Positions 1 through 64,000 of a DNA stretch of 64,000 nucleotides are shown here, piece after piece. This stretch comes from Streptomyces sp. NBC_00335. GTDB lineage: Bacteria > Actinomycetota > Actinomycetes > Streptomycetales > Streptomycetaceae. The stretch is from contig NZ_CP108006.1 in assembly GCF_036127095.1 (NCBI RefSeq), forward strand, positions 1,178,001-1,242,000. Reading direction: 5' to 3'. The number at the start of each line of letters is the position of its first letter. Position 1 is the stretch's first letter. Both the position numbers and the translations under genes were made by a program. Below the pieces are notes generated by a model that had not been told where the DNA came from, did not search any database, and worked only from the letters and a program-made list of their open reading frames with translations.

Positions 1-96
1 GGTGACCCCGAGCCGCTCCAGGAGGCGGACGACGGCGATGCCCGTGCGCGGGTAGATCGCGTCGTTGACGCAGGTGACGAACAGGGCGGCTCGCAT
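1..96 (-). CDS. lutA: LutA-like (Fe-S)-binding protein, 5' part only
   Basis: Only the first 32 codons lie in the window; the gene runs off the left edge. The N-terminus MRAALFVTCVNDAIYPRTG matches the start of LutA/YkgE proteins, the CCG-domain iron-sulfur subunit of the LutABC lactate oxidation complex in the cytoplasm. The ATG at 96 is divergent from cobF, whose GTG is 18 bp away, so the two promoters must overlap. The CCG cysteine motifs lie outside the window, so the call rests on the conserved N-terminus alone. Confidence 0.7.
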   Translation of the reverse strand, partial: MRAALFVTCVNDAIYPRTGIAVVRLLERLGVT

Positions 97-114
97 GATG
101 GGCACAATAGCCCG

Positions 115-867
115 GTGAAGAAGTTCTCAGTGATCGGCATAGGCGCGGGCGACCCGGACCATCTGACCCTCCAGGCGGTCAGGGCGATCGGCGCGGCGGA
201 CGCATTCCTCATCCTGGAGAAGGGCGAGGAGAAGGCGGATCTGACCGGGCTGCGGCGCGCGATGCTCGACGCGCACGCCCGCCCCGGACACCGCCTGGTG
301 GAGGGCCGCGATCCCGACCGCGACCGGACGCCCTCCGACTACACCCCCACGGTGGACGGCTGGCGCAGCGCGCGGGCCGAGCTCTTCGAGCGGTTCATCG
401 CCGAGGACCTGGCGGAGGGCGAGACGGGCGCGTTCCTGGTGTGGGGCGACCCCTCCCTCTACGACTCCACGCTCGCGATCCTCGACGAGGTGCTGGAGAA
501 GGGCCGGGTCGCCTTCGAGCACGAGGTGGTGCCCGGCATCAGCAGCATCTCCTCGCTGCTGGCCCGCCACCGCACCAACCTCAACCGGGTGGGCCGCCCG
601 GTCCAGATCACCACCGGGCGCCGGCTCGCGGAGGGCTGGCCGGAGGGGGTGGACGACGTGGTGGTGATGCTGGACGCCCGGCACGCCTTCACCGCCCACC
701 TCGACCAGGACCTCTACATCTACTGGGGTGCGTACGTGGGCACCCCCGACGAGATCCTGGTCTCGGGGAAGCTGGCGGAGGTCGCCGGCCGGATCGAGGA
801 GCTGCGCACCGAGGCCCGTGCCCGCAAGGGCTGGATCATGGACACGTACCTGCTCCGGCGCGACTGA
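115..867 (+). CDS. cobF: Precorrin-6A synthase (deacetylating)
   Basis: CobF methylates precorrin-5 at C1 and releases the C20-derived acetyl group as acetate, in the aerobic (late cobalt insertion) cobalamin pathway. The 250-residue length is normal. Tetrapyrrole-methylase hallmarks are the SAM loop GIGAGDPDHLTLQA (residues 8-21), the GDPSLYDS segment (111-118) and VVPGISS (138-144). The GTG start has no obvious Shine-Dalgarno site, and with only 18 bp to the divergent lutA-like gene the message may be leaderless. It stands alone, away from other cob genes, as CobF often does in Streptomyces. Its presence fits the B12 riboswitch found near 6.1 kb. Confidence 0.93.
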   Translation: MKKFSVIGIGAGDPDHLTLQAVRAIGAADAFLILEKGEEKADLTGLRRAMLDAHARPGHRLVEGRDPDRDRTPSDYTPTVDGWRSARAELFERFIAEDLAEGETGAFLVWGDPSLYDSTLAILDEVLEKGRVAFEHEVVPGISSISSLLARHRTNLNRVGRPVQITTGRRLAEGWPEGVDDVVVMLDARHAFTAHLDQDLYIYWGAYVGTPDEILVSGKLAEVAGRIEELRTEARARKGWIMDTYLLRRD

Positions 868-907
868 TTCCTTCCGCGCCCTTCCGCGCCCAGCTGCACG
901 CGCCCCT

Positions 908-2143
908 CTAGGGGAGGTAGGCGGGCAGTATCTCGGCGAGCCGTTCGTACTCCTCGGCCCGGTTGTAGATCTGCCCGCTCACCCGGATCCCGCCGCCGCC
1001 CGGCCAGGGCCAGATCAGCACCCGGATCCGCTGCTCGGCCGCGATCCGCTCGCGCAGGTCGCGGGAGGCGTCCGGGGTCTCGGCCACCCCGGGCGGCAGC
1101 CGCAGCGTGCGCAGGGCGAGGCCCTCGGTGTACGGGAGCGGGGCGATTCCGGGGAGCTCGGCGAGCAGGGCCGCGCCGTAGCCGGCCATGGAGCTGTTGT
1201 GGGCCCGTACCTTCGCGGCGTCGAGCTCCTCCAGCAGGTCGAGCCCGTCCGGGGCGGCGAGCCAGCCGGTGTAGTCGAAGGTGGCCCGGTTCTCCACGGA
1301 GCGCGGGAAGCCGTAGTGCGCCTCCCAGGAGGGCACCGGCGGCCGGACCCGGTCGCGGTGGTGCGGGGCGACGGCCAGGATCGCGGTGCCGGACGGGGCG
1401 TAGGCCCACTTGTGGAGGTTGCCGAACCAGAAGTCCGCGCCTCCGCCCAGGGGGTCGGGAATCATGCCGGGCGCGTGGGCGCCGTCCACGATGGTGGTGA
1501 TGCCCCGCTCGGCGAGTTCGGCGAGCAGCCGGGGCGAGGCGATGAGCCGGGCGGTGGGCGAGCTGATGTGGTCGAGCACGGCGACCCGGGTCCGCGGGGT
1601 GACCCCGGCCAGCACGGCTTCCCGTACGGCGTCCTCGTCGGGGAGGTCGGTGCCCAGTGCCACGGTGGTGAGCGGGGCGCGCCGGGCGGCGGCCGCGACG
1701 ACCGTGCCGTAGCCGTGGTCGGTGACCAGGATCTCGTCGCCGGCGGCGAACTCCACGGCGTCGAGGGCCACGTTGGCTGCCTCGGTGGCGTTGGACACGA
1801 AGGCGAGCCCGGCCGGATCGGCGCCGAGCCGGGCGGCGATCCGGGTCCGGGCCTCGACGAGCCGGTCGGGCGCGCCGATGAAGAAGGCGTCGGGGTCGGC
1901 GTACGCCTGGGCCCGGAGGGCGGCCTGTGTTTCCTGGACGGGGATCGGCACCGCTCCGAACGACCCGTGGTTCAGGTGGCTGACGTCGTGAGAGAGCCGG
2001 AACAGCTCCCGCCCGCCCGGGAATTCGGCGGGACGGCGCATCGACCCGCTGCGTGAGGCCGCTCCGGACCGTCCGGCGGCGTCGGCGGGGGCGACGCGGT
2101 CGGTGCGGTCGGTGCGGTCGGTCGGCTCGGCGGGCTGGGTCAC
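908..2143 (-). CDS. Aminotransferase class V-fold PLP enzyme (isopenicillin N epimerase-like)
   Basis: A 411-residue fold-type I PLP enzyme of the class V family that includes isopenicillin N epimerase, cysteine desulfurases and kynureninase-like enzymes. The N-terminal block LNHGSFGAVP (about 58-67) is typical of the epimerase-like branch. The PLP site is visible as D220 in IVDGAHAPG and the Schiff-base lysine K245 in GNLHKWAYAPSG. The GTG at 2143 is chosen because GGAGG lies 6 bp upstream; this adds a low-complexity Asp/Arg/Thr-rich tail of about 35 residues before the conserved domain, so the ATG at 2041 remains possible. It is co-oriented with and 38 bp from the LysR gene upstream, so the two are probably one unit. 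The substrate is unknown. Confidence 0.85.
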   Translation of the reverse strand: MTQPAEPTDRTDRTDRVAPADAAGRSGAASRSGSMRRPAEFPGGRELFRLSHDVSHLNHGSFGAVPIPVQETQAALRAQAYADPDAFFIGAPDRLVEARTRIAARLGADPAGLAFVSNATEAANVALDAVEFAAGDEILVTDHGYGTVVAAAARRAPLTTVALGTDLPDEDAVREAVLAGVTPRTRVAVLDHISSPTARLIASPRLLAELAERGITTIVDGAHAPGMIPDPLGGGADFWFGNLHKWAYAPSGTAILAVAPHHRDRVRPPVPSWEAHYGFPRSVENRATFDYTGWLAAPDGLDLLEELDAAKVRAHNSSMAGYGAALLAELPGIAPLPYTEGLALRTLRLPPGVAETPDASRDLRERIAAEQRIRVLIWPWPGGGGIRVSGQIYNRAEEYERLAEILPAYLP

Positions 2144-2181
2144 GTGGGACCTCCGTGGGTGCGGCGCGGCTGTCGGCCCGA

Positions 2182-3105
2182 TCATGCCCCGCCGTCCACC
2201 GGAGCGACAGCCCCTCCTCCGGCCATCGCGGGGGCGAAGGCGCGGCGGCACCGCAGGAGCAGCTCCCGTACGGCGGGGCCGCGGGTATCGCGCCAGACCA
2301 GGGAGAGCAGGGCCGGGACCTCCACGTCCTCGATGGTCCGGGCGGTGAGCCGGTCCCGGTACGAACCGGCCATCGAAGCGCTCAGGACGGCGACTCCGAG
2401 GCCTCGGGCGGCGAGGTCCGCCATGGCGTCGGCGGCTCCGGCCTCCAGGGCGATCGGGAGTTCCCGTCCCTGTCCGGCGCAGGCCAGGTCGAGCACCGTG
2501 CGCAGTCCGGTGCCCGGCGGCATGCAGATGACCGGGTACCGGCCGAGGTCGCGCAGGGTCACCCGGTCCGCTTCGGCCAGGGGGTGCCCGTGCGGGACCG
2601 CGACGACCAGGCGCTCGCTGATGAGGGTGAGCGCCTCCAGCCCGTCGGGGGTGGTGGCGGCGGTTCCCACCAGGGCGAGGTCGACGGCGCCTGCCCGTAC
2701 GGCCTGCACCAGGCGGTCGGAGTTGTCCTCCAGCAGGGCGATCTCCACGCCGGGGTGGGCCCGGTGGAAGGCGGCGAGGGCGTCGAAGAGGGGGGTGAGG
2801 GTGCAGCCGACCACCATGCCGACGGTGAGGCGGCCGCGGATCAGGCCGGTCACCTCGCCCACCGCCTGGGTGAGGGCCCCGGTGGCGGCGAGGGCCGCGC
2901 GGGCGTGGTCGAGGGCGGCCTTGCCGGCGGCGGTGAGGGTGGCGGTGCGGCCGGAGCGGTCGAAGAGCTCGGCCCCCAGTTCCTGTTCGAGGCGGCGGAT
3001 CTGGGCGCTGACCCCGGACTGGCTGATGTGGACGCGCTCGGCCGCGCGGGTGAAGTTCTGTTCTTCGGCGACCGCGACGAAGTATTCGAGCTGCCTCAGT
3101 TCCAT
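2182..3105 (-). CDS. LysR family transcriptional regulator
   Basis: A 307-residue LysR-type regulator. The winged helix-turn-helix occupies residues 1-60 (FTRAAERVHISQSGVSAQIR), followed by the linker helix and a periplasmic-binding-like effector domain to about residue 290. The start MELRQLEYFVAVAEEQNFT is canonical. The class V aminotransferase-like gene follows directly on the same strand, which makes it the likely target. The 106 bp before the divergent SnoaL-like gene holds the T-rich stretch TTCTAGTTACCAGCAGAACC, compatible with a LysR T-N11-A box. Assignment to the family is firm; the effector is unknown. Confidence 0.92.
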   Translation of the reverse strand: MELRQLEYFVAVAEEQNFTRAAERVHISQSGVSAQIRRLEQELGAELFDRSGRTATLTAAGKAALDHARAALAATGALTQAVGEVTGLIRGRLTVGMVVGCTLTPLFDALAAFHRAHPGVEIALLEDNSDRLVQAVRAGAVDLALVGTAATTPDGLEALTLISERLVVAVPHGHPLAEADRVTLRDLGRYPVICMPPGTGLRTVLDLACAGQGRELPIALEAGAADAMADLAARGLGVAVLSASMAGSYRDRLTARTIEDVEVPALLSLVWRDTRGPAVRELLLRCRRAFAPAMAGGGAVAPVDGGA

Positions 3106-3211
3106 GACTGCAGATTCTAGTTACCAGCAGAACCAGCTGTTGGACTTCTGATCGCTGGGTGGCGAGGCTTGAACCGCACCCCGAAGAGCTGACCGACCGC
3201 AGGAGGAAGCC

Positions 3212-3604
3212 GTGCCGGACACCACCGACTACGCGTCGTACGAGAAGGCCCTGCACCCCGAGGACATCACCCGCCTGTTCGTCGAGCGGTCCAACGCCGG
3301 TGACGCGGCCGGGGTCGCCGCCCTCTACGAGGTGGACGCCGTGATGGCCTTCCCGCCCGGCGAACTGACGGTGGGGCGGGAGGCCATCCGCGCCCTGTGG
3401 GAGCGGGTGCTCGCGAACCGGCCCCGCTTCGAGCCGGAGCCCCCGCTGCCGACGCTGGTGAGCGAGGGCATCGCCCTCACCTCCACCCCTCCGAGCGACG
3501 GCGCCGGGGCCCGCGCCCAGGTCGTACGCCGCCAGCCGGACGGCAGCTGGCTGCGACTGCTGGACCAGCCGGAGTTCGCGCCGGGCGCGGGCGGAGCCTC
3601 GTAG
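3212..3604 (+). CDS. SnoaL/DUF4440-like protein (NTF2 fold)
   Basis: A small (130 aa) cytoplasmic protein of the NTF2-like superfamily. The pattern ITRLFVERSNAGDAAGVAAL ... DAVMAFPPG ... VGREAIRALWERVL is the usual SnoaL/DUF4440 arrangement of two helices, a strand and the 'G-x-x-A-I-R' helix. The GTG start is fixed by AGGAGG at 3201-3206, 5 bp upstream. These proteins range from polyketide cyclases to ketosteroid isomerases; nothing here identifies a substrate. It is divergent from the LysR gene, so it may belong to that regulon. Confidence 0.82.
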   Translation: MPDTTDYASYEKALHPEDITRLFVERSNAGDAAGVAALYEVDAVMAFPPGELTVGREAIRALWERVLANRPRFEPEPPLPTLVSEGIALTSTPPSDGAGARAQVVRRQPDGSWLRLLDQPEFAPGAGGAS

Positions 3605-3631
3605 GCCGTCTCCTGCGGATCGCTCCCGGCC

Positions 3632-4255
3632 TCAGGCCGCCGGCGGGCGCATGGTCTGGCGGAGCGTGGCCCCCGCGCCCAGTCCCGCGAGCCAGTCGTC
3701 CAGTTCGGCCAGGGCGGGCGGGCCCAGGAGGGCCGGGTCCACCGTGGTGCGGAGCTGGTGGGGCACCCCCGAGGCGAGCAGGAGGCGCAGGCTGCGCTCC
3801 GCCGAGGCGGCGGCGTGGCCGATGCCGGTGACCTTCTCGTACCGGCCGGGCGGAGCCTTGACGTCGAAGCCGACCCAGTCCAGCAGGCCGGCGTCCAGCA
3901 GCCGGGCCAGCCGCCGGGGGAAGGCTCCCCCGGTGTGCAGCCCGACCTCCAGGCCCAGCGCACGGGCCTCCCGCACGGCCTGCGGCAGGCCGCGCTGGAG
4001 CAGCGGTTCGCCGCCCGAGAAGACGATCCCGTCGAGCAGTCCCGTCCGGCGGGCGAGGTGGCCGAGCACCTCGTCCCAGGAGACGGCGGCGGGGGCCCGG
4101 GCGGGCAGCAGGCCCGGGTTGTGGCAGTAGCCGCACCGCCAGGGGCAGCCCTGGCAGAAGACGGTGGTGACCAGGCGGCCGGGCCAGTCGCAGGTGGACA
4201 GCCGGGACCAGCCGCCGATCCGGACGACCTCGCCGGGCGCCGCCGCGGCGGTCAC
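3632..4255 (-). CDS. nrdG: Anaerobic ribonucleoside-triphosphate reductase activating protein (radical SAM)
   Basis: NrdG is the radical-SAM activase that installs the glycyl radical on NrdD. The [4Fe-4S] motif CPWRCGYC (CxxxCxxC, C37/C41/C44) follows TTVFCQG, and the SAM-binding FSGGEP motif lies near residue 80. Length (207 aa) fits short NrdG/PflA-like activases. The GTG start overlaps the nrdD stop codon (GTGA at 4252-4255), so translation is coupled and the two proteins are likely made in fixed ratio. It shares the promoter, NrdR boxes and cobalamin riboswitch upstream of nrdD. Confidence 0.93.
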   Translation of the reverse strand: MTAAAAPGEVVRIGGWSRLSTCDWPGRLVTTVFCQGCPWRCGYCHNPGLLPARAPAAVSWDEVLGHLARRTGLLDGIVFSGGEPLLQRGLPQAVREARALGLEVGLHTGGAFPRRLARLLDAGLLDWVGFDVKAPPGRYEKVTGIGHAAASAERSLRLLLASGVPHQLRTTVDPALLGPPALAELDDWLAGLGAGATLRQTMRPPAA

Positions 4256-6030
4256 ACCGCGGCCTTGAAGTGGACGCGCTCGGCGTGTTCGCCCTTCTTG
4301 CCGATGTTGAAGGAGGACACCGGGCGGTGGTAGCCCATGACCCGGGTCCACACCTCGCACGCCGCCCCGCACGTGGGGCAGGTGGGCTGCTCCCCCGCCA
4401 GGTAGCCGTGGTCCGCGCAGATGGAGAAGGTCGGGGTCACCGTCAGGTACGGGAGCCGGAAGGTCTCCAGCGAGCGCCGGACCAGCTTGCGGCAGGCCTC
4501 CGCCGTCGGGATCCGCTCGGGGGTGTAGAGGTGCAGGACGGTGCCGCCCGTGTACTTGCCCTGCAGCTCGTCCTGGCGCTCCAGCGCCTCGAAGGGGTCG
4601 TCGGTCCATCCGACGGGCAGCTGGGAGGAGTTGGTGTAGTACGGGTTGGCGTCGGTGCCGGCCTGGAGGATGTCGGGGAAGCGGGCCCGGTCCTCCTTCG
4701 CGAAGCGGTACGTCGTGCCTTCGGCGGGGGTGGCCTCCAGGTTGTAGAGGTGGCCGGTGCTCTCCTGGAAGTCGGTCATCCGGGCCCGCACCCGGTCCAG
4801 GAGGCGGACCGCGAGGGCGTGCCCCTCGGGCGAGGTGATGTCGTGCGCGTCCCCGCTGAAGTTGCGGACCATCTCGTTGACGCCGTTGACGCCGATGGTG
4901 GAGAAGTGGTTGCGCAGGGTGCCCAAGTACCGCTTGGTGTACGGGAAGAGGCCGCCGTCGATCAGATCCTGGACGGTGACCCGCTTGAGTTCGAGGCTCT
5001 CCTTGGCCAGCTCGCACAGCCGGTCCACCTCGGCCAGCAGCCGCTCCTCGTCACCCGCGCAAAGGTGCCCGAGGCGGGCGCAGTTGAGGGTGACCACGCC
5101 GATCGATCCGGTCTGCTCGGCGCTGCCGAAGAGGCCGTTGCCGCGCTTGAGGAGCTCGGTCAGGTCGAGCTGGAGCCGGCAGCACATGGAGCGGATCATG
5201 TTCGGTTCGAGCTCGGAGTTGATGAAGTTCTGGAAGTACGGGAGGCCGTACTTGGCGGTCATCGCGAAGAGCCGCTCGGCGTTCTCGCCCTCCCAGGGGA
5301 AGTCCTTGGTGATGTTGTAGGTCGGGATGGGGAAGGTGAACACCCGCCCGGTGGCGTCGCCTTCCGCCATCACCTCGATGTACGCCCGGTTGATCATGTC
5401 CATCTCGGCCTGGAGTTCGCCGTAGGTGAAGCCGGCCTCCTCCCCCGCGATCACCGGGACCTGTTCGCGCAGGTCCTCGGGGCAGGTCCAGTCGAAGGTG
5501 AGGTTGGTGAAGGGGGTCTGGGTGCCCCAGCGCGAGGGCACGTTCAGGTTGTGCACGAGTTCCTGGACGCACTGCCTGACCTGGCCGTACGTCATCGCGT
5601 CGAGGCGGACGTAGGGCGCGAGGTACGTGTCGAAGGAGGAGAAGGCCTGGGCGCCCGCCCATTCGTTCTGCAGGGTGCCAAGGAAGTTCACGATCTGGCC
5701 GACGGCCGAGGAAAGGTGCCTGGGCGAGGCGGAGTCGATCTGTCCGGGGACTCCGCCCAGGCCCTCGGCCAGCAGGGTGCGCAGGGACCAGCCGGCGCAG
5801 TAGCCGGAGAGCATGTCCAGGTCGTGGATGTGGAGGTCGCCCTCGCGGTGGGCGCGGGCCACGGCGGCGGGATAGACCCGTTCCAGCCAGTAGTTCGCGG
5901 TGACCTTGCCCGCGGCGTTGAGGATGAGCCCGCCGAGCGAATAGCCCTGGTTGGCGTTGGCGTTCACCCGCCAGTCCCGGCGGTCCAGGTATTCGGTCAC
6001 GGTCTCTACGGCATCGACGGCAGCGGTCAC
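4252..6030 (-). CDS. nrdD: Anaerobic (class III) ribonucleoside-triphosphate reductase
   Basis: The enzyme reduces NTPs to dNTPs without oxygen or B12, using a glycyl radical. At 592 residues it is shorter than the E. coli enzyme because the N-terminal ATP-cone is absent: conserved core sequence (NANANQGYSLGGLIL) starts by residue 23. Visible active-site features are the C78 region (SGYCAGW), the CCR cysteines at 283-284, a zinc-site region C538-x2-H541 with CPTC (551-554), and the glycyl-radical loop RVMGYHRP with G566 followed by SFNIGKKGE. The GTG start has GGGAGGG 6 bp upstream. The leader carries a cobalamin riboswitch and the promoter carries tandem NrdR boxes. Confidence 0.95.
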   Translation of the reverse strand: MTAAVDAVETVTEYLDRRDWRVNANANQGYSLGGLILNAAGKVTANYWLERVYPAAVARAHREGDLHIHDLDMLSGYCAGWSLRTLLAEGLGGVPGQIDSASPRHLSSAVGQIVNFLGTLQNEWAGAQAFSSFDTYLAPYVRLDAMTYGQVRQCVQELVHNLNVPSRWGTQTPFTNLTFDWTCPEDLREQVPVIAGEEAGFTYGELQAEMDMINRAYIEVMAEGDATGRVFTFPIPTYNITKDFPWEGENAERLFAMTAKYGLPYFQNFINSELEPNMIRSMCCRLQLDLTELLKRGNGLFGSAEQTGSIGVVTLNCARLGHLCAGDEERLLAEVDRLCELAKESLELKRVTVQDLIDGGLFPYTKRYLGTLRNHFSTIGVNGVNEMVRNFSGDAHDITSPEGHALAVRLLDRVRARMTDFQESTGHLYNLEATPAEGTTYRFAKEDRARFPDILQAGTDANPYYTNSSQLPVGWTDDPFEALERQDELQGKYTGGTVLHLYTPERIPTAEACRKLVRRSLETFRLPYLTVTPTFSICADHGYLAGEQPTCPTCGAACEVWTRVMGYHRPVSSFNIGKKGEHAERVHFKAAV

Positions 6031-6050
6031 GGCAGCCCTCCCACGAGGCT

Positions 6051-6206
6051 CGGCACGGAAGAATGGCGGGCCCTCTTCGAAGGCCCGTGCCGGCAGGTGT
6101 CGGACTCGTCCGCCGTGGCGGACGTAACCGTTGCGGGGCAGTCCCGGATTCCCACCGGGTTCCCTGTTGCCTCGGTCGGGGCAAGGCCCCGCCGAACCGG
6201 CAAGGC
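6051..6206 (-). promoter_or_regulatory. Cobalamin riboswitch in the nrdDG leader
   Basis: Read on the minus strand, the leader contains the cobalamin-riboswitch core: GAGGCAACAGGGAA, then CCGGTGGGAATCCGG (a hairpin), then the near-invariant CCCCGCAACGGT (about 6125-6165), and a B12-box-like AGTCCGACACCTGCC near 6092-6106. Downstream, GGCACGG (6085-6091) can pair with CCGTGCC (6052-6058) just before the nrdD ribosome site, a plausible expression platform. Known precedent: the class Ia nrdABS operon of S. coelicolor is shut off by B12 through such an element. Here the same logic is inferred for class III nrdDG. Confidence 0.9.
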
Positions 6207-6258
6207 CAACACTACATATGGATGCGACAGCAGAGCGCCACCACTACATATGGGGTGA
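6206..6258 (-). promoter_or_regulatory. Tandem NrdR boxes upstream of nrdDG
   Basis: The sequence ACTACATATGG occurs at 6211-6221 and again at 6243-6253, exactly 32 bp apart, or about three helical turns. On the minus strand each reads CCATATGTAGT inside a 16-bp imperfect palindrome close to the NrdR consensus (acaCwAtATaTwGtgt). Paired boxes with this spacing are the classical arrangement for the ATP/dATP-sensing repressor NrdR. The boxes lie immediately upstream of the riboswitch, so nrdDG would respond to nucleotide status at initiation and to B12 in the leader. Confidence 0.82.
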
Positions 6259-6283
6259 CGAAGGTCCCGAACCAAGGGACTTC

Positions 6284-6312
6284 GGCCCCTGCGGAGAGCA
6301 GCCGCAGGGGCC
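6284..6312 (-). terminator. Terminator hairpin downstream of the GH71-like gene
   Basis: A perfect 11-bp stem, GGCCCCTGCGG (6284-6294) with CCGCAGGGGCC (6302-6312), with a 7-nt loop, starts 8 bp after the stop codon of the glucanase-like gene. A second, weaker stem (GGTCCC/GGGAC near 6263-6280) follows. Together they insulate the nrdDG promoter from the gene upstream. Confidence 0.8.
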
Positions 6313-6320
6313 TCGCGGAG

Positions 6321-8036
6321 TCAGCCCCGGCCGCTGCTGGCGGCGTGGTACTGGAGGTCCTGCACCTCCACCGTGCGGTCCACCCGGTAGGGCAGCTCCA
6401 CCCGGGCCCCGGTCCTGCCGTCCCGCACCACGGCCGCCGAGCCGGCGCCGGGACGGAGGGGAATCAGCTCGGAGTGGACCCCGGCCGGGGCTTCGTGCGC
6501 GTCCCCGGCCGCCCCTACGGCCGTACGGATGCTCGCGGGTGCGGTCAGGAAGCTCAGGACCTCGACCGTATCCCGGGCCGCGGCGCTGCCGCCCCGCAGC
6601 GACATCACGAGGGACTGGCCGCCGGCCGGGTCGGCGGCGGCGAACTGGGTGCGCGAGCTCAGGTACAGCGTGTCCCGGACGATCTTCGGCCAGCCGCCCG
6701 TCTTGAACCGCGTGAGGTAGTACGAGGAAAGGTCCAGATAGGCGTGGCCGTTGTGCAGGGAGGGCGCGAACTGGCTGCCCTCGCTGTAGTCGTTCCAGGT
6801 GGTGAGCTGGACCCAGTCCGCCCCGTCCTCGATGGCGCGGTTCCAAGTGGCTCGCAGGGTAGCGGTGTTGCCCGCCTCGTCGTAGATCCCCTGGTTGGGG
6901 CGGGCGTCCTGGACGGATACGGGCTGCATCCAGATCTTGCCCGCGGCGTGGGCGCGCCGTACGTCGCGCGTGGAGCCCTCCTGGCCGACGTAGCTGCGGC
7001 TGCCCCACTCGGAGAATCCGTAGCTGATGGACTCGAACGCAACCCTGTGCGCGCCGAAGTCGAGGAAGAGCGGGACGAAGGCGGTACGGATGCCGTGCCG
7101 TGACTTCAGGACGTCCATGACCCGGGTCCACCAGGCGGCGCTCTTCTCCTCCGCCTTGAAGGGCGAGACGACCAGCCGCCCGTCGGGGAGCCGGTGGGCG
7201 GCCGGTGACGTGCCGAGGTCCGCGAGGAGGTCGGCGAGCACGGCGGGGTCGTCGGTGCCCAGGGAGGTCATGTCCGGCATCAGCATGATCTTGAAGCCCG
7301 GATCCACTGAACGGGCCGCCTCCATCAGGAGGTTGCAGCGTTCGAGGTTCTTCCCGGAGAGGGAGAGCAGGTCGAGGGTGAATCCGTCGATGCCGGCGGC
7401 GCGTGCCGTGCGGACTTCCTGCTGGAGGTTGGCGAGCTCCCAGTTGCCGGCTTTGGGCGCGACGGGCGGGGGCCGGTCGCGCAGCAGGCCGCCGTAGCGC
7501 GCGTGCTTGCCGCTCTCGCCGTCCGGCTTCAGGTAGTTGCGCGTGTAGTAGTCGACGTCGGCGTTCGCGTTGTCCAGGGAGAGCGGGTACGGGGTGAAGT
7601 AGTGGGCGAAGACCAGCTTCTTGCCGGCGGCGCCGGAGCGCAGGGCGGCCGGCTGCGGCAGGTCGAAGGGCAGGGCTCCGGTGGGGCGCGTCCCGCCGTC
7701 CGTACCGGACCCCTGGGCCTTCGGGTCCGGGGCCGGCCCGCCCGGGCTCTGCGGGGCGGCGCTGCCCGCGCCGGTGGCGGTGGGGCCGGTGGTGGCGGGC
7801 GCGGGGCCGTCGCCGGGGGTCCCGGGCAGGGTGGCGGCCGGGCCGGGTCCCGAGCGGGTCCGTGCGTCCGCGACGGTACGGGGCTCCCAGGCGATGCCCG
7901 TCGCGGCGCAGACGCCCACGAGGAGGAAGGCGGACAGGAGGAGGCTCAGCAGGGGTCTTCGACGCCGGAATCCCGCACGGCGCCGGTGCGACGCGGGTCT
8001 CGCGCCCCGCCCTGCCCGACGCCGGTCCGCACTCAT
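6321..8036 (-). CDS. Secreted or membrane-anchored GH71-like glycoside hydrolase (alpha-1,3-glucanase family)
   Basis: A 571-residue protein with an Arg-rich N-terminus followed by one hydrophobic segment (about 28-45, LLSLLLSAFLLVGVCAATG), a Pro/Gly/Thr-rich stalk to about residue 120, then a TIM-barrel domain. Blocks such as LVFAHYFTPYPLSLDN, AAGIDGFTLDLL, PGFKIMLMPDMTS and VQLTTWNDYSEGS resemble GH71 alpha-1,3-glucanases. The ATG at 8036 has GGAGGGG 8 bp upstream. It is probably exported and held at the membrane, acting on a fungal or bacterial alpha-glucan. Exact specificity is not readable; a GH99-like relative is the alternative. Confidence 0.8.
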   Translation of the reverse strand: MSADRRRAGRGARPASHRRRAGFRRRRPLLSLLLSAFLLVGVCAATGIAWEPRTVADARTRSGPGPAATLPGTPGDGPAPATTGPTATGAGSAAPQSPGGPAPDPKAQGSGTDGGTRPTGALPFDLPQPAALRSGAAGKKLVFAHYFTPYPLSLDNANADVDYYTRNYLKPDGESGKHARYGGLLRDRPPPVAPKAGNWELANLQQEVRTARAAGIDGFTLDLLSLSGKNLERCNLLMEAARSVDPGFKIMLMPDMTSLGTDDPAVLADLLADLGTSPAAHRLPDGRLVVSPFKAEEKSAAWWTRVMDVLKSRHGIRTAFVPLFLDFGAHRVAFESISYGFSEWGSRSYVGQEGSTRDVRRAHAAGKIWMQPVSVQDARPNQGIYDEAGNTATLRATWNRAIEDGADWVQLTTWNDYSEGSQFAPSLHNGHAYLDLSSYYLTRFKTGGWPKIVRDTLYLSSRTQFAAADPAGGQSLVMSLRGGSAAARDTVEVLSFLTAPASIRTAVGAAGDAHEAPAGVHSELIPLRPGAGSAAVVRDGRTGARVELPYRVDRTVEVQDLQYHAASSGRG

Positions 8037-8415
8037 CCTGACCCCTCCCCCGAATATGCCCGCGCCATGCCCGTACATCGGGCGGCACTGCAGCAGTACA
8101 GCGGATTCCGGGGCCCCGGACAACTGTTCCCCGGGGGACGGGGCGGAGGTAGGACAGAGATCGGACGGAGATCGGACGGAGACGGGACGGGATTCGGTGC
8201 GCTCGCGAGGGAAAGGCCGCACCTCAGAGCGGCACCTCTGCACGCCCGGCTGGACAAAGGCGTGTGACCTGTACAACTGCTGCGATCACCGGGCGCCACG
8301 GGCGATTCACCGGAATAGGGAATTCCCCTGGCCTTTCCAGAAAAGTGGCGCATAATCGTCTTCATGCGGCTTGAAACAACCCTCTTGCCGCAGGTCACGC
8401 ATGCAGGGGGGCATC
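8037..8415. other. Divergent intergenic region (379 bp)
   Basis: This holds the two start regions of the glucanase-like gene and the STAND fragment. Between about 8154 and 8200 there are three imperfect direct copies of an 11-bp unit (GAGATCGGACG). A GGAATAGGGAATTCCCC segment near 8310-8333 can fold into a short hairpin. No credible coding sequence on either strand. Confidence 0.5.
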
Positions 8416-8874
8416 GTGCCGATGAGGGATTCCAGAGGAGCCGGTACGTTCCCGGCGACCTCCGCGGAGCTGTCCCGTCTTTTCACCGCCGTGCGGAAGG
8501 GCAAAGTGCTGACCGTCACCGGTCGGTTCCGTGAGCCCCGGAGCCAGTTGGTGCACGAGATCGGGCAACGGCTCTCGTCCAATTTTTACGACGGCGTGGC
8601 CGTGGTGTCCATGGACCGGCGGTTCGGGGTCCGCGACCTGACGGCCGCTCTGGGCTGCGTACCGGGCATGCCGTTCCTGCCGTGCGGTACGTCGAACGCC
8701 ACGTCGTGGCTGGCGGAGCGCGACATGCTGCTCGTCCTCGACGGCTGCGAGCACCTCGCGTCCGAGGCCCTGGACTGGCTGCGCGAACTGCTCGCCGTGG
8801 CCCCCGGGCTGCGGATCCTGGCCGCCGGACGTGACCCGCTGGCCTTCGCGCCGGAGCAGGTGCACCCCCTGTGA
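8416..8874 (+). CDS. Truncated STAND-type NTPase fragment with eroded P-loop
   Basis: The 152 residues align to the first half of the nucleotide-binding domain of large LuxR/SARP-type STAND regulators. The Walker B block is intact (LLVLDGCEHL, about 105-113), as is the RILAAGRDPL sensor segment (133-142). The P-loop position reads TVTGRFREPRSQL instead of TxTGxGGxGKT, so the lysine and threonine for ATP are missing. The protein stops after EQVHPL, where such regulators continue with sensor and HTH regions. GTG 8416 has GGGGGG 4 bp upstream. It could be a relic or a small stand-alone adaptor; no downstream continuation exists before icd. Confidence 0.55.
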   Translation: MPMRDSRGAGTFPATSAELSRLFTAVRKGKVLTVTGRFREPRSQLVHEIGQRLSSNFYDGVAVVSMDRRFGVRDLTAALGCVPGMPFLPCGTSNATSWLAERDMLLVLDGCEHLASEALDWLRELLAVAPGLRILAAGRDPLAFAPEQVHPL

Positions 8875-8887
8875 CCGGACGCGGAAA

Positions 8888-8929
8888 CGGGTTCGCCCCG
8901 GCCGGCGACTGCCGACCGGGGCGCACCCG
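8888..8929 (+). terminator. Terminator hairpin after the STAND fragment
   Basis: CGGGT-tc-GCCCCGG-c-CGGC, loop GACT, then GCCG-a-CCGGGGC-gc-ACCCG forms a long, GC-rich stem starting 14 bp after the stop codon. It sits in the convergent gap before icd. Confidence 0.75.
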
Positions 8930-8968
8930 TTGGAGCGGTGGACCTCGGTCCTGACGGACCTCAGCCCT

Positions 8969-9003
8969 GGCAGGACTCGTTCCTGACGGAACTCAGTCCT
9001 GCC
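8969..9003 (-). terminator. Terminator hairpin downstream of icd
   Basis: A near-perfect long hairpin: GGCAGGACT (8969-8977) pairs with AGTCCTGCC (8995-9003), enclosing GTTCC-tgac-GGAAC. It starts 11 bp beyond the icd stop and, with the hairpin at 8888-8929, closes both converging transcripts. The flanking TCCTGACGGA direct repeats are by-products of this structure. Confidence 0.82.
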
Positions 9004-9013
9004 GTGGCTGAAT

Positions 9014-11284
<2,271 letters not shown>

Positions 11285-11469
11285 TCAAGATATCTCGTGA
11301 TCGGGCCGGTCTGGACAGCCCCCCGGCGCAAGCCCGTACGAGACACACGTCACGCTCGGTGGCCCCGGGACGGCCCGGAGCCGCCGGATCCGGCCGGAAA
11401 CGGCGAAAGCGCCGCCACCGGCTGTTTCCAGCCAGGGCGACGCTCAGGCACTGCCGCTTACGGACCTGC

Positions 11470-11823
11470 TCAGGCGTGGACGGCCTTGGGGCTCGGGCCG
11501 TACTCGTTCGGGTTCGGCTGGCCCTCGGTGGCCGTCAGGACGAGCAGCCAGATGCCGCCGACGAACGGGACGAGGCCGATGAAGTACCACCAGCCGGACT
11601 TGCCGAGGTCGTGGAGCCGACGGACGGTGACCGCGAGGCTCGGCAGGAACGTGGCCAGGACGTACAGGCCGACGAACAGCGGGTAGGTCTCGAGCGCGAA
11701 GTCGATGATCACGAGGACGATCACGATCGGCAGCGAGAGCAGGGTGTACATCCAGTACTCCTGGCGGCGCGCGCGGCCGGAGAAGTCGGCGTACTTCTTC
11801 AGAACGTCGGTGTAGTAGTGCAT
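11470..11823 (-). CDS. DUF805 family membrane protein
   Basis: A 117-residue inner-membrane protein with the DUF805 signature: KKYADFSGRARRQEYWMYTL at the N-terminus, three or four hydrophobic segments (about 26-43, 48-64, 80-100) and the LAVTVRRLHDLGKSGWW motif (about 66-82). The function of DUF805 is unknown; YhaH-type members are small membrane proteins. The ATG at 11823 has GGGGGGA just upstream. It is divergent from the sugar epimerase at 12095, with 271 bp between. Confidence 0.9.
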   Translation of the reverse strand: MHYYTDVLKKYADFSGRARRQEYWMYTLLSLPIVIVLVIIDFALETYPLFVGLYVLATFLPSLAVTVRRLHDLGKSGWWYFIGLVPFVGGIWLLVLTATEGQPNPNEYGPSPKAVHA

Positions 11824-12094
11824 GGGTCCCCCCAGAGAACGGCGTTCCGGCCCGCCCGGACGGAGCAAGCCGGGGCAGAACTTATGCCCCGCTTACGTCG
11901 CGGTCAAGCCAGTTGGCAAGGCATCAAAAGGGTTACCTTTCACCGCTTGGTGACTCAAACACACTGGTACCGGACGTCACTTGGGACCCTCCGCCCCCAT
12001 CTCCTCACCATCCGTGACGAAATGAGCTGACGGAAGTCTTACGGAGGGGCGTGGGAGCCCCCCGCGCTGCCCCGAAGTCCGTAACGTCCCGGTC

Positions 12095-13099
12095 ATGCGC
12101 GTACTCGTCACCGGCGGATCCGGGTTCATCGGCTCCCACATCGTTACCACTCTGCGCCTTCGCGGCCACGATCCCCTCGTCCTGGACCTCGTCCCCCCAG
12201 CGGACGATGCCGAGTTCGTACGGGCCGACGTCCGCGACCCCGAGGCGGTGCGCCGGGCTCTGCGCGGGGTGGACTCCGTCTGCCACCAGGCCGCGATGGT
12301 CGGCCTCGGCAAGGACTTCGCGGACGCCCCGGCGTACGTCTCCCACAACGACCTCGGCACGGCGGTGCTGCTCGCCGCCATGGCGGACGGCGGGATCCGG
12401 GACCTGGTGCTCGCCGGCTCGATGGTGGTCTACGGGGAAGGCCGCTACGAGTGCCCCCGCCACGGGGTGGTCCGCCCGGGTCCGCGCCGCGTCGCCGACC
12501 TGACCGCCGGCCGCTTCGAACCGCGCTGCCCCGTCTGCGACTCGGAGCTGGCGCCGGGGCTGGTCGCCGAGGACGCGCCGACGGACCCGCGCAACGTGTA
12601 CGCGACCACGAAGCTGGCCCAAGAGCACCTGGCGGCCTCCTGGGCACGGTGCGTGGAGGGCCGGGCGGTGTCGCTGCGCTACCACAACGTGTACGGGCCG
12701 GGGATGCCGCGCGACACCCCGTACGCGGGCGTGGCCTCCTTCTTCCGCTCCTCGCTGGCGCGGGGCGAGGCCCCGCAGGTGTACGAGGACGGCGGCCAGC
12801 GGCGGGACTTCGTCCACGTGACGGACGTCGCGCAGGCCAACGCCCTGGCCCTGGAGGCCTCGACACCGCTCGGCGTGTGCACCGCTTACAACACCGGCAG
12901 CGGAACCCCGCACACGGTCGGCGACATGGCCACCGCCCTGGCCACGGCCCACGGCGGCCCCGCCCCGGTGATCACCGGCGAATTCCGCCTCGGCGACGTC
13001 CGCCACATCACGGCCGACTCCCACCGCCTGCGCACGGACCTGGGCTGGCACCCCGAGGTCGAGTTCACCAAGGGCATGACGGACTTCGCCCACGCCTGA
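12095..13099 (+). CDS. NAD-dependent sugar epimerase/dehydratase (dTDP-L-rhamnose 4-epimerase-like)
   Basis: A 334-residue extended short-chain dehydrogenase. The Rossmann motif GGSGFIGS (7-14), substrate serine region (LAGSMVVYGEG) and catalytic YATTK (169-173) are all present. An insert between the S and Y regions carries C120-x2-H123 and C145-x2-C148, a likely zinc ribbon that is seen in a subset of nucleotide-sugar 4-epimerases such as the dTDP-L-rhamnose 4-epimerase (Tyl-like WbiB) group. It probably supplies an activated sugar to the glycosyltransferases that follow. The ATG directly follows GTAACGTCCCGGTC with no clear ribosome site, so a leaderless transcript is possible. Confidence 0.85.
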   Translation: MRVLVTGGSGFIGSHIVTTLRLRGHDPLVLDLVPPADDAEFVRADVRDPEAVRRALRGVDSVCHQAAMVGLGKDFADAPAYVSHNDLGTAVLLAAMADGGIRDLVLAGSMVVYGEGRYECPRHGVVRPGPRRVADLTAGRFEPRCPVCDSELAPGLVAEDAPTDPRNVYATTKLAQEHLAASWARCVEGRAVSLRYHNVYGPGMPRDTPYAGVASFFRSSLARGEAPQVYEDGGQRRDFVHVTDVAQANALALEASTPLGVCTAYNTGSGTPHTVGDMATALATAHGGPAPVITGEFRLGDVRHITADSHRLRTDLGWHPEVEFTKGMTDFAHA

Positions 13100-13106
13100 C
13101 CCCGAT

Positions 13107-13205
13107 CACATCCAGCCCCAGGCCCGCACATCCGGGCCGACGCCGACCACATCCAGCCCCAGGCCCGCACATCCAGGCCGACGCCGGCCACATCCAGCCC
13201 CGCCG
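13107..13205. repeat. 41-bp tandem repeat, about 2.4 copies
   Basis: A unit beginning CACATCCAGCCCC recurs at 13107, 13148 and 13189, a period of 41 bp with only two or three differences; the third copy diverges after CACATCCAGCCCC into the unit described at 13191. It fills the convergent gap between the epimerase and the sensor kinase. Non-coding and spacerless, so not a CRISPR. Confidence 0.8.
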
Positions 13206-13318
13206 GCGTTTGAGGCGCGGGGGTCCGGGGGCTGGTCCCCGGCAACGGCGCCGCGCCCGCCCACGGCGGGAACCACCATCCAGCCCCGCCGGCGTTTGAG
13301 GCGCGGGGGTCCGGGGGC
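13191..13318. repeat. Two copies of a common Streptomyces intergenic repeat
   Basis: The 42-bp sequence starting CATCCAGCCCCGCCGGCGTT and ending GGTCCGGGGGC occurs at 13191-13232 and 13277-13318, 86 bp apart and identical. This GGCGTTTGAGGCGCGGGG-type element is widespread between genes in Streptomyces and behaves like a REP sequence near gene ends. Confidence 0.8.
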
Positions 13319-13335
13319 GGCGCCCCCGGGGACCG
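13309..13335. terminator. Bidirectional terminator between epimerase and sensor kinase
   Basis: GGTCCGGGGGC (13309-13319), loop GG, then GCGCCCCCGGGGACC forms a very strong GC hairpin. It is built from the 3' end of the second repeat copy and lies 18 bp beyond the stop codon of the minus-strand sensor kinase. Confidence 0.75.
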
Positions 13336-13352
13336 GCCCCGGCCGGCTCGGA

Positions 13353-14498
13353 CTAGGCCGGCACCGGCAGGGTCACCTCGAACCGGCACCCTCCGGGAAC
13401 GTTCCGTACCGCCGCCCGCCCCGCATGCGCCTCCACGATGCCCCGCACGATCGCCAGCCCCAGCCCCGCCCCCGCCGGAGGCGCCGGCACCGAGGCCACC
13501 CCCGCCGGAGGCGTCCGCGCAGGGGTGCCCCGCCAGCCCGTGTCGAAGACCCGCGGCAGGTCCTCCGGCGGGATGCCGCCGCAGCCGTCCGTCACGGAGA
13601 CGACCACCGCTCCCCCGTCCGCCCGTACGGACGCCGCGATCGCCACCGTGCCGTCCGCCGGGGTGTGCCGGATCGCGTTGATCAGCAGGTTGGCCAGGAC
13701 CCGGGTCATCTCCTTGCCGTCCACCTCCACCGGCACCCGGTCCACCGCTCCGCCGTCGAGCCGCACCCCGCGCTCCCGCGCCAGCGGGTGCACCCCGGAC
13801 AGTGCGTCGCCGACCAGGTCGTACACGGACATCCGGCTCGGGCTCAGCGCCAGCGCCCCCGCGTGGATGCGGGACAGTTCGAAGAGGTCCCCGACCATGG
13901 AGTTCAGCCGGTCCACCTCGGTGCGGATCTGCCGGTGGTACCGCGCCGGATCCTCCGCCATGCCGTCCTCCAGGGCCTCGGACATCGCCCGCAGCCCCGC
14001 CAGCGGGGTCCGCAGATCGTGCGAGATCCAGGCCACCAGCTCCCGCCGCGAGGTCTCCAGCGCCCGCTCCCGTTCCCGGGACACCGCCAGCTTCTCGCTC
14101 GTCGCCGCCAACTCTCGCGAGAGTGCCGCCAGTTCCGCGGTCGCCAGCCCCGGCGGCGCCGCGAAACTGCCCCCGTCACCGAAGTCCCGCGCGGCCAGGG
14201 ACAGTTCCCGGCTGCGGGCCACCACCCACCGCCCCAGCAGCAGCGCCACGGCCAGCGAGACCACCGCCGCCATCGCCACGACCAGGGTGACCACCCCGAG
14301 GTCGTGCCGGGACAGGAACATCGCCTGGGCCACGGCGAGCGTCCCGGCCAGCATCGCGGTGACCGTCACGGCGGCGATCACGGTCAGGGACACCGCCACC
14401 GACCGGTGCCGCACCAGCCTCAGCACGAGCGCGCCGAGCGCCCCCGCGCACACGGCCCCGCCGAACGCGAACAGCGCGATGAGCAGTATGTCCTTCAT
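13353..14498 (-). CDS. Two-component sensor histidine kinase
   Basis: A 381-residue membrane kinase. Two hydrophobic spans near 4-28 and 36-60, then 67-90, precede a HAMP-like linker and the HisKA box VAWISHDLRTPLAGLR with phospho-acceptor H160. The HATPase region shows the N box LLINAIRHTP and the G boxes VTDGCGGIPPEDL and GAGLGLAIVRGIV; a Pro/Ala-rich insert (TPARTPPAGVASVPAPPAG) splits the two glycine-rich boxes. Its ATG overlaps the response-regulator stop (ATGA at 14495-14498), so the two are co-translated. It has almost no extracytoplasmic loop, which suggests sensing within or at the membrane. Confidence 0.92.
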   Translation of the reverse strand: MKDILLIALFAFGGAVCAGALGALVLRLVRHRSVAVSLTVIAAVTVTAMLAGTLAVAQAMFLSRHDLGVVTLVVAMAAVVSLAVALLLGRWVVARSRELSLAARDFGDGGSFAAPPGLATAELAALSRELAATSEKLAVSRERERALETSRRELVAWISHDLRTPLAGLRAMSEALEDGMAEDPARYHRQIRTEVDRLNSMVGDLFELSRIHAGALALSPSRMSVYDLVGDALSGVHPLARERGVRLDGGAVDRVPVEVDGKEMTRVLANLLINAIRHTPADGTVAIAASVRADGGAVVVSVTDGCGGIPPEDLPRVFDTGWRGTPARTPPAGVASVPAPPAGAGLGLAIVRGIVEAHAGRAAVRNVPGGCRFEVTLPVPA

Positions 14499-15283
14499 GC
14501 CGCGGCCACCTCGCCCGGTTCGAAGCGGTAGCCGACGCCCCACACCGTCTGGATCAGCTGCGGCCGCCCCGGGTCCTCCTCGACCTTGGCGCGCAGGCGG
14601 CGTACGTGCACGGTCACCGTCGACAGGTCCCCGAAGTCCCAGCCCCACACCTCGCGCATCAGCTCCTCCCGCCCGTGCGCCTGGCCCGGATGCCGCAGGA
14701 AGTGTGCGAGCAGGTCGAACTCGCGGACCGTGAGGGCCAGTTCGCGTCCGTCCTTCGCCGCCCGGTGGGTGGCCGGATCGAGCGTGATCCCGGCGCCCGT
14801 GAGCCGGGCCTCCGCCACCCCGGCCCCCGCGCCGGCCGCGGCCCCGGCGGCCGCCGCGCGCCGCAGCACGGAAGTGACCCGCAGGACCAGCTCGCGCGGG
14901 CTGAAGGGTTTCGTGACGTAGTCGTCGGCGCCCAGTTCCAGGCCCGCGATCCGGTCGTCCTCGTCGCCCCGTGCGGTCAGCATGATCACGGGCACCGGGC
15001 CGGTCGCGCGGAGCCTGCGGCACACCTCCAGCCCGTCCAGACCCGGCAGCATGAGGTCCAGTACGACCAGGTCCGGCCGGATCAGAGCGGCGTGGGCGAG
15101 CGCCGCCGGGCCGTCGGCGACGCTCTCCACCGTGTAGCCGGCGCGCCTCAGGTAGCCGGTGACGACCTCCGCGACCGTCGGGTCGTCGTCGACGACCAGG
15201 ATCCGCGCGGGGGCCGGCTCCGCGCCGCCACCACCACCGCCCCCGTTGCCACCACTGCCGCTGCTCACGCCGTCACCGCTCAT
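14495..15283 (-). CDS. Two-component response regulator, OmpR/PhoB type
   Basis: A 262-residue DNA-binding regulator. The receiver domain (about 27-142) has the acidic pair VVDDD, phospho-acceptor D76 (VVLDLMLPG), the T of MLTARGDEDD and K of YVTKPFS. An Ala/Gly-rich linker leads to a winged helix (about 160-258, GREELMREVWGWDFG ... TVTVHVRRLRAKV). The N-terminus has a run of glycines and serines before the receiver; the ATG at 15283 has GGGAGG 9 bp upstream. Paired with the kinase downstream. The shared promoter element 62 bp upstream (15345) is a candidate binding site. Confidence 0.92.
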   Translation of the reverse strand: MSGDGVSSGSGGNGGGGGGGAEPAPARILVVDDDPTVAEVVTGYLRRAGYTVESVADGPAALAHAALIRPDLVVLDLMLPGLDGLEVCRRLRATGPVPVIMLTARGDEDDRIAGLELGADDYVTKPFSPRELVLRVTSVLRRAAAAGAAAGAGAGVAEARLTGAGITLDPATHRAAKDGRELALTVREFDLLAHFLRHPGQAHGREELMREVWGWDFGDLSTVTVHVRRLRAKVEEDPGRPQLIQTVWGVGYRFEPGEVAAA

Positions 15284-15344
15284 ACCGTCCAGCCTCCCAC
15301 CCGCGAGCTCCGGACCGGACCCCTGAACGCGTCCGTGGGGGCGA

Positions 15345-15366
15345 CGTCCGCGTTTCGTAAGGAGTC
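15345..15366 (+). promoter_or_regulatory. Shared promoter element, copy 1 (RR / GT2 divergent promoter)
   Basis: CGTCCGCGTTTCGTAAGG at 15345-15362, followed by A-GTC, is repeated exactly (bar one base in the next four) in reverse orientation at 21296-21317, in the divergent promoter of the Mo-oxidoreductase and GT87 genes. It is 41-62 bp from the two starts here. In a GC-rich genome an 18-bp identity in two promoters of one locus is unlikely by chance. The response regulator encoded next door is the natural candidate to bind it. Confidence 0.7.
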
Positions 15367-15406
15367 CACGGCCCTTTTGCGGGGCCCCGGTTCCTACGGT
15401 GAAACC

Positions 15407-16132
15407 GTGAGCGAAACCGTGACGGTAGACGTCGTACTTCCCTGTCTGAACGAGGCCGAGGCCCTGCCCTGGGTCCTCGCGCGCATTCCGGCCGGCTGGC
15501 GGGCCCTGGTCGTGGACAACGGTTCCACCGACGGCTCCGCCGAGATCGCGCGGGCCCTCGGCGCGACCGTGGTCAGCGAGGCCCGGCGCGGTTTCGGCGC
15601 CGCCTGCCACGCCGGGCTGCTCGCCGCGGAGGCGGACGTCGTCTGCTTCTGCGACTGCGACGCCTCGCTGGACCCCGGGCTGCTGACCGGCTTCGTGGCG
15701 GCCGTCGCCGCGGGCGAGGCCGATCTGGTGCTCGGCCGGCGCCGTCCGCAGGGCCGCGGCGCCTGGCCCGCTCACGCCCGGGCCGGGAACCTGGCGCTGG
15801 CCCGGCTGCTGCGCCGGCGGACCGGGCTGCGGCTGCGCGATCTGGGCCCGATGCGGGCGGCCCGACGGGAGGGTCTGCTCGGGCTGGACCTGTCGGACCG
15901 GCGCTCCGGCTACCCCCTGCAGATGGTGGTCCGGGCCGCGGACGCGGGCTGGCGGATCCGGGAGGTGGACGTGCCGTACCTGCCGCGTTCGGGCAAGTCG
16001 AAGGTGACGGGCACCTGGCGGGGCACCTGGCAGGCGGTGCGCGACATGAGCCGGGTCCTGGCGCAGCCGGCCGCCGGCCGGACCGGCGCGGGCGTGCCCT
16101 CCGGCGGCGCACCCTCCGGCGGTGCGCGATGA
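15407..16132 (+). CDS. Glycosyltransferase family 2
   Basis: A 241-residue cytoplasmic GT-A enzyme: the nucleotide-sugar fold start VDVVLPCLNEAEALPWVL, VDNGSTDGS, and the metal-binding CFCDCDASLDPG are typical of GT2. The acceptor region ends with YLPRSGKSKVTGTWRGTWQA, a motif common to polyprenyl-phosphate and UDP-glucose-type transferases. The GTG at 15407 follows a TACGGT -10 hexamer (15395-15400) by 6 bp, so the transcript is probably leaderless. The stop overlaps the next gene (ATGA), starting a three-gene coupled operon with the DUF2064 protein and the methyltransferase. Confidence 0.9.
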   Translation: MSETVTVDVVLPCLNEAEALPWVLARIPAGWRALVVDNGSTDGSAEIARALGATVVSEARRGFGAACHAGLLAAEADVVCFCDCDASLDPGLLTGFVAAVAAGEADLVLGRRRPQGRGAWPAHARAGNLALARLLRRRTGLRLRDLGPMRAARREGLLGLDLSDRRSGYPLQMVVRAADAGWRIREVDVPYLPRSGKSKVTGTWRGTWQAVRDMSRVLAQPAAGRTGAGVPSGGAPSGGAR

Positions 16133-16755
16133 GCACGACGACCACCCTGCTGGTGATCGCGAAGGAGCCGGTCCCGGGCCGGGTCAAGACCCGGCTCACC
16201 CCGCCCTTCACCCCGGCCGAAGCGGCCGCGCTGGCCGAGGCCGCGCTCGCCGACACCCTCGCCGCCGTGGCCGCGGCCCCCGCGCGGCGCCGGGTCCTGG
16301 TCCTGGAGGGCCGGCCCGGCCCCTGGCTGCCGTCCGGCTTCGAGGTGGTCCCGCAGTGCGCCGGGAGCCTGGACCTGCGGCTCGCCGCCGCGTTCGGGGC
16401 CTGTGACGGCCCGGCCCTGCTGATCGGCATGGACACCCCGCAGGTCACTCCGGAGCTGCTGGACGTCGACTTCTCGGCGTACGGGGCCTGGTTCGGGCCC
16501 GCCGTCGACGGCGGGTTCTGGGCGCTCGGACTGGCCGTCCCGGACCCCGCGCTGCTGCGCGGCGTACCGATGTCGGCCCCCGAGACGGGCGCGGTCCAGT
16601 ACGAACGGCTGCGCGCGGCCGGGCTGCGCACCGGCCGGCTGCCCGTGCTGCGGGACGTCGACACCGCCGAGGACGCGCGTCTGGTCGCCGCCGGGGCCCC
16701 GGCGGGCGCCTTCGCCGCGCGGCTGGCGGACCTCACCCGGCCGGTCCTGCGATGA
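16129..16755 (+). CDS. TIGR04282/DUF2064 family glycosyltransferase-like protein
   Basis: A 208-residue protein related to MobA/CofC-like nucleotidyl and glycosyl transferases. The pattern LLVIAKEPVPGRVKTRLTPP at the N-terminus, LIGMDTPQVTPELL (about 101-114) and the GPAVDGGFWALGL block are the family signature. The biochemical role is not established; members sit next to GT2 enzymes, as here. Its ATG overlaps the GT2 stop and its own stop overlaps the methyltransferase ATG, so the three products are likely made together. Confidence 0.88.
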   Translation: MSTTTTLLVIAKEPVPGRVKTRLTPPFTPAEAAALAEAALADTLAAVAAAPARRRVLVLEGRPGPWLPSGFEVVPQCAGSLDLRLAAAFGACDGPALLIGMDTPQVTPELLDVDFSAYGAWFGPAVDGGFWALGLAVPDPALLRGVPMSAPETGAVQYERLRAAGLRTGRLPVLRDVDTAEDARLVAAGAPAGAFAARLADLTRPVLR

Positions 16756-17453
16756 CCACGCTCACCTCGGGCGGGGCCCGGGCCGGCGGTCCGGTCACCG
16801 CCTGGTCGGCGGACCCGTACACGGTGGCCCTGCGCCGCGGCCGGGGGCCGCTCTACCTGCGGCGGGGCGACGGATGGCTGCTCCCGCTGGACGTGGAGCG
16901 CTGGTGCGAGGCTCCGGACGGCGCCGACCGCACGGTGCTGGGCCGCTGCCGGGGAGCCGTCCTGGACATCGGCTGCGGCCCCGGCCGACTGGTGTCCGCG
17001 CTCGCCGCACGCGGGCACCGGGCCCTGGGCATCGACGTCAGTCCGGAGGCGGTGGCCCGGACCGCCCGCTCGGGCGCCGCGGCCTTGCACCGGTCGGTCT
17101 TCGACACCCTTCCCGGCGAAGGCCGTTGGGACACGGCGCTGCTCATCGACGGGAACATCGGCATCGGCGGCGACCCCGCGGCGCTGCTGCGCCGGACGGC
17201 CGAGGTGCTCGCGGTGACGGGCTCGCTGATCGTGGAGTGCGTCCGGCCGGAGGCCGGCGCCGACCTGGACGAACGCTGCGAGGTCCGGGTGGCCGACGGC
17301 CGCGGCGGCCTCGGGGCGCCCTTCCCCTGGGCCCGCGTCGGCCCGGCGGCCCTGGCCCGGCACGCGGCGGCCACGGACTGGACCCCGGCCGGCCACTGGA
17401 CCGCGGCGGACCGGTCCTTCACCGTACTGACGCGCGGGGGCGCAGCCCCGTAG
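16752..17453 (+). CDS. Class I SAM-dependent methyltransferase
   Basis: A 233-residue Rossmann methyltransferase. Motif I is AVLDIGCGPGRLVSALA (about 69-85), followed by the acidic end of strand 2 in ALGIDVSPEAV and a typical motif near LLIDGNIGIGG. The N-terminus (TAWSADPYTVALRRGRGPLYLR) is shared with methyltransferases of cell-surface glycan loci. Coupled to the DUF2064 gene by an ATGA overlap. It probably modifies the product of the adjoining glycosyltransferases; the acceptor is unknown. Confidence 0.88.
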   Translation: MTTLTSGGARAGGPVTAWSADPYTVALRRGRGPLYLRRGDGWLLPLDVERWCEAPDGADRTVLGRCRGAVLDIGCGPGRLVSALAARGHRALGIDVSPEAVARTARSGAAALHRSVFDTLPGEGRWDTALLIDGNIGIGGDPAALLRRTAEVLAVTGSLIVECVRPEAGADLDERCEVRVADGRGGLGAPFPWARVGPAALARHAAATDWTPAGHWTAADRSFTVLTRGGAAP

Positions 17454-17465
17454 GGCGGTCCGGGG

Positions 17466-18581
17466 TCAGCCCAGTCCGGCGTACGCGGCCATGACGATCT
17501 CCATGCCGCGGTCGTCCTGCTGCCGGTCCCTGTCGATCATCTGGTTCATGACGTAGGCCACCGTCATCCGTGCGTCGGGATCGCTGACCACCAGAGAGCC
17601 GCCCCAGCCGCCCCAGCCGAAGGTGTTGCCGAACTTCCCGAAGCCCGCCGTCCAGCACATGGGCGTACCCAGGACGCGGTCGGGACCGGCGAACACCTCC
17701 TGCCACGCGGGCTCGCACCCCTGGGGGGACAGCAGTCGCACGCCGCCGGCCGTTCCCCGGTTCGCCAGGGCCGACTGGACCAGGGCGACGGAGCGGGCGT
17801 TGCCGAAGCCGTTCACCGCGGGGATCTGCGCGCGGCGCCAGGCCGGGGAGTTGACGTCCCTGCCCCGGACGGCGACGGCTGTGTCCTCGCGGCGTGCACC
17901 GTCCGGTCCGGGCGGCGCGCTGGCGGCGTACGCGTCGGTCAGGGACGGCGGCGGGATCAGCGGTGCGACGCGGTGGTCGTGCTCCGCGGGGAGCCCGATG
18001 TGGAAGTCCGCGCCCAGCGGCCCGGCGACCTCCTGCGCGAAGAACTCGCCGATGCCGAGGCCGGTGACGCGGCGGACGATCTCGCCGACGAGGAACCCGA
18101 AGGTGAGGGCGTGGTAGCCGGCGGCCGTTCCCGGTTCCCATGAGGGCGCCCGCGCGGCCAGCCCCGCCGTCACGGCCTCCCAGTCGTAGAGCTCCTCCAC
18201 CGACCGCAGCCCGGGGAGGTCCGGCAGACCCGCGGTGTGCGAGAGGACGTGCCGTACCAGCACGCCCTCCTTGCCCGCCGCGGCGAACTCGGGCCAGTAG
18301 GCGGCGACCGGCGCGGACAGGTCGAGGAGGCCCCGGTCGGCCAGGATCAGCGCGCACAGGGCCGTCATGTTCTTGGTCGTCGAGTTCACGCAGGTGAGGG
18401 TGGAGCCCTCCCAGTCGGCGGAACGGTCCGCATCGGCGTACCCGCCCCAGAGGTCGACCACCGGCTCGCCGTCGATGAAGACGGCCGCCGAAGCGCCCAC
18501 GTCTTCCTTGGCCAGCAACCCCGCAAGTGCCTCGTGGACCGCGCCGAACTGCGGCTCGCAATATCCCTTAATGTCGTTCAT
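17466..18581 (-). CDS. Serine beta-lactamase-fold hydrolase (class C/EstB-like)
   Basis: A 371-residue penicillin-binding-fold esterase or amidase. The nucleophile motif STTK (S67-K70), the YxA-type tyrosine motif GYHALTFGFLVGEI and the C-terminal WGGWGGS region fit the EstB/beta-lactamase class C family. No signal peptide is visible, so it acts in the cytoplasm, unlike true beta-lactamases. The ATG at 18581 is preferred because conserved sequence starts directly after it. It is divergent from the AraC regulator, with 86 bp between, and convergent with the methyltransferase; it interrupts the glycan locus and probably has nothing to do with it. Confidence 0.9.
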   Translation of the reverse strand: MNDIKGYCEPQFGAVHEALAGLLAKEDVGASAAVFIDGEPVVDLWGGYADADRSADWEGSTLTCVNSTTKNMTALCALILADRGLLDLSAPVAAYWPEFAAAGKEGVLVRHVLSHTAGLPDLPGLRSVEELYDWEAVTAGLAARAPSWEPGTAAGYHALTFGFLVGEIVRRVTGLGIGEFFAQEVAGPLGADFHIGLPAEHDHRVAPLIPPPSLTDAYAASAPPGPDGARREDTAVAVRGRDVNSPAWRRAQIPAVNGFGNARSVALVQSALANRGTAGGVRLLSPQGCEPAWQEVFAGPDRVLGTPMCWTAGFGKFGNTFGWGGWGGSLVVSDPDARMTVAYVMNQMIDRDRQQDDRGMEIVMAAYAGLG

Positions 18582-18667
18582 GGGCGTAAGCCTCGGGCAG
18601 CGCCACGGCTTGCCGCCCGACAATTCCCGCACGGGATGTGTCGGGTGGGCACGGAAGGACGGACAGC

Positions 18668-19585
18668 GTGCTGGAGCGGCTGAACCAGGCGTTGGAACAC
18701 CTGGAGTCCCGCCTCGACCAGGAGATCGACATGGCCGAGGTGGCCCGGATCGCCGCCGTGTCGGAGTACCACTTCCGGCGGCTGTTCTCCGCGCTCGCGG
18801 GGATGCCGCTCCCGGTGTACGTGCGCCGCCGGCGGATGACGCTCGCCGGGGCCGAGGTGCTGGCCGGGGAGCTGACGCTGCTCGATGTCGCGGTGCGGTA
18901 CGGGTACGGCTCGGGCGAGGCGTTCGCCCGGGCGTTCCGGTCGGTGCACGGCATCGGGCCGGGCGAGGCCCGGCGCACGGGTGCGGTGCTCACGGCGCAG
19001 CCCCGCATGTCCTTCCGGGTCGTCGTCGAAGGAAGCACGGCCATGCGCTACCGGATCGTGGAGAAGGAGCCGTTCCGGGTCCTCGGCAGGAAGGCCCGGG
19101 TGCCGCTCGTGCACGAGGGGGCCAACACGGCCGCCACGGCCCATGTGGAGAGCCTGGACGAGCGGACGGTCCTGCGGATGAAGGAGCTGTCCGGCCTGGA
19201 GCCGGAGGGGGTCCTGTCGGCGGTGGTGCACCTGACCGACAGCCGGGAGGAGGGCGCCGAGGTGGACTACTGGGTCGGCGTGGTGACGGGTCCCGGGACG
19301 ACCGCCGGGACCGCCGGGACCGCCGGGATCGCCGGGATCGCCGACGGGGAACTCGACTCCCTCGACGCCCTCGACGTGCCGGCCGGTACCTGGGCGGTCT
19401 TCGACAACCACGGCCCCTATCCGAGCTCCCTCCAGGATCTGTGGCGCGACGTGTTCACCCAGTGGTTCCCGTCGAACCCGTACGCGAGCCGGCCGGGTCC
19501 CGAGCTCCTGCTGACGCGGCCGGTGGCGATCGGTGCGGAGACCGACTCCCAGCTGTGGATCCCCGTCGAGCGGGACCGCGGCTGA
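18668..19585 (+). CDS. AraC family regulator with GyrI-like effector domain
   Basis: Two AraC-type helix-turn-helix motifs fill residues 1-100 (DMAEVARIAAVSEYHFRRLF and LLDVAVRYGYGSGEAFARAF). A GyrI-like/SOUL-type small-molecule-binding domain follows (about 115-305, ending TRPVAIGAETDSQLWIPV). The GTG at 18668 has GGAAGGA 8 bp upstream. The linker-like segment near residue 213-228 is made of 9-bp repeats (see 19300). Divergent from the beta-lactamase-fold hydrolase, which it may control. Confidence 0.9.
   Translation: MLERLNQALEHLESRLDQEIDMAEVARIAAVSEYHFRRLFSALAGMPLPVYVRRRRMTLAGAEVLAGELTLLDVAVRYGYGSGEAFARAFRSVHGIGPGEARRTGAVLTAQPRMSFRVVVEGSTAMRYRIVEKEPFRVLGRKARVPLVHEGANTAATAHVESLDERTVLRMKELSGLEPEGVLSAVVHLTDSREEGAEVDYWVGVVTGPGTTAGTAGTAGIAGIADGELDSLDALDVPAGTWAVFDNHGPYPSSLQDLWRDVFTQWFPSNPYASRPGPELLLTRPVAIGAETDSQLWIPVERDRG
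19300..19344 (+). repeat. Five 9-bp coding repeats in the AraC gene
   Basis: GACCGCCGG three times followed by GATCGCCGG and GATCGCCGA, exactly in frame, encoding TAG-TAG-TAG-IAG-IAD-like tripeptides in a surface loop of the effector domain. Slippage here would change loop length by three residues without breaking the frame. Confidence 0.85.
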
Positions 19586-19607
19586 CCCCGCGCAACCACG
19601 GTCCGGG

Positions 19608-20033
19608 TCACTCGTCACCGCGCGCGGCGACTCCGGAGGGACGGGGCCGCGAACGCCGCCACCGCCCCACGGCCGCCATCGCCCCGGCCACCACCGCCAC
19701 CGCGGCGAGCACCAAGAGCAGGTTCCGCCCGTACGGCAGCGGCAGGGCCGACGGGTTCGGCGGCGTCCCCGGACGCAGCAGCAGGGGCAGGGTGACCAGT
19801 ACGAGCACGCCCGCCGTCAGCAGGGCTCCCCGTACGAGGCCCCGCGCGGGCACGGCGGCGACCGCGAGGCCTGCCGCCAGGACGAGGGGCGCGATGATCC
19901 CGTCGTGCAGGACGAGCGCCCCGCCCATCCACACCAGTACGTCGAGGGGGTCGGGCAGTTCCGCCAGCAGCCGGCCGCCGATGGCGATCAGCAGGAGCCC
20001 GGCGCCGCCCAGGAGCAGCCGCACGCCCTTCAC
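19608..20033 (-). CDS. Small multi-pass membrane protein, partner of the Mo oxidoreductase
   Basis: 141 residues with about four hydrophobic segments (6-20, 33-60, 66-85, 105-122) and a basic tail (GRWRRSRPRPSG). No recognised domain. Its GTG overlaps the stop codon of the upstream molybdopterin oxidoreductase (GTGA at 20030-20033), so it is made in step with that enzyme and may anchor or serve it. Function unknown. Confidence 0.78.
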   Translation of the reverse strand: MKGVRLLLGGAGLLLIAIGGRLLAELPDPLDVLVWMGGALVLHDGIIAPLVLAAGLAVAAVPARGLVRGALLTAGVLVLVTLPLLLRPGTPPNPSALPLPYGRNLLLVLAAVAVVAGAMAAVGRWRRSRPRPSGVAARGDE

Positions 20034-21263
20034 AGGACCTCCAGCAGCGTGACCCACTTGGTCTGCAGGACTCCGGGCCGGTTCGGCGCGATGACGCGCG
20101 CCGGGTAGCCGTGGTCGGCGGTGAGGACCTGGCCGTTCAGTTCCAGCGCGAGCAGGGTCAGCGGGTCCTCGGCGTAGTCGCGGCCCATCTCCATCACCCG
20201 GTAGGCGCCGCCCCTTTCCAGTGAGGTGACCCGCAGCGCGGCCCCCGCCGGGGCGCCGGCCCGTGCCATCAGGTCCCGGATCCGGACGCCGCTCCAGCGT
20301 GCTTCCACGCTCCAGCCCTCCACGCAAGCGATCGGCAGCCGCGCCTGCGCCCTGGGCAGGGCGCGGAGTTGATCGAGCGTCAGGGTGTAGGGGGTGGGGC
20401 CCCGCACCTCCAGCCGCCAGTCCCGTACCGCCCGCTCGGTGACCCCGGCCGCCGCGGCCGTGCGGTTGACCGGGAGCCCCTGCGGTCCGTGGTCCGGGTG
20501 CCGGGGCGCGAGCAGGTCGAGCCGCTTCAGCGGGGTGAAGGACTGGCCGACGGTGGTGAGGGTGACGGCTCCGACGGCCGCGCCGACACCGAGCATCAGG
20601 GAGCGCCGGTCCGGGCCGTCCTGGGCGGGGAGTTGGAGCGTTCCGGGCGAACGGCGGCTCCAATGAGCCTTGATTTCCGGCGCCTTGACGGCGAGATGCA
20701 GGAGCAGCGAGCCGGTCACCACCCAGGCGAGCGCGAAGTGCGTCTGGATGAAGCCGAACGGCCATGGATACCACTCGGCGATGTTGAGGAGTCCGGTGAA
20801 GACCTGGAGGACGGCGGAGGCCACGAGCACCGCCACCGACAGCCGTTCCAGCCCGTGCCGGACACCGCGCACCGGGGGCCACACGAACAGCCTCGGGTAC
20901 ACCGCCCACAGCTTCGCCAACAGCAGCACGATCGCAGCGAGCCCGGTGGCGATGTGCAGGCCCTGGGTGAGCCGGTAGCCCCAGACCGGGCGGCCGGGCA
21001 GTGAGTCCGCGGCCCAGCCGGGCGGGTGCTGGAGGTAGTGGCTGATCAGGCCGGTCAGGAAGCAGACGGCGAAGGCCGCGCCGAGCCAGCGGCCGAGGGC
21101 GGTGGCGGTTCGGGCGTCGTGCAGACGGCCGCCGAAGGAGGGCGGCCGGAAGGGGAAGCGGGAGGCGGGTTCCGGCGGAGCAGGGGGCGGAGGGGGGCGG
21201 AGGAGGCGCCGAGGGAGGCGGAGGAGGCGCGGACGGGGGCACGGGCGGAGTCATGCCCTCCAT
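20030..21263 (-). CDS. Membrane-bound molybdopterin-dependent oxidoreductase, frameshifted near its N-terminus
   Basis: The reading frame from the stop at 20030 stays open to 21250 and encodes a b561-like membrane region (RLHDARTATALGRWLGAAFA, then about four helices) followed by a sulfite-oxidase-fold Mo domain with the cofactor cysteine in LPIACVEGWSVEARWSGV. No start codon exists in that frame before 20929. The ATG at 21254 (or 21263) starts a Pro-rich leader one frame away. Deleting one C from the CCCCCC run at 21192-21197 joins the two into one clean protein of about 407 residues (PPPPPPAPPEPASRFPFRPP). So either a sequencing error or a phase-variable tract. Product: periplasm-facing redox enzyme, substrate unknown. 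Confidence 0.82.
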
Positions 21264-21295
21264 GAGAGCGCCGCCGGGCCCCGCGCGGGCGGCCC

Positions 21296-21317
21296 GACAC
21301 CTTACGAAACGCGGACG
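21296..21317 (-). promoter_or_regulatory. Shared promoter element, copy 2 (Mo-oxidoreductase / GT87 divergent promoter)
   Basis: On the minus strand this reads CGTCCGCGTTTCGTAAGG then T-GTC, identical over 18 bp to the element at 15345-15362. It lies 33 bp upstream of the ATG at 21263 and 52 bp upstream of the GT87 start, mirroring its placement in the response-regulator/GT2 promoter. This links the two halves of the locus to one regulator. Confidence 0.7.
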
Positions 21318-21368
21318 CCGGGCCGGGTCGCCCGCCCGGCGGCGCCCCGCGCTGCCAGGCTGGCCCGT

Positions 21369-22796
21369 ATGGACCACCCCCGCGCCCGGACCCTCCTCAC
21401 CGTGCTGCTGCTCGCCGCGCTGACCGCCGTGCTCGTGCCCGCCGTCGGCGAGGAGGGCTACTTCGCCGACCCGGCGCGGCTCACCTGGTGGTACGCGGCC
21501 GCCTGGACGCTGTTCGGCGCGGCCGCCTGGTCGCTGCGGCGGGTGCCCGAGCGGTACGTGGTGCCGCTCGTGCTGGCGGGCGCGCTGGCCGTCTGCGCGG
21601 CGGGACTCTCCGGGCCGCCGCTGACCAGCACCGATTCCTTCCGCTACGCCTGGGACGGGCGGGTGCAGGCCGCCGGGATCTCCCCGTACGACCATGCCCC
21701 CGCCGATCCGGCGCTGCGCGCCCTGCGCGACGACTGGCTCTTCCCGCGCGGTGCGGCCGCCTGCGCCGGGCCGGACCGGGTGGCCGTCGAGCCGGGGGTC
21801 TGCACCCGCATCAACCGGCCCGCCGTGCACACCGTCTACCCGCCCGTCGCGGAGGGGTGGTTCGGGCTGGTGCACGCCCTGTCCCCGGCGGGCGTGCGGC
21901 ACAAGGCCCTGCAGACCGCCGGGGCCCTGCTGGCGCTCGCCGTCACCGGGGCGCTGCTGCTGGTCCAGCGCCGCCGGGGCGCGCGGCTGCGTACCGCCGC
22001 CTATTGGGCCTGGTGTCCGGCGGTGGCGGTGGAGGCGGTGAACAACGCGCACGTCGACGTGCTCGCCGTGCTGCTGTCGGTGGCGGCGCTGGGGGTGGTG
22101 GTGCGCCGGCGCGCCCTCGGCGGCGCCCTGTTCGGGCTGGCGATCGCGGCGAAACTGCTGCCCGCGGTACTGCTGCCGGGTGCGCTGGCCGGCGTACGGC
22201 GGTGGCGGGACGCGGCGGCGCTGCTGCTGCCCGCGGCCGCGGTGGTGGGCCTGGCGTACCTGCCGTACGTACTGGTCTCGCGCGCATCGGTCTTCGGCTA
22301 CCTGGGCGGCTACGCGGAGGAGGAGGGGTACGAGGACCCCGGCGCGGGCGGCCGTTACGCGCTGCTGCGCCTCGTGCTCCCGGACTCCTGGTCGGTGCCC
22401 GCGGTCGCGGTCGGAATGCTGGCGGTGACGGCGTACGTCTGGCGGCGCGGGGATCCGCAGCAGCCGTGGAGCGCGGCGCTGCTGGTGACGGGCACGGCGT
22501 TCCTGCTGATGACTCCGGGCTACTCCTGGTACGCGCTGCTGCTGATCGCGCTGGTGGCGCTGGACGGCCGCGCCGAATGGCTGGGGGTGGCGATCGCGGG
22601 GGCGGCGGCGTACGTCTCGGTGCGCGCGCTGGGCGGGGCGACGATCCCGGTGGCGTACGGGCTGGCGGGCGCGGCCGTGCTCGTGGGGTGGGCGCTGCGG
22701 CGGCGGGCGGCGGCCCGGGGAGGGAGGGGAGTTGCCCCCGGGCCGCCGCCTCGCGCTCCTCGGAGCGGTCAGCCGATGTGGAAGGGGTCTCCGTAA
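21369..22796 (+). CDS. GT87-like (DUF2029) polyprenol-phosphate-mannose-dependent mannosyltransferase
   Basis: 475 residues with about ten transmembrane helices and the GT-C loop signature STDSFRYAWDGRVQAAGISPY (about 86-105) in the first large external loop. These integral enzymes transfer mannose from polyprenol-phosphate-mannose to cell-surface glycans or glycolipids outside the membrane. It is divergent from the molybdopterin oxidoreductase and shares its promoter element. The last nine codons overlap the 3' end of the convergent chitosanase gene (22769-22796). Confidence 0.87.
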   Translation: MDHPRARTLLTVLLLAALTAVLVPAVGEEGYFADPARLTWWYAAAWTLFGAAAWSLRRVPERYVVPLVLAGALAVCAAGLSGPPLTSTDSFRYAWDGRVQAAGISPYDHAPADPALRALRDDWLFPRGAAACAGPDRVAVEPGVCTRINRPAVHTVYPPVAEGWFGLVHALSPAGVRHKALQTAGALLALAVTGALLLVQRRRGARLRTAAYWAWCPAVAVEAVNNAHVDVLAVLLSVAALGVVVRRRALGGALFGLAIAAKLLPAVLLPGALAGVRRWRDAAALLLPAAAVVGLAYLPYVLVSRASVFGYLGGYAEEEGYEDPGAGGRYALLRLVLPDSWSVPAVAVGMLAVTAYVWRRGDPQQPWSAALLVTGTAFLLMTPGYSWYALLLIALVALDGRAEWLGVAIAGAAAYVSVRALGGATIPVAYGLAGAAVLVGWALRRRAAARGGRGVAPGPPPRAPRSGQPMWKGSP

Positions 22797-23614
22797 ACCT
22801 TCCAGTCCAGGGGGGTGTTGAGGTTGAGGTTGCCCTTCTTGACCCACACCCGCTGGGCCGTGTCGACGCGGCTGGTGTCGCTGTGCGCCTCCTCCTGCTT
22901 CATCGCCCAGACGCGGGCGTCGAGGAAGGCGTTGAGCCAGGTGGTCTCGTTGCCGCCCTGGGCCGGGGGCTTGGCCTTGGAGAGGGCGCGCTTGCGGATG
23001 TTGCGGAAGCTGGTGGAGTCGTCGCCGTCGCCGTGCATGACGATGGCGTCGTAGTAGATGAACTGGCCGAGCACGCCGACGCCGTCGGACTTGCCGCGGC
23101 TCACGGCCGGGTTGAAGTAGACCCGGTCGCGCTCGTGGTCCTGGGCCTTCTTGAAGTCGGAGTCGGAGGCCGCCTTCACCCAGTCCTTGGTGAAGTTGGG
23201 GTCGAGGCCGGCGTGCGAATCACTGCCGTCGACCTTGCGCAGCGCCGGGAGGTACTTGGCGAGCACGTTGCCGGGCTTGATCTGCGTGTAGTACTCGACG
23301 AGTTCGAGCATGTCATGGGTGCCGGAACAGAAGCCGATGATGCCGGCCGTGTAGCCGCGGCCGTCGTCTATGTCCTCGATGTACTTGTACTGCGCCTTCC
23401 AGTTCAGCGAGGAGTTCTCGGCGCTGGAGACGATCTGCATGGCGATGTCCTTCTTCACCGGGTCGTCGAGTCCGACGGCGGCGGCCGACACCTGCGCGGA
23501 GGCCGGCGCCGCGGTGGGGGCGGCGGCGGTCGCGTGGGCGGTGACGGGCACGGCGAGAAGGGCGGCGCCGAGCAGGGTACTGACGGCCAGTCGCTTGCGG
23601 TGGGGGGTGAACAC
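22769..23614 (-). CDS. csn: Chitosanase, glycoside hydrolase family 46, secreted
   Basis: A 281-residue endo-chitosanase with a signal peptide (basic MFTPHRKRLAVSTLL, hydrophobic core to about 23, cleavage near AHA at 26-28). GH46 catalytic residues are visible: E66 in IVSSAENSS and D84 in EDIDDGRGYTAGIIGF, 18 residues apart as in the Streptomyces N174 enzyme. It hydrolyses chitosan outside the cell. The GTG start has GGAGG 4 bp upstream. A CsnR-type operator lies 38 bp before the start (23652-23670). A single gene, tail-overlapping GT87. Confidence 0.96.
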   Translation of the reverse strand: MFTPHRKRLAVSTLLGAALLAVPVTAHATAAAPTAAPASAQVSAAAVGLDDPVKKDIAMQIVSSAENSSLNWKAQYKYIEDIDDGRGYTAGIIGFCSGTHDMLELVEYYTQIKPGNVLAKYLPALRKVDGSDSHAGLDPNFTKDWVKAASDSDFKKAQDHERDRVYFNPAVSRGKSDGVGVLGQFIYYDAIVMHGDGDDSTSFRNIRKRALSKAKPPAQGGNETTWLNAFLDARVWAMKQEEAHSDTSRVDTAQRVWVKKGNLNLNTPLDWKVYGDPFHIG

Positions 23615-23651
23615 GGTGCCTCCATGAGGGAGTTGATGCTCGGGCGACTTC

Positions 23652-23670
23652 GTTAGGAAACTTTACTACC
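23652..23670 (-). promoter_or_regulatory. CsnR-type operator upstream of csn
   Basis: GTTAGGAAA-C-TTTACTACC is an imperfect palindrome (7 of 9 pairs), strikingly AT-rich against its surroundings and positioned 38-56 bp before the GTG. It resembles the palindromic AGGAAA-type operator bound by the ROK-family repressor CsnR, which in Streptomyces relieves chitosanase repression when chitosan oligomers are present. The resemblance is recalled from knowledge of the system, not tested. Confidence 0.6.
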
Positions 23671-23741
23671 AGAAGTCCCGTCACCTCAAGAGCCCGGGAC
23701 GACCCGCTCCGAGCGGACGGAATTCACCATGCCCTCCACCG

Positions 23742-23811
23742 GCATATGAGAGGCTAAGCAGGGCATGCTTACGCAGATGCCACTGATTCCGGCCAATGGA
23801 ATCTCATATGC
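23742..23811. repeat. Nested inverted repeats forming a three-way-junction-like structure
   Basis: An outer stem GCATATGAGA (23742-23751) pairs perfectly with TCTCATATGC (23802-23811). Inside it are two hairpins: TAAGCA-gggca-TGCTTA (23755-23771) and GATTCC-ggccaat-GGAATC (23785-23803, sharing two bases with the outer stem). Upstream of the methyltransferase-fusion ATG by about 120 bp. It could be an RNA element, a cruciform or paired operator sites. Confidence 0.7.
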
Positions 23812-23933
23812 ACGATCAATGGAAAGCGTCGGACAAGCACGGGCGAGCACCGGGCACGCGCGAGGCGGGCAGGGTCAGGCCGGGCCAAGCCCGGGAGCGG
23901 GCGTGAGCACGACGCAGGAAAGGGAGGCGCCCC

Positions 23934-24923
23934 ATGGCCGTCCTCGTCATCGGAGACGCACCCACCGAAGCCATCGAGGCGGCCGGGCTGCGGATCCAGG
24001 CGTGCCGGAACGACGCCGACGACCCCCTGCCCGCCACCCTCACCGGGATCGACGCGGTGGTCCTCTCCCCCGGCGCCACCCCTGCCGCCCTCCCCCTCGT
24101 CGGGCCGGCGCTGGCCGCCGAAGTGCCCGTCCTGGCACTGGGCGAGGGAGCCCGGCTGCTCACGGAGGCGGCGGATACGAGGCTCCGCTCCGCGGGCGAC
24201 ACCACCGACCCCGTGCTCGGCGGCGGCTCCGCGGTGCACGGGTTCCGCGTGGGCGCCAGCGCCTGGGTGCTGCCCGTCTCCGACGAGGCCGACCGCGCAC
24301 TACTGGGCCGTTTCGCCGCATTGGTTGCCGCGCGCACCGAAACCACCGCCACCCGCGCCTTCTTCACGCCCCGGGCCGCCGCCTGGGAGGAGCGGTTCGC
24401 CTACCAGACCCCGGCCTACGAGGCCGCCGTCGCCCGGATGCGGCTGCGCCCCGGGCAGCGCGCGCTCGACCTGGGCTGCGGCAGCGGCCGCGCCCTGCCC
24501 GCGCTGCGGGCCCTGGTCGGAGCCCGCGGCACGGTCATCGGCGTCGACCTCACGCACGCCATGCTCACGGCCGCCGCCCGCGCGGGCCGCGGCGGCCCGG
24601 CCCGGCTCCTGCTCGCCGACTGCGGGCGCCTCCCGCTGCCGGCCGGCGCCGTCCACGGCATCTTCGCCGCCGGGCTCCTGGACCACCTGCCGCATCCGGG
24701 CGCCGCCCTGCGCGAGTGGGCCCGGGTCACGGCCCCCGGCGGGGAGTTGCTGCTCTTCCACCCCTCCGGCCGTGCGGAGCGGGCGGCCCGCCACGGTCGG
24801 GCCGTCAGTCCCGACGACCTCCTGGCCGAACCGAACCTGCGTCCGGCCCTCGAAGCGGCGGGCTGGCACGTGGCCGCGTACGAGGACGCCCCCACCCATT
24901 TCCTGACCCGCGCCACCCGCTGA
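23934..24923 (+). CDS. GATase-like domain fused to class I SAM methyltransferase
   Basis: 329 residues. The first 135 resemble the fold of class I glutamine amidotransferases or PfpI (VLVIGDAP ... DAVVLSPGATP ... PVLALGEGARLL), but the nucleophile-elbow cysteine is absent (GEG instead of GxCxG), so it cannot be an active amidotransferase. The second part is a methyltransferase-11 domain with motif I ALDLGCGSGRALPALR (about 177-192) and VIGVDLTHAML. ATG 23934 has GGGAGGCG close upstream. The role is unknown; the degenerate domain probably recognises a partner or substrate. Confidence 0.82.
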   Translation: MAVLVIGDAPTEAIEAAGLRIQACRNDADDPLPATLTGIDAVVLSPGATPAALPLVGPALAAEVPVLALGEGARLLTEAADTRLRSAGDTTDPVLGGGSAVHGFRVGASAWVLPVSDEADRALLGRFAALVAARTETTATRAFFTPRAAAWEERFAYQTPAYEAAVARMRLRPGQRALDLGCGSGRALPALRALVGARGTVIGVDLTHAMLTAAARAGRGGPARLLLADCGRLPLPAGAVHGIFAAGLLDHLPHPGAALREWARVTAPGGELLLFHPSGRAERAARHGRAVSPDDLLAEPNLRPALEAAGWHVAAYEDAPTHFLTRATR

Positions 24924-24945
24924 CCCCGCCGGGGCGGGGCTCCGC

Positions 24946-25572
24946 TCAGCCTCCGGAGCGGCCGGCGGTCCGAGCCGCCAGGCGGTCCAGCAGGCCCTGC
25001 TTCACGTCCGGCCATTCCGGGCGCGTGATGCTGTACACCGCCGTATCGCGGATCCAGCCGTCGCGCATGACCATGTGGTGCCGCAGCACTCCCTCGGGCT
25101 TGGCGCCGATCCGGGTGATCGCCGCCCGGGACTTCGCGTTCCGCACGTCCGTGAGCAGCTCGACGCGGTTCATCCCCAGCGCCTCGAAGGCGTGCGTCAG
25201 CATCAGCAGCTTCGCCTCGGTGTTCGCACCGCTCCGCTGCCAGGACGCGGCGAGGAAGGTCCAGCCGATCTCCAGCCGCCGGTTCGCGGTGTTGATCACC
25301 ATCAGCCGGGTGGACCCGATGACCCGTCCCGTCGCCGCGTCCACGGTCGCGTACGGGATCTGCGTGCCCGCCGCCCGTGCCGCGATCGCGTCCTCGATGA
25401 AGCCCCGGACATCGTCCGGGTGCGGGACGATCGTCACCGCGAGCTCCCACAGACTGCCGTCGCGGACCGCCTCGCACAGCCCGTCGTGGTGGCGGAGCTC
25501 CAGCGGCTCCAGCCGCACCCGCTCCCCCACCAACTCGGCCGTCGCCGACCCGTCCACGTCCACCTGCTGCAT
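24946..25572 (-). CDS. GNAT family N-acetyltransferase (RimJ/RimL-like)
   Basis: A 208-residue acetyltransferase of the RimJ/RimL branch: VRLEPLELRHHDGLCEAV at the start, IGSTRLMVINTANRRLEIGWTFL in the core, then RVELLTDVRNAKSRAAITRIGAKPEG, the CoA-binding and C-terminal signature. The ATG at 25572 is the first of a frame that starts with conserved family sequence some 15 residues later. Substrate unknown. Convergent with the methyltransferase fusion. Confidence 0.9.
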   Translation of the reverse strand: MQQVDVDGSATAELVGERVRLEPLELRHHDGLCEAVRDGSLWELAVTIVPHPDDVRGFIEDAIAARAAGTQIPYATVDAATGRVIGSTRLMVINTANRRLEIGWTFLAASWQRSGANTEAKLLMLTHAFEALGMNRVELLTDVRNAKSRAAITRIGAKPEGVLRHHMVMRDGWIRDTAVYSITRPEWPDVKQGLLDRLAARTAGRSGG

Positions 25573-25709
25573 GCCCGACCTGCCCGTTCCTCGTGGTTGC
25601 GCGCCAACACGCGGACCCTATCGGCGCGGCTGGGCGCCCTCATCCGGTTTTCCGCCGCCCCGGCCGGGCAGGGTCGGAGCCGGCCGTCGCGCCGAGGGTC
25701 GCGGTGGAT

Positions 25710-26798
25710 TCAGAGCCAGCCGTTGCGCCGGAAGCCCCGGTGGATGACGAAGCACGCGACGACCATCACTCCGAGCACGAAGGGGTATCCGTAGGTCCAC
25801 TTCAGTTCGGGCATGTGCTCGAAGTTCATGCCGTAGACCCCGCAGACCATCGTCGGGACGGCGATGATGGCCGCCCACGCGGTGATCTTGCGCATGTCCT
25901 CGTTCTGGGCGACCGTCACCTGCGCGAGATGGGCCTGCAGTATCGAGTCGAGGAGGGCGTCGTACGCGCCGATCTGGTCGGTGGCACGGGTCAGATGGTC
26001 GGCGACGTCCCGGAAGTAGGTGCGCATCTCCGGCGGGATGACCGGAATCGGCAGGGTGCTCAGCTGCTGGAGCGGCCGTCCCAGCGGGGCCACCGCCCGG
26101 CGCAGTTCCAGCAGTTCGCGCTTGAGCTGGTAGATCCGGCCGGCGTCCCCACGGCCCCCGTGCTCGCTGAAGACCATGGTCTCGACGGCGTCTATGTCGT
26201 TCTGCACCGCGTCCGTGACGGCCACGTACTCGTCGACCACGTGGTCGGCCAGTGCGTGCAGGACGGCGACCGGCCCCTTGGCCAGGTGCTCGGGGAAGAC
26301 CTCCAGCTCCTCGCGGACCGACCCGAGGGTGCCGCGGCCGCCGTGCCGGATGGTGATGACGAAGTCGTTGCCGGCGAAGGCCATGAGCTCGCCGGTCTCC
26401 ACCACCTCGCTGTTCGCGGTCAGTTCCTCGTGCTCCACGTACCGCACCGTCTTGAACACGGCGAAGAGGGTCTCGTCGTAGCGCTCGATCTTGGGCCGCT
26501 GGTGGGCCTGGACCGCGTCCCCGACGGCGAGCGGGTGCAGGCCCAGCAACTCGGCGAGCCCGGCGAACTCCTCCTGCGAGGGCTCGTGCAGACCGACCCA
26601 GACGAAACCCTCGCCCGTCTTGCGGACCCGGCGCAGCGCCTCGCCGACATCGGCGTGGCCGTGGCCGTCCTGGCGCACGCCGTCCCGGTACACGATGCAG
26701 TTGACGACGGCGCTGCCGAGCGGGGAGCGGACCGGGTGACTGAGGTCGACCGCCCGCCGGTAGCTGCGGCGCACGGCCCGGCGCAGGTTGCTGAACAT
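25710..26798 (-). CDS. corA: CorA-like magnesium/cobalt transporter
   Basis: A 362-residue 2-TM-GxN transporter: a large cytoplasmic domain, then two C-terminal transmembrane helices (about 299-319 and 334-352) with the pore signature CGVYGMNFEHMPEL between them. It forms pentameric Mg2+ (Co2+/Ni2+) channels in the membrane. A C-terminal basic tail HRGFRRNGWL is normal. The ATG at 26798 is used, although a TTG six bases upstream is better spaced from GGGGAG. Confidence 0.93.
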   Translation of the reverse strand: MFSNLRRAVRRSYRRAVDLSHPVRSPLGSAVVNCIVYRDGVRQDGHGHADVGEALRRVRKTGEGFVWVGLHEPSQEEFAGLAELLGLHPLAVGDAVQAHQRPKIERYDETLFAVFKTVRYVEHEELTANSEVVETGELMAFAGNDFVITIRHGGRGTLGSVREELEVFPEHLAKGPVAVLHALADHVVDEYVAVTDAVQNDIDAVETMVFSEHGGRGDAGRIYQLKRELLELRRAVAPLGRPLQQLSTLPIPVIPPEMRTYFRDVADHLTRATDQIGAYDALLDSILQAHLAQVTVAQNEDMRKITAWAAIIAVPTMVCGVYGMNFEHMPELKWTYGYPFVLGVMVVACFVIHRGFRRNGWL

Positions 26799-26908
26799 GG
26801 ACAACGAACGTACTCCCCTTCGGCGGAACAGCGGCCAGTGTGCCACCGGCACGCGGACCGCGGGACCACGGAGCGGCCGCGTGAGCGTCCGCGTGAGCGG
26901 CCTCCGGC

Positions 26909-27301
26909 CTAGGACCGGTCGATGAAGACGCTCGTGGACTTCACCCGTGCCGTCGCCCTCGCTCCGACCTCCAGGCCCAGTTCCTCCACGGCCTCCCGGG
27001 TCAGCAGCGACACCACGCGGTGCGGTCCGGCCTGGATCTCCACCTGGGCGTCGACCGTGCCCAGTTTCACGCCCGTCACGATGCCGGGGAAGGCGTTGCG
27101 CGCCGAGGTGTACGCGGCCTCCTCGCCGTCGCCGCCCTCCTGCGCGACCTCCACGCAGAACGCCGCCAGGTCCGGCCCGTCGACCATCCGCCGGGTACCG
27201 TCGCGATGCGTCGGGAACCGCTCCGCGTCGGCCCACCGCCGGGCCGTGTCTACGCTGACGCCGAGCAGCCGCGCCGCCTGGCCGATGGTGTAGGACTCCA
27301 T
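26909..27301 (-). CDS. Helix-turn-helix plus TOBE (molybdate-binding) domain protein
   Basis: 130 residues: a MerR/excisionase-type HTH at 1-50 (IGQAARLLGVSVDTARRWAD) and a single TOBE/Mop domain at about 65-128 (SARNAFPGIVTGVKLGTVDA, ending ATARVKSTSVFID). This is the layout of small molybdate-responsive or molybdate-storing regulators such as the MopI/ModE-like proteins. No modABC genes are adjacent. A molybdopterin oxidoreductase is encoded at 20.0-21.3 kb, so molybdenum is needed by the cell, but the link is only circumstantial. Confidence 0.88.
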   Translation of the reverse strand: MESYTIGQAARLLGVSVDTARRWADAERFPTHRDGTRRMVDGPDLAAFCVEVAQEGGDGEEAAYTSARNAFPGIVTGVKLGTVDAQVEIQAGPHRVVSLLTREAVEELGLEVGARATARVKSTSVFIDRS

Positions 27302-27398
27302 GCCCGCAGCCTAAGCCCTCCGCGACCGGTCCTCGCAGGCCAGGGGGCCCGCCCGGCCCGCGCGAGATCCCCGTGGGGTCCGACCCGAAAGAGGCGGC

Positions 27399-28295
27399 CT
27401 AGCCGAGCGCCCCCGCCGCCGCCCGCGCGACCGCCGCCGCGACCATCGACAGCGCGGGCGAGTCCAGCTTCCACTGCTGCCAGTACAGCGGGATGTCCAG
27501 GCTCCGCCCGGGCGCGATCACCACCAGCTTCCCCGCCTCCAGCAACGGGTCCGCCTGCACCATCGGCAGCATCGCCCAGCCCAGCCCGGCCGCCGTCGCG
27601 TCGCAGAAGCCCTCCGAGGTCGGCACGTAGTGACGCACCGTGGACGCCCCGGCCGCCGCGTCCCCCGTCAGCGCCCGCACGAACTCGTCCTGGAGCAGGT
27701 CCAGCCGGTCGAACACGACGACCGGCGCCCGGCGAAGGTCCCGCTCCACCGCCTCCCGCAGATGCCGCGCCGCGAACTCCGGGCTCGCCACCGGCAGGTA
27801 CCGCACGAGCCCCAGCCTGCGCACCGTGCACCCCGCCACGGGCACCGGCTGTGAGGTGACCGCCGCCATCACGCGCCCGTCCCGGAGCAGTTCGGTGGCG
27901 TGCGCCTCGTCCTCCCGGTGCAGTTCGAAGGAGACCGGCGGGTCCTGCGGCACCCCCGTCAGCGCGGGCAGGAACCACGTGGCCAGCGAGTCCGCGTTGA
28001 CCGCGATCGGCAGCCGCACCGGGCCCAGGCCCTCGGCCATGCCGAGCTCGGCCCGCGCGTCGCGCTCCAGCCGGACCAGCTGCCGCGCGAAGCGTACGAC
28101 GACCTCCCCGGACTCGGTCGCCCGTACGGGCTTGGTGCGCATCAAGAGCACCCGCCCGGTCCGCTGCTCCAGCGCCTTGACGCGTTGGCTGACGGCGGAC
28201 GGGGTCACGTGCAGGGCGGCGGCCGCCGCGTCGAAGGTGCCCTCGTCGATCACCGCGAGCAGGGTCCGTACCTGGTCGACAGGCAGCTCATCCAT
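27399..28295 (-). CDS. lysG: LysR family regulator, ArgP/LysG type
   Basis: A 298-residue LysR regulator of the ArgP/IciA/LysG branch: LLAVIDEGTFDAAAAALHVT in the HTH, then a binding domain with VNADSLATWFLPAL typical of this branch. It is divergent from the LysE-type exporter at 28366, as LysG is in Corynebacterium, where it activates lysE when lysine or arginine accumulate. ATG at 28295 is preceded directly by a GTG (28298); neither has a strong ribosome site, so the mRNA may be leaderless. Confidence 0.9.
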   Translation of the reverse strand: MDELPVDQVRTLLAVIDEGTFDAAAAALHVTPSAVSQRVKALEQRTGRVLLMRTKPVRATESGEVVVRFARQLVRLERDARAELGMAEGLGPVRLPIAVNADSLATWFLPALTGVPQDPPVSFELHREDEAHATELLRDGRVMAAVTSQPVPVAGCTVRRLGLVRYLPVASPEFAARHLREAVERDLRRAPVVVFDRLDLLQDEFVRALTGDAAAGASTVRHYVPTSEGFCDATAAGLGWAMLPMVQADPLLEAGKLVVIAPGRSLDIPLYWQQWKLDSPALSMVAAAVARAAAGALG

Positions 28296-28298
28296 CAC

Positions 28299-28365
28299 GC
28301 CGGCTAATGGTACGTAAGAATCTTTAGCTGTACTCCTCGCCGCGCCGCTCCTTACGGTCGAAGAC
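28299..28365. promoter_or_regulatory. Divergent lysG/lysE promoter
   Basis: A short AT-richer gap that must hold both promoters. TACGGT (28353-28358) lies 7 bp before the lysE ATG, which indicates a leaderless transcript. TAATGGTACGTAAGAATC near 28305-28322 is the likely LysG-contacted region, with a TA-rich core unlike its flanks. Confidence 0.6.
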
Positions 28366-29001
28366 ATGACACACGGCATCATCACGGCGGCCCTCGCCGG
28401 CTTCGGCACCGGTCTTTCCCTCATCGTCGCCATCGGCGCCCAGAACGCCTTCGTCCTGCGCCAAGGCGTACGCCGCCAATCGGTCCTCCCCGTGGTCGCC
28501 ATCTGCGCCCTCTCGGACGCAGCGCTCATCGCCCTCGGCGTGGCCGGCGTCGGCGCGTTCGTCACCGCCTGGCCGCCCGCCCTCACCCTCGTCGGCCTCG
28601 TCGGCGGCGCCTTCCTGATCGGCTACGGGGCCCTGGCCGCCCGCCGGGTGCTGCGCCCCGACCCGGGCGCCGCCCTCGCCGCGGACTCCACCGGCAGGGC
28701 CTCCGGCTCCGCCTCCGCCCGGCGCGCCGTGCTGACCTGCCTGGCCATGACCTGGCTCAACCCGCACGTGTACCTCGACACCGTGCTGCTGCTCGGGTCC
28801 ATCGCCGCCGGCCGCGGCGACCTGCGCTGGGCCTTCGGCGCCGGGGCCGTCCTGGCGAGCCTCATCTGGTTCGGCGCGCTCGGCTACGGCGCCCGGCTGC
28901 TGAGCGGCCCGCTCGGCAAGCCCTCGGCCTGGCGGGCCCTGGACGGCCTCGTCGCGGCGACCATGGTCACGATGGGCGGCCTGCTCCTCGTCCGGGCCTG
29001 A
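28366..29001 (+). CDS. lysE: LysE/ArgO family amino-acid exporter
   Basis: 211 residues and six predicted transmembrane helices. The family signature SLIVAIGAQNAFVLRQGVRR (about 18-37) and the TWLNPHVYLDTVLLLGS block (about 130-146) are both intact. It exports lysine or arginine and is controlled by the divergent LysG-type regulator. Confidence 0.93.
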   Translation: MTHGIITAALAGFGTGLSLIVAIGAQNAFVLRQGVRRQSVLPVVAICALSDAALIALGVAGVGAFVTAWPPALTLVGLVGGAFLIGYGALAARRVLRPDPGAALAADSTGRASGSASARRAVLTCLAMTWLNPHVYLDTVLLLGSIAAGRGDLRWAFGAGAVLASLIWFGALGYGARLLSGPLGKPSAWRALDGLVAATMVTMGGLLLVRA

Positions 29002-29140
29002 CCCTCCGCCCCCGCGCGTACGTGGCTTCCACCCACCGAGGTCCACCCCATGGACACTCCCCGAGTGGGTACGGATCACCCTGCCCCGCCACCTCACACG
29101 TCACCTCGTACGTCATCTCCCCGCCCTTCCAGGAGCCCCC

Positions 29141-30208
29141 GTGCCGGATCAGCCCCCGCCTCCGCCCGCGTCCCCCTCCACCGATTCGGCCCGCGCCTAC
29201 TACGCCGCCCAGCCCTCCCCCCTCGTGGCCGCCACCGGCATCGTGCTGGACCAGCGCGGGCGGGTGCTCGTCCTCACCACCTCCTACAAGGCGGAGCTGG
29301 AGCTCCCGGGCGGATGCGTGGAGGACACCGAGACCCCGGAGGAGGGACTGGCACGCGAGCTGAAGGAGGAGCTGGACCTGAGCGTGCCGGTCGGGCGGCT
29401 GCTCGCCGTGGACTCCCGCCCGCCGGGGCCGCTCGGCCGCTCCCTCGTCGTCCACGTCCACCTCGTCGGACCGCTCACGACCGAGGAGGCCTCGGCGATC
29501 TCCTTCCCGGACGGGGAGATCACCGAGGCGCGCTGGCTCAGCCCGGAGGAGGCCTACGAGGCCCTGTCGACCCCGAAGGCCTCCCGCCTGCGCGCCTCCC
29601 TTGCCGCCCTGTACTCCGGCTCTCTCGCCCACCTGATCGACGCGGTCCCGCAGCCCGGATCACCGGCCGGCCTCGACCCCGCGCGCCGGGCGGAGCTGGA
29701 GCACGCGAACGCCTACGACCCCGCCGGCCACCGCGCCGCCCGCCCCAAGGCCCTCACTGCGGCGAGCGTGCTGTTCACCGACTCCGCGGGCGGGGTCCTG
29801 CTGGTGCGGCCCGCGTACGGCGATCCGGACCACTGGAACCTGCCCGGCGGCGGCATCGACAGCGACCTCGGCGAGATCCCGCGCGACGCGGCCCGCCGCG
29901 AGATCCTCGAAGAGCTCGGCCTCGACCTCGCCCCCGGCAGGCTGCTCGCCGTCAACTGGTCCCACCGGTCCGGCTATCCGGCCCGGGTCCGCTTCCTCTA
30001 CGACGGCGGCACCCTCGACGCCACCGCCCTGGCCCGGATCCGCCTGCCCGAGGCGGAGCTCCTCGCATGGCGCGCGGTCCCCCCGGCCGAACTGCGCCGG
30101 TTCGCCAAACCGGCGCTCCGCCGCCAGATCGAAGCCTGCCTCTCGGCCCGCACCACGGCCGCCGGCCCCCTCGAACTGCACGCGGGGCGACGGGTGGATC
30201 AGACCTAG
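29141..30208 (+). CDS. Protein with two Nudix hydrolase domains
   Basis: 355 residues with two consecutive Nudix domains. The first box is GGCVEDTETPEEGLARELKE (about 57-76). The second, around 235-258, has GGGID then REILEELGLDL, but its loop between the glycine and the glutamate is two residues longer than the GX5E consensus. The N-terminus is Pro/Ser-rich. GTG 29141 has AGGAG 5 bp upstream. Double-Nudix proteins hydrolyse nucleoside diphosphate derivatives; the substrate is unknown. Confidence 0.9.
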   Translation: MPDQPPPPPASPSTDSARAYYAAQPSPLVAATGIVLDQRGRVLVLTTSYKAELELPGGCVEDTETPEEGLARELKEELDLSVPVGRLLAVDSRPPGPLGRSLVVHVHLVGPLTTEEASAISFPDGEITEARWLSPEEAYEALSTPKASRLRASLAALYSGSLAHLIDAVPQPGSPAGLDPARRAELEHANAYDPAGHRAARPKALTAASVLFTDSAGGVLLVRPAYGDPDHWNLPGGGIDSDLGEIPRDAARREILEELGLDLAPGRLLAVNWSHRSGYPARVRFLYDGGTLDATALARIRLPEAELLAWRAVPPAELRRFAKPALRRQIEACLSARTTAAGPLELHAGRRVDQT

Positions 30209-30217
30209 ACAGCGAAG

Positions 30218-30254
30218 AAGGCGGCGCCGCCGGTCGATCCGGCGGCGCCGCCTT
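30218..30254. terminator. Strong bidirectional terminator
   Basis: AAGGCGGCGCCGCCGG (30218-30233) pairs base for base with CCGGCGGCGCCGCCTT (30239-30254), loop TCGAT. This 16-bp perfect stem directly after the Nudix gene ends transcription from both sides. Confidence 0.88.
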
Positions 30255-30274
30255 CCTGCTTCGGGTGGGTCAGG

Positions 30275-30334
30275 TCAGAAGAGGTTGGCGACGCTGGTGG
30301 CCCAGCCGCCCCCGCCGACCAGCAGACGGCTCAT
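30275..30334 (-). CDS. Possible 19-residue micro-ORF
   Basis: An ATG frame on the minus strand downstream of the VOC gene encodes MSRLLVGGGGWATSVANLF and a stop. The Gly-rich, hydrophobic sequence is not typical of a shadow frame. There is no Shine-Dalgarno site, so expression is doubtful unless it is read through from the VOC gene. Listed for completeness. Confidence 0.22.
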   Translation of the reverse strand: MSRLLVGGGGWATSVANLF

Positions 30335-30378
30335 CGGGGATTTTGCTGCACCAAACAGACGTCCCGGTCCCCTACGGG

Positions 30379-30771
30379 CTACTTCGGCTCGGTCGCGAGC
30401 TGGATCAGGTTGCCGCAGGTGTCGTCGAAGACGGCGGTGGTGACGGGGCCCATCTCCAGCGGCTCCTGCGTGAAGCGGACGCCGAGGCCGCGCAGGCGCT
30501 CGTACTCCGCGCTGACGTCGTCGACGGCGAACTGGGCGAGCGGGATGCCGTCCTCGACGAGCGCGTCCCGGTAGGTCCTGGCGGCCGGGTGGGCGGCGGG
30601 CTCCAGGAGGAGTTCGGTACCGCCGGGCTCTTCGGGCGAGACCACGGTCAGCCACCGGTGCTCCCCGCCCAGCGGGACGTCGTGCTTCTTCACGAACCCG
30701 AGGATCTCGGTGTAGAAGTGCAGGGCCTTGGCCTGGTCGTCGACGAAGACGCTGGTCAGGTGGATCTTCAT
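30379..30771 (-). CDS. VOC (glyoxalase/bleomycin-resistance) family protein
   Basis: A 130-residue single vicinal-oxygen-chelate unit: VFVDDQAKALHFYTEILGF, then GGEHRWLTVVSPEEPGG, ELLLEP and GNLIQLATEP, the metal-ligand strands of the fold. The ATG overlaps the stop of the ArsR gene (ATGA at 30768-30771). It is thus the target of that regulator and probably deals with a small electrophile or antibiotic. Exact substrate unknown. Confidence 0.9.
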   Translation of the reverse strand: MKIHLTSVFVDDQAKALHFYTEILGFVKKHDVPLGGEHRWLTVVSPEEPGGTELLLEPAAHPAARTYRDALVEDGIPLAQFAVDDVSAEYERLRGLGVRFTQEPLEMGPVTTAVFDDTCGNLIQLATEPK

Positions 30772-31070
30772 GGGGTGCTCTCTTCCGGTCCGGACGGGTC
30801 GGGCAGGCGCCATCGCTCGGCGATCTGCCGCAGCGGGGCCGTGTTCAGGTCATGGAACTTGTACCGGCCTTCCCGCCTGGTCTCGACGAGTCCGGCGGCC
30901 TCCAGCACGGCGAGGTGCTGCGAGACGCCCTGGCGCGAGATGCCGAGCCGATGCTTCATCGTCAGCCGCGAGCAGATCTCGAACAGCGTCTGCCCGGACT
31001 TCTCCGCGAGCTCGTCGAGGATGGTGCGGCGGGTCGGGTCGGCCAAAGCTCTGAAGAGTTCGTCGGCCAC
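30768..31070 (-). CDS. ArsR family transcriptional regulator
   Basis: A 100-residue winged-helix repressor: FRALADPTRRTILDEL, ISRQGVSQHLAVLEAAGLV and TRREGRYKFHDLNTAPL. No metal-binding cysteine pair (ELCVCD) is visible, so it is a non-metal ArsR member, like the VOC-linked ones. The GTG at 31070 is preferred because the promoter -10 (TATCCT, 31077-31082) puts transcription start at or near it. It is the first gene of the arsR-VOC operon and probably autoregulated through the operator at 31079-31104. Confidence 0.85.
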   Translation of the reverse strand: MADELFRALADPTRRTILDELAEKSGQTLFEICSRLTMKHRLGISRQGVSQHLAVLEAAGLVETRREGRYKFHDLNTAPLRQIAERWRLPDPSGPEESTP

Positions 31071-31076
31071 CCCCAC

Positions 31077-31106
31077 AGGATAGGCAAGCAATCACTTGCC
31101 TATCAA
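31077..31106 (-). promoter_or_regulatory. arsR promoter with embedded palindromic operator
   Basis: On the minus strand TTGATA (31101-31106), an 18-bp spacer and TATCCT (31077-31082) form a near-consensus promoter. A perfect inverted repeat, GATAGGCAAG (31079-31088) and CTTGCCTATC (31095-31104) with CAATCA between, overlaps both hexamers. Binding of an ArsR dimer would block RNA polymerase directly. Confidence 0.82.
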
Positions 31107-31208
31107 GTCGACGACGACTTCGTCCGGAGGCGAATCCTTTTCGGACCCGCCCGCCTCTTGTCCGTGTACCGGCCGACCGGGCCGAGTAGGACACAGGAGG
31201 AAACACCC

Positions 31209-31298
31209 ATGATGATCACCAGCCTCGTAGTGCTCGGCACCCTGCTCGTGGGCGCGTGCAGCTGGCACCTGCTGCGGCGCTACAAGGGCCGGATCTGA
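31209..31298 (+). CDS. 29-residue membrane micro-protein upstream of an ECF sigma gene
   Basis: MMITSLVVLGTLLVGACSWH then LLRRYKGRI: a single hydrophobic helix with one Cys and a basic tail. The ATG has AGGAGG (31195-31200) 8 bp upstream, a much better ribosome site than most genes here. It is followed 40 bp later by the ECF sigma factor. It could sense membrane state or tune the sigma factor; no known family is recognised. Confidence 0.6.
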   Translation: MMITSLVVLGTLLVGACSWHLLRRYKGRI

Positions 31299-31338
31299 GC
31301 AGAGCCCGTGCCGAACGCCTACCGGGAATGAGCACCAC

Positions 31339-31911
31339 ATGAACCAACGCTTCGCCTGGCCGGACGAGCGGCTGATCAAGGCCGCCCAGGACGGCGATGT
31401 CACGTCACTCACCACCGTCGTCATGGAATCGCAGCCGCACGTACGCAAGTTCGCCCTGTCGCTCTGCGCCTCGCCGCAGGACGCGGAGGACGCGGCGCAG
31501 GAGGCGCTGATCATCCTCTACCGGAAGATCGGCAGCCTGCGGGCCACCGGCGCCCTCGCCTCGTGGATGTTCCGGATCGTGCGCAACGAGTGCCTCCGGC
31601 AGCTACGGACGCTCGCCTCGCGGCGCGAGGAAGCGCCGGCCGCACCGGCGCCCACGGAACGGTCCGCCGAGGACGCCGTGCTGCACGGGCTGGAGGCGGA
31701 GCGGATCGCGGCCGCCCTCAGCTCCCTCCCCCGCGACCAGCGGCAGATCCTGATCCTGCGGGACGTCCAGGGCCTGCCCGGCAAGACCGTCGCCGATGCG
31801 CTCGGCCTGAGCACGGCCGCGATGAAATCGCGGCTGCACAGAGCACGCGCGGCACTGCGCCACTCACTGGCGGCGATCGACCAACCCGTCCAAGGAGACT
31901 CACGACCGTGA
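31339..31911 (+). CDS. RNA polymerase ECF sigma factor
   Basis: 190 residues with sigma region 2 at about 20-85 (DAEDAAQEALIILYRKIGSL) and region 4 at about 115-175 (LPRDQRQILILRDVQGLPGKTVADALGL, then STAAMKSRLHRARAALR). No typical anti-sigma gene with an HXXXCXXC motif follows; the next gene is a DUF2892-like membrane protein with CPTC. The stop overlaps that gene's GTG (GTGA at 31908-31911). Confidence 0.93.
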   Translation: MNQRFAWPDERLIKAAQDGDVTSLTTVVMESQPHVRKFALSLCASPQDAEDAAQEALIILYRKIGSLRATGALASWMFRIVRNECLRQLRTLASRREEAPAAPAPTERSAEDAVLHGLEAERIAAALSSLPRDQRQILILRDVQGLPGKTVADALGLSTAAMKSRLHRARAALRHSLAAIDQPVQGDSRP

Positions 31912-32252
31912 ACACCGTCGACAGCGTGAAGCCCGTCAACACCCCGGGGCCCGCACGACCCTCACAACCCGCAGCGCCCGAAAGGAACTTCGCCAGCGCG
32001 TCCGTCCCGCGCCACCTGGCGCGCGGCGCCATCGGCTTCGGCCTGATCATCGGCTCGATCGCCCTGGTGCCCGTCATCGGTCCGGTCGCCCTGCTGGCGG
32101 CCGCGCCGGCCCTCGTCGTCTTCCGCGGCTGCCCCACGTGCTGGCTGGTCGGCCTGGCACAGACCGTCTCCCGCGGCCGCCTGGAACGCCAGTGCGCGGA
32201 CGGCGCCTGCACCCTCACCAAGGCGCACCCGGCAGCGAAGTCGGCGCGGTAG
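31908..32252 (+). CDS. DUF2892-like (YgaP-type) membrane protein with CPTC motif
   Basis: 114 residues: a polar N-terminal 35, two adjoining hydrophobic segments (about 46-80), then GCPTCWLVGLAQT and a tail with two more cysteines (QCADGACTLT). This arrangement resembles DUF2892/YgaP transmembrane units, with a CxxC typical of redox centres. Coupled to the sigma gene by a GTGA overlap with AAGGAG upstream. It may act as a membrane redox sensor or anti-sigma; this is inference. Confidence 0.72.
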   Translation: MNTVDSVKPVNTPGPARPSQPAAPERNFASASVPRHLARGAIGFGLIIGSIALVPVIGPVALLAAAPALVVFRGCPTCWLVGLAQTVSRGRLERQCADGACTLTKAHPAAKSAR

Positions 32253-32341
32253 CCGGCAGCCCGGCGGACGAACAACTCACTTTCACCCGTATCGGGTTGA
32301 ATCAGGATTTTCGTCAAGGCGTCGACGGGTCGCGTGCAAGG

Positions 32342-33886
32342 ATGTCGGCCGTGACCAGTTCGCCCTCCTCGCCCGTGGCCGAGAGCACGCCCCGCTCCTA
32401 CGGCCTGGGCCCCCGCGCCGCCGCCCTGCTCGTTTTCTGGTCGTCGGCCGCGGTCCTGGTGGTGGAGATCGTCGCCTTGCGGCTCCTGGCTCCCTACCTC
32501 GGCCTCACCCTCGAAACCAGCACCATGGTGATCGGCATCGCCCTCACCGCGATCGCCCTCGGCTCCTGGCTGGGCGGGCGCCTCGCCGACCAGGTCAATC
32601 CACGCCGGCTCATCGGCCCCTCACTCGGGCTGTCGGGAGCGGTCGTGGCGCTCACCCCCGCCGTGCTGCGCACCACGGCCGAGTGGGCTCCGGCGATGCT
32701 CTTCCTGATCGCGGCGCTGACCATCCTCGTGCCGGGCGCGCTGCTCTCCGCGGTGACGCCGATCGTCACCAAGCTACGTCTCACCAGCCTCGCCGAAACC
32801 GGCACGGTCGTCGGCCGGCTGTCCGGCGTCGGCACCGTCGGCGCCATCTTCGGCACGGTCCTCACCGGCTTCGTCCTCATCGCGCGCCTGCCGGTCAGCG
32901 GCATCCTGATCGGCCTCGGCACCCTGCTGGTGGCCGGCTCGGCACTGACCGAGTGGCGAACCCGGGGGTGGACCGGCGCTCCCGCCCTCGCACTCGTGGT
33001 CCTAGCCGGCGGCCTCGCCACGACGGTCGCACCGGGCGCCTGTGACACGGAGACCCGGTACCACTGCGCACGGGTCGTCGCGGACCCCGACCGGGGCAGC
33101 GGCCGCACACTCGTTCTGGACGGAGTGCGGCACTCCTACGTGGACGTCGACGACCCGACCTTCCTCAAGTTCGAGTACGTCCGCGCCATCGCCGCGGTCG
33201 TCGATGCCTCCTTCCCCAGGGGCGAGGCACTGGCCGCCCACCACCTGGGCGGCGGCGGCCTCACCTTCCCCCGCTACCTCGCGGCCACCCGGCCCGGCAC
33301 GCGCAGCCTGGTGTCCGAGATCGACAGCGGGGTCGTGCGCATCGACCGCGACCGACTGGGGCTGAGTTCACAGGGCGGCATCGACGTGCGCGTCGAGGAC
33401 GGCCGGCTCGGCCTGCGGCGCGTGGCCTCGGCCAGCCGCGACCTCGTCGTCGGCGATGCCTTCGGGGGCGTCAGCGTGCCGTGGCACCTCACCACGGTGG
33501 AAGCGATGACCGACGTACGGCGGGTGCTCGACGAGGACGGCCTGTACGTGGCCAACCTCATCGACCACGACGATCTGGCCTTCGCACGCGCCGAAGTGGC
33601 CACCATCGCCAAAGCCTTCGGACACGTCGCCCTCGTCGGCGAACCGGCCGACATCGGCCTCGACCCGAGCGCCACCCGCAAGGGCGGCAATCTGGTGGTG
33701 GTCGCTTCCAACCGGCCGATCGACGCCGCCGCGACCCAGACAGCGCTGGACGCCGGGCAGACGGGCTGGAAGATCACCACCGGCAACGGCCTCACCACCT
33801 GGATCGACGGCGCCCGACCGCTCACGGACGACCACGCACCCGTCGACCAGCTCCTCCAGGCCTACGGCCCGCGGAGCAGCGGGTAA
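32342..33886 (+). CDS. Fused membrane protein with spermidine-synthase-like domain
   Basis: 514 residues: about seven transmembrane helices up to residue 220 (VEIVALRLLAPYLGLTLETS is the family signature), then a spermidine-synthase-like methyltransferase fold (about 230-505) with the nucleotide-binding GGGGLTFPRY and the acidic EIDSGVVRID. The DGRLGL and DLVVGDAFGG blocks complete the SpeE-like site. Such fused proteins are common in actinomycetes; a polyamine product is not proved. ATG 32342 is used; GTG 32351 is possible. Confidence 0.88.
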   Translation: MSAVTSSPSSPVAESTPRSYGLGPRAAALLVFWSSAAVLVVEIVALRLLAPYLGLTLETSTMVIGIALTAIALGSWLGGRLADQVNPRRLIGPSLGLSGAVVALTPAVLRTTAEWAPAMLFLIAALTILVPGALLSAVTPIVTKLRLTSLAETGTVVGRLSGVGTVGAIFGTVLTGFVLIARLPVSGILIGLGTLLVAGSALTEWRTRGWTGAPALALVVLAGGLATTVAPGACDTETRYHCARVVADPDRGSGRTLVLDGVRHSYVDVDDPTFLKFEYVRAIAAVVDASFPRGEALAAHHLGGGGLTFPRYLAATRPGTRSLVSEIDSGVVRIDRDRLGLSSQGGIDVRVEDGRLGLRRVASASRDLVVGDAFGGVSVPWHLTTVEAMTDVRRVLDEDGLYVANLIDHDDLAFARAEVATIAKAFGHVALVGEPADIGLDPSATRKGGNLVVVASNRPIDAAATQTALDAGQTGWKITTGNGLTTWIDGARPLTDDHAPVDQLLQAYGPRSSG

Positions 33887-33912
33887 GGGGACAACACCCC
33901 CGGAAACGGGAA

Positions 33913-33944
33913 AGGCCGTTCTCTCACGGATGAGAGAACGGCCT
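33913..33944. terminator. Perfect 14-bp terminator hairpin
   Basis: AGGCCGTTCTCTCA (33913-33926), loop CGGA, TGAGAGAACGGCCT (33931-33944). It separates the spermidine-synthase-like gene (plus) and tRNA-Pro (minus) and ends both transcripts. Confidence 0.9.
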
Positions 33945-33965
33945 CCGACCTGCGTTTCCGCACAG

Positions 33966-34039
<74 letters not shown>

Positions 34040-34158
34040 ATGCCCGTTGACCTGGGGTTTCCCCTGGTTGAACGCGCAGGAGAACGATACCGCACTTCGG
34101 GAGGTGGTCGCGCGCACCTTTCCTCTCCTTGGCGGGGCGAGGGTGAAACGAGCGGGTG

Positions 34159-34189
34159 TTGACCTCAAGTCCGCTTCAGGTTGCACGAT
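34159..34189 (+). promoter_or_regulatory. MerR-type promoter/operator of the transketolase pair
   Basis: TTGACC (34159-34164), a 19-bp spacer and a CACGAT-like -10 (34184-34189) flank the inverted repeat ACCTCAAG-tccg-CTTCAGGT (34162-34181; one mismatch). A 19-bp spacer with a spanning palindrome is the hallmark of MerR-family promoters and the half-sites resemble SoxR/MerR-type CCTCAAG boxes. The ATG at 34196 sits 7 bp after the -10, so the transcript is leaderless. No MerR gene is adjacent. Confidence 0.72.
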
Positions 34190-34195
34190 CGGTCC

Positions 34196-34900
34196 ATGAC
34201 ACCGACAGCACCCGTGGACGCACGCCACCGCTACGAAGACCTGCGGGGCCTCATGGCCCTGATGACCGGGGCCGAGAAGCACGGTCCCGCCGCCACCTCC
34301 ACGCTCGACGCGCTGTGGGTGCTGTACGACCGGGTCCTACGGGTCGGGCCCGCCAGCGCCGGGGATCCGGGGCGGGACCGGTTCCTGCTGTCGAAGGGGC
34401 ACGGGCCGATGGCCTACTACGCCGTCCTCGCCGCCAAGGGGTTCTTCCCCGTCGACTGGCTCAGCGGGTTCGGCGCGTACGGCTCGCCCCTCGGGCACCA
34501 CCCGGACCGCACCTTGATCCCCGGCGTGGAGATCGGCAGCGGCTCCCTCGGGCACGGGCTGCCGCTGGCCGTCGGGAGCGCGCTCGGGCTGCGGGCCCAG
34601 GGGCTCTCCGACCCGGCCGTGTGGGTGCTGATCGGGGACGCCGAGCTGGACGAGGGAAGCAACCACGAGGCGATCGCGTACGCCGGTTCGGCCGGTCTGG
34701 AGCGGCTGCACACGATCGTGATCGACAACGACTCCGCGACCCACGGCTGGCGGGGCGGCATCGCCTCCCGTTTCGAGGCGGCCGGCTGGTCGGCGGTCAC
34801 CGTGGACGGCCGGGACCACGCGGCGCTGCACGCGGCCTACGCGACACCTCATCCGGGCCGGCCGCACGTCGTGGTCGCCCGGGTCGAGAAGAAGCAGTGA
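34196..34900 (+). CDS. Transketolase N-terminal subunit
   Basis: A 234-residue TPP-binding half of a split transketolase: FLLSKGHGPMAYYAVL, SLGHGLPLAVGSALGLR and the TPP diphosphate motif GDAELDEGSNHEAI with the distal VIDNDSA. The C-terminal half is the next gene; both are needed for activity. The pair may serve sugar-phosphate rearrangement in a specific pathway such as C7N sugar or antibiotic metabolism, since the housekeeping enzyme is a single chain. Confidence 0.9.
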   Translation: MTPTAPVDARHRYEDLRGLMALMTGAEKHGPAATSTLDALWVLYDRVLRVGPASAGDPGRDRFLLSKGHGPMAYYAVLAAKGFFPVDWLSGFGAYGSPLGHHPDRTLIPGVEIGSGSLGHGLPLAVGSALGLRAQGLSDPAVWVLIGDAELDEGSNHEAIAYAGSAGLERLHTIVIDNDSATHGWRGGIASRFEAAGWSAVTVDGRDHAALHAAYATPHPGRPHVVVARVEKKQ

Positions 34901-34954
34901 AGAAGCAGGAGCGGCAGCGGTGGAGACGGCATCAGAGAGATTCGAGGGGGAGAC

Positions 34955-35857
34955 ATGGACACCATGCGCGAACGGTTCATTTCGGTCACATCGCGTGCGC
35001 TCGATGAGGATCCCCGGCTGGCCCTCGTGCTGGCCGAGATCACCATGGACGGCTTCCGGCCCGCCCGGGACCGCCATCCCGACCGGGTGATCAACGTCGG
35101 GATCCGCGAGCAGCTGCTGGTCAGCGTGGGCGGCGGGCTGGCCCTCACCGGGCTGCGCCCGGTGGTGCACACCTTCGCCAGCTTCCTCGTGGAGCGGCCC
35201 TTCGAGCAGGTCAAGCTCGACTTCGGGCACCAGGGCACGGGCGGGGTGCTCGTCAGCGCGAGCGCGAGCTACGACTGGCCGGCCGGCGGGTTCACCCACA
35301 TGGCGCCGGGCGACGTGGCCCTGCTGGACACCCTGGACGGCTGGACCGTGCACGTACCCGGCCACCCGGACGAGGCCGAGGCGCTGCTGCGCCACGCCTA
35401 CGCCGCCGGGGACGACAAGGTCTACGTACGGCTCTCCGCGCAGTCGAACACGGCGGCCCGCCCCGTCACCGGCGGCCCGGAATTCCAGACCGTACGGGAG
35501 GGCCGCGCGGGCGTCGTCGTCGCCGTCGGGCCCCTGCTCGACAACGTCCTCGCCGCGACCGAGGACATGGAGGTGAGCGTGCTGTACGCGCCGACCGTAC
35601 GGCCCTTCGACGACGCGGCACTGCGCGCAGCCGTCGGGCACGGACCGGCCGACGTGGTGCTGGTCGAGCCGTACCTCGCCGGGACCTCCACGGCTGCCGC
35701 GAACCAGGCGCTCGAAGCGGTCCCGCACCGGGTGCTCGGCCTCGGCGTCGGCCGCGCCGAGCTGCGCCGCTACGGGACGATCGAGGAGCACACGGCGGCC
35801 CACGGACTGGATCCGGCCGCGCTGCGTGCGCGGATCGCCGCCTTCATGCCGCGGTGA
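34955..35857 (+). CDS. Transketolase C-terminal subunit
   Basis: 300 residues: pyrimidine-binding domain (VINVGIREQLLVSVGGGLAL, with the catalytic E of GIREQ near 49), then the transketolase C domain (VVVAVGPLLDNV). It pairs with the N-terminal subunit 54 bp upstream; GAGGGGG lies 7 bp before its ATG. The final 14 bp overlap the convergent YjbR-family gene. Confidence 0.9.
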   Translation: MDTMRERFISVTSRALDEDPRLALVLAEITMDGFRPARDRHPDRVINVGIREQLLVSVGGGLALTGLRPVVHTFASFLVERPFEQVKLDFGHQGTGGVLVSASASYDWPAGGFTHMAPGDVALLDTLDGWTVHVPGHPDEAEALLRHAYAAGDDKVYVRLSAQSNTAARPVTGGPEFQTVREGRAGVVVAVGPLLDNVLAATEDMEVSVLYAPTVRPFDDAALRAAVGHGPADVVLVEPYLAGTSTAAANQALEAVPHRVLGLGVGRAELRRYGTIEEHTAAHGLDPAALRARIAAFMPR

Positions 35858-36248
35858 CCGGCCCCTTCGGCCCGGGGCGGTCCAGTTCCGGATGGGCCGC
35901 CGCCAGGCGCTTGGGGGCCGCCTGGCGCCAGGAGTCGATCAGGATCGAGCGCAGCTCCGCCGCGTCCTCCACCGCCGCGAGCCGGACCCGGAGCCACGCG
36001 TAGTTGTCGTCGTGGCCGGGTCGTATGAAGAACTTCTCCGGCTCCGCCGCGATCAGCTCGGCGCGGTCCTCCTGGGGACACTTCACCCCGATCGAGGTGT
36101 CGTCGTCGGCCAGCGCCGCGAAGATCTTCCCGCTCTTCCCGTTCGCTCCGCCGCCCACCCTGAACGTGGGCATGCCCCAGGCCGGTTTCTCGCTGCTGTC
36201 CGGGAGCGACAGCGCGATCTTCCGGACGTCCTCCGCCGTCGTGGCCAT
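35844..36248 (-). CDS. MmcQ/YjbR family protein
   Basis: A 134-residue small protein of the MmcQ/YjbR (CyaY-like fold) family: DVRKIALSLPDSSEKPAWGM, TSIGVKCPQEDRAEL, FFIRPGHDDNYAWLRVRL and ELRSILIDSWRQAAPKRL. Function unknown; members bind DNA or act in stress responses. The ATG at 36248 has GGGGG close upstream. Overlaps the transketolase C gene tail to tail by 14 bp. Confidence 0.9.
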   Translation of the reverse strand: MATTAEDVRKIALSLPDSSEKPAWGMPTFRVGGGANGKSGKIFAALADDDTSIGVKCPQEDRAELIAAEPEKFFIRPGHDDNYAWLRVRLAAVEDAAELRSILIDSWRQAAPKRLAAAHPELDRPGPKGPVTAA

Positions 36249-36337
36249 CCCCCGACTCCTCTCCGGTCCGCCCCGGTCCGCTCCAGTCCGCTCTGGTGCC
36301 GTCCCTCGTCTTCGACCGTAGCCCGGGGCACTGACAT

Positions 36338-36889
36338 TCACCCGCGGGCCGCGAGGTCCTCCCGGTGGTGCACCAGCTCCACCAGCTCCGCCGCCAGCGC
36401 CTTGACCTTCGCGAGCCCCGCCAGGCCCCACCGCCTCGGCACCACGTCCACCGCGCACACCGTCCCGAGAACGATCCCGCGACGGTCGGTCAGCGGGGCG
36501 CCCGCGTAGGAGCGCACCCCGCTCTCGTCCACCACGGCGTTGCCCGCGAAGCGGGCGAAGTCCCGTACGTCCTCCAGCACCAGCGCGCGCCGCCGTACCA
36601 CCACGTGCGGGCAGTACCCGTGGTCCCGGGGGAGCGCCCGCGCCGGATAGCCGCTCGCCGGGGCTTCGGGCGCGTGGTGCAGGCCGGCGAAGAACTGCCG
36701 TTCCTCGCTGATGAAGTTGATACCGGCATAGGGCGCGTCGAGCTCGTCCGCGACCCGCCGCGCGAACGCGTCCAGCTCACCGTCCACCCGCTCCCCCAGC
36801 CCCAGTTCGCGCAGTCTCAGCACGCGCGCGGGCGCCTCCCGGTCCACCGGTGTGAGCAGCAGGTGTCCGGTCGATTCGTAGTAGGTCAT
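36338..36889 (-). CDS. GAF domain protein of the conservon
   Basis: A 183-residue single GAF domain: YAGINFISEERQFFAGL, YCPHVVVRRRALVLEDVRDF and GVRSYAGAPLTDRRGIVLGT. It takes the place that P450 genes occupy in some conservons and could bind a small ligand or redox signal. The start ATG 36889 has GGGGGAG upstream and overlaps the alternative-frame stop of cvnD (see the cvnD entry). It ends the five-gene cvn operon. Confidence 0.88.
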   Translation of the reverse strand: MTYYESTGHLLLTPVDREAPARVLRLRELGLGERVDGELDAFARRVADELDAPYAGINFISEERQFFAGLHHAPEAPASGYPARALPRDHGYCPHVVVRRRALVLEDVRDFARFAGNAVVDESGVRSYAGAPLTDRRGIVLGTVCAVDVVPRRWGLAGLAKVKALAAELVELVHHREDLAARG

Positions 36890-37508
36890 GGTGTCTCCCC
36901 CACATCGTCGGGTACGGCGTACGCGTCCGGTTCTTCGCATCGAGCAGGTGGTGGACCAGGGCTGCCAGCACCCCCGTCGCGGAGCTCGGCAGGCGTGCGT
37001 CGCAGCGCACGACGGGCACGTCCGGGCCGAGCCCCATGGCGTCCCGTACCTCGTCGGCGGTGTAGCCGTGCCCGCCGTCGAACTCGTTGACGCCGACGAT
37101 GAAGCCGATCCCCCGCCGCTCGAAGAAGTCCACGGCGGGGAAGCAGTCGGCGAGTCGGCGCGTGTCCGCGAGCACCACCGCCCCCAGCGCGCCGGCGCAC
37201 AGCTCCTCCCAGAGGAACCAGAAGCGCTGCTGGCCGGGGGTGCCGAAGAGGTAGAGCACGTGCCGCTCGTCCAGGGTGATCCGGCCGAAGTCCAGCGCCA
37301 CGGTCGTGGTCGTCTTCGCCTCGACCCCGTCCAGCGGGTCGGCGGCCTCGCTCAGCCCGCTCAGCAGCTCCTCCGTGCTCAGCGGCTCGATCTCGCTGAC
37401 CGCGCCCACGAAGGTGGTCTTGCCCGCCCCGAACCCGCCCGCGACCAGGATCTTCAAGGTCGCGGAGGATTCGCGGGCGGCCGGGTCAGAGCCGTTTGCG
37501 CAGGCCAT
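36777..37508 (-). CDS. cvnD: Ras-like GTP-binding protein of the conservon (CvnD)
   Basis: 243 residues with a small-GTPase fold: P-loop GGFGAGKTTFVGAVS (K30), switch region TTTVALDFGRI, LYLFGTPGQQRFWFLWEEL (the G3 DxxG region) and VGVNEFDGG (NxxD-like). CvnD interacts with the CvnB/CvnC pair under kinase-like CvnA control. The last 37 residues read into the GAF gene (113 bp overlap), while a different frame would end in EEPDAYAVPDDVGETP with ATGA coupling at 36886-36889, so the tail may be frameshifted. The start overlaps cvnC by 23 bp. Confidence 0.9.
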   Translation of the reverse strand: MACANGSDPAARESSATLKILVAGGFGAGKTTFVGAVSEIEPLSTEELLSGLSEAADPLDGVEAKTTTTVALDFGRITLDERHVLYLFGTPGQQRFWFLWEELCAGALGAVVLADTRRLADCFPAVDFFERRGIGFIVGVNEFDGGHGYTADEVRDAMGLGPDVPVVRCDARLPSSATGVLAALVHHLLDAKNRTRTPYPTMWGRHHDLLRIDRTPAAHTGGPGGARARAETARTGAGGAGGR

Positions 37509-37905
37509 CGAGCACCGCCAGGAGGAGGGACTGGTCGTCGTCGGCGAAGGAACCGCCGTTCGGGAAGCAGGGTGCCCGTACCGTCACGGCCCCGTGTTCC
37601 ATCAGGTCGCCGAGGACGACCTTGACCACCACCGCCGGCAGCCTCAGGTGTCCCGCCACCTCGGCGACGGTGACCGCGGCCGAGCCGGCGCACAGCCGGA
37701 GCGCGAGGGCGTGCTCGGCGCCGAGCGGCGCCCGCGGACGCACTCCGGTCGCCGTCACCAGTGACAGCAGGTCGAGGGCGACGGACGGTCGCGTCCGCCC
37801 GCCGCTCGCGGTGTACGGACGGATGATCCGGCCCGCCGAATCGTCCAGCCACGGTGCGTCGCGCGGTCCCCCCGGTGCCGTCGCCCCCCTCGCACGGGCC
37901 CTCAT
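37486..37905 (-). CDS. cvnC: DUF742 protein of the conservon (CvnC)
   Basis: 139 residues with the DUF742 block: GRIIRPYTASGGRTRP near the N-terminus and VAEVAGHLRLPAVVVKVVLGDLMEHGAV (a winged-helix-like core). It is an obligatory member of conservons and associates with CvnA and CvnD. The ATG at 37905 overlaps the cvnB stop (ATGA). Confidence 0.93.
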   Translation of the reverse strand: MRARARGATAPGGPRDAPWLDDSAGRIIRPYTASGGRTRPSVALDLLSLVTATGVRPRAPLGAEHALALRLCAGSAAVTVAEVAGHLRLPAVVVKVVLGDLMEHGAVTVRAPCFPNGGSFADDDQSLLLAVLDGLRKRL

Positions 37906-38333
37906 CGCTCCACGTCGGGGACGGGCCGCCTCGGCGGGGCCGCGAGGTACGGACGGACGCTCTTGACCAGCATGGCCATCTCGTAGCCGAGCACGCCCGC
38001 ATCGGCCTCCCGGTCGGCCAGTACGGCCAGGCAGGTGCCGGATCCGGCCGCCGAGACGAAGACGAGGGCGGTGTCGAGTTCGACCACCACCTGCCGTACC
38101 TCGGCGCCCTCCGCGAACCGGGATCCGGCGCTGCGGCCCAGCGCGTACAGCCCGGAGGCGAGGGCCGCCAGGTGGTCGGCACTGTCGGCGTCGAGCCCGT
38201 GCACGCAGGTGACGAGCCCGTCGGCGGTCAGCAGGACCGCGCTGCGCGTGTACGGCACCCGCTGGACCAGGCCGCTGAGCAGCCAGTCGAGGTCCGAGAG
38301 CCGACTGGTCGTGGTCGCCACTTCGCCGCCCAT
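37902..38333 (-). CDS. cvnB: Roadblock/LC7 domain protein of the conservon (CvnB)
   Basis: 143 residues, a roadblock/LC7 fold: LDWLLSGLVQRVPYTRSAVL at the start, TCVHGLDADSADHLAALASG and LVFVSAAGSGTCLAVLADRE. CvnB-type proteins act as GTPase partners of CvnD. The ATG at 38333 has a GGAG-like site (AAGGAGCGCACCCCC) just upstream. Coupled to cvnC by an ATGA overlap. Confidence 0.93.
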   Translation of the reverse strand: MGGEVATTTSRLSDLDWLLSGLVQRVPYTRSAVLLTADGLVTCVHGLDADSADHLAALASGLYALGRSAGSRFAEGAEVRQVVVELDTALVFVSAAGSGTCLAVLADREADAGVLGYEMAMLVKSVRPYLAAPPRRPVPDVER

Positions 38334-38371
38334 GGGGGTGCGCTCCTTCGCTGTCGGGTGAGAGGCCGGGG

Positions 38372-40201
38372 TCACGTCTGGTGCTCCGACTGGGCGAGGC
38401 CGAAGCCCCGTTGGAAGGCGGCCATCAGGCCGGGGTCGTGCACGGGCCGTTCCGCGCCCTCGGCGCCGTTCGGCCGGGGTACGGGGGCCTCGCGCAGCTG
38501 GGGCACGAGATGTTCCTGGGCCCGCCGGCGGGGCAGCGGCGGCCGTTCCGCGCCGTCCCGGGCGGCGGGTACGGGCAGTGGTGGCGCGAGCGGCGCCACC
38601 ACGGTCTCCGGCGGCGCCGTGACCGTGGGCGCGGCAACCGCGGACGCCCCGGCCCTGGTTGCCTCGACCGTGGGCGCCATCACCGTGCCCGCCGCCATCA
38701 CCGCCGCTTGCGCGACCGCCGGTTCGGCAGCGCGAGGCTCCGCACCGCGGTGCTCGGCACCGGCAGCTCCCGCACGCACCGGTGCCGCGCCCGCACGCCG
38801 CGTACGAGGCGCCCTGCCCGGTGCGCCGGCGTCCCAGCCCGGCACCACCGGCGGGGCGCCGGAGGGCTCCGGCGCGGGCGGGGGAACTCGTACGGGCTCC
38901 GGCGCGGGTACCCGTACCGGCTCCAGCCGTGGCGCGCCCGTCCCCTCGCCGGTCCCCCAGGAGGTGGCCCGGGAGCCGCCCAGGGCGTCGGCGGCGCTGG
39001 GCGCCTCGGCCCCCAGCAGCTCCCGGGGCAGGACCAGTACGGCGAGCACGCCACCGTAGATGTTGGACTTGAGCTCGACGGCGATCCCGTGCCTGCGGGC
39101 GAGCGCCGAGACCACGAACAGGCCGATCCGCCCGTCGGCCAGCAGCTGCCGGACGCTGATCTGGTCGGGGTCTCCGAGCAGGGCGTTCATCCGGTGCGCT
39201 TCCTCGGGCGGCATGCCGAGGCCCCGGTCCTCCACCTCGACCGCGATCCCGGCCGTGACCCGCTCCGCCCGCACCACGACATCGGTGTCGGGGGCGGAGA
39301 ACACGGTGGCGTTCTCGACGAGTTCGGCCAGCAGGTGCACGACGTCGGCGACGGCGTGGCCGCGTACGGAACCGCCCGCGGGGGGCACGACCTTGACCCG
39401 GGTGTACTGCTCGACCTCCGCGACCGAGGAGCGCAGCACCTCGCTCAGGTCGACGGGCCGGGTCCACTGGCGGCGCGAGGCGGCTCCGCCGAGCACCGCG
39501 AGGTTCTCCGCGTGGCGCCGGATCCGGGTGGCGAGGTGGTCGACGTGGAAGAGCTCCTTGAGCAGGTCCGGGTCCTCGACCGTGTCCTCCAGGTCGTCCA
39601 GCAGCGAGATCTCGCGGTGCACGAGGGACTGGAGGCGGCGCGCGAGGTTGACGAAGACCTCGACCTTGCGGTCGCTGTCGGAGGGCGCGACGGGGCCGCC
39701 GAGGCGGACCAGGGTCGCGTGGGCCTGTTCGCGGGCGCCGCGCAGCTCCTGCGAGAGCAGCCAGAACTCGTCGATCCCCGCCGTCTCCGCACCGAAGGAC
39801 GGCGCGGCCGGTCCGCCGCGCACCGGGCGGGCGGGCAGCTCGCCGCGCTCCAGCCGGTCGGCGGTGGTGTGCAGCTCCTGGCGGCCCCGGACGCTGGAGC
39901 GGCGCAGCGCCTCGCAGCGGTCGCGCACGGTCTTGGCCGCACGCTGGGCCCCGAGAAGGGCGGCCGCGAGCGCGCCCGCGAAGAGCAGGGCGCAGCCGCT
40001 GAGCACCGGCCACAGCCGGGGGTCGCGCGCGCCCGCGCCGCCGCCGAGCTGGAGCGCGAAGAGCACCGCGGCGGCGCCGCTGAGCCCGGCGGCGAGCGTG
40101 GGCAGCAGGGCGGCGCGGATCAGCTGGGGCCGTATCTGCCGACCGGGACCGGTGACGGCGTGTCTCGACGGGGAGTGGCGGGCGGCGCGGAGTCCGGACA
40201 T
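38372..40201 (-). CDS. cvnA: Nitrate/nitrite-sensor-like histidine kinase of the conservon (CvnA)
   Basis: 609 residues. Two transmembrane helices (about 28-52 and 66-88) are followed by a dimerisation region and an ATPase domain (AELVENATVFSAPDTDV, VEVEDRGLGMPPEE, DGRIGLFVVSALARRHGI). Conventional phospho-acceptor motifs are absent, as in other CvnA proteins. The C-terminal 230 residues are low-complexity Pro/Ala/Val-rich. It is the membrane sensor of the five-gene conservon 40201-36338. The operator-like palindrome at 40245-40265 lies 44 bp upstream. Confidence 0.92.
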   Translation of the reverse strand: MSGLRAARHSPSRHAVTGPGRQIRPQLIRAALLPTLAAGLSGAAAVLFALQLGGGAGARDPRLWPVLSGCALLFAGALAAALLGAQRAAKTVRDRCEALRRSSVRGRQELHTTADRLERGELPARPVRGGPAAPSFGAETAGIDEFWLLSQELRGAREQAHATLVRLGGPVAPSDSDRKVEVFVNLARRLQSLVHREISLLDDLEDTVEDPDLLKELFHVDHLATRIRRHAENLAVLGGAASRRQWTRPVDLSEVLRSSVAEVEQYTRVKVVPPAGGSVRGHAVADVVHLLAELVENATVFSAPDTDVVVRAERVTAGIAVEVEDRGLGMPPEEAHRMNALLGDPDQISVRQLLADGRIGLFVVSALARRHGIAVELKSNIYGGVLAVLVLPRELLGAEAPSAADALGGSRATSWGTGEGTGAPRLEPVRVPAPEPVRVPPPAPEPSGAPPVVPGWDAGAPGRAPRTRRAGAAPVRAGAAGAEHRGAEPRAAEPAVAQAAVMAAGTVMAPTVEATRAGASAVAAPTVTAPPETVVAPLAPPLPVPAARDGAERPPLPRRRAQEHLVPQLREAPVPRPNGAEGAERPVHDPGLMAAFQRGFGLAQSEHQT

Positions 40202-40790
40202 CGGCGTCCTCGGTAGGTGGGGCCCGGCCCCCGGGCTTCCCGGGATCCGGTGTTGATCACCGGATACCCACGCTAGACCGCACGATCGGCCCCAGGACGG
40301 CCAGTTGGGGAACTTCGCCCGGGTGCTTCCCGCTCCCGATGGAGCGCTCGTACGACAGCCCGAATGCGCCGGGAGCGCGCACTCCCCGGCGCCATGCGGG
40401 CACGCGCCGCCTCCTGGAGCCCCCGCCCGCACCTCGCCCCTCTCCCGCCCCACGACTGCGGCCCGACTACCGGGGAGTCACATGCTCGACCTCGGCACAT
40501 GCAACTTAAATTCAAGAATTACCTGGGTAGATGCAGCGCTATAGGACTGCTAGAGTCCGCATGCGCTGCTCACAATAGAGTGGCGATATGGCCGAGTCCG
40601 TACCCCTGGCCTGCCCCTGAGCGGCGTACATCCGCGAGGCAGGCAGCCGTTGTGATGCCGTGACAGCTCCGCACCGACGACTCCCGTGCCGCTCCGGCTC
40701 AGCCGATCGCCCACCCGCCATCGCCACCGCCGCGCCATCGCCCATCAGCCATCACCCATCAGCAGTCACCCACCACATGGGGAGATCCAC
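40202..40790. other. 589-bp region between the conservon and the secreted-protein pair
   Basis: It holds the cvnA promoter, with ATCCGGTG-ttgat-CACCGGAT (40245-40265, perfect 8-bp arms), and the promoter of the secreted gene. From about 40480 to 40600 the sequence is distinctly AT-rich (CAACTTAAATTCAAGAATTA, then GGACT-gctag-AGTCC at 40544-40558), unlike the flanking DNA. No credible gene; a candidate ribosome site GGGGAGAT precedes 40791. Confidence 0.55.
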
Positions 40791-41864
40791 ATGACCGCAG
40801 GACTTCTGCGCCGCTTCGCCGCGGGCAGGACGCTGCTCCTCGGCGCCGTACTGACCCTGGCCGTACCGGGAACCGCCCACGCCAACACCGTGAGCGTGAC
40901 CGTGAAGACCCCCGGGGCCACCAGCGGACCCGCCACCTCCAGCTCCGAGATATCCACCCACGCGGACTGTTCGAGCGGCCTGATCTCCGGCGGCGGGATC
41001 GACCAGGCCCTCGGCACCGGGGCGGTGAACGGCAACCACGTCAACGGCACCTCGCCCAGCTCCAACGGCACCAGCGAGTACCTCGGTTCCACCGGGGTCG
41101 TCGGAACCGACGTGACGCACTGGCTCGGCATCGGCGGAAGCGGGGGCCAGGTGAACGCCGGCTTCTCCAGCACCCCTTACGCGGTGTGCTTCACCAGCAA
41201 CCTGATCAACCACACCCAGGTCGTCATGACCAAGGTCGGCGCGCCCACCACCGGCTCGACGGTGGGGCTCGTCACGGCGACCTGCCCGGCCAACACCCGT
41301 CTGCTCGGCGGCGGAGCCCGCACCACCCCCGGCAACACCGGCTCCTTGAAGGCGATCGCGAGCTTCCCCACGTTCAACAACTCCGCCCACGGCTACGGCG
41401 CGAAGGCCGCGGCGGACGGGGAGACCAACCCCGACTCCTGGTCCGCCGTCGGGTGGGACAACAACAGCAACGCCGCCAACCAGACCTTCGCCTACGCGAT
41501 CTGCAGCGGGAGCGGCATCAACGTCAGCGGTGTCAACGTGAAGGTCCGCTTCAGCGAGGTGAGCGGCCCGACCACCGGCAGCACGGGCCTGAAGGCCACG
41601 GTCACCTGCGGTGGCGGGGACGGGAAGCTGGTCAGCGGGGGCGCCGCCATCAGCGGGGGCAACGTCACCACCACCAACTTCACCGGACCGGCCTCGGGCG
41701 GCGACCACCTCAACGGCAGCTACCCCAGCGACTCCAGCGCCAATCCCGTGAGTGACGGGGCCACCACGGCGGCGTCCTGGACGGCCTTCACCCACACCGG
41801 TGGATCGTCCTCACCGAACACCAAGACCGACGTGTGGGCGCTCTGTGCCGACGACGGCGTCTGA
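40791..41864 (+). CDS. Secreted triple-repeat protein of unknown function (first copy)
   Basis: 357 residues with a signal peptide: MTAGLLRRFAAGRTLLLGAV, cleavage near AHA at 28-30. The mature chain has three repeats of about 80-95 residues. Each begins near a Cys followed by L(I)SGGG or LLGGG (DCSSGLISGGG, TCPANTRLLGGG, TCGGGDGKLVSGG), has a central FP or YPS plus SW/HW segment, and ends with an A-x-C (YAVCF, YAICSG, WALCADD). One disulfide per repeat is likely. No domain is recognised. The next gene is a homologue, 114 bp downstream. Confidence 0.88.
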   Translation: MTAGLLRRFAAGRTLLLGAVLTLAVPGTAHANTVSVTVKTPGATSGPATSSSEISTHADCSSGLISGGGIDQALGTGAVNGNHVNGTSPSSNGTSEYLGSTGVVGTDVTHWLGIGGSGGQVNAGFSSTPYAVCFTSNLINHTQVVMTKVGAPTTGSTVGLVTATCPANTRLLGGGARTTPGNTGSLKAIASFPTFNNSAHGYGAKAAADGETNPDSWSAVGWDNNSNAANQTFAYAICSGSGINVSGVNVKVRFSEVSGPTTGSTGLKATVTCGGGDGKLVSGGAAISGGNVTTTNFTGPASGGDHLNGSYPSDSSANPVSDGATTAASWTAFTHTGGSSSPNTKTDVWALCADDGV

Positions 41865-41978
41865 GTCACCGGCAGCACCACCCGTGCCACCCGCTCCACC
41901 CGCACAACGCCGCATCCGAACGACGACCGCTCTCGTGCCACGTCCGCCGCGCGTTGACCCCAGAAAGACAGACAACCG

Positions 41979-43124
41979 ATGAACAAGAAGTCCCTGCGCC
42001 GTTCCGTCCTGGCGAAGGCGCTGATCCCCGGCGCCCTGATCGCCCTGGCGGTCCCGGACATCGCCTACGCCGACGTCGCGGGCGTCACCGTGACGGTCCC
42101 CGGAGCCACCATGGGCCCCACGACCACCTTCACCGGTGTCTCGTCCCGCGCCGACTGCGCCGACGGACTCGTCTCCGGCGGCGGGGTCAACCAGACGATC
42201 GGCACCGAGAGCACGCGCAACGGCAACCACGTGCTGGGCATGGCTCCCAGCCCCGACGGCCTCACCGAGTACACCGAGTCGCCCGGGGTCGTGGGCACCG
42301 ACGTCAGGCACTGGCTCGCGTTCGGCGGCAGCGGGGGCAACGCCGGCCCCGCCTTCTCCACCACGGCGTACGCGGTCTGCCTCTCCACCCCGCGGATCAG
42401 GCACACTCAGGTCGTCATGAACCAGAAGGCCGGGCCCACCGCCCCGCAATCGTCCGAGGCGGTCGTGGCGACCTGTCCTGCCGGCACGATGCTGCTCGGC
42501 GGCGGCGTGCGGAACACTCCCGCCAGTGTCGGCAGCCTCAAGCCGATCGGCAGCTTCCCCACCTTCAACGACGCCGCGCACGACTTCGGCCGGAAGCCCG
42601 CTGCCGAAGGCGAGGTCAACCCCGACTCCTGGACCGCGGTCGGGGGGATCGGCGGCGGACACGGCAACAACGGCAACACGACGTTCGCCTACGCGATCTG
42701 CACCGGGGACCGCGTCAACGTCAGCGGCATGACCACCGAGGTCCACTTCCGCGAGGTGACCGGCCCGACGGGACCCGGTACCGGCCGGACGGCGACCGTC
42801 GGCTGCGCCGACGACAGCGGACAGGACCGGCGCGGACGCGGCCGTCACGGAGAGCAGGGCGACAAGAGCCTCCTGATCAGCGGAGGCGCCGCCGCCAGCG
42901 GAGGCGACGTGACGACGAAGGGCTTCACCAAGGCCGGCTCGGGCGGCACCCACCTCAACGGAAGCTTCCCCAGCGACTCCGACGGCAACCCGGTCGCCAA
43001 CGGATCCACCACGGCGGCGTCCTGGACGGCCAGCATCCACGCCGGGGGATCGCCCTCGCCGGACACCTACACCGACGTCTGGGCGCTCTGCCTGACCATG
43101 AACCGCGGCCACCGGCACCACTAG
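41979..43124 (+). CDS. Secreted triple-repeat protein of unknown function (second copy)
   Basis: 381 residues, paralogue of the gene upstream, with a signal peptide (KKSLRRSVLAKALIPGALIA, cleavage near IAYA). The same three repeats recur: DCADGLVSGGGVNQ, TCPAGTMLLGGGVRNTP and GCADDSGQDR...LLISGGAAASGG, ending in YAVCL, YAICTG and WALCLTMN. The third repeat holds an Arg/Gly-rich insert (RRGRGRHGEQGDK) that the first copy lacks. The shared GSFPSDSDGNPV-like block is near-identical to GSYPSDSSANPV. Probably a local duplication. Confidence 0.88.
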   Translation: MNKKSLRRSVLAKALIPGALIALAVPDIAYADVAGVTVTVPGATMGPTTTFTGVSSRADCADGLVSGGGVNQTIGTESTRNGNHVLGMAPSPDGLTEYTESPGVVGTDVRHWLAFGGSGGNAGPAFSTTAYAVCLSTPRIRHTQVVMNQKAGPTAPQSSEAVVATCPAGTMLLGGGVRNTPASVGSLKPIGSFPTFNDAAHDFGRKPAAEGEVNPDSWTAVGGIGGGHGNNGNTTFAYAICTGDRVNVSGMTTEVHFREVTGPTGPGTGRTATVGCADDSGQDRRGRGRHGEQGDKSLLISGGAAASGGDVTTKGFTKAGSGGTHLNGSFPSDSDGNPVANGSTTAASWTASIHAGGSPSPDTYTDVWALCLTMNRGHRHH

Positions 43125-43158
43125 CCCTACCCGGGTCACAGCCGACCCCCACAACACC

Positions 43159-43197
43159 GCGGAGCGGGACCTCCCGACCCGGGAGATCCCGCTCCGC
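43159..43197 (+). terminator. Terminator after the secreted-protein pair
   Basis: GCGGAGCGGGA (43159-43169) pairs with TCCCGCTCCGC (43187-43197), enclosing a CTCCCG/CGGGAG inner stem. A strong hairpin 35 bp beyond the second secreted gene. Confidence 0.85.
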
Positions 43198-43210
43198 TCA
43201 CGTTCCAGAC

Positions 43211-43261
43211 CTGCGGGCCTGCGGGCCTACGGGCCTACGGGCCTACGGGCCTACGGGCCTA
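43211..43261 (-). repeat. 8-bp minisatellite running into the MBL gene stop codon
   Basis: Two copies of CTGCGGGC then four of CTACGGGC in a strict 8-bp period; the seventh, partial copy supplies the CTA that is the stop codon (TAG) of the MBL gene at 43259-43261. The array is non-coding and adjoins the terminator. Confidence 0.85.
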
Positions 43262-44458
43262 GGAGCCCACCGCCTCCGGCTCCTCGCGGGTCACGGCCGC
43301 CGGCCGCTCTGCCGCGGCGGACGGGGCCGCCGTGACCGGCGGGGCCGAACCCGCGGCCACGAAGGGCCGCCACCACGGCGCGTTCGGCGCGTCCACCGCA
43401 CCCGGCTCGAAGGGCTGCCCCGGCACCGGCAGGGCGATCGCCGCCCCGGCCACCTCGGCGGCGCTCACCGTGCCCTCGCCCGGCTCGTCCCACGGGTGCG
43501 GGGCCAGGTTGAAGGTGCCCCAGTGGATCGGCAGCATCGTGCCGCGCGCCACGCCGCCCTGGAGGTCGAGGTGGGCGCGTACGCCCTCCTCGGGCGTCAT
43601 GTGGATGTCGGTCCAGAACTCCGAGTACGCCCCGATCTGGATCATCGTGGCGTCGAAGGGCCCGTGCGCCGCGCCGATCTCCTTGAAGCCGGGGAAGTAG
43701 CCGGTGTCCCCGCTGTGGTAGATCCGGTGCTCGTCGCCCGCGACGACCCAGGACGCCCACAGGGTGAACTGCTGGTTGCGCAGGCCGCGCCCGCAGAAGT
43801 GCTGGGCCGGGGTGGCCGTGAGCGAGAGTCCGGCGACCTTGGTCGTCTCGTTCCAGTCGAGCTCGCGCAGCCGGTCGGCCGGGACTCCCCAGCGCTCCAG
43901 GTGCGCGCCGACGCCCAGCGGCACGGCGAAGACCGTGTCCGTGCCCGCCAGGGCCTTGATGGTCGGCAGGTCGAGGTGGTCGTAGTGGTCGTGCGAGATC
44001 ACCACCACGTCCACCTCGCCGAGCGAGGCCAGAGGCACCGGTACCGGGTGCAGGCGCTTGGGACCGGCGAAGGGGAAGGGGGAGCACCGCTCGCCCCAGA
44101 CCGGGTCGAAGAGGACCCGGCGCCCGTCGATCTCGGCGAGCACGCTGGAGTGCCCCATCCAGGTCAGCCGCAAACCGCTCGCCGGGGGCTTCGACAGCTC
44201 CGCGAGGGTCGTCGGGTAGACCGGGATGGGGGCGCCGGGGCTACGCCGGAGCCGCTGCTCCTTGTGGAAGTAGATCTTGGCGAACTCCGCCATGGACCCG
44301 GAGGGCCTGGTCCGGGTCCCGGCCGGGTTCTGGAACACTCCGTCGGCGAAGTTCGGCGAACGCCGGATCCGCTCCAGCCGGGCACCGGACGGGTCCGCGC
44401 CGAAGGCTTCGGGCCGCAGTGCGCGCAGCCGTGGACGCAAGGGACGGGAGCCGGTCAA
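43259..44458 (-). CDS. MBL-fold metallohydrolase, NAPE-PLD/UlaG-like
   Basis: 399 residues. The metallo-beta-lactamase core has SHDHYDHLDLPTIKAL (HxHxDH), a Zn-ligand H in PAQHFCGRG and D in YHSGDTGYFPGF. The long N-terminal arm (IRRSPNFADGVFQNPAGTR ... EFAKIYF) and ASWVVAGDE match the N-acylphosphatidylethanolamine-hydrolysing phospholipase D group. The TTG start at 44458 is chosen because GGAGG lies 5 bp upstream; no ATG or GTG fits. The C-terminal 40 residues are Ala/Pro-rich. Confidence 0.88.
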   Translation of the reverse strand: MTGSRPLRPRLRALRPEAFGADPSGARLERIRRSPNFADGVFQNPAGTRTRPSGSMAEFAKIYFHKEQRLRRSPGAPIPVYPTTLAELSKPPASGLRLTWMGHSSVLAEIDGRRVLFDPVWGERCSPFPFAGPKRLHPVPVPLASLGEVDVVVISHDHYDHLDLPTIKALAGTDTVFAVPLGVGAHLERWGVPADRLRELDWNETTKVAGLSLTATPAQHFCGRGLRNQQFTLWASWVVAGDEHRIYHSGDTGYFPGFKEIGAAHGPFDATMIQIGAYSEFWTDIHMTPEEGVRAHLDLQGGVARGTMLPIHWGTFNLAPHPWDEPGEGTVSAAEVAGAAIALPVPGQPFEPGAVDAPNAPWWRPFVAAGSAPPVTAAPSAAAERPAAVTREEPEAVGS

Positions 44459-44594
44459 GGCGCCTCCAGTGTGGGGGGTGCGGGCAGGGCGTTCTCATGA
44501 TTACCACCATCCCAACGCGTGACACTCCCCAAGGATTCCGCCACCCGGCTCCGACCGCGCCCCGGCGCCCCTTCCCGCCCGCCCCGGCGCGCCC

Positions 44595-45461
44595 CTACAG
44601 CGGCAGCAGGTCAGGCCGCTTCGCCTCCACGTGGTCCCCCGAGGACTCCCCGCGCAGCCTTCGGCCGATCCACGGCACCAGGTACTCGCGCGCCCACTGG
44701 ATGTTGTCGCGGGTGGTGTCCACCGATCCGCGCGGGCGCATCGGCGGCCAGGGCTGGTCCGGGTCGGCCGGCGTGTCGAGGCCGAGCACCTGGGCGGCGC
44801 GCAGGGCGACCCGGGTGTGCCCCTCGGGCGAGAGGTGGAGCCGGTCGTCGTCCCAGGCCCGCCGGTCCTGTATGGACTTCAGCGACCAGAGGTCGAGTAC
44901 GGGGCACTCGTACCGGTCGGCGATCGACCGTACGTGCGCGCTGAACGTCGCGATCTTGCCCCGCATGTGCTTGAGGACCGGCACGTCGCGGGTGTCGAAG
45001 CCGGTGGTGATCACGACCAGGCCGACGGATCCGGCGAGGTCGCGCACGGCCGCCTCGTACCGCTCGGCCACGTCGTCCGGATCGCTGCCGGGCCGGATGA
45101 TGTCGTTGCCGCCCGCGCAGAAGGTCACCAGGTCCGGTGCGAGCTCCTTGGCCCGGGGGACCTGCTCGGCCACGATCTGGTCGAGCAGCCGTCCCCGTAC
45201 GGCCAGGTTCGCGTACCGGAACCCGCCGGAACCGGCGTACTCGCCGGAGCCGGCCGGCTCGCCGGACGCGCCGGAACCACCGGACGCGCCGGACTCCTCG
45301 TGTCGCTCTTCGCGCCGGTCGGCCAGGAGGACGGCCAGCCGGTCCGCCCAGCCCAGGAAGGCGTCCCCCGGTCCCGGGTCCCCCACGCCCTCGGTGAAGC
45401 TGTCCCCGAGCGCCGCGTACGAGCCAATGGTCTTGGTCTTGGATGTCGTCGTCGCTGCCAC
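44595..45461 (-). CDS. SGNH/GDSL hydrolase
   Basis: 288 residues: block I YAALGDSFTEGVGDPGPGD (nucleophile S), block III CAGGNDI and block V DRLHLSPEGH (D and H of the triad). Between blocks I and II there is a Ser/Gly-rich repeat insert (ASGGSGASGEPAGSGEYAG) of about 24 residues. No signal peptide, so it is a cytoplasmic esterase or lipase-type enzyme. The GTG at 45461 has GGGG 5 bp upstream; ATG 45488 is less well supported. Confidence 0.88.
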   Translation of the reverse strand: MAATTTSKTKTIGSYAALGDSFTEGVGDPGPGDAFLGWADRLAVLLADRREERHEESGASGGSGASGEPAGSGEYAGSGGFRYANLAVRGRLLDQIVAEQVPRAKELAPDLVTFCAGGNDIIRPGSDPDDVAERYEAAVRDLAGSVGLVVITTGFDTRDVPVLKHMRGKIATFSAHVRSIADRYECPVLDLWSLKSIQDRRAWDDDRLHLSPEGHTRVALRAAQVLGLDTPADPDQPWPPMRPRGSVDTTRDNIQWAREYLVPWIGRRLRGESSGDHVEAKRPDLLPL

Positions 45462-45609
45462 GAGACCCCATACTTCACGGCGGATCATGACCTACGCGAC
45501 CGTAGCCAGTGCCTTACGGACCGTGATCTTCGCCACCCCCCGGGCGGGGCCCCTGTGGTCAGGGGTTTTCCGGGAGGCCGTAACGGCTTCCGCGAGGCAG
45601 GCTGGTCCC

Positions 45610-46779
45610 ATGGGGTCACATCCTCGCCCGCCCGTTCGGCCAGGACCGTTCCCACGGACGGGGGCGGGCGGTCACGGCGCGCTCCTGTTCACACTGGCCA
45701 AGTGCGCGCCGTTCGCGATCGCGCTGGGCGTGCTGGGCATCGAGCTCTCGCCCGCACACGATCTGGTCACCGGCCCCATTCTCACCACCACGCCGGCGCT
45801 GGCCGCGCTGACGATGGGCCCGGTGGGCACGCTGTCCGCGGCGGCCCTCGCCGCGAGTGTGAACGCGACCTCCGCGACGTACAACCAGTCGTGGGGAACC
45901 CAGACCCAGCTGATCATCGGCAACTTCCTGGGAATCCTCGTGGTGTCCGTCGCCAGCGTCACCCTGAGCAACGCGGTCCGCGCGCGCCGGCAGAGCGAGC
46001 TCGACCAGGTCCGCCGGATCGCGGTGGCGGCCCAGGAGGTCGTCCTGCGGCCCGTCCCCGAGCTCTTGGGCCCGGTGCGGGCGGCCAGCATGTGCCTCGC
46101 GGCCGGGACGGGAGCACAGGTGGGCGGAGATCTGTACGAGGCCGTACAGACGCGCTACGGCGTCCGGCTGATCGTGGGGGACGTTCGGGGGAAGGGGCTG
46201 TCCGCCATCCGCGCGGTCGCGGTGACCCTGGGCGCGTTCCGGGAGGCCGTGCACTACGAGGACGAACTCCAGGAGGTCATGAACCACTGCGCGGCCGCGC
46301 TGCGGCGGGAGGCGACCGTACCGGGTACCTACTCCCAGGCCGAGCTTCCCGAAGTCCTCTTGGAGGGCTTCACCACGGCGCTCATCGCCCAGGTGCCGGA
46401 CGCGGACGAACAGGTGGTGCACCTGGTCAGCCGCGGCCATCCCCCTCCGCTGGTGCTCCGCCAGGGCAGGACCGAGGCCCTGATGCCCGCCTTGCCCATG
46501 CCGCCGCTCGGTCTCGAAGACCTCGTGAACGATCTTCCCGGCACACCCGAGAGCTACCCCTTCCTGCCCGGTGACCGGCTGCTGTTCTACACCGACGGCG
46601 TGATCGAGGCCCGCGACCGTGCCGACGACTTCTTCCCCCTGCCGGAGACCATGGAGCGGATACCCGCGGACACCTCCCCGCAGGAGTTCCTGGACGAACT
46701 GCACGCGGCATTGGTCCGCCACACCGGTGGCCTCTTGACGGACGACGTGGCGATGATCCTCATCGACCGGCTCGTCTGA
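45610..46779 (+). CDS. Membrane PP2C-type (SpoIIE) serine phosphatase
   Basis: 389 residues: four hydrophobic segments (about 22-45, 52-76, 88-112) precede a SpoIIE/PP2C domain (about 150-385). Metal-binding aspartates are in GGDLYEAVQTRYGVRLIVGDVRGKG and FYTDGVIEARD, DDVAMILID. Such phosphatases work on anti-sigma or anti-anti-sigma partners at the membrane. No kinase or anti-sigma gene is adjacent. ATG 45610 has no strong ribosome site. Confidence 0.9.
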   Translation: MGSHPRPPVRPGPFPRTGAGGHGALLFTLAKCAPFAIALGVLGIELSPAHDLVTGPILTTTPALAALTMGPVGTLSAAALAASVNATSATYNQSWGTQTQLIIGNFLGILVVSVASVTLSNAVRARRQSELDQVRRIAVAAQEVVLRPVPELLGPVRAASMCLAAGTGAQVGGDLYEAVQTRYGVRLIVGDVRGKGLSAIRAVAVTLGAFREAVHYEDELQEVMNHCAAALRREATVPGTYSQAELPEVLLEGFTTALIAQVPDADEQVVHLVSRGHPPPLVLRQGRTEALMPALPMPPLGLEDLVNDLPGTPESYPFLPGDRLLFYTDGVIEARDRADDFFPLPETMERIPADTSPQEFLDELHAALVRHTGGLLTDDVAMILIDRLV

Positions 46780-47135
46780 AGCGGGCCGGTACGGATCTTC
46801 GACTCACCGCCGCCCCTCCCCCGGGCCCGGCACTGTCGGCCGAGAGCGAGAGCGTCAGGGCGTCACCGTCCCCGAAGGCTTGAGCCCTCGATTGCGGAAC
46901 CGTAACGTAACTTACCGACTACTCGCTAGGTTTTCGTGGCGGCGACCGCTCGCCACCCTCCTTGGCGCCCCCTCCTCCCCTCCTCGTCCCCGTTCCTCTG
47001 CGGCGTGAGCACGTCGTGTGAGCAGTTAGGTGTGCTGTGTTGAGTGAGACCCCGGGTGGACATGATCCGCGTTCACAACGTCCCCCTGAACGCCCGGGCT
47101 TCGCGGATGACGGACGCACTGGTCAGGAGCGAGTG
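46780..47135. other. Intergenic region before the M20 peptidase (356 bp)
   Basis: It carries a short AT-rich stretch, GTAACGTAACTTAC (46902-46915) followed by CCGACTACTCGCTAGG, a partial palindrome reminiscent of TetR-type operators and probably the promoter of the downstream gene. No convincing coding sequence, tRNA or repeat. Confidence 0.5.
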
Positions 47136-48482
47136 ATGGCTCCGTTCGAGCTGCCCTTCGAGCTGCCCTTCGAGTGGGCCGATGAGGAGGAGCATCTGGT
47201 CGGCCACCTCTCGAACCTCGTACGCCTGGACACCTCCAACCCTCCCGGGAACGAGATCGCCGTCGCCCGGTACCTCTCCCGAGAACTGGACCGCTGCGGG
47301 ATCCGGCACACCGTGCTGGAGTCCGAGCCGGGGCGGGCCAATGTGGTCGCCCGGCTGCCGGGCTCGGGCGACGGGCCGCCGCTGATGCTGCTCGGGCACG
47401 CGGACGTGGTGGGTGCCCAGGCCGAGGACTGGAGCAGGCCACCCTTCTCGGGTGAGGTGACGGACGGCCGCGTCTGGGGCCGGGGCTCGCTGGACATGAA
47501 GGGGCAGATCGCGGCGAGCCTGCTCATCATGCAACTGCTGGCGGCGCACCGAGTACCGCTGCGCCGTGACGTCCTGATGGTCGTCACGGCCGACGAGGAA
47601 GCGGGGAGCAGGCTGGGGGCCTACTGGCTGTGGGAGCACCACCGTTCGCTCGTGGAGGCGGAGGTGGCCTTCAATGAGGGCGGCGGACAGCGCTTCCTCA
47701 CACCCGGTGGTCCCGTCTACACGGTGCAGGTCGCGGAGAAGGGCAGCGCCAGGATGCGGATCACCGCGACCGGCGAGGGCGGTCACGCTTCCCTCCCCCG
47801 TCCTGATGCGGCGGTCTTCGCCCTGGCCGAAGCCCTGGTACGGCTCCGCGACTTCGCGGCCCCGTCGATCCTGCAGCCCACCTCACGCCGAATGCTCCAC
47901 ACGCTGGCGGAACTTCACCCGGGCGACGCGGGGGCGGCGATCCGACGCCTGGCGCAGGAGCCGACCTGGGCGGGCGCCCGCAGCCTGCCCATCGACCCCC
48001 TCCTGCGCGAGTTCGTCGTCGCCGGGCTGCACAACACGGCGACCCCGACCCTGCTGTCCGGCGGACGGCGCCTGAACGTCGTACCGACGGAAGCGTCCGT
48101 CGTGCTCGACGGGCGTCTGCTGCCCGGCGAACGCCCCGAGGACTGGGCGGCGCAAGTGCAGGAGGTGGTGGGCAGCGGGGTCGAAGTCAGCCTGCTCCAG
48201 GGGCGCGTGAGTGCCGGAGTGCACGACGATCCAGAACTCCTGGGAGTACTGGACCTCGTGGTGGCGGGCCAGGAGCCCGGTGCGCGGGTCCTTCCGTACA
48301 TCAACTCCGCTTCCACGGACGCCCGCGCGTTCCCCGAGACGAAGGTCATCGGATTCTTCCCGTCGGCGAGCGACGCCGACATCATGCGGTTGATCCACGG
48401 AGTCGACGAGCACGCCCGGGTGAGCGACGTGGTGTTCGGCGGGCGATGCCTGCTCGACGCCGTGGTCAGACTGGCCACCTGA
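47136..48482 (+). CDS. M20 family metallopeptidase (ArgE/DapE-like)
   Basis: 448 residues. Zn ligands: LLGHADVVGAQ (H), GRGSLDMKGQIA (D) and VTADEEAGSRLGA (E), followed by the dimerisation domain near 200-340 (GGHASLPRPDAAV). The start repeats FELPFELPFEW, from GAGCTGCCCTTC repeats in the DNA. It hydrolyses N-acyl amino acids or small peptides. It could recycle acylated amino acids; the substrate is not shown. Confidence 0.9.
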   Translation: MAPFELPFELPFEWADEEEHLVGHLSNLVRLDTSNPPGNEIAVARYLSRELDRCGIRHTVLESEPGRANVVARLPGSGDGPPLMLLGHADVVGAQAEDWSRPPFSGEVTDGRVWGRGSLDMKGQIAASLLIMQLLAAHRVPLRRDVLMVVTADEEAGSRLGAYWLWEHHRSLVEAEVAFNEGGGQRFLTPGGPVYTVQVAEKGSARMRITATGEGGHASLPRPDAAVFALAEALVRLRDFAAPSILQPTSRRMLHTLAELHPGDAGAAIRRLAQEPTWAGARSLPIDPLLREFVVAGLHNTATPTLLSGGRRLNVVPTEASVVLDGRLLPGERPEDWAAQVQEVVGSGVEVSLLQGRVSAGVHDDPELLGVLDLVVAGQEPGARVLPYINSASTDARAFPETKVIGFFPSASDADIMRLIHGVDEHARVSDVVFGGRCLLDAVVRLAT

Positions 48483-48725
48483 ACGTGCGGAGCAGGACAC
48501 TGGGGTGGGACACCCGGCCGGCCTTTCGACGATGTCGCCGTGACGGTGGTCCGGACCGGACAGGGCCGTCAGTGACCCGTATGGACTTGGGCGCCCGGCG
48601 TCAAGGTCCCGTCATGGGGTGACCGTGGGCGCGGGGAGGCGGGGATAGCTTCGGTGTCGCGCCCCGGACCGCCTCCCCGCATCCGGGGCCCCATCTGCCA
48701 CTCGCGGTTCCTCTGGGAGGGCCCC

Positions 48726-49106
48726 ATGTGTTTGTTCCAGTACGACGACGATCCGGAGCCTGAGGAACGCGTCCCGGCCGGACCCCTCTACGTACCGGTC
48801 CTGCCGGGAAGGGCGGAGGTGGTGATACGCCTGTTCCGCACCCCGTTGGGGGACCGTACCGCCGTGGGCTTCACGACCGCGGAGCGGCTGGAGGCCACGC
48901 TCGGCGCCGGCCGGCCCTGGATCCGGCTCGCCGAGTCCGCGCTCCGCGCGATGGCCGGGCCGGTCGGAGCGTCGCTGCTGACCGTCGATCCGACGCTGAC
49001 CGCCCCTGCCGCCGCCCCGGTCGCGCCGGTCGCCCAGGTGCCGGCGACCGCTCCCGTCACCACCTCGGCGGCGCAGGATCCCGACGTCGCTGCCCGGACC
49101 GCGTGA
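48726..49106 (+). CDS. SAV_915-like small protein
   Basis: 126 residues: PLYVPVLPGRAEVVIRLFRT, then PLGDRTAVGFTTAERLEATL and WIRLAESALRAMAGPVGASL, matching SAV_915-type proteins of Streptomyces. The C-terminal 30 residues are Ala/Pro/Val-rich. Function unknown. The next gene is lysA, only 11 bp away, so these are probably co-transcribed. Confidence 0.72.
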   Translation: MCLFQYDDDPEPEERVPAGPLYVPVLPGRAEVVIRLFRTPLGDRTAVGFTTAERLEATLGAGRPWIRLAESALRAMAGPVGASLLTVDPTLTAPAAAPVAPVAQVPATAPVTTSAAQDPDVAARTA

Positions 49107-49117
49107 AGGGGAACCGC

Positions 49118-50452
49118 ATGACCATCACCGACCTTCCCGATGCTCTGACCGCCGCCGGCGAACTGTCCGTGTGGCCCGCGTCCACCACCCTGCTGCCGCA
49201 CGGCGACCTCGGCGTCGGCGGCGTGTCCTTGGCAGAGATCGCCGACCGGTTCGACACACCGGCCTATGTCCTGGACGAGGGCGAGGTGCGCGACCGGTGC
49301 CGCGCCTACCGCTCCGCCCTTCCCGAAGCCCAAGTCCTCTACGCCGCCAAGGCGTTCCTCTCCCGCGCGATGGTGCGCTGGGTGGAAGAGGAGGGACTGG
49401 GCCTGGACGTGTGCTCCGCCGGGGAGCTGGAGCTCGCCGTCACCGCCGGTTTCCCCGCCGAGCGCATCGTGCTCCACGGCAACGCGAAGTCGCCCCGCGA
49501 CCTGGAGTCGGCGCTGCGGCTGGGCGTGGGGCGGATCGTCATCGACAGCCCGTCCGAGATGGCCCGGATCGCGGCCGCCGTCGGGCCCGGCGGGCGTCAG
49601 AAGGTGTTGGTGCGCGTCGTGCCGGGCATCTCGGCCGGGGGCCACGCAAAGATCCGTACGGGTACGGAGGGGCAGAAGTTCGGGCTCTCGATCGCCGACG
49701 GGTCGGCGCAGCACGCCATTTCGCGCATCCTCGGTCGGCCGCAGCTCGAACTGACCGGCCTGCACTGCCACATCGGCTCACAGATCACCGAGGTGAAGCC
49801 CTACGTGGCGGCGGTCCGCCGGATGGTCGGGCTGATGGCCCGTGTCCGCGACGCCCACGGGGTCGTCCTGCCCGAGCTGGACATGGGCGGCGGCCACGGC
49901 ATCGCCTACCGGCCCGGCGAACCCGCCCTCGACCTCACCGCGCTCGCCCGCCGGATGCGCGCCGAGCTCGGCGAAGCCTGTGCCGCCGCCGGTCTGCCCG
50001 TGCCCCGGCTCGTCATCGAACCGGGGCGGGCCGTCGTCGGGCCGGCCGGAGTCGCCCTGTACCGCGTACTGGCCGTCAAACGCACGGGCGAGACCGTCTT
50101 CGTGGCCGTCGACGGCGGCATGAGCGACAACCCGAGGCCCGCCCTGTACGGGGTGCGCTACGCGCCCCGCCTCATCGGCCGCCACTCGACGGCCGCCCCG
50201 CGTACGACGACGGTCGTCGGCCGGCACTGCGAAGCCGGGGACATCCTCGCGAGCGGCGTGGAGCTGCCGGACGACATCCACCCCGGCGACCTGCTCGCCG
50301 TACCGGTGGCGGGCGCCTACCAGCTGTCCATGGCCTCCGGGTACAACATGGTCGGCCGCCCTCCGGTCATCGCCGTCCACGAAGGCACGGCCCGGGTACT
50401 CGTACGACGCGAAACGCTGGACGATCTCCGGATCCGCGACATCGGCGATTAG
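49118..50452 (+). CDS. lysA: Diaminopimelate decarboxylase
   Basis: 444 residues. LysA decarboxylates meso-diaminopimelate to lysine, with PLP on K in LYAAKAFLSRAMVRW. Conserved LHCHIGSQI, GGGHGIAYRPGE and the CEAGDILASG active-site cysteine loop are present. AAGGGGA precedes the ATG. The main Streptomyces lysA lies next to hom-thrC-thrB, so this stand-alone copy may be a paralogue with a different role. It follows the SAV_915-like gene by 11 bp. Confidence 0.93.
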   Translation: MTITDLPDALTAAGELSVWPASTTLLPHGDLGVGGVSLAEIADRFDTPAYVLDEGEVRDRCRAYRSALPEAQVLYAAKAFLSRAMVRWVEEEGLGLDVCSAGELELAVTAGFPAERIVLHGNAKSPRDLESALRLGVGRIVIDSPSEMARIAAAVGPGGRQKVLVRVVPGISAGGHAKIRTGTEGQKFGLSIADGSAQHAISRILGRPQLELTGLHCHIGSQITEVKPYVAAVRRMVGLMARVRDAHGVVLPELDMGGGHGIAYRPGEPALDLTALARRMRAELGEACAAAGLPVPRLVIEPGRAVVGPAGVALYRVLAVKRTGETVFVAVDGGMSDNPRPALYGVRYAPRLIGRHSTAAPRTTTVVGRHCEAGDILASGVELPDDIHPGDLLAVPVAGAYQLSMASGYNMVGRPPVIAVHEGTARVLVRRETLDDLRIRDIGD

Positions 50453-50535
50453 ATGTCGCCTCCCACCCGGAAGACCTGACCTCGACGACGCGTTCTTCGC
50501 CCTGACCGGCCCGGCCCTACGGGCGCGCTCGGGGG

Positions 50536-51960
50536 TCAGAGCTGGATGGGCATCGTCCAGCAGTTGGAGTTGGCCGGCTTGCCGGCGAGGCGGTCGGTCA
50601 GCCAGGTGACGGCATCACCCTGGTCGGTGATGAGGGGCACGAGGTGGTTGGTGAGGATCTTGTCGCCGAGGTTCGGCAGGACGACGGCTTCGTAGGTGAT
50701 GTCGCCGCCCTTGCGGCACCAGTCGACGGCGAGTTGCCGGGCCTGCGTGTGGGGAACGATGTCGTCCTGGACGCCGGTGGCCAGACGCACCGGCCCGGCC
50801 GGCTTGAGCGTGCCGATCCGCTGCTTGTCGAGGGCGGCCTTCGCCCCGGGGTCGGCCGCGATGACGTCCCCGATGGACCGGCCGCTGTTGGTCCACTTGC
50901 TGCTCTTGGTGAAGCCGTAGCCGAAGAGCGCGTCACCGACACACATGGTCGACGCGTCCGCCAGGGCGGCCCTTCCGGTCGCGTTGATGTTGGCCTCGAC
51001 GACCGCGCGAAGGTCGGGGTCGGCCTGGGCGAAGCCACTGATCGACCAGGCCAGAGCGCCGGCGAGCGCACTGCCGTCGATGCCCTTCATGACGGAGGTG
51101 AGGTCCGCCGGGGGCGCGCCGGCGTAGGTGCCGGAGAGCGGGACGTCGGGCGCGTAGGAGGGCTGGAGTTCGGCGGCGGCCGCGCTGGCCCCGCCGCCCT
51201 GGCTGTAGCCGTACAGACCGGTGCGAGAAGCCGCCGTGATCGACGCCCCGGGCACGGCGCGGGCCGCGCGGGCCGCGTCCAGCAGGGCGTGGCCCTGGTC
51301 GAGCCGGTTGACGTAGGTGTGCAGGCGGTCGGTGGCGCCCAGGCCGACGTAGTCGGTGACGACCACTGCCGTCCCGGTGGCCAGGAGCCGGTAGATCGCC
51401 AAGGCCTCGTAGCCCACGGACACCGTGTCGCCGGTGAGGGAGAGCGGGTGCTCCAGGGCGAAGGACGGCGCGCACTGGTCGCCCTGGCCCATGGTGCCCG
51501 AGGCCAGCGCGACCAGAGGGCGCGGTCCGGTGCCCTTCCAGGCGGCCGAGGGCTCGATGTAGGCACCGGTCACGGCGACGGGCAGCCCGGCCGAGTCGGT
51601 GGACTTGTACATCAGCCGGGTCGCGGTACCCGGCATCGGGCGGCCGTCCAGGCCCGGGATGCTCAGCCCGAGGGGAAGGGCCTCGGTGCGGATCAACGCA
51701 CCGTTGACAGTGGGGAGTTCGGTCGGCGGGTTGTAGAACGCGGGGATGGGGACCCCGCGGGAGACGACGGGTTCCCCTGCGGCCGCAGCGGCCGGTACCG
51801 CCGACAGGCCCGCACAGACGGTCCCGGCGGCGACGACCCCGGCCAGGAGGCGCAGGCCGGCCGATGTGCCGCGGCGGCCCGTCGCCGCGTCCGGGCCGGT
51901 GGTGGAGCGGTCCAGTGGGGTGGTGGGGGTGAAACGGGAACGGGTCTTCTTGCGGCTCAT
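50536..51960 (-). CDS. Secreted lipase, LIP (secretory lipase) family
   Basis: 474 residues. An N-terminal basic region, then a hydrophobic core near 36-52 (LRLLAGVVAAGTVCAGL) and a cleavage near AVPAAAAAG. The alpha/beta-hydrolase nucleophile elbow is TGLYGYSQGGGASAAAA. Conserved RPLVALASGTMGQGDQCAPS, a Asp/His region (ATGVQDDIVPHTQARQL) and the disulfide-type C-terminus fit the secretory lipase family. It is exported by the general pathway. Divergent from the TetR gene, which may control it. Confidence 0.9.
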   Translation of the reverse strand: MSRKKTRSRFTPTTPLDRSTTGPDAATGRRGTSAGLRLLAGVVAAGTVCAGLSAVPAAAAAGEPVVSRGVPIPAFYNPPTELPTVNGALIRTEALPLGLSIPGLDGRPMPGTATRLMYKSTDSAGLPVAVTGAYIEPSAAWKGTGPRPLVALASGTMGQGDQCAPSFALEHPLSLTGDTVSVGYEALAIYRLLATGTAVVVTDYVGLGATDRLHTYVNRLDQGHALLDAARAARAVPGASITAASRTGLYGYSQGGGASAAAAELQPSYAPDVPLSGTYAGAPPADLTSVMKGIDGSALAGALAWSISGFAQADPDLRAVVEANINATGRAALADASTMCVGDALFGYGFTKSSKWTNSGRSIGDVIAADPGAKAALDKQRIGTLKPAGPVRLATGVQDDIVPHTQARQLAVDWCRKGGDITYEAVVLPNLGDKILTNHLVPLITDQGDAVTWLTDRLAGKPANSNCWTMPIQL

Positions 51961-52266
51961 GAAGCGGTGCTCCTCGTCGTGTCGATGCGGTGGGTGGTGA
52001 TGGCGCCCCTCTCCCGTCGGGCATGGCGGCGATGGCCATGGACGGGTTGCGGCACCGGCCGTGCGGGGGATCAGGGCGCCGCCGAGGACGTGGCTCGGTT
52101 CGGTCAGCGCACGCCAAACGCCGTGCGAATCAGCCCTGTTACTCGCCGGTCACTTGCGTCAACGTAGGTCTCGATGTCAGTGAGTGACAAGACGTCTGTG
52201 TGTGTCAATTCTGTGTGGCTCGCTATGCTGCCGTGACAGGGACAGAGGGCGGGGGCGAGGGCGAGG
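51961..52266. other. Divergent region between lipase and tetR (306 bp)
   Basis: Contains both promoters. Near 52185-52207 a partial palindrome, TGACA...TGTCA with AGACGTCT inside, may be a TetR operator, but the centres do not coincide, so it is not called. No gene is visible. Confidence 0.45.
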
Positions 52267-52914
52267 GTGCACGAAGCGCCATCCGCGGAACGCGGACAGA
52301 CGACGCAGGCGGACGGCAGACCATCGCTCGCTCAACGACGCAAGACGGCTCTCCGCTTGGAGATCGCCGGCGCGGCCGTCAGGCTTTTCGCCTCACAGGG
52401 CGTCACCGCGACGACGGGCGAGCAGATCGCCCAGGCCGTGGGCATCTCCGGCCGCACCCTGTGGCGTCATTTCCCCACCAAGGAGAGCTGCGTACTGCCT
52501 CTGTTCTCGGCAGGCCTCGAGTTCGCCGTCGAGCAACTGGGCAACTGGCCTCCGGAGACGGGACTGCTGGACTTCTTCACGGATTCCTGCCGGAACGGCG
52601 AGCTGCCCCCGACGGCCCCCGTCCTCCTCGAACTGATCCGAATGACCTCCACCGACCCCGCTCTGCGCGCCGTCTGGCTCCAGGCCCACGACGACGCCCT
52701 GCCCGTCCTCGGGGAACTCCTCGCTCGACGATCCGGTGGCAACGCCGACGACCTGAGGATCAAAGTGCACGCGGCAACCCTCAACGGCGCGCTCCGCGCG
52801 GCGGCGGAAGACTTCGCCCGCCGGTTCGCCGATGATCCCGAGACGCCGGACGGCGAAATCGCCACGTGCCTCCTCGCAGCCTTGCGCGCAGCTTCGGAGG
52901 GCTTGCCCTACTGA
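52267..52914 (+). CDS. TetR family transcriptional regulator
   Basis: 215 residues with a TetR HTH at about 30-75: AAVRLFASQGVTATTGEQIA then QAVGISGRTLWRHFPTKESC. The C-terminal ligand domain has no recognised relatives. GTG 52267 is preceded by GGGCGAGG. Divergent from the secreted lipase; the link is positional. Confidence 0.88.
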   Translation: MHEAPSAERGQTTQADGRPSLAQRRKTALRLEIAGAAVRLFASQGVTATTGEQIAQAVGISGRTLWRHFPTKESCVLPLFSAGLEFAVEQLGNWPPETGLLDFFTDSCRNGELPPTAPVLLELIRMTSTDPALRAVWLQAHDDALPVLGELLARRSGGNADDLRIKVHAATLNGALRAAAEDFARRFADDPETPDGEIATCLLAALRAASEGLPY

Positions 52915-53054
52915 CCCCCGGCCAGGCAGAGATGTCGCCTGCCGCCGGACAGAGGTGCCCGCCGGAACGACGCGGCGCCCGGGAACGGCGGACGCGGCCG
53001 GGGCGGTGGGCGTGGCGCGGGGATTTGTGCGGGTTGTCGGGTGATGATGGCGTA

Positions 53055-53690
53055 GTGCGACTTGATCATGTGTCCTATGCGGTGGCCCGCGACAGCTTCG
53101 TCTCAACCATCCAGTGGATCGGATCGGCCCTCGGCGCCGGGTTCGTCGACGGGGGCGTGCACCCACGATTCGGCACCCGCAATTTCATCCTCCCGCTGAG
53201 CGGCGGCACCTACGTCGAGGTCGTCACCACACTCGACCACCCCGCCGCCGACCGCGCACCCTTCGGCCAGGCGGTCGCGCGCCGCGCCGCCGAGGGCGGC
53301 GGCTGGCTCGGCTGGGTGGTCTCCGTCGACGACATCACCCCGGTCGAGGCCCGCCTCGGCCGCACCTCGGCCGAGGGTCACCGGGTCCGCCCCGACGGGT
53401 TCGACCTGAGGTGGAAGCAGATCGGCCTGCTGGAACTGATGGAGGACCCGCAACTGCCCTACTTCCTCCAGTGGTCGGTCCCCATCGAGGAGCGCCCGAG
53501 CGCCGATCCGCGCACCTCCACCACCATCCACGGGGTCTCCCTCGCCGGCGACGCCGCCTCCATCGCCGAATTCCTCGGCGAACCGGCCGACCACCCCCTC
53601 GACCAGATCGACGTCACCTGGGTCGAGGATGAGGAACCGGGTCTGGTCTCGGTCGAGTTCGCCACCGCCCACGGCCCGGTCACGATCTGA
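53055..53690 (+). CDS. Glyoxalase-like domain protein
   Basis: 211 residues: VRLDHVSYAVAR at the start, then GTRNFILPLSGGTYVEVVTTLDH, GGWLGWVVSVDDI and IHGVSLAGDA, the double glyoxalase-like fold. The GTG at 53055 starts directly on conserved family sequence; upstream there is no ribosome site, so it may be leaderless. A terminator hairpin (53715-53744) follows. Substrate unknown. Confidence 0.85.
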   Translation: MRLDHVSYAVARDSFVSTIQWIGSALGAGFVDGGVHPRFGTRNFILPLSGGTYVEVVTTLDHPAADRAPFGQAVARRAAEGGGWLGWVVSVDDITPVEARLGRTSAEGHRVRPDGFDLRWKQIGLLELMEDPQLPYFLQWSVPIEERPSADPRTSTTIHGVSLAGDAASIAEFLGEPADHPLDQIDVTWVEDEEPGLVSVEFATAHGPVTI

Positions 53691-53714
53691 CCGGGGCCCG
53701 ACTGCCCCGCGTGA

Positions 53715-53744
53715 GCCGCCGGCCGGGGTCTCCTGGCCGGCGGC
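53715..53744 (+). terminator. Terminator after the glyoxalase-like gene
   Basis: GCCGCCGGCC (53715-53724) and GGCCGGCGGC (53735-53744) form a perfect 10-bp stem with a 10-nt loop, 25 bp after the stop codon. Confidence 0.78.
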
Positions 53745-53902
53745 GCTGATACCGGCCGACCCGGTCCGTGCACGGCGGTGGGCCGATCCCCCTCGTCACC
53801 ACCGGTCGCACGGCGAACACTTGGAGGCCAAAAGCCGGCCGGTGCTCCCTCGCGCACAGAAGATCGCGTGGGCAGCCGCCGGCCGGTTCGCGTGTGGAGC
53901 GG

Positions 53903-54091
53903 TCACATGGGGTCGATGCCCCCGCTGCCCCGGTCGCCCTCCTTCTTGCTCTGGTCCAGGATCCGTTGGGCCCTGTCCTTCAGCCGCTGGCGCTCCGCCG
54001 GGTCCTTGGCCCGCTCTGCCGCCTTCTCGAACTTCTGCGCCTGGTCGCGCATCTGCTGGGCACGACTACCGGACTCGCCTGCAACGCTCAT
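53903..54091 (-). CDS. Small hydrophilic helical protein (DUF6381-like)
   Basis: 62 residues, Lys/Arg/Glu/Gln-rich and probably one long helix (SRAQQMRDQAQKFEKAAERA), ending with Gly/Ser-Asp. The sequence resembles small Streptomyces proteins grouped as DUF6381. ATG 54091 has AGGAG 6 bp upstream. Not recognised beyond that; a stress or spore-associated role is only a guess. Confidence 0.6.
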   Translation of the reverse strand: MSVAGESGSRAQQMRDQAQKFEKAAERAKDPAERQRLKDRAQRILDQSKKEGDRGSGGIDPM

Positions 54092-54328
54092 GATCACTCC
54101 TGGGATCTGGGGGGAGAGCGGATGCCACCAGCGAATCAGTACCTCCATCGCCCCGCATCCCGAACGGTTACCCACCGCCATCACCGCAGCACAGACCGGG
54201 TGCAGGAGGTCACCGCCCGACGCACTCCACCCCTCTCGGCAGCCGGGCCGGATCGGCCGACTGCGGCTACGGACCGTTCGGGTCCTCCGCGAGGAGAGCC
54301 GCCTCCGACCGTGTCGTGCCCGTGGCTC

Positions 54329-54601
54329 CTACCGCCCCAGGCGGGCGTTGATCAGGTACTCGGCTTCCTCGGAGAGCCTTTGACGCCGCTCGCCTTCGTT
54401 CACCTGCCGCAGCTCGCCGCGCAGAGCGAGCTCGGTGCGCAGGATCGTCGTCCTGGGCACCGGGACCCTCTGACCCGGCTTCTCCGTGAACGGCTGGAGT
54501 TCCACCGCCAGGGTGTGTGCGTCGTCCGACGTGCCGCGCCGCAGCGAGAGGAACACCCGGGCAAGCCAGTCAGCCGGAATCGGCACCATGAAGTCAGTCA
54601 T
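54329..54601 (-). CDS. Hypothetical protein
   Basis: 90 residues: MTDFMVPIPADWLARVFLSL, then ELALRGELRQVNEGERRQRL, ending YLINARLGR. It is charged and probably helical, with no recognised domain. The ATG at 54601 is the first that starts a natural-looking sequence, without a strong ribosome site. A longer start at 54670 is open. Codon bias is that of a real gene, and the preceding gene's end overlaps this region. Confidence 0.5.
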   Translation of the reverse strand: MTDFMVPIPADWLARVFLSLRRGTSDDAHTLAVELQPFTEKPGQRVPVPRTTILRTELALRGELRQVNEGERRQRLSEEAEYLINARLGR

Positions 54602-54666
54602 GCCGGGGCAACGAGTCACGGCCTGGCTCGTGACGGCCGATAACCCGCACGGCCCCACCTGCGTGC

Positions 54667-55239
54667 TCACTTCGCGCCGAGGGCCTCGATGACCCCTTCG
54701 GTGGTGCTGACCTTGCCGATGCGGGGGAAGATCTTGGTGAAGGTGTGGGCGTGGGAGTCGGCGTCCGTGTCGGCGGTGGCGTCCTCGGCGAAGACGAGCT
54801 CGTAGCTGTGCTCCCAGGCGGTGCGCGCGGTGGATTCGACGCCGACGCTCGTGGAGATGCCGGCCAGGACGATCCGGTGGATGCCGCGGCGGCGGAGCTG
54901 GAGGTCGAGCTCGGTGCCGGTGAAGGCGCCCCAGTGACGCTTGGTGATGACGATGTCTCCGTCGGCGGTCAGCTCGGCCGGGATCTCGGAGAACGCGGCA
55001 GGCGGGGCGACGGCCGGTCCGGGGCGGTCCACGTTCGTGGTGGGCAGGTCGCCGCCGTCGGGGGACCAGGCGACCCTGACCAGGACCACGGGCAGGTTCT
55101 TGGCACGGAAGGCTTCCGCGAGCCGGATGCCCTTCTTGAGGATCTCGTCGGCGGGCCTGGTGGTGGGCAGGCCCAGGATGCCCTTCTGGAGGTCGATCAG
55201 GACCAGGGCGGTCTGCGCGTCGAGGTTCAGGTCGGTCAT
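54667..55239 (-). CDS. Isochorismatase-family hydrolase
   Basis: 190 residues. The isochorismatase fold has the Asp of ALVLIDLQKGIL and the Lys of VITKRHWGAF. At the nucleophile position the motif is GISTSVGVESTAR, with Gly where nicotinamidase-type members have Cys; true isochorismatases (EntB, PhzD) also lack it. So it is more likely an enol-ether hydrolase or a non-amidase. It lies 44 bp after the MarR gene, on the same strand. Confidence 0.88.
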   Translation of the reverse strand: MTDLNLDAQTALVLIDLQKGILGLPTTRPADEILKKGIRLAEAFRAKNLPVVLVRVAWSPDGGDLPTTNVDRPGPAVAPPAAFSEIPAELTADGDIVITKRHWGAFTGTELDLQLRRRGIHRIVLAGISTSVGVESTARTAWEHSYELVFAEDATADTDADSHAHTFTKIFPRIGKVSTTEGVIEALGAK

Positions 55240-55283
55240 GGGCGTGTCTTCTTCCTCCGGGTGGATGCCCCCGGACTTCGGAC

Positions 55284-55730
55284 TCAGTTCTCGGCCAGGC
55301 GCCGGAGCAGCGGGACGGCGGCGGTCACCGTGGCGAGTTCGGCCGCACTGAGGCGCCGGGCCATGAGCCCGGCGAGGCGACCGTGGCCGGCCTCCTTGCG
55401 CTCGCGCAGGAAGCGGCGGCCCCGGTCGGTGAGCGTGATCACCCGCTGGCGGCCGTCGGTCGGGTGCGGAGTGCGTTCCACGTAGCCGTCGGCCTGCAGG
55501 CCGCCGACCGTGGCGTTCAGCGACTGGGGGCGGATCTTCTCCGCCTTCGCCAAATCGGTCACGGTGCCGGGGCCGTCGCGGTCGAGCCGCTTGAGGACGG
55601 AGATCTGCGACAGGGTCACCCCGCTGCCCGCGGAGGCCATCCGCATGTGACGCACCAGGAGGCTGACCGCCAGCTGGAGCTCTTCGGCCGTTTCCCGTAG
55701 CTGTGGGTCCAGCTGCTGCTCCGCTGCCAT
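55284..55730 (-). CDS. MarR family transcriptional regulator
   Basis: 148 residues: a MarR fold with the recognition helix in TVTDLAKAEKIRPQSLNATV and wing VERTPHPTDGRQRVITLTDR. It is followed by the isochorismatase-family gene, so it is probably its regulator. The candidate operator at 55753-55774 lies upstream; TATGGT, 6 bp before ATG, suggests a leaderless transcript. Confidence 0.92.
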   Translation of the reverse strand: MAAEQQLDPQLRETAEELQLAVSLLVRHMRMASAGSGVTLSQISVLKRLDRDGPGTVTDLAKAEKIRPQSLNATVGGLQADGYVERTPHPTDGRQRVITLTDRGRRFLRERKEAGHGRLAGLMARRLSAAELATVTAAVPLLRRLAEN

Positions 55731-55752
55731 GACACGACCATACCGGACATAC

Positions 55753-55774
55753 AGGCTTACTGCGAAGTCTGCCT
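55753..55774 (-). promoter_or_regulatory. Candidate MarR operator
   Basis: AGGCTTACT-GCGA-AGTCTGCCT is a 9-4-9 inverted repeat with two mismatches, AT-richer than its flanks and 23 bp upstream of the MarR start. It fits a MarR-dimer site and overlaps the probable promoter. Confidence 0.5.
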
Positions 55775-55915
55775 TAGTATTTTCGGTCGGGGACCCCGAG
55801 GTGCGCTACGCCGTCCGCCTGTACGGACTCCGCCGACATCGGCGGCCCCGGAACCGACCCCGGCCCGCTCCGGGAGGCGACGTACGAACACACGTGCGAC
55901 GCGGCGGCCTTTGCC

Positions 55916-56503
55916 CTACGGGACGTTCCAAGCGGAGATGACGGGTTGCCCGTCCTCGGTGGCCAGGAAGCTGAGAGTGCCCGGATGCGGGTGGCCGAGC
56001 AGTCGGCTCGCGGAGGCGTCGAGGCCGAGCCATCGCACGGTGAGCACACGCGCCAGGTGGCCGTGCGCAACCACGGCGACATCGCCCTCGCTCAGCAGCG
56101 GACGGATGCGGTCCAGCACCGCGTCCGTGCGTGCGGCCACCTGCGCGAGCTCCTCGCCGGGGTGGTCGGCGTCACCGGGAATGACGCCGTCGCGCCACAG
56201 GTCCCAGCCCGGCCTCGCCCCGCGGATCTGCTCGGCGGTCAGGCCTTCATAGCCGCCGTAGTCCCACTCCAACAGGTCGGGATCGGGCTCGGCGCCGGTC
56301 AGGCCGGCGAGCTCGGCCGTCCGCACGGCGCGGCTCAGCGGGCTACTCAACACGGCAACCAGACGGCGGTGGGTCAGCCTCGGAGCAAGAGCACTGGCCG
56401 CAGCCTCGCCCGCTTCCGTCAGAGCAACGTCGGTCCGTCCAGCGTGCCGGCCCGACAGGCTCCACTCGGTCTGGCCGTGCCTGATCACTATCAGCTCCCC
56501 CAT
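55916..56503 (-). CDS. Histidine phosphatase family protein
   Basis: 195 residues: the RHG motif (MGELIVIRHGQTEWSLSGRH), then the second catalytic His region VAVVAHGHLARVLTVRW. Family members act as phosphoglycerate mutases, alpha-ribazole phosphatases (CobC) or sugar phosphatases; no specific substrate is readable. In a cobalamin-making genome a CobC-like role is possible, but this copy is not near cob genes. Confidence 0.88.
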   Translation of the reverse strand: MGELIVIRHGQTEWSLSGRHAGRTDVALTEAGEAAASALAPRLTHRRLVAVLSSPLSRAVRTAELAGLTGAEPDPDLLEWDYGGYEGLTAEQIRGARPGWDLWRDGVIPGDADHPGEELAQVAARTDAVLDRIRPLLSEGDVAVVAHGHLARVLTVRWLGLDASASRLLGHPHPGTLSFLATEDGQPVISAWNVP

Positions 56504-56704
56504 GGCCGCGCACGCTATCTGATCTTGTGGCACGCCGAAACGGTTTCTTCGCCTTCGCCACCGTCGACGGTCCCTCATCGTCTGCGCCGGGCCCGCCACA
56601 TGAGATGACCTCTCTGGCAGCGGCGGCGTAGTACGCCCGCCCGTAGCGGGTCATGCCGGTGTCCAGGTCTCCCCCGTCGGGGATCCGCGCCACCCAGCAG
56701 GGTC

Positions 56705-56737
56705 GGGGAACCGGGACCCCCCTCCGGTCCCGGCCCC
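56705..56737 (-). terminator. Terminator downstream of the winged-helix gene
   Basis: GGGGAACCGGGACC (56705-56718) and GGTCCCGGCCCC (56726-56737) form a GC-rich hairpin with a 7-nt loop, starting 5 bp after the stop codon at 56743. Confidence 0.75.
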
Positions 56738-56742
56738 ACGTC

Positions 56743-57897
56743 TTAGGCGAGCAACCGGGTCTCGGCGCTCGGCAGTTTGCTCCACCAGTGGCCGTAGCGC
56801 CGGTAGACCTCCGGTTCGCGGTCGGCCAGGAAGGCCGTCAGGGCCCGGGCCTCGCCCGCGAGGGCCTCCCAGACCTCCTCCGGCAGGGGGTGGAAGGCGG
56901 TCGCCTCGATCCCGCCGGCCGCGCCGGCCGGGCGCCACACCCCGGCGACCCGGCCGTCGACCAGCAGGGTCGCCAGGGTGTCGCCGTTCATCCGTGCGAC
57001 GAGCTTTCGGTACTGCGGCGGGACGATGCGGCTCCGGTCGGAGTACGCGAGCAGCACGCTGTCCCACATGGCCATCAGCCGGGGCGGCGCCGGCGTGTCC
57101 TGCGCCGGACGCGGTGCGCCCTGGACGTCGAACAGCTCCTCGCCGTCCGGCCCCGTCAGCCGGTCGAGCCTCCCCGAGAGCTCCAGTGCCCGCAGCGCCT
57201 GGCGCACCCTGGCCCGCTGGACCAGGGAGAACTGCGCCACGTCCGCCGCCGATGCCGGCCCGAACCCCTCCAGGTAGCGCAGGACCAGCGTCCGCAGGGA
57301 CTCCTCCGCCGCCTCCGGGTCCGCCGGCACCGTGCGCGGCCGGCGCGGGGGCGCGACGTACGACGGGCGCTCGCCGAACGACCACGGCGCGGCGGTGGGT
57401 GCGTGCAGCAGCGGCGCATACTGCCGCAGCCCCCACCACGCTCCGGGCTGCGGCGCCGCTCCCAGCCGGTGTCCGAGCCAGGCCTCGCACTCCGCCGTCG
57501 TACGGGGCCGGTCGGCGAAGTCCAGCAGCTCCGGTACGAGGACGTCGGCGTCCTCGGCCGTCAGCCCGGAGTCCGTGAAGCGGGTCCCGAGCCGGGCGGC
57601 CCGTACGGAGGGCTGCACGGCCTCCCGGAAGGGCGGATAGTCCTGCGCGTGCACGGCGTGCAGGGTCAGCCGCATCAAGGTCGACTTGACCACCTCGCGC
57701 CCCGTGAAGGCGGCGTCGAGGTCGGCCGGGTCGAAGCCGGAGAGCCGGTTCCACAGCGCGAGGTACGGCGAGGCCGCGTGCTGCGCCTGCAGGGCGACCA
57801 CCCGGCGGACCGCGTCACCGACGTCCATCACCTCGCGCCGCAGCAGCAACTGCCGTGCGAGCGTGGAGCGGTTGAGCTCCCTTGCGCTGACCTTCAT
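56743..57897 (-). CDS. Winged-helix DNA-binding domain protein (YcaQ/AlkX superfamily)
   Basis: 384 residues. The HTH_42 family pattern is RQLLLRREVMDVGDAVRRVV, LQAQHAASPYLALWNRL, STLMRLTLHAVHAQDYP and LEGFGPASAADVAQF. The superfamily includes DNA crosslink glycosylases (YcaQ/AlkX) and AlkZ-type antibiotic-damage repair enzymes. The catalytic Gln-x-Gln of AlkZ is matched by the LQAQHAASP segment (QAQ). Resistance or repair is therefore plausible. ATG 57897 starts on conserved sequence. Confidence 0.85.
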   Translation of the reverse strand: MKVSARELNRSTLARQLLLRREVMDVGDAVRRVVALQAQHAASPYLALWNRLSGFDPADLDAAFTGREVVKSTLMRLTLHAVHAQDYPPFREAVQPSVRAARLGTRFTDSGLTAEDADVLVPELLDFADRPRTTAECEAWLGHRLGAAPQPGAWWGLRQYAPLLHAPTAAPWSFGERPSYVAPPRRPRTVPADPEAAEESLRTLVLRYLEGFGPASAADVAQFSLVQRARVRQALRALELSGRLDRLTGPDGEELFDVQGAPRPAQDTPAPPRLMAMWDSVLLAYSDRSRIVPPQYRKLVARMNGDTLATLLVDGRVAGVWRPAGAAGGIEATAFHPLPEEVWEALAGEARALTAFLADREPEVYRRYGHWWSKLPSAETRLLA

Positions 57898-57999
57898 GCC
57901 GCGACCGTCCCGTCCCCTGTCGAAACGGGCAGCCTAACCGGCACCTCCGACAGCGCCTCGGATGCAGATCCGGATGCGGCCCCGGGTTCAGACCCGGGT

Positions 58000-58989
58000 T
58001 CAGATGCTGACGCCCTTGGACCGGAGGTAGGCCAGCGGGTCGATGTCCGAGCCGTACGAGGGCCCGGTGCGGATCTCGAAGTGCAGGTGCGGGCCGGTCG
58101 AGTTGCCCGTGGAACCGGAGAGGCCGATGGTCTGCCCGCCGGTCACGCTCTGGCCGGAGGAGACGGACAGCTGGGAGAGGTGCGCGTACTGGCTGTACTT
58201 GCCGTCGGCGTGCCGGATGACGACCTCGTTGCCGTACGAGCCGCTCCACCCGGCGGAGACCACGGTGCCGGCGCCGACCGCCTTGACGGTGGTGCCGCTG
58301 CTCGCGGCGAAGTCGACCCCGGTGTGGTAGCCGCTGGACCACATGGAGCCGGCGGTCTTGTACGCGGTGGAGGTGCCGCCGCCGACCGGGGCGACGAAGC
58401 CGGTCGACGCGGAGCCGCCCTGCTGCTTGGCGGGCGCCTTGCGGGCGGGGGCCTTGGCGACGGGCGCGGCGGCCTCGTCGGAGGAATCCGACGAATCACC
58501 GGAAGCGGAAGAACCGGAGGAAGCCGAAGAATCGGAGGAAAGAGACTTCTTGGCCGGCTTCGGCGTTTCGGCCGGCGCGGACTCGGCCGCCGCGGCCGGA
58601 GCCGAGCCCTTCGCGCCGAGCGTGAGCTTGAGGCCCGGGTGGATCAGCGACGGGTCGGCGCCGACGGCCTCGCGGTTGTCCGCGTAGAGCTGCTCCCAGC
58701 CACCGGTGAGCTGACGGCTCTCGGCGATCTTGGAGAGGTAGTCGCCCGGCACCACGGTGTAGACGGTGGGGGCGGCCTGCGCGGCGGCGGGCGCGGCCTG
58801 GAAGGCCGACACGGCCTGCGGGGCCTGGACCGGAGCTGCGGCGGGCGCGGCGGCCGGGACGCCCGCGGCGTGGGCGCCGGTGGCGCCGAGCAGCGGAAGC
58901 GCGAGGGCCGCGCCACCGGTGCCCGCGACGGCGAACCCGCGGGATATCGAGCGGGACTTGGGACGGCGGTGCTTACCCGTTCCGGACAT
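58000..58989 (-). CDS. LysM and M23 endopeptidase domain protein, secreted
   Basis: 329 residues: a signal peptide (basic start, hydrophobic FAVAGTGGAALALPLLGATG, cleavage near AHA at 40-42), a LysM domain (YTVVPGDYLSKIAESRQL, about 77-124), a Ser/Glu/Asp-rich linker with a Lys/Ala/Pro tract, then a peptidase M23 domain with Zn ligands in GYHTGVDFAAS and GPHLHFEIRTG. It cleaves peptidoglycan cross-links. The gene is under a c-di-AMP riboswitch (see 59000-59210). Confidence 0.93.
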   Translation of the reverse strand: MSGTGKHRRPKSRSISRGFAVAGTGGAALALPLLGATGAHAAGVPAAAPAAAPVQAPQAVSAFQAAPAAAQAAPTVYTVVPGDYLSKIAESRQLTGGWEQLYADNREAVGADPSLIHPGLKLTLGAKGSAPAAAAESAPAETPKPAKKSLSSDSSASSGSSASGDSSDSSDEAAAPVAKAPARKAPAKQQGGSASTGFVAPVGGGTSTAYKTAGSMWSSGYHTGVDFAASSGTTVKAVGAGTVVSAGWSGSYGNEVVIRHADGKYSQYAHLSQLSVSSGQSVTGGQTIGLSGSTGNSTGPHLHFEIRTGPSYGSDIDPLAYLRSKGVSI

Positions 58990-59512
58990 GGCGAATTCCT
59001 CTCCGACGCCTGCGAGGTGAGCTGTCGGGTTCGGACTGGAGATGTCCGGCCGTACGTGCGCCGTTGAACAGCACATGGACGGCTTCACCCCGAGCTGTCC
59101 CGTTGTAAAGATCCCGAAGGAGCTCCGGAACAGCGGCTTACCTGGTTCCCCCGCTCCTGCCGCGCGCGTGAATAGTCGGGTGCGGTTTCCGGACGGCGGC
59201 AGGATTAGGCGGTCCATCCGGATCGATCGCGAAGGTAATCCAGCCCGGCGGCACGGAACAAGTCCCGAATTCCCCCATGGATTCCAAGTGATGATGGACC
59301 GACGGAATTACGGTCACCCTGCGTCCATTCCCCTCCCCCAACAACCGTCCGGACAGGGGAATTCGCCCTTCGCGATCAGGCACTCACGGTCACCGTATGA
59401 TCTGGCTCACGGGGACGTGTCCGATCTCGCCCCTCGCTATGGCAAGTTGTCAGCAACCAACGTAATTCGGACACGCGCGACGACGACCACACGGAGACAC
59501 GGAGGAGCCCCT
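58990..59512. other. Riboswitch and phosphatase promoter region (523 bp)
   Basis: The left half is the c-di-AMP riboswitch leader of the peptidase gene. The right half holds the promoter of the phosphatase, with TATGAT (59396-59401) as a possible -10 and a CGTGTCCGA/TCGGACACG inverted repeat (59418-59426/59467-59475) that may be an operator. No coding sequence is seen. Confidence 0.6.
59000..59210 (-). promoter_or_regulatory. c-di-AMP (ydaO/yuaA) riboswitch of the M23 peptidase
   Basis: Read on the minus strand: CCGTCCGGAAACCGCACCC, then GGCAGGAGCGGGGGAACCAG near 59140-59163, TCGGGGTGAAGCCG near 59077-59091, and CCGAACCCGACAGCTCACCT followed by CGCAGGCGTCGGAGAGG at 59000-59035. These blocks in this order match the ydaO leader of Streptomyces cell-wall hydrolase genes such as rpfA. 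It represses the downstream gene when c-di-AMP is high; the assignment rests on sequence pattern. Confidence 0.9.
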
Positions 59513-60334
59513 GTGACCCAGCAGATACCCCAGAGCCCCCACACCGATCCGGTGGCGCCGGAACCGGCACTGACGGGAGTCCGCAACTTCCGTGACGTGG
59601 GCGGATTGCCGGCCGCGGACGGCCGGACGGTCAAGTCAGGACGACTGTTTCGAAGCGGACATCTGGCGCATGCCACCGAAAGCGACGCGGAGTTCCTCGG
59701 ATCGCTCGGACTGCACACCGTCTTCGACTTCCGCAACGGCGCCGACCACGCCCTGGAGGGTCCGGACGTGGAGCTGCCCGGCGTGCGCAACGTCGGCATT
59801 CCGCTGTCGGATCCGGCCGACGGCCGGGAGTTCTGGAAGATGGTCCGCGAAGGGGACCTGGCGCAGCTCCGCGAGATCCTGGGCGAGGGCAAGGCCGCCG
59901 CGCGGATGTCCCGTTCGTACCGGACGATGATCCGGACCCGGACCGCCGAGCACAGCCGGGTGGTGCACGCGCTCGCCGAGGACAGCGTCCCCGCGCTCAT
60001 GCACTGCGCCGCCGGGAAGGACCGGGCCGGGCTGTCGATCGCCGTCACCCTGCTCGCGCTGGGTGTCGGGCGGGAGGCGATCCTCGCGGACTACCTGGAG
60101 TCGAACGCCCCGCACAACCGCTACCGGGTCCGCCGGGGCAACGGCTCGCCCGAGGCCCGCGCCCCCGAGGTGATGGAGCTGCTCGCCCCGCTCTTCGATG
60201 CCCGCGCCGCGTATCTGACCGCGGCCTTCGACACCATCGACGAGGAGTGGGGCGGTGTGGAGCGCTACCTCGCCGAGGGCCTCGGGCTCGCGCCCGAGAC
60301 CCTCGGCAGGCTCCACGACCGGCTGCTGGACTGA
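59513..60334 (+). CDS. Tyrosine-protein phosphatase (dual-specificity type)
   Basis: 273 residues. The phosphatase loop is HCAAGKDRAGLSIAV (C-x5-R), with the N-terminal GVRNFRDVGGLPAADGRTVK and LFRSGHLAHAT typical of the actinobacterial tyrosine phosphatase/protein-phosphatase family (PtpB-like). GTG 59513 has GGAGGAG 5 bp upstream. It probably removes phosphate from tyrosine or lipid substrates. Convergent with the hopanoid operon end. Confidence 0.92.
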   Translation: MTQQIPQSPHTDPVAPEPALTGVRNFRDVGGLPAADGRTVKSGRLFRSGHLAHATESDAEFLGSLGLHTVFDFRNGADHALEGPDVELPGVRNVGIPLSDPADGREFWKMVREGDLAQLREILGEGKAAARMSRSYRTMIRTRTAEHSRVVHALAEDSVPALMHCAAGKDRAGLSIAVTLLALGVGREAILADYLESNAPHNRYRVRRGNGSPEARAPEVMELLAPLFDARAAYLTAAFDTIDEEWGGVERYLAEGLGLAPETLGRLHDRLLD

Positions 60335-60353
60335 CGCCCCACGAGGTGGGCCG

Positions 60354-61736
60354 TCAGCGGTTGGCGACGGCCTGCCTCACCAGTGTCCGGCCGAAGTCCC
60401 ACATCAGCGCGCCGCCGCCGTGGGCCTCGTCCATGACCGCGCGGAAGGCGCCGACGAAGCGGTCGACGTCCGCCTCGTCCACGATCAGCGGCGGGATCAG
60501 CTTGATCACTTCCAGGTGGTCGCCGGAGACCTGGGTGAGGATCCGGTGCTTCTGCAGCAGCGGCACCACCACCATCTGCGCGAACAGCCCCTTGCGCGCC
60601 GCCTGCAGCATGCTCCAGCGGCTCCGCAGGCCCAGCGAGGACGGCCGGCCGAACTCGATGCCGATCATCAGCCCGCGGCCCCGTACCTCGTGGAGCAGTT
60701 CGTACTCGTCCACGAGCGCGGCCAGCCGCCCGCGCAGCAGGTCGCCCATCGCGCGGGCGTGGGCCACCACCTCCTCGTCCTCCATGACGGACAGGACGGC
60801 GAGTCCGGCCGCCATCGCCTGGGCGTTGGAGCCGAAGCTGGCGGAGTGGACGAGCACCCGGTCCATGGAGGAGTAGACCTTCTTGAAGATCCAGTCCTTG
60901 CCCAGGGTCGCGCCGACGGGCACGTAGCCGCCGGAGAGCGCCTTGGCCACGCACACCAGGTCCGGTTCGACTCCGGCCTCGTGCTGGTAGGCGTAGAAGT
61001 CGCCGGTCCGTCCGAGGCCGGTCTGCACCTCGTCCGCGATCAGCAGCGCCCCCCGCCGGTGCAGCAGCTCCTGTGCGGCGAGCAGGTACCCGGGCGGGGC
61101 GGCGAGCACCCCCTTGCCCTGGATCGGCTCCACGACGAGGGCCGCCACGTCCCCCTTCTTCAGCTCCCGCTCCAGCGCGGCCAGGTCTCCGAGGGCGACC
61201 TTGGTGTCCGGCAGCAGCGGGGCGAAGCCGTCGCGGAAGCCGGCCTCGCCGTTGACCGAGAGCGCGCCCGTGGTGAGCCCGTGGAAGGCGTGGTCGCAGT
61301 AGAGGACCCTGGGCCGCCCGGTGGCGTACCGGGCGAACTTCAGGGCGGTCTCCACCGCCTCGGTGCCGCTGTTGCCGAAGAAGACCCGGTCCAGGTGCGG
61401 ACTGTGGGAGAGCAGCTTCTCGGCCAGCAGCCCGGGCAGCGGCTGGCAGTCGAAGCGGGTCAGGTCGGCGAGCTGGGCGTCCAGCACGTCGTGCAGGGCC
61501 TGCCTGACCACCGGGTGGTGGCGGCCCAGGCCCATCACTCCGAAGCCGGCCAGCATGTCGAGGTAGTCGTTGCCCTCGGCATCCCAGAAGTGGGCTCCCT
61601 CGGCCCGCACGTAGACCTTGTCGAAGCCGATGGTGTGCAGCATCCGGGGCAGCTGGTGGTTGAGGTGGCGGGCGTGCAGTTCGTACCGCTCGCCACCCCG
61701 CTCGGCCAGCAGCTCGCCGAGGTCGAAGCCGGTCAT
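60354..61736 (-). CDS. hpnO: Class III aminotransferase, hopanoid-type (HpnO-like)
   Basis: 460 residues of a class III PLP aminotransferase: FFGNSGTEAVETALKFARYA, the PLP aspartate in LLIADEVQTGLGRTG and the Schiff-base lysine in CVAKALSGGYVPVGA. In hopanoid clusters this enzyme aminates the ribosyl-hopane side chain to make aminobacteriohopanetriol. Its ATG overlaps the hpnH stop (ATGA at 61733-61736). The gene is the last of the operon seen here. Confidence 0.85.
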   Translation of the reverse strand: MTGFDLGELLAERGGERYELHARHLNHQLPRMLHTIGFDKVYVRAEGAHFWDAEGNDYLDMLAGFGVMGLGRHHPVVRQALHDVLDAQLADLTRFDCQPLPGLLAEKLLSHSPHLDRVFFGNSGTEAVETALKFARYATGRPRVLYCDHAFHGLTTGALSVNGEAGFRDGFAPLLPDTKVALGDLAALERELKKGDVAALVVEPIQGKGVLAAPPGYLLAAQELLHRRGALLIADEVQTGLGRTGDFYAYQHEAGVEPDLVCVAKALSGGYVPVGATLGKDWIFKKVYSSMDRVLVHSASFGSNAQAMAAGLAVLSVMEDEEVVAHARAMGDLLRGRLAALVDEYELLHEVRGRGLMIGIEFGRPSSLGLRSRWSMLQAARKGLFAQMVVVPLLQKHRILTQVSGDHLEVIKLIPPLIVDEADVDRFVGAFRAVMDEAHGGGALMWDFGRTLVRQAVANR

Positions 61737-62767
61737 GCCGACTTGTCCCGGCTCCCGCCCCCCACGGTCTCGCGGACCGCCCGCAGCGACTCCTTCAGCG
61801 AACCCATGGTGGCCAGGACGGCCGTGGGCTCGTACCCGCAGTGCGCCATGCAGTTCGCGCAGCGCGGGTCCTTCCCGCGGCCGTACTTGCTCCAGTCGGT
61901 TTCCTCGATCAGTTCCCGGTACGAGGGCACGTACCCGTCGCTCATCAGATAGCAGGGACGCTGCCAGCCGAAGAGCGAATAGTTCGGAATGGCCCAGGCC
62001 GTGCAGGGGAAATCGGCTTTGCCTTCCAGGAAGTCCAGGAAGAGCGGCGAGTGGTTGAGCCGCCAGCGCCGCCGGTTGCCGCCCGCGAAGGCCTTCTTGA
62101 AGAGTTCGCGGGTCTGTTCGACGCCGAGGAAGTGCTCCTGGTCGGGGGCCTTCTCGTAGGCGTAGGCCGGCGAGATCATCATCTCGTCCACCTGGAGATC
62201 GTCATTGAGGTAGTTCAGGACCTCGATGATGGTCTGCGGGGTGTCCGTGTTGAAGAAGGTGGAGTTGGTCGTCACCCGGAATCCGCGCTTCTTCGCCTCC
62301 TTGATGGCCTCGACCGCCTCGTCGAAGACGCCCTCCTTCGCCACCGACTCGTCGTGACGCTCGCGCAGACCGTCGATGTGCACGGCGAAGGCGAAGTACG
62401 GGGAGGGCGTGAACTTCTCGATCTTCTTGCGGAGCAGCATCGCGTTGGTGCAGAGGAAGACGTACTTCCGCTTCGCCACCAACTGGCGCACGATCTCGTC
62501 GATCTGCGGGTGCATCAAGGGCTCGCCGCCCGCGATGGACACCATCGGCGCGCCCGATTCCAGCACGGCGCCCACCGCCTGGGCGACGGGCATGCGCTGC
62601 TTGAGCACCCCGGCCGGGTGCTGGATCTTCCCGCACCCCTCGCAGGCCAGGTTGCAGGCGTAGAGCGGTTCCAGCTCGACGATCAGCGGGAACTTCTCGC
62701 GCTTGCGGAGCTTCTGTTCGAGCAGGTACGTCCCGACCCTGATCGTCTGTCGCAGTGGCATGGCCAT
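61733..62767 (-). CDS. hpnH: Adenosyl-hopene transferase (radical SAM)
   Basis: 344 residues. HpnH adds the 5'-deoxyadenosyl group to diploptene to give adenosylhopane. The [4Fe-4S] motif is YACNLACEGCGK (CxxxCxxC), and the family signature AGGEPLMHPQIDEIV follows. A C-terminal cysteine cluster (CANCMAHCGYEP) is also present. The ATG at 62767 (MAMPLRQ) has GGAGG 8 bp upstream. It sits between hpnG and the aminotransferase, 5 bp after hpnG. Confidence 0.95.
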   Translation of the reverse strand: MAMPLRQTIRVGTYLLEQKLRKREKFPLIVELEPLYACNLACEGCGKIQHPAGVLKQRMPVAQAVGAVLESGAPMVSIAGGEPLMHPQIDEIVRQLVAKRKYVFLCTNAMLLRKKIEKFTPSPYFAFAVHIDGLRERHDESVAKEGVFDEAVEAIKEAKKRGFRVTTNSTFFNTDTPQTIIEVLNYLNDDLQVDEMMISPAYAYEKAPDQEHFLGVEQTRELFKKAFAGGNRRRWRLNHSPLFLDFLEGKADFPCTAWAIPNYSLFGWQRPCYLMSDGYVPSYRELIEETDWSKYGRGKDPRCANCMAHCGYEPTAVLATMGSLKESLRAVRETVGGGSRDKSA

Positions 62768-62772
62768 CTGGC

Positions 62773-63456
62773 TCACCTCCGGGGGAGCAGCAAAGAACGG
62801 TGCCATTCATAAAACGCGGGCAGTACGGCACGCAGTACGCGAAAGGCCGATATTCCCCCGCGAACAGTGCCGATGCGGACGAGCTCATGCTCCGGAGCGT
62901 CCACGATCACCCGGACGGCCGCAACCGGACGGTCCGCGCCGCCCTGGGCGCTCCCGCCCCGGGTCGCGGTCCAGAGGGTGGCGGCCGATTCCATGTCGAC
63001 CCCGATGGCGCCGCCGGCGCGCAGCTGGGCGCGCTCCTGGCCCCGGACGACGTGGTCGGATCCGGTCAGTGCACCGAGGTGTACGGTCCGGCCGGGTACG
63101 GCCCGGGCCAGCGCCTCGGCGAGCAGGGCGGTACCGGCGCAGGCGACCGTGCCGCGCGGGTCCCGGGTCTCCTCGGCGACGATGAGGTCGCCGGGGCTCA
63201 TGCCGGGCAGCAGCCCGGCGCAGAATCCGGTGGCGAGCACGGCGGCGCCGCGCAGCTCCGGCTCGGCGAGCTTGCTGCCGACGGCGCGCTCCGCCGCGCG
63301 CGGGCCCATGCCGGTGCGCAGGACCTCGTACCGCTCGGGCGCTCCCCGCTCGCGGCTGCCGCGGTACGAGGTGCTGCGCAGGGCGGTCCGCTCGATGCGC
63401 AGGGCGCAGGCGATCAGCAGCGGCGGCGGGGCGGCCGTGGCGGGGCCGCCGGTCAT
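62773..63456 (-). CDS. hpnG: Adenosylhopane nucleosidase/phosphorylase
   Basis: 227 residues. HpnG removes adenine from adenosylhopane to give ribosylhopane. PNP-type features: LLIACALRIERTALR, VLATGFCAGLLPGMSPGDLI and the GVDMESAATLW nucleoside-binding motif. The ATG at 63456 overlaps the shc stop (TGATG), with GGGGAG 5 bp upstream. GTG 63459 is an alternative. The product order shc-hpnG-hpnH-aminotransferase follows the pathway. Confidence 0.9.
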   Translation of the reverse strand: MTGGPATAAPPPLLIACALRIERTALRSTSYRGSRERGAPERYEVLRTGMGPRAAERAVGSKLAEPELRGAAVLATGFCAGLLPGMSPGDLIVAEETRDPRGTVACAGTALLAEALARAVPGRTVHLGALTGSDHVVRGQERAQLRAGGAIGVDMESAATLWTATRGGSAQGGADRPVAAVRVIVDAPEHELVRIGTVRGGISAFRVLRAVLPAFYEWHRSLLLPRR

Positions 63457-64000
63457 CACAGCTCCCCGGGGGACGGGGCGGCGTGCGGGAGGCCGGTCGG
63501 ATCCGCGTACCGCCCGCCGGGGCCGAACGGTTCTCCGTACAGGTAGCGGCCGAGCGCGGTGAGCGGGAAGACCTGGCGGTACAGGTGGTAGTTGATGGAG
63601 AAGTCCCAGGGGAAGCCGGTGCCGGTGAAGTACGGCTCGTCCCAGGTGCCGTCGGCGCGCTGGGTGGAGACGAGGTAGCCGATCCCCCGCTCCACGGACG
63701 GCGCGTCGCGCTCCCCGGCCGACAGCAGGGCCATCAGCGCCCATGCCGTCTGCGAGGCGGTCGAGGCGCCCTTCCCCGCCCAGGACGGGTCCTGGTAGGA
63801 GCGCTGGTCCTCTCCCCACCCTCCGTCCTCGTTCTGTACGGACTCCAGCCAGTGCACGGCCCGCCGGATCGCGGGGTGCGAGGGGGCGAAGCCGGCCGCG
63901 GTCAGGGCCGGGACCACCGAGCCGGTGCCGTAGACGTAGTTGGTGCCCCAGCGGCCGAACCAGCCGCCGTTGGGGTCCTGTTCGGCGAGGAGCCAGGCGA
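63456..64000 (-). CDS. shc: Squalene-hopene cyclase, C-terminal part
   Basis: The gene enters from the right edge; only the last 180 or so residues are here. They show QW repeats (QDPNGGWFGRWGTNYVYGTG, QNEDGGWGEDQRSYQDPSWA, QRADGTWDEPYFTGTGFPWD), the mark of squalene-hopene cyclases, which fold squalene to hopene in the membrane. The DXDD motif lies outside the window. The stop overlaps the hpnG start, so it heads the hopanoid operon. Confidence 0.95.
   Translation of the reverse strand, partial: AWLLAEQDPNGGWFGRWGTNYVYGTGSVVPALTAAGFAPSHPAIRRAVHWLESVQNEDGGWGEDQRSYQDPSWAGKGASTASQTAWALMALLSAGERDAPSVERGIGYLVSTQRADGTWDEPYFTGTGFPWDFSINYHLYRQVFPLTALGRYLYGEPFGPGGRYADPTGLPHAAPSPGEL

Follow-up and report, generated by a model that had tools for sequence, protein, structure and literature searches.

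The nrdDG locus and its leader

The window, by which we mean the whole stretch of 64,000 nucleotides analyzed here, corresponds to C1:1178001-1242000 of a genome that comprises two contigs and 9.0 Mb. It carries nrdD and nrdG, the genes of a class III ribonucleotide reductase and its activase, preceded by a leader in which NrdR box 1, NrdR box 2, a cobalamin aptamer, a hairpin containing the ribosome-binding site (RBS) and the start codon at 6030 follow one another toward nrdD. The features are listed below by their positions in the window.

3632..4255, minus strand: nrdG activase (TIGR02495, NrdG2, 198 bits; ORF 3632-5017; start placed by manual count)
4252..6030, minus strand: nrdD, class III reductase of 592 aa, GTG start, no ATP-cone (PF13597, E 2.3e-183; NF006126, 1046 bits)
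6033..6051, minus strand: P13/L13-type hairpin GAGCC-UCGUGGGAG-GGCUG, 19 bases, containing the nrdD ribosome-binding site
6036..6042, minus strand: nrdD Shine-Dalgarno GGGAGGG, present in 8/9 aligned leaders and absent in the G080 remnant
6075..6216, minus strand: cobalamin riboswitch aptamer (RF00174, 62.7 bits; gathering score 31.5)
6133..6137, minus strand: L5 bases CCCGC, proposed partner of L13, read from the sequence and invariant in the aligned leaders
6209..6214, minus strand: TAGTGT, putative -10 element inside box 2 (TAGTGT in 6/9 aligned leaders)
6209..6224, plus strand: NrdR box 2, ACACTACATATGGATG, 32 bp from box 1, overlapping the 5' flank of the riboswitch match
6241..6256, plus strand: NrdR box 1, CCACTACATATGGGGT, farther from nrdD, with a box at the same place in nine aligned leaders

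The radical-SAM activase gene nrdG adjoins nrdD, as expected of a class III NrdDG system, and overlaps it by four bases, GTGA, by our count. Two C-terminal stretches of NrdD, RVMGYHRPVSSFNIGKK and CPTCG, align with the solved anaerobic reductases 4coi and 4u3e and correspond to the glycyl-radical and C-terminal cysteine stretches of this family. Among the matches listed, the closest named relative is the NrdD of Streptomyces xanthochromogenes (84% identity). A GH71-like glycosyl hydrolase gene (PF03659; 6321-8276, minus strand) lies directly upstream of the leader.

An N-terminal ATP-cone is present in most class III reductases, although it does not define them. PF03477 was absent from this NrdD even when the upstream open frame was added, and a cone hidden in that frame was therefore rejected. 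Since the enzyme lacks an ATP-cone, NrdR may be the sole dATP feedback, and thus the only dATP brake, on this NrdD.

A first-pass annotation had assigned the regulatory region to 6051-6258. The boxes and the aptamer fall within this span, but not the start codon or the hairpin at 6033-6051.

The NrdR box pair

The sequence ACTACATATGG was found exactly at 6211-6221 and at 6243-6253. The start-to-start distance is 32 bp, precisely as the first-pass annotation had stated, and corresponds to 16-bp boxes with 16 bp between them. When two mismatches are allowed, 1.7 chance matches of ACTACATATGG are expected per window, and 51 of 100 shuffles give two or more. Since chance alone would give such single matches, what counts as evidence is that both copies are exact and how far apart they lie.

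Across the 9.0 Mb of the genome, the exact core ACTACATAT has two copies, each of them in the nrdD leader. A looser form of the pair, AYATGT-N26-AYATGT, was matched at two loci genome-wide, the nrdD and nrdA leaders, and the reversed control at none. The NrdR motif scan used the consensus acaCwAtATaTwGtgt, all but the last letter of which is given in the part consulted of PMC4009431. The pair before nrdD scored 17.5/22, the top of the 32-bp pairs in the window, where the runner-up scored 12.5. None of 200 shuffles of the leader, which keep its base composition only, reached this score. Chance occurrence of the boxes was rejected on these grounds.

According to the excerpts consulted of PMC12051234, NrdR binds best when whole helical turns separate its boxes, spacers of 15-16 bp form the commonest class of NrdR box pair, S. 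coelicolor included, and NrdR binds with dATP and ATP together and not with ATP alone. The boxes before nrdD resemble the consensus and lie an integral number of helical turns apart.

Such boxes before nrdD are not a novelty. NrdR-like pairs were surveyed in 46 nrdD upstream regions, drawn from the best 80 named loci, with 60 composition shuffles each, and in 41 of the 46 the pair beat all shuffles. The other five were L046 (equalled by 1/60), L043 (9), L033 (24), L061 (46) and L036 (48). We therefore rejected the idea that NrdR boxes are peculiar to the nrdD locus of the window.

The promoter scan of the nrdD leader found no sigma-70 consensus promoter. It is possible that the TAGTGT within box 2 serves as a -10 element, in which case the transcript would start at the foot of the aptamer.

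The cobalamin riboswitch and the RBS hairpin

The cobalamin riboswitch claimed before nrdD was borne out by an Rfam scan that had been named beforehand as its test (RF00174, E 3.8e-13). In the genome as a whole, RF00174 matched at eight places, seven of them above the cut-off. One lies before a gene that appears, from its translation, to be metE-like (L002 1501-1896); it has an L13-type hairpin with a GTG at once after it, possibly the start of a short upstream frame of the kind that has been reported for mycobacteria.

The hairpin loop of the nrdD leader, GUGGG, is complementary to the L5 bases CCCGC, a match that is partly expected from any Shine-Dalgarno sequence (GGG). The hairpin stands directly before the start codon in the nrdD leaders of Streptomyces and Kineosporia, except in the G080 remnant. 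A similar hairpin was found in the nrdD leaders L029, L036 and L038, at distances of 92-258 nt from where the gene probably starts (an earlier ATG in L038 would reduce this to 20 nt), and 130 nt from the likely start in the metE-like leader of the same genome. In the nrdA leader of this genome, unlike in the nrdD leader, 117 nt separate the end of the L13-type hairpin from the likely start, and the hairpin contains no RBS. None of these other hairpins is at ribosome-binding distance from the likely start.

The pairing of the hairpin was evaluated in hand-chosen rows, 11 aligned of 14 leaders viewed. L093 and L097 (near copies) and L032 (loop one base shorter) were left out of the alignment, and L043, L046, L059 and L090 stand outside this count. 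In the ten distinct rows, 90% of the cells were paired and both-side changes occurred at two of the four pairs, compared with 57.5% paired at most when the partners were slid by up to three columns. Shuffles reached the paired percentage in 4/500 cases and the number of both-side pairs in 31/500, the latter being a weak control. The stem is short, and its outer pair fails in four of the ten distinct rows. Plain RNA folding with P1 formed or blocked gave no consistent difference in RBS accessibility, in a kind of folding that cannot represent a kissing contact; the forced state excludes Kineosporia, and the G080 remnant is outside the folded set.

In corrinoid riboswitches such as E. coli btuB and env8, an L5-L13 kissing loop stabilizes P13 and with it the RBS hairpin, as described in the part consulted of PMC10653944; that contact is experimental and concerns other genes, whereas the one in the nrdD leader is proposed from complementarity. 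The B12 switches of M. tuberculosis are translational OFF switches with a likely L13, according to the excerpts consulted of PMC11260477. These precedents favor a translational shut-off by B12 for nrdD. Since the loop of the RBS hairpin complements L5, translation is most likely blocked by B12, in addition to a repression of transcription by NrdR.

It is also conceivable, although we consider it somewhat unlikely, that the riboswitch acts on transcription and not on the RBS, terminating it early or through Rho; an action on transcription is what has been reported for Streptomyces nrdABS. The title of the 2006 report by Borovok names transcription, and in Propionibacterium acnes much of the nrdAB transcription apparently stops short of the first gene (PMC3848588, part consulted). 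A GC-rich hairpin, GGGCCUUCGAAGAGGGCCC, is found downstream of the aptamer and upstream of the RBS hairpin. It is, however, absent in G082 and G320, which retain the RBS hairpin, and the RBS itself is located inside this conserved hairpin. The terminator scan found no terminator-like site with a T run, although Rho-dependent ends would escape such a scan.

Other ribonucleotide reductases of the genome

The presence of class Ia genes had been named as a further point to check, and nrdA was found at C1:2850461 (PF02867; TIGR02506, 741 bits). Its leader has the same layout as that of nrdD: a box pair with a score of 15.0 and a spacing of 32 bp, followed by RF00174 just upstream of the gene (43.6 bits). 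An open frame of 341 residues after nrdA looks like nrdB. The genes nrdR (TIGR00244, 153.7 bits) and nrdJ (NF005122, 1620 bits) adjoin each other and have a box pair with a score of 15.5 and a spacing of 31. No RF00174 match was found before nrdRJ in L010, which covers about 340 bases upstream of nrdR. The leader scans of nrdD, nrdA and nrdRJ thus place NrdR-like pairs before all three reductase classes; within the sequence scanned, a riboswitch precedes only the two B12-independent ones.

The class II enzyme NrdJ works with B12 whether oxygen is present or absent. Since NrdJ would serve with or without oxygen as long as B12 is available, NrdDG would be useful only when both are lacking.

Distribution and loss of nrdD in Streptomyces

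A search of 392 genus genomes with the NrdD query (E 1e-3) matched eight. Full-length nrdD is present in five of the 392, namely the genome studied here, three with 93-95% identity and one with 85%, and remnants are present in G080 and G320. The eighth, G319, was set aside as an nrdD holder, its match being weak (27%) and containing a stop. RF00174 and the box pair precede nrdD in 8/8 Streptomyces loci examined (the five full-length genes, S. xanthochromogenes L011 and the two remnants). The spacing of the pair is 32 bp in these loci and 33 in the G080 remnant. The nrdD leader of Kineosporia babensis (L015) has the same layout of box pair and RF00174.

When the leader DNA was searched across the genus, 387 of 392 genomes matched. 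The match spans the full 233 bases in the genome studied here, G256, G277, G320 and G082, and about 86 bases in G283 and G080. The remaining matches listed, G279, G232 and G336 among them, cover roughly 40-100 bases of the aptamer; a second match in the genome studied here falls inside the riboswitch before the metE-like gene.

In G320 (L097), the leader and about 29 nrdD codons are followed by a jump from window position 5947 to 2223. Missing are the remainder of nrdD, together with nrdG and almost an entire LysR gene; the boxes, the aptamer (61.5 bits) and the RBS hairpin are retained (L097 1261-1740). Some 190 bp separate the end of the hairpin from the probable start of a class-V aminotransferase gene, which has possibly captured the NrdR-B12 switch. 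In G080 (L096 1231-1900), a piece of nrdD is fused to a piece of nrdG, and the aptamer is kept above the Rfam cut-off (57.4 bits). These losses are consistent with an enzyme of narrow use. The rare retention of nrdD, with a switch that outlives the gene in two genomes, was the less expected finding.

The scarcity of nrdD in the genus, with full-length genes in so few genomes and remnants in two more, might suggest that the leader is a decaying relic and that nrdDG is unused. We regard this as very unlikely, since both nrdD and nrdG are open with strong family matches, and the box pair, the aptamer and the RBS hairpin are conserved as far as Kineosporia.

Riboswitch-bearing nrdD beyond the genus and the link to NrdJ

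Among the best 80 named nrdD loci, RF00174 was found above the Rfam gathering score on the same strand upstream of nrdD in ten: L011, L015, L029, L032, L036, L038, L043, L046, L059 and L090. Since these are the best 80 matches and seven of them have less than 900 bases upstream, the riboswitch counts are not population figures. In Actinotalea fermentans (L012 2216-2358, minus strand), which has NrdJ, a cobalamin riboswitch lies near nrdD on the opposite strand.

The presence of NrdJ was compared in 45 of the best 80, a hand-picked sample of 33 largely actinobacterial genomes, four further riboswitch-bearing ones and eight others. NrdJ exceeded the TIGR02504 cut-off in 8/10 genomes with a riboswitch before nrdD and in 8/35 without. 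The association gave a Fisher p of 0.002, uncorrected for relatedness, or 0.003 when L067 is counted. L067 (407 bits) is a possible ninth NrdJ without riboswitch; it spans TIGR02504 as class I enzymes do, and the NrdA of the genome studied here scores 384 on the same model. The two riboswitch genomes without NrdJ, L032 and L038, are metagenome assemblies, and L041, counted as having NrdJ and no riboswitch, has only about 330 bases upstream. The coexistence of riboswitch and NrdJ fits the role of a B12-free standby for nrdDG.

A tree was built from 51 NrdD proteins, of which 46 came from the best 80 named loci and five from the genus. In it, those of Streptomyces and Kineosporia, all riboswitch-bearing, group together with a support of 94/91, slightly short of the value that the program counts as strong. 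The riboswitch label requires six changes on the tree, and at least five of these changes are forced by well-supported branches. Among the proteins scanned with Pfam, the ATP-cone is kept in the riboswitch-bearing L029, L038 and L043 and is absent in S. xanthochromogenes, Kineosporia and the NrdD of the window. Since L017 and L041, which have no riboswitch match, also lack the cone, its loss is not tied to the riboswitch.

A probable two-input leader and its relation to known systems

The boxes, the aptamer, the hairpin, their conservation and the set of reductase genes are established for the nrdD leader. From them we infer NrdR binding, the promoter position, the switching and the physiology. 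We consider it probable that the nrdD leader takes two inputs to control a standby class III reductase, NrdR acting on transcription and B12 on translation. First, NrdR would repress nrdD transcription through the box pair, the transcript starting where the aptamer begins or close to that point. Second, bound B12 would favor the L5-L13 kissing contact, which would stabilize the hairpin that hides the RBS and so lower translation. With these two inputs, production of NrdDG would be confined to conditions in which both dNTPs and B12 are scarce and NrdJ is unable to work, and the enzyme would act only without oxygen.

The closest precedent is P. acnes. According to the parts consulted of PMC3848588, its nrdDG combines a cobalamin riboswitch, which is annotated, with an nrd-box pair, which is predicted; nrdAB also has a riboswitch, and nrdRJ has a box pair without riboswitch. 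As there, both elements precede nrdDG here in a genome bearing NrdJ. P. acnes differs in that its nrdAB has a single box and its active nrdDG promoter is located far upstream of the boxes, whereas the boxes of the present leader lie upstream of and against the aptamer. The same paper speculates that a second promoter bypasses the aptamer, so that NrdR derepression would escape B12 control; since a promoter under boxes upstream of the aptamer would transcribe the aptamer, such an escape is highly improbable here.

B12 elements before nrdDG of delta-proteobacteria were reported in 2004 (PMC545781). They occur in NrdJ genomes and follow the same B12-saving logic; the hosts, however, are unrelated, and the parts consulted of that paper mention no NrdR boxes. 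A riboswitch before nrdD is also reported for Chlorobium in the part consulted of PMC8620254. Among the open-access papers listed, with subscription journals mostly outside, no title or abstract opening described a Streptomyces nrdDG under dual control.

The principle of an NrdR pair and a riboswitch before nrdDG is thus already published, and the nrdD leader is a new example. The interpretation given in the first-pass annotation stands as regards the dual architecture, the presence of nrdA and nrdJ and the standby role with which the NrdJ coexistence agrees; novelty, on the other hand, is not supported, given the P. acnes precedent (PMC3848588, part consulted).

With this leader, an oxygen-sensitive enzyme of a supposedly aerobic genus would be controlled by a compact two-input switch that lends itself to testing. 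Within one genome, three reductase classes can be compared under a single regulator. The rarity of nrdD, together with the two deletion remnants, makes it possible to ask under which conditions it pays to keep an anaerobic reductase that needs no B12.

Streptomyces is commonly regarded as aerobic. Borovok and co-workers are reported to have described in 2006 an S. coelicolor nrdABS leader with NrdR boxes and a B12 riboswitch. The nrdA leader of the present genome, with its 32-bp pair followed by RF00174, resembles that arrangement; the S. coelicolor enzyme, unlike NrdDG, is of class Ia.

A wider scenario can be imagined, which we hold to be unlikely. B12 gating of nrdDG would have arisen several times, mostly in lineages owning NrdJ, and would have hidden nrdDG from selection. 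In Streptomyces, nrdDG would then be rarely kept and internally deleted while the switch survives, perhaps captured by the G320 aminotransferase, with all dATP feedback passing through NrdR.

Elsewhere in the window, a c-di-AMP riboswitch (RF00379, 62.7 bits) was found at 58992-59188 on the minus strand.
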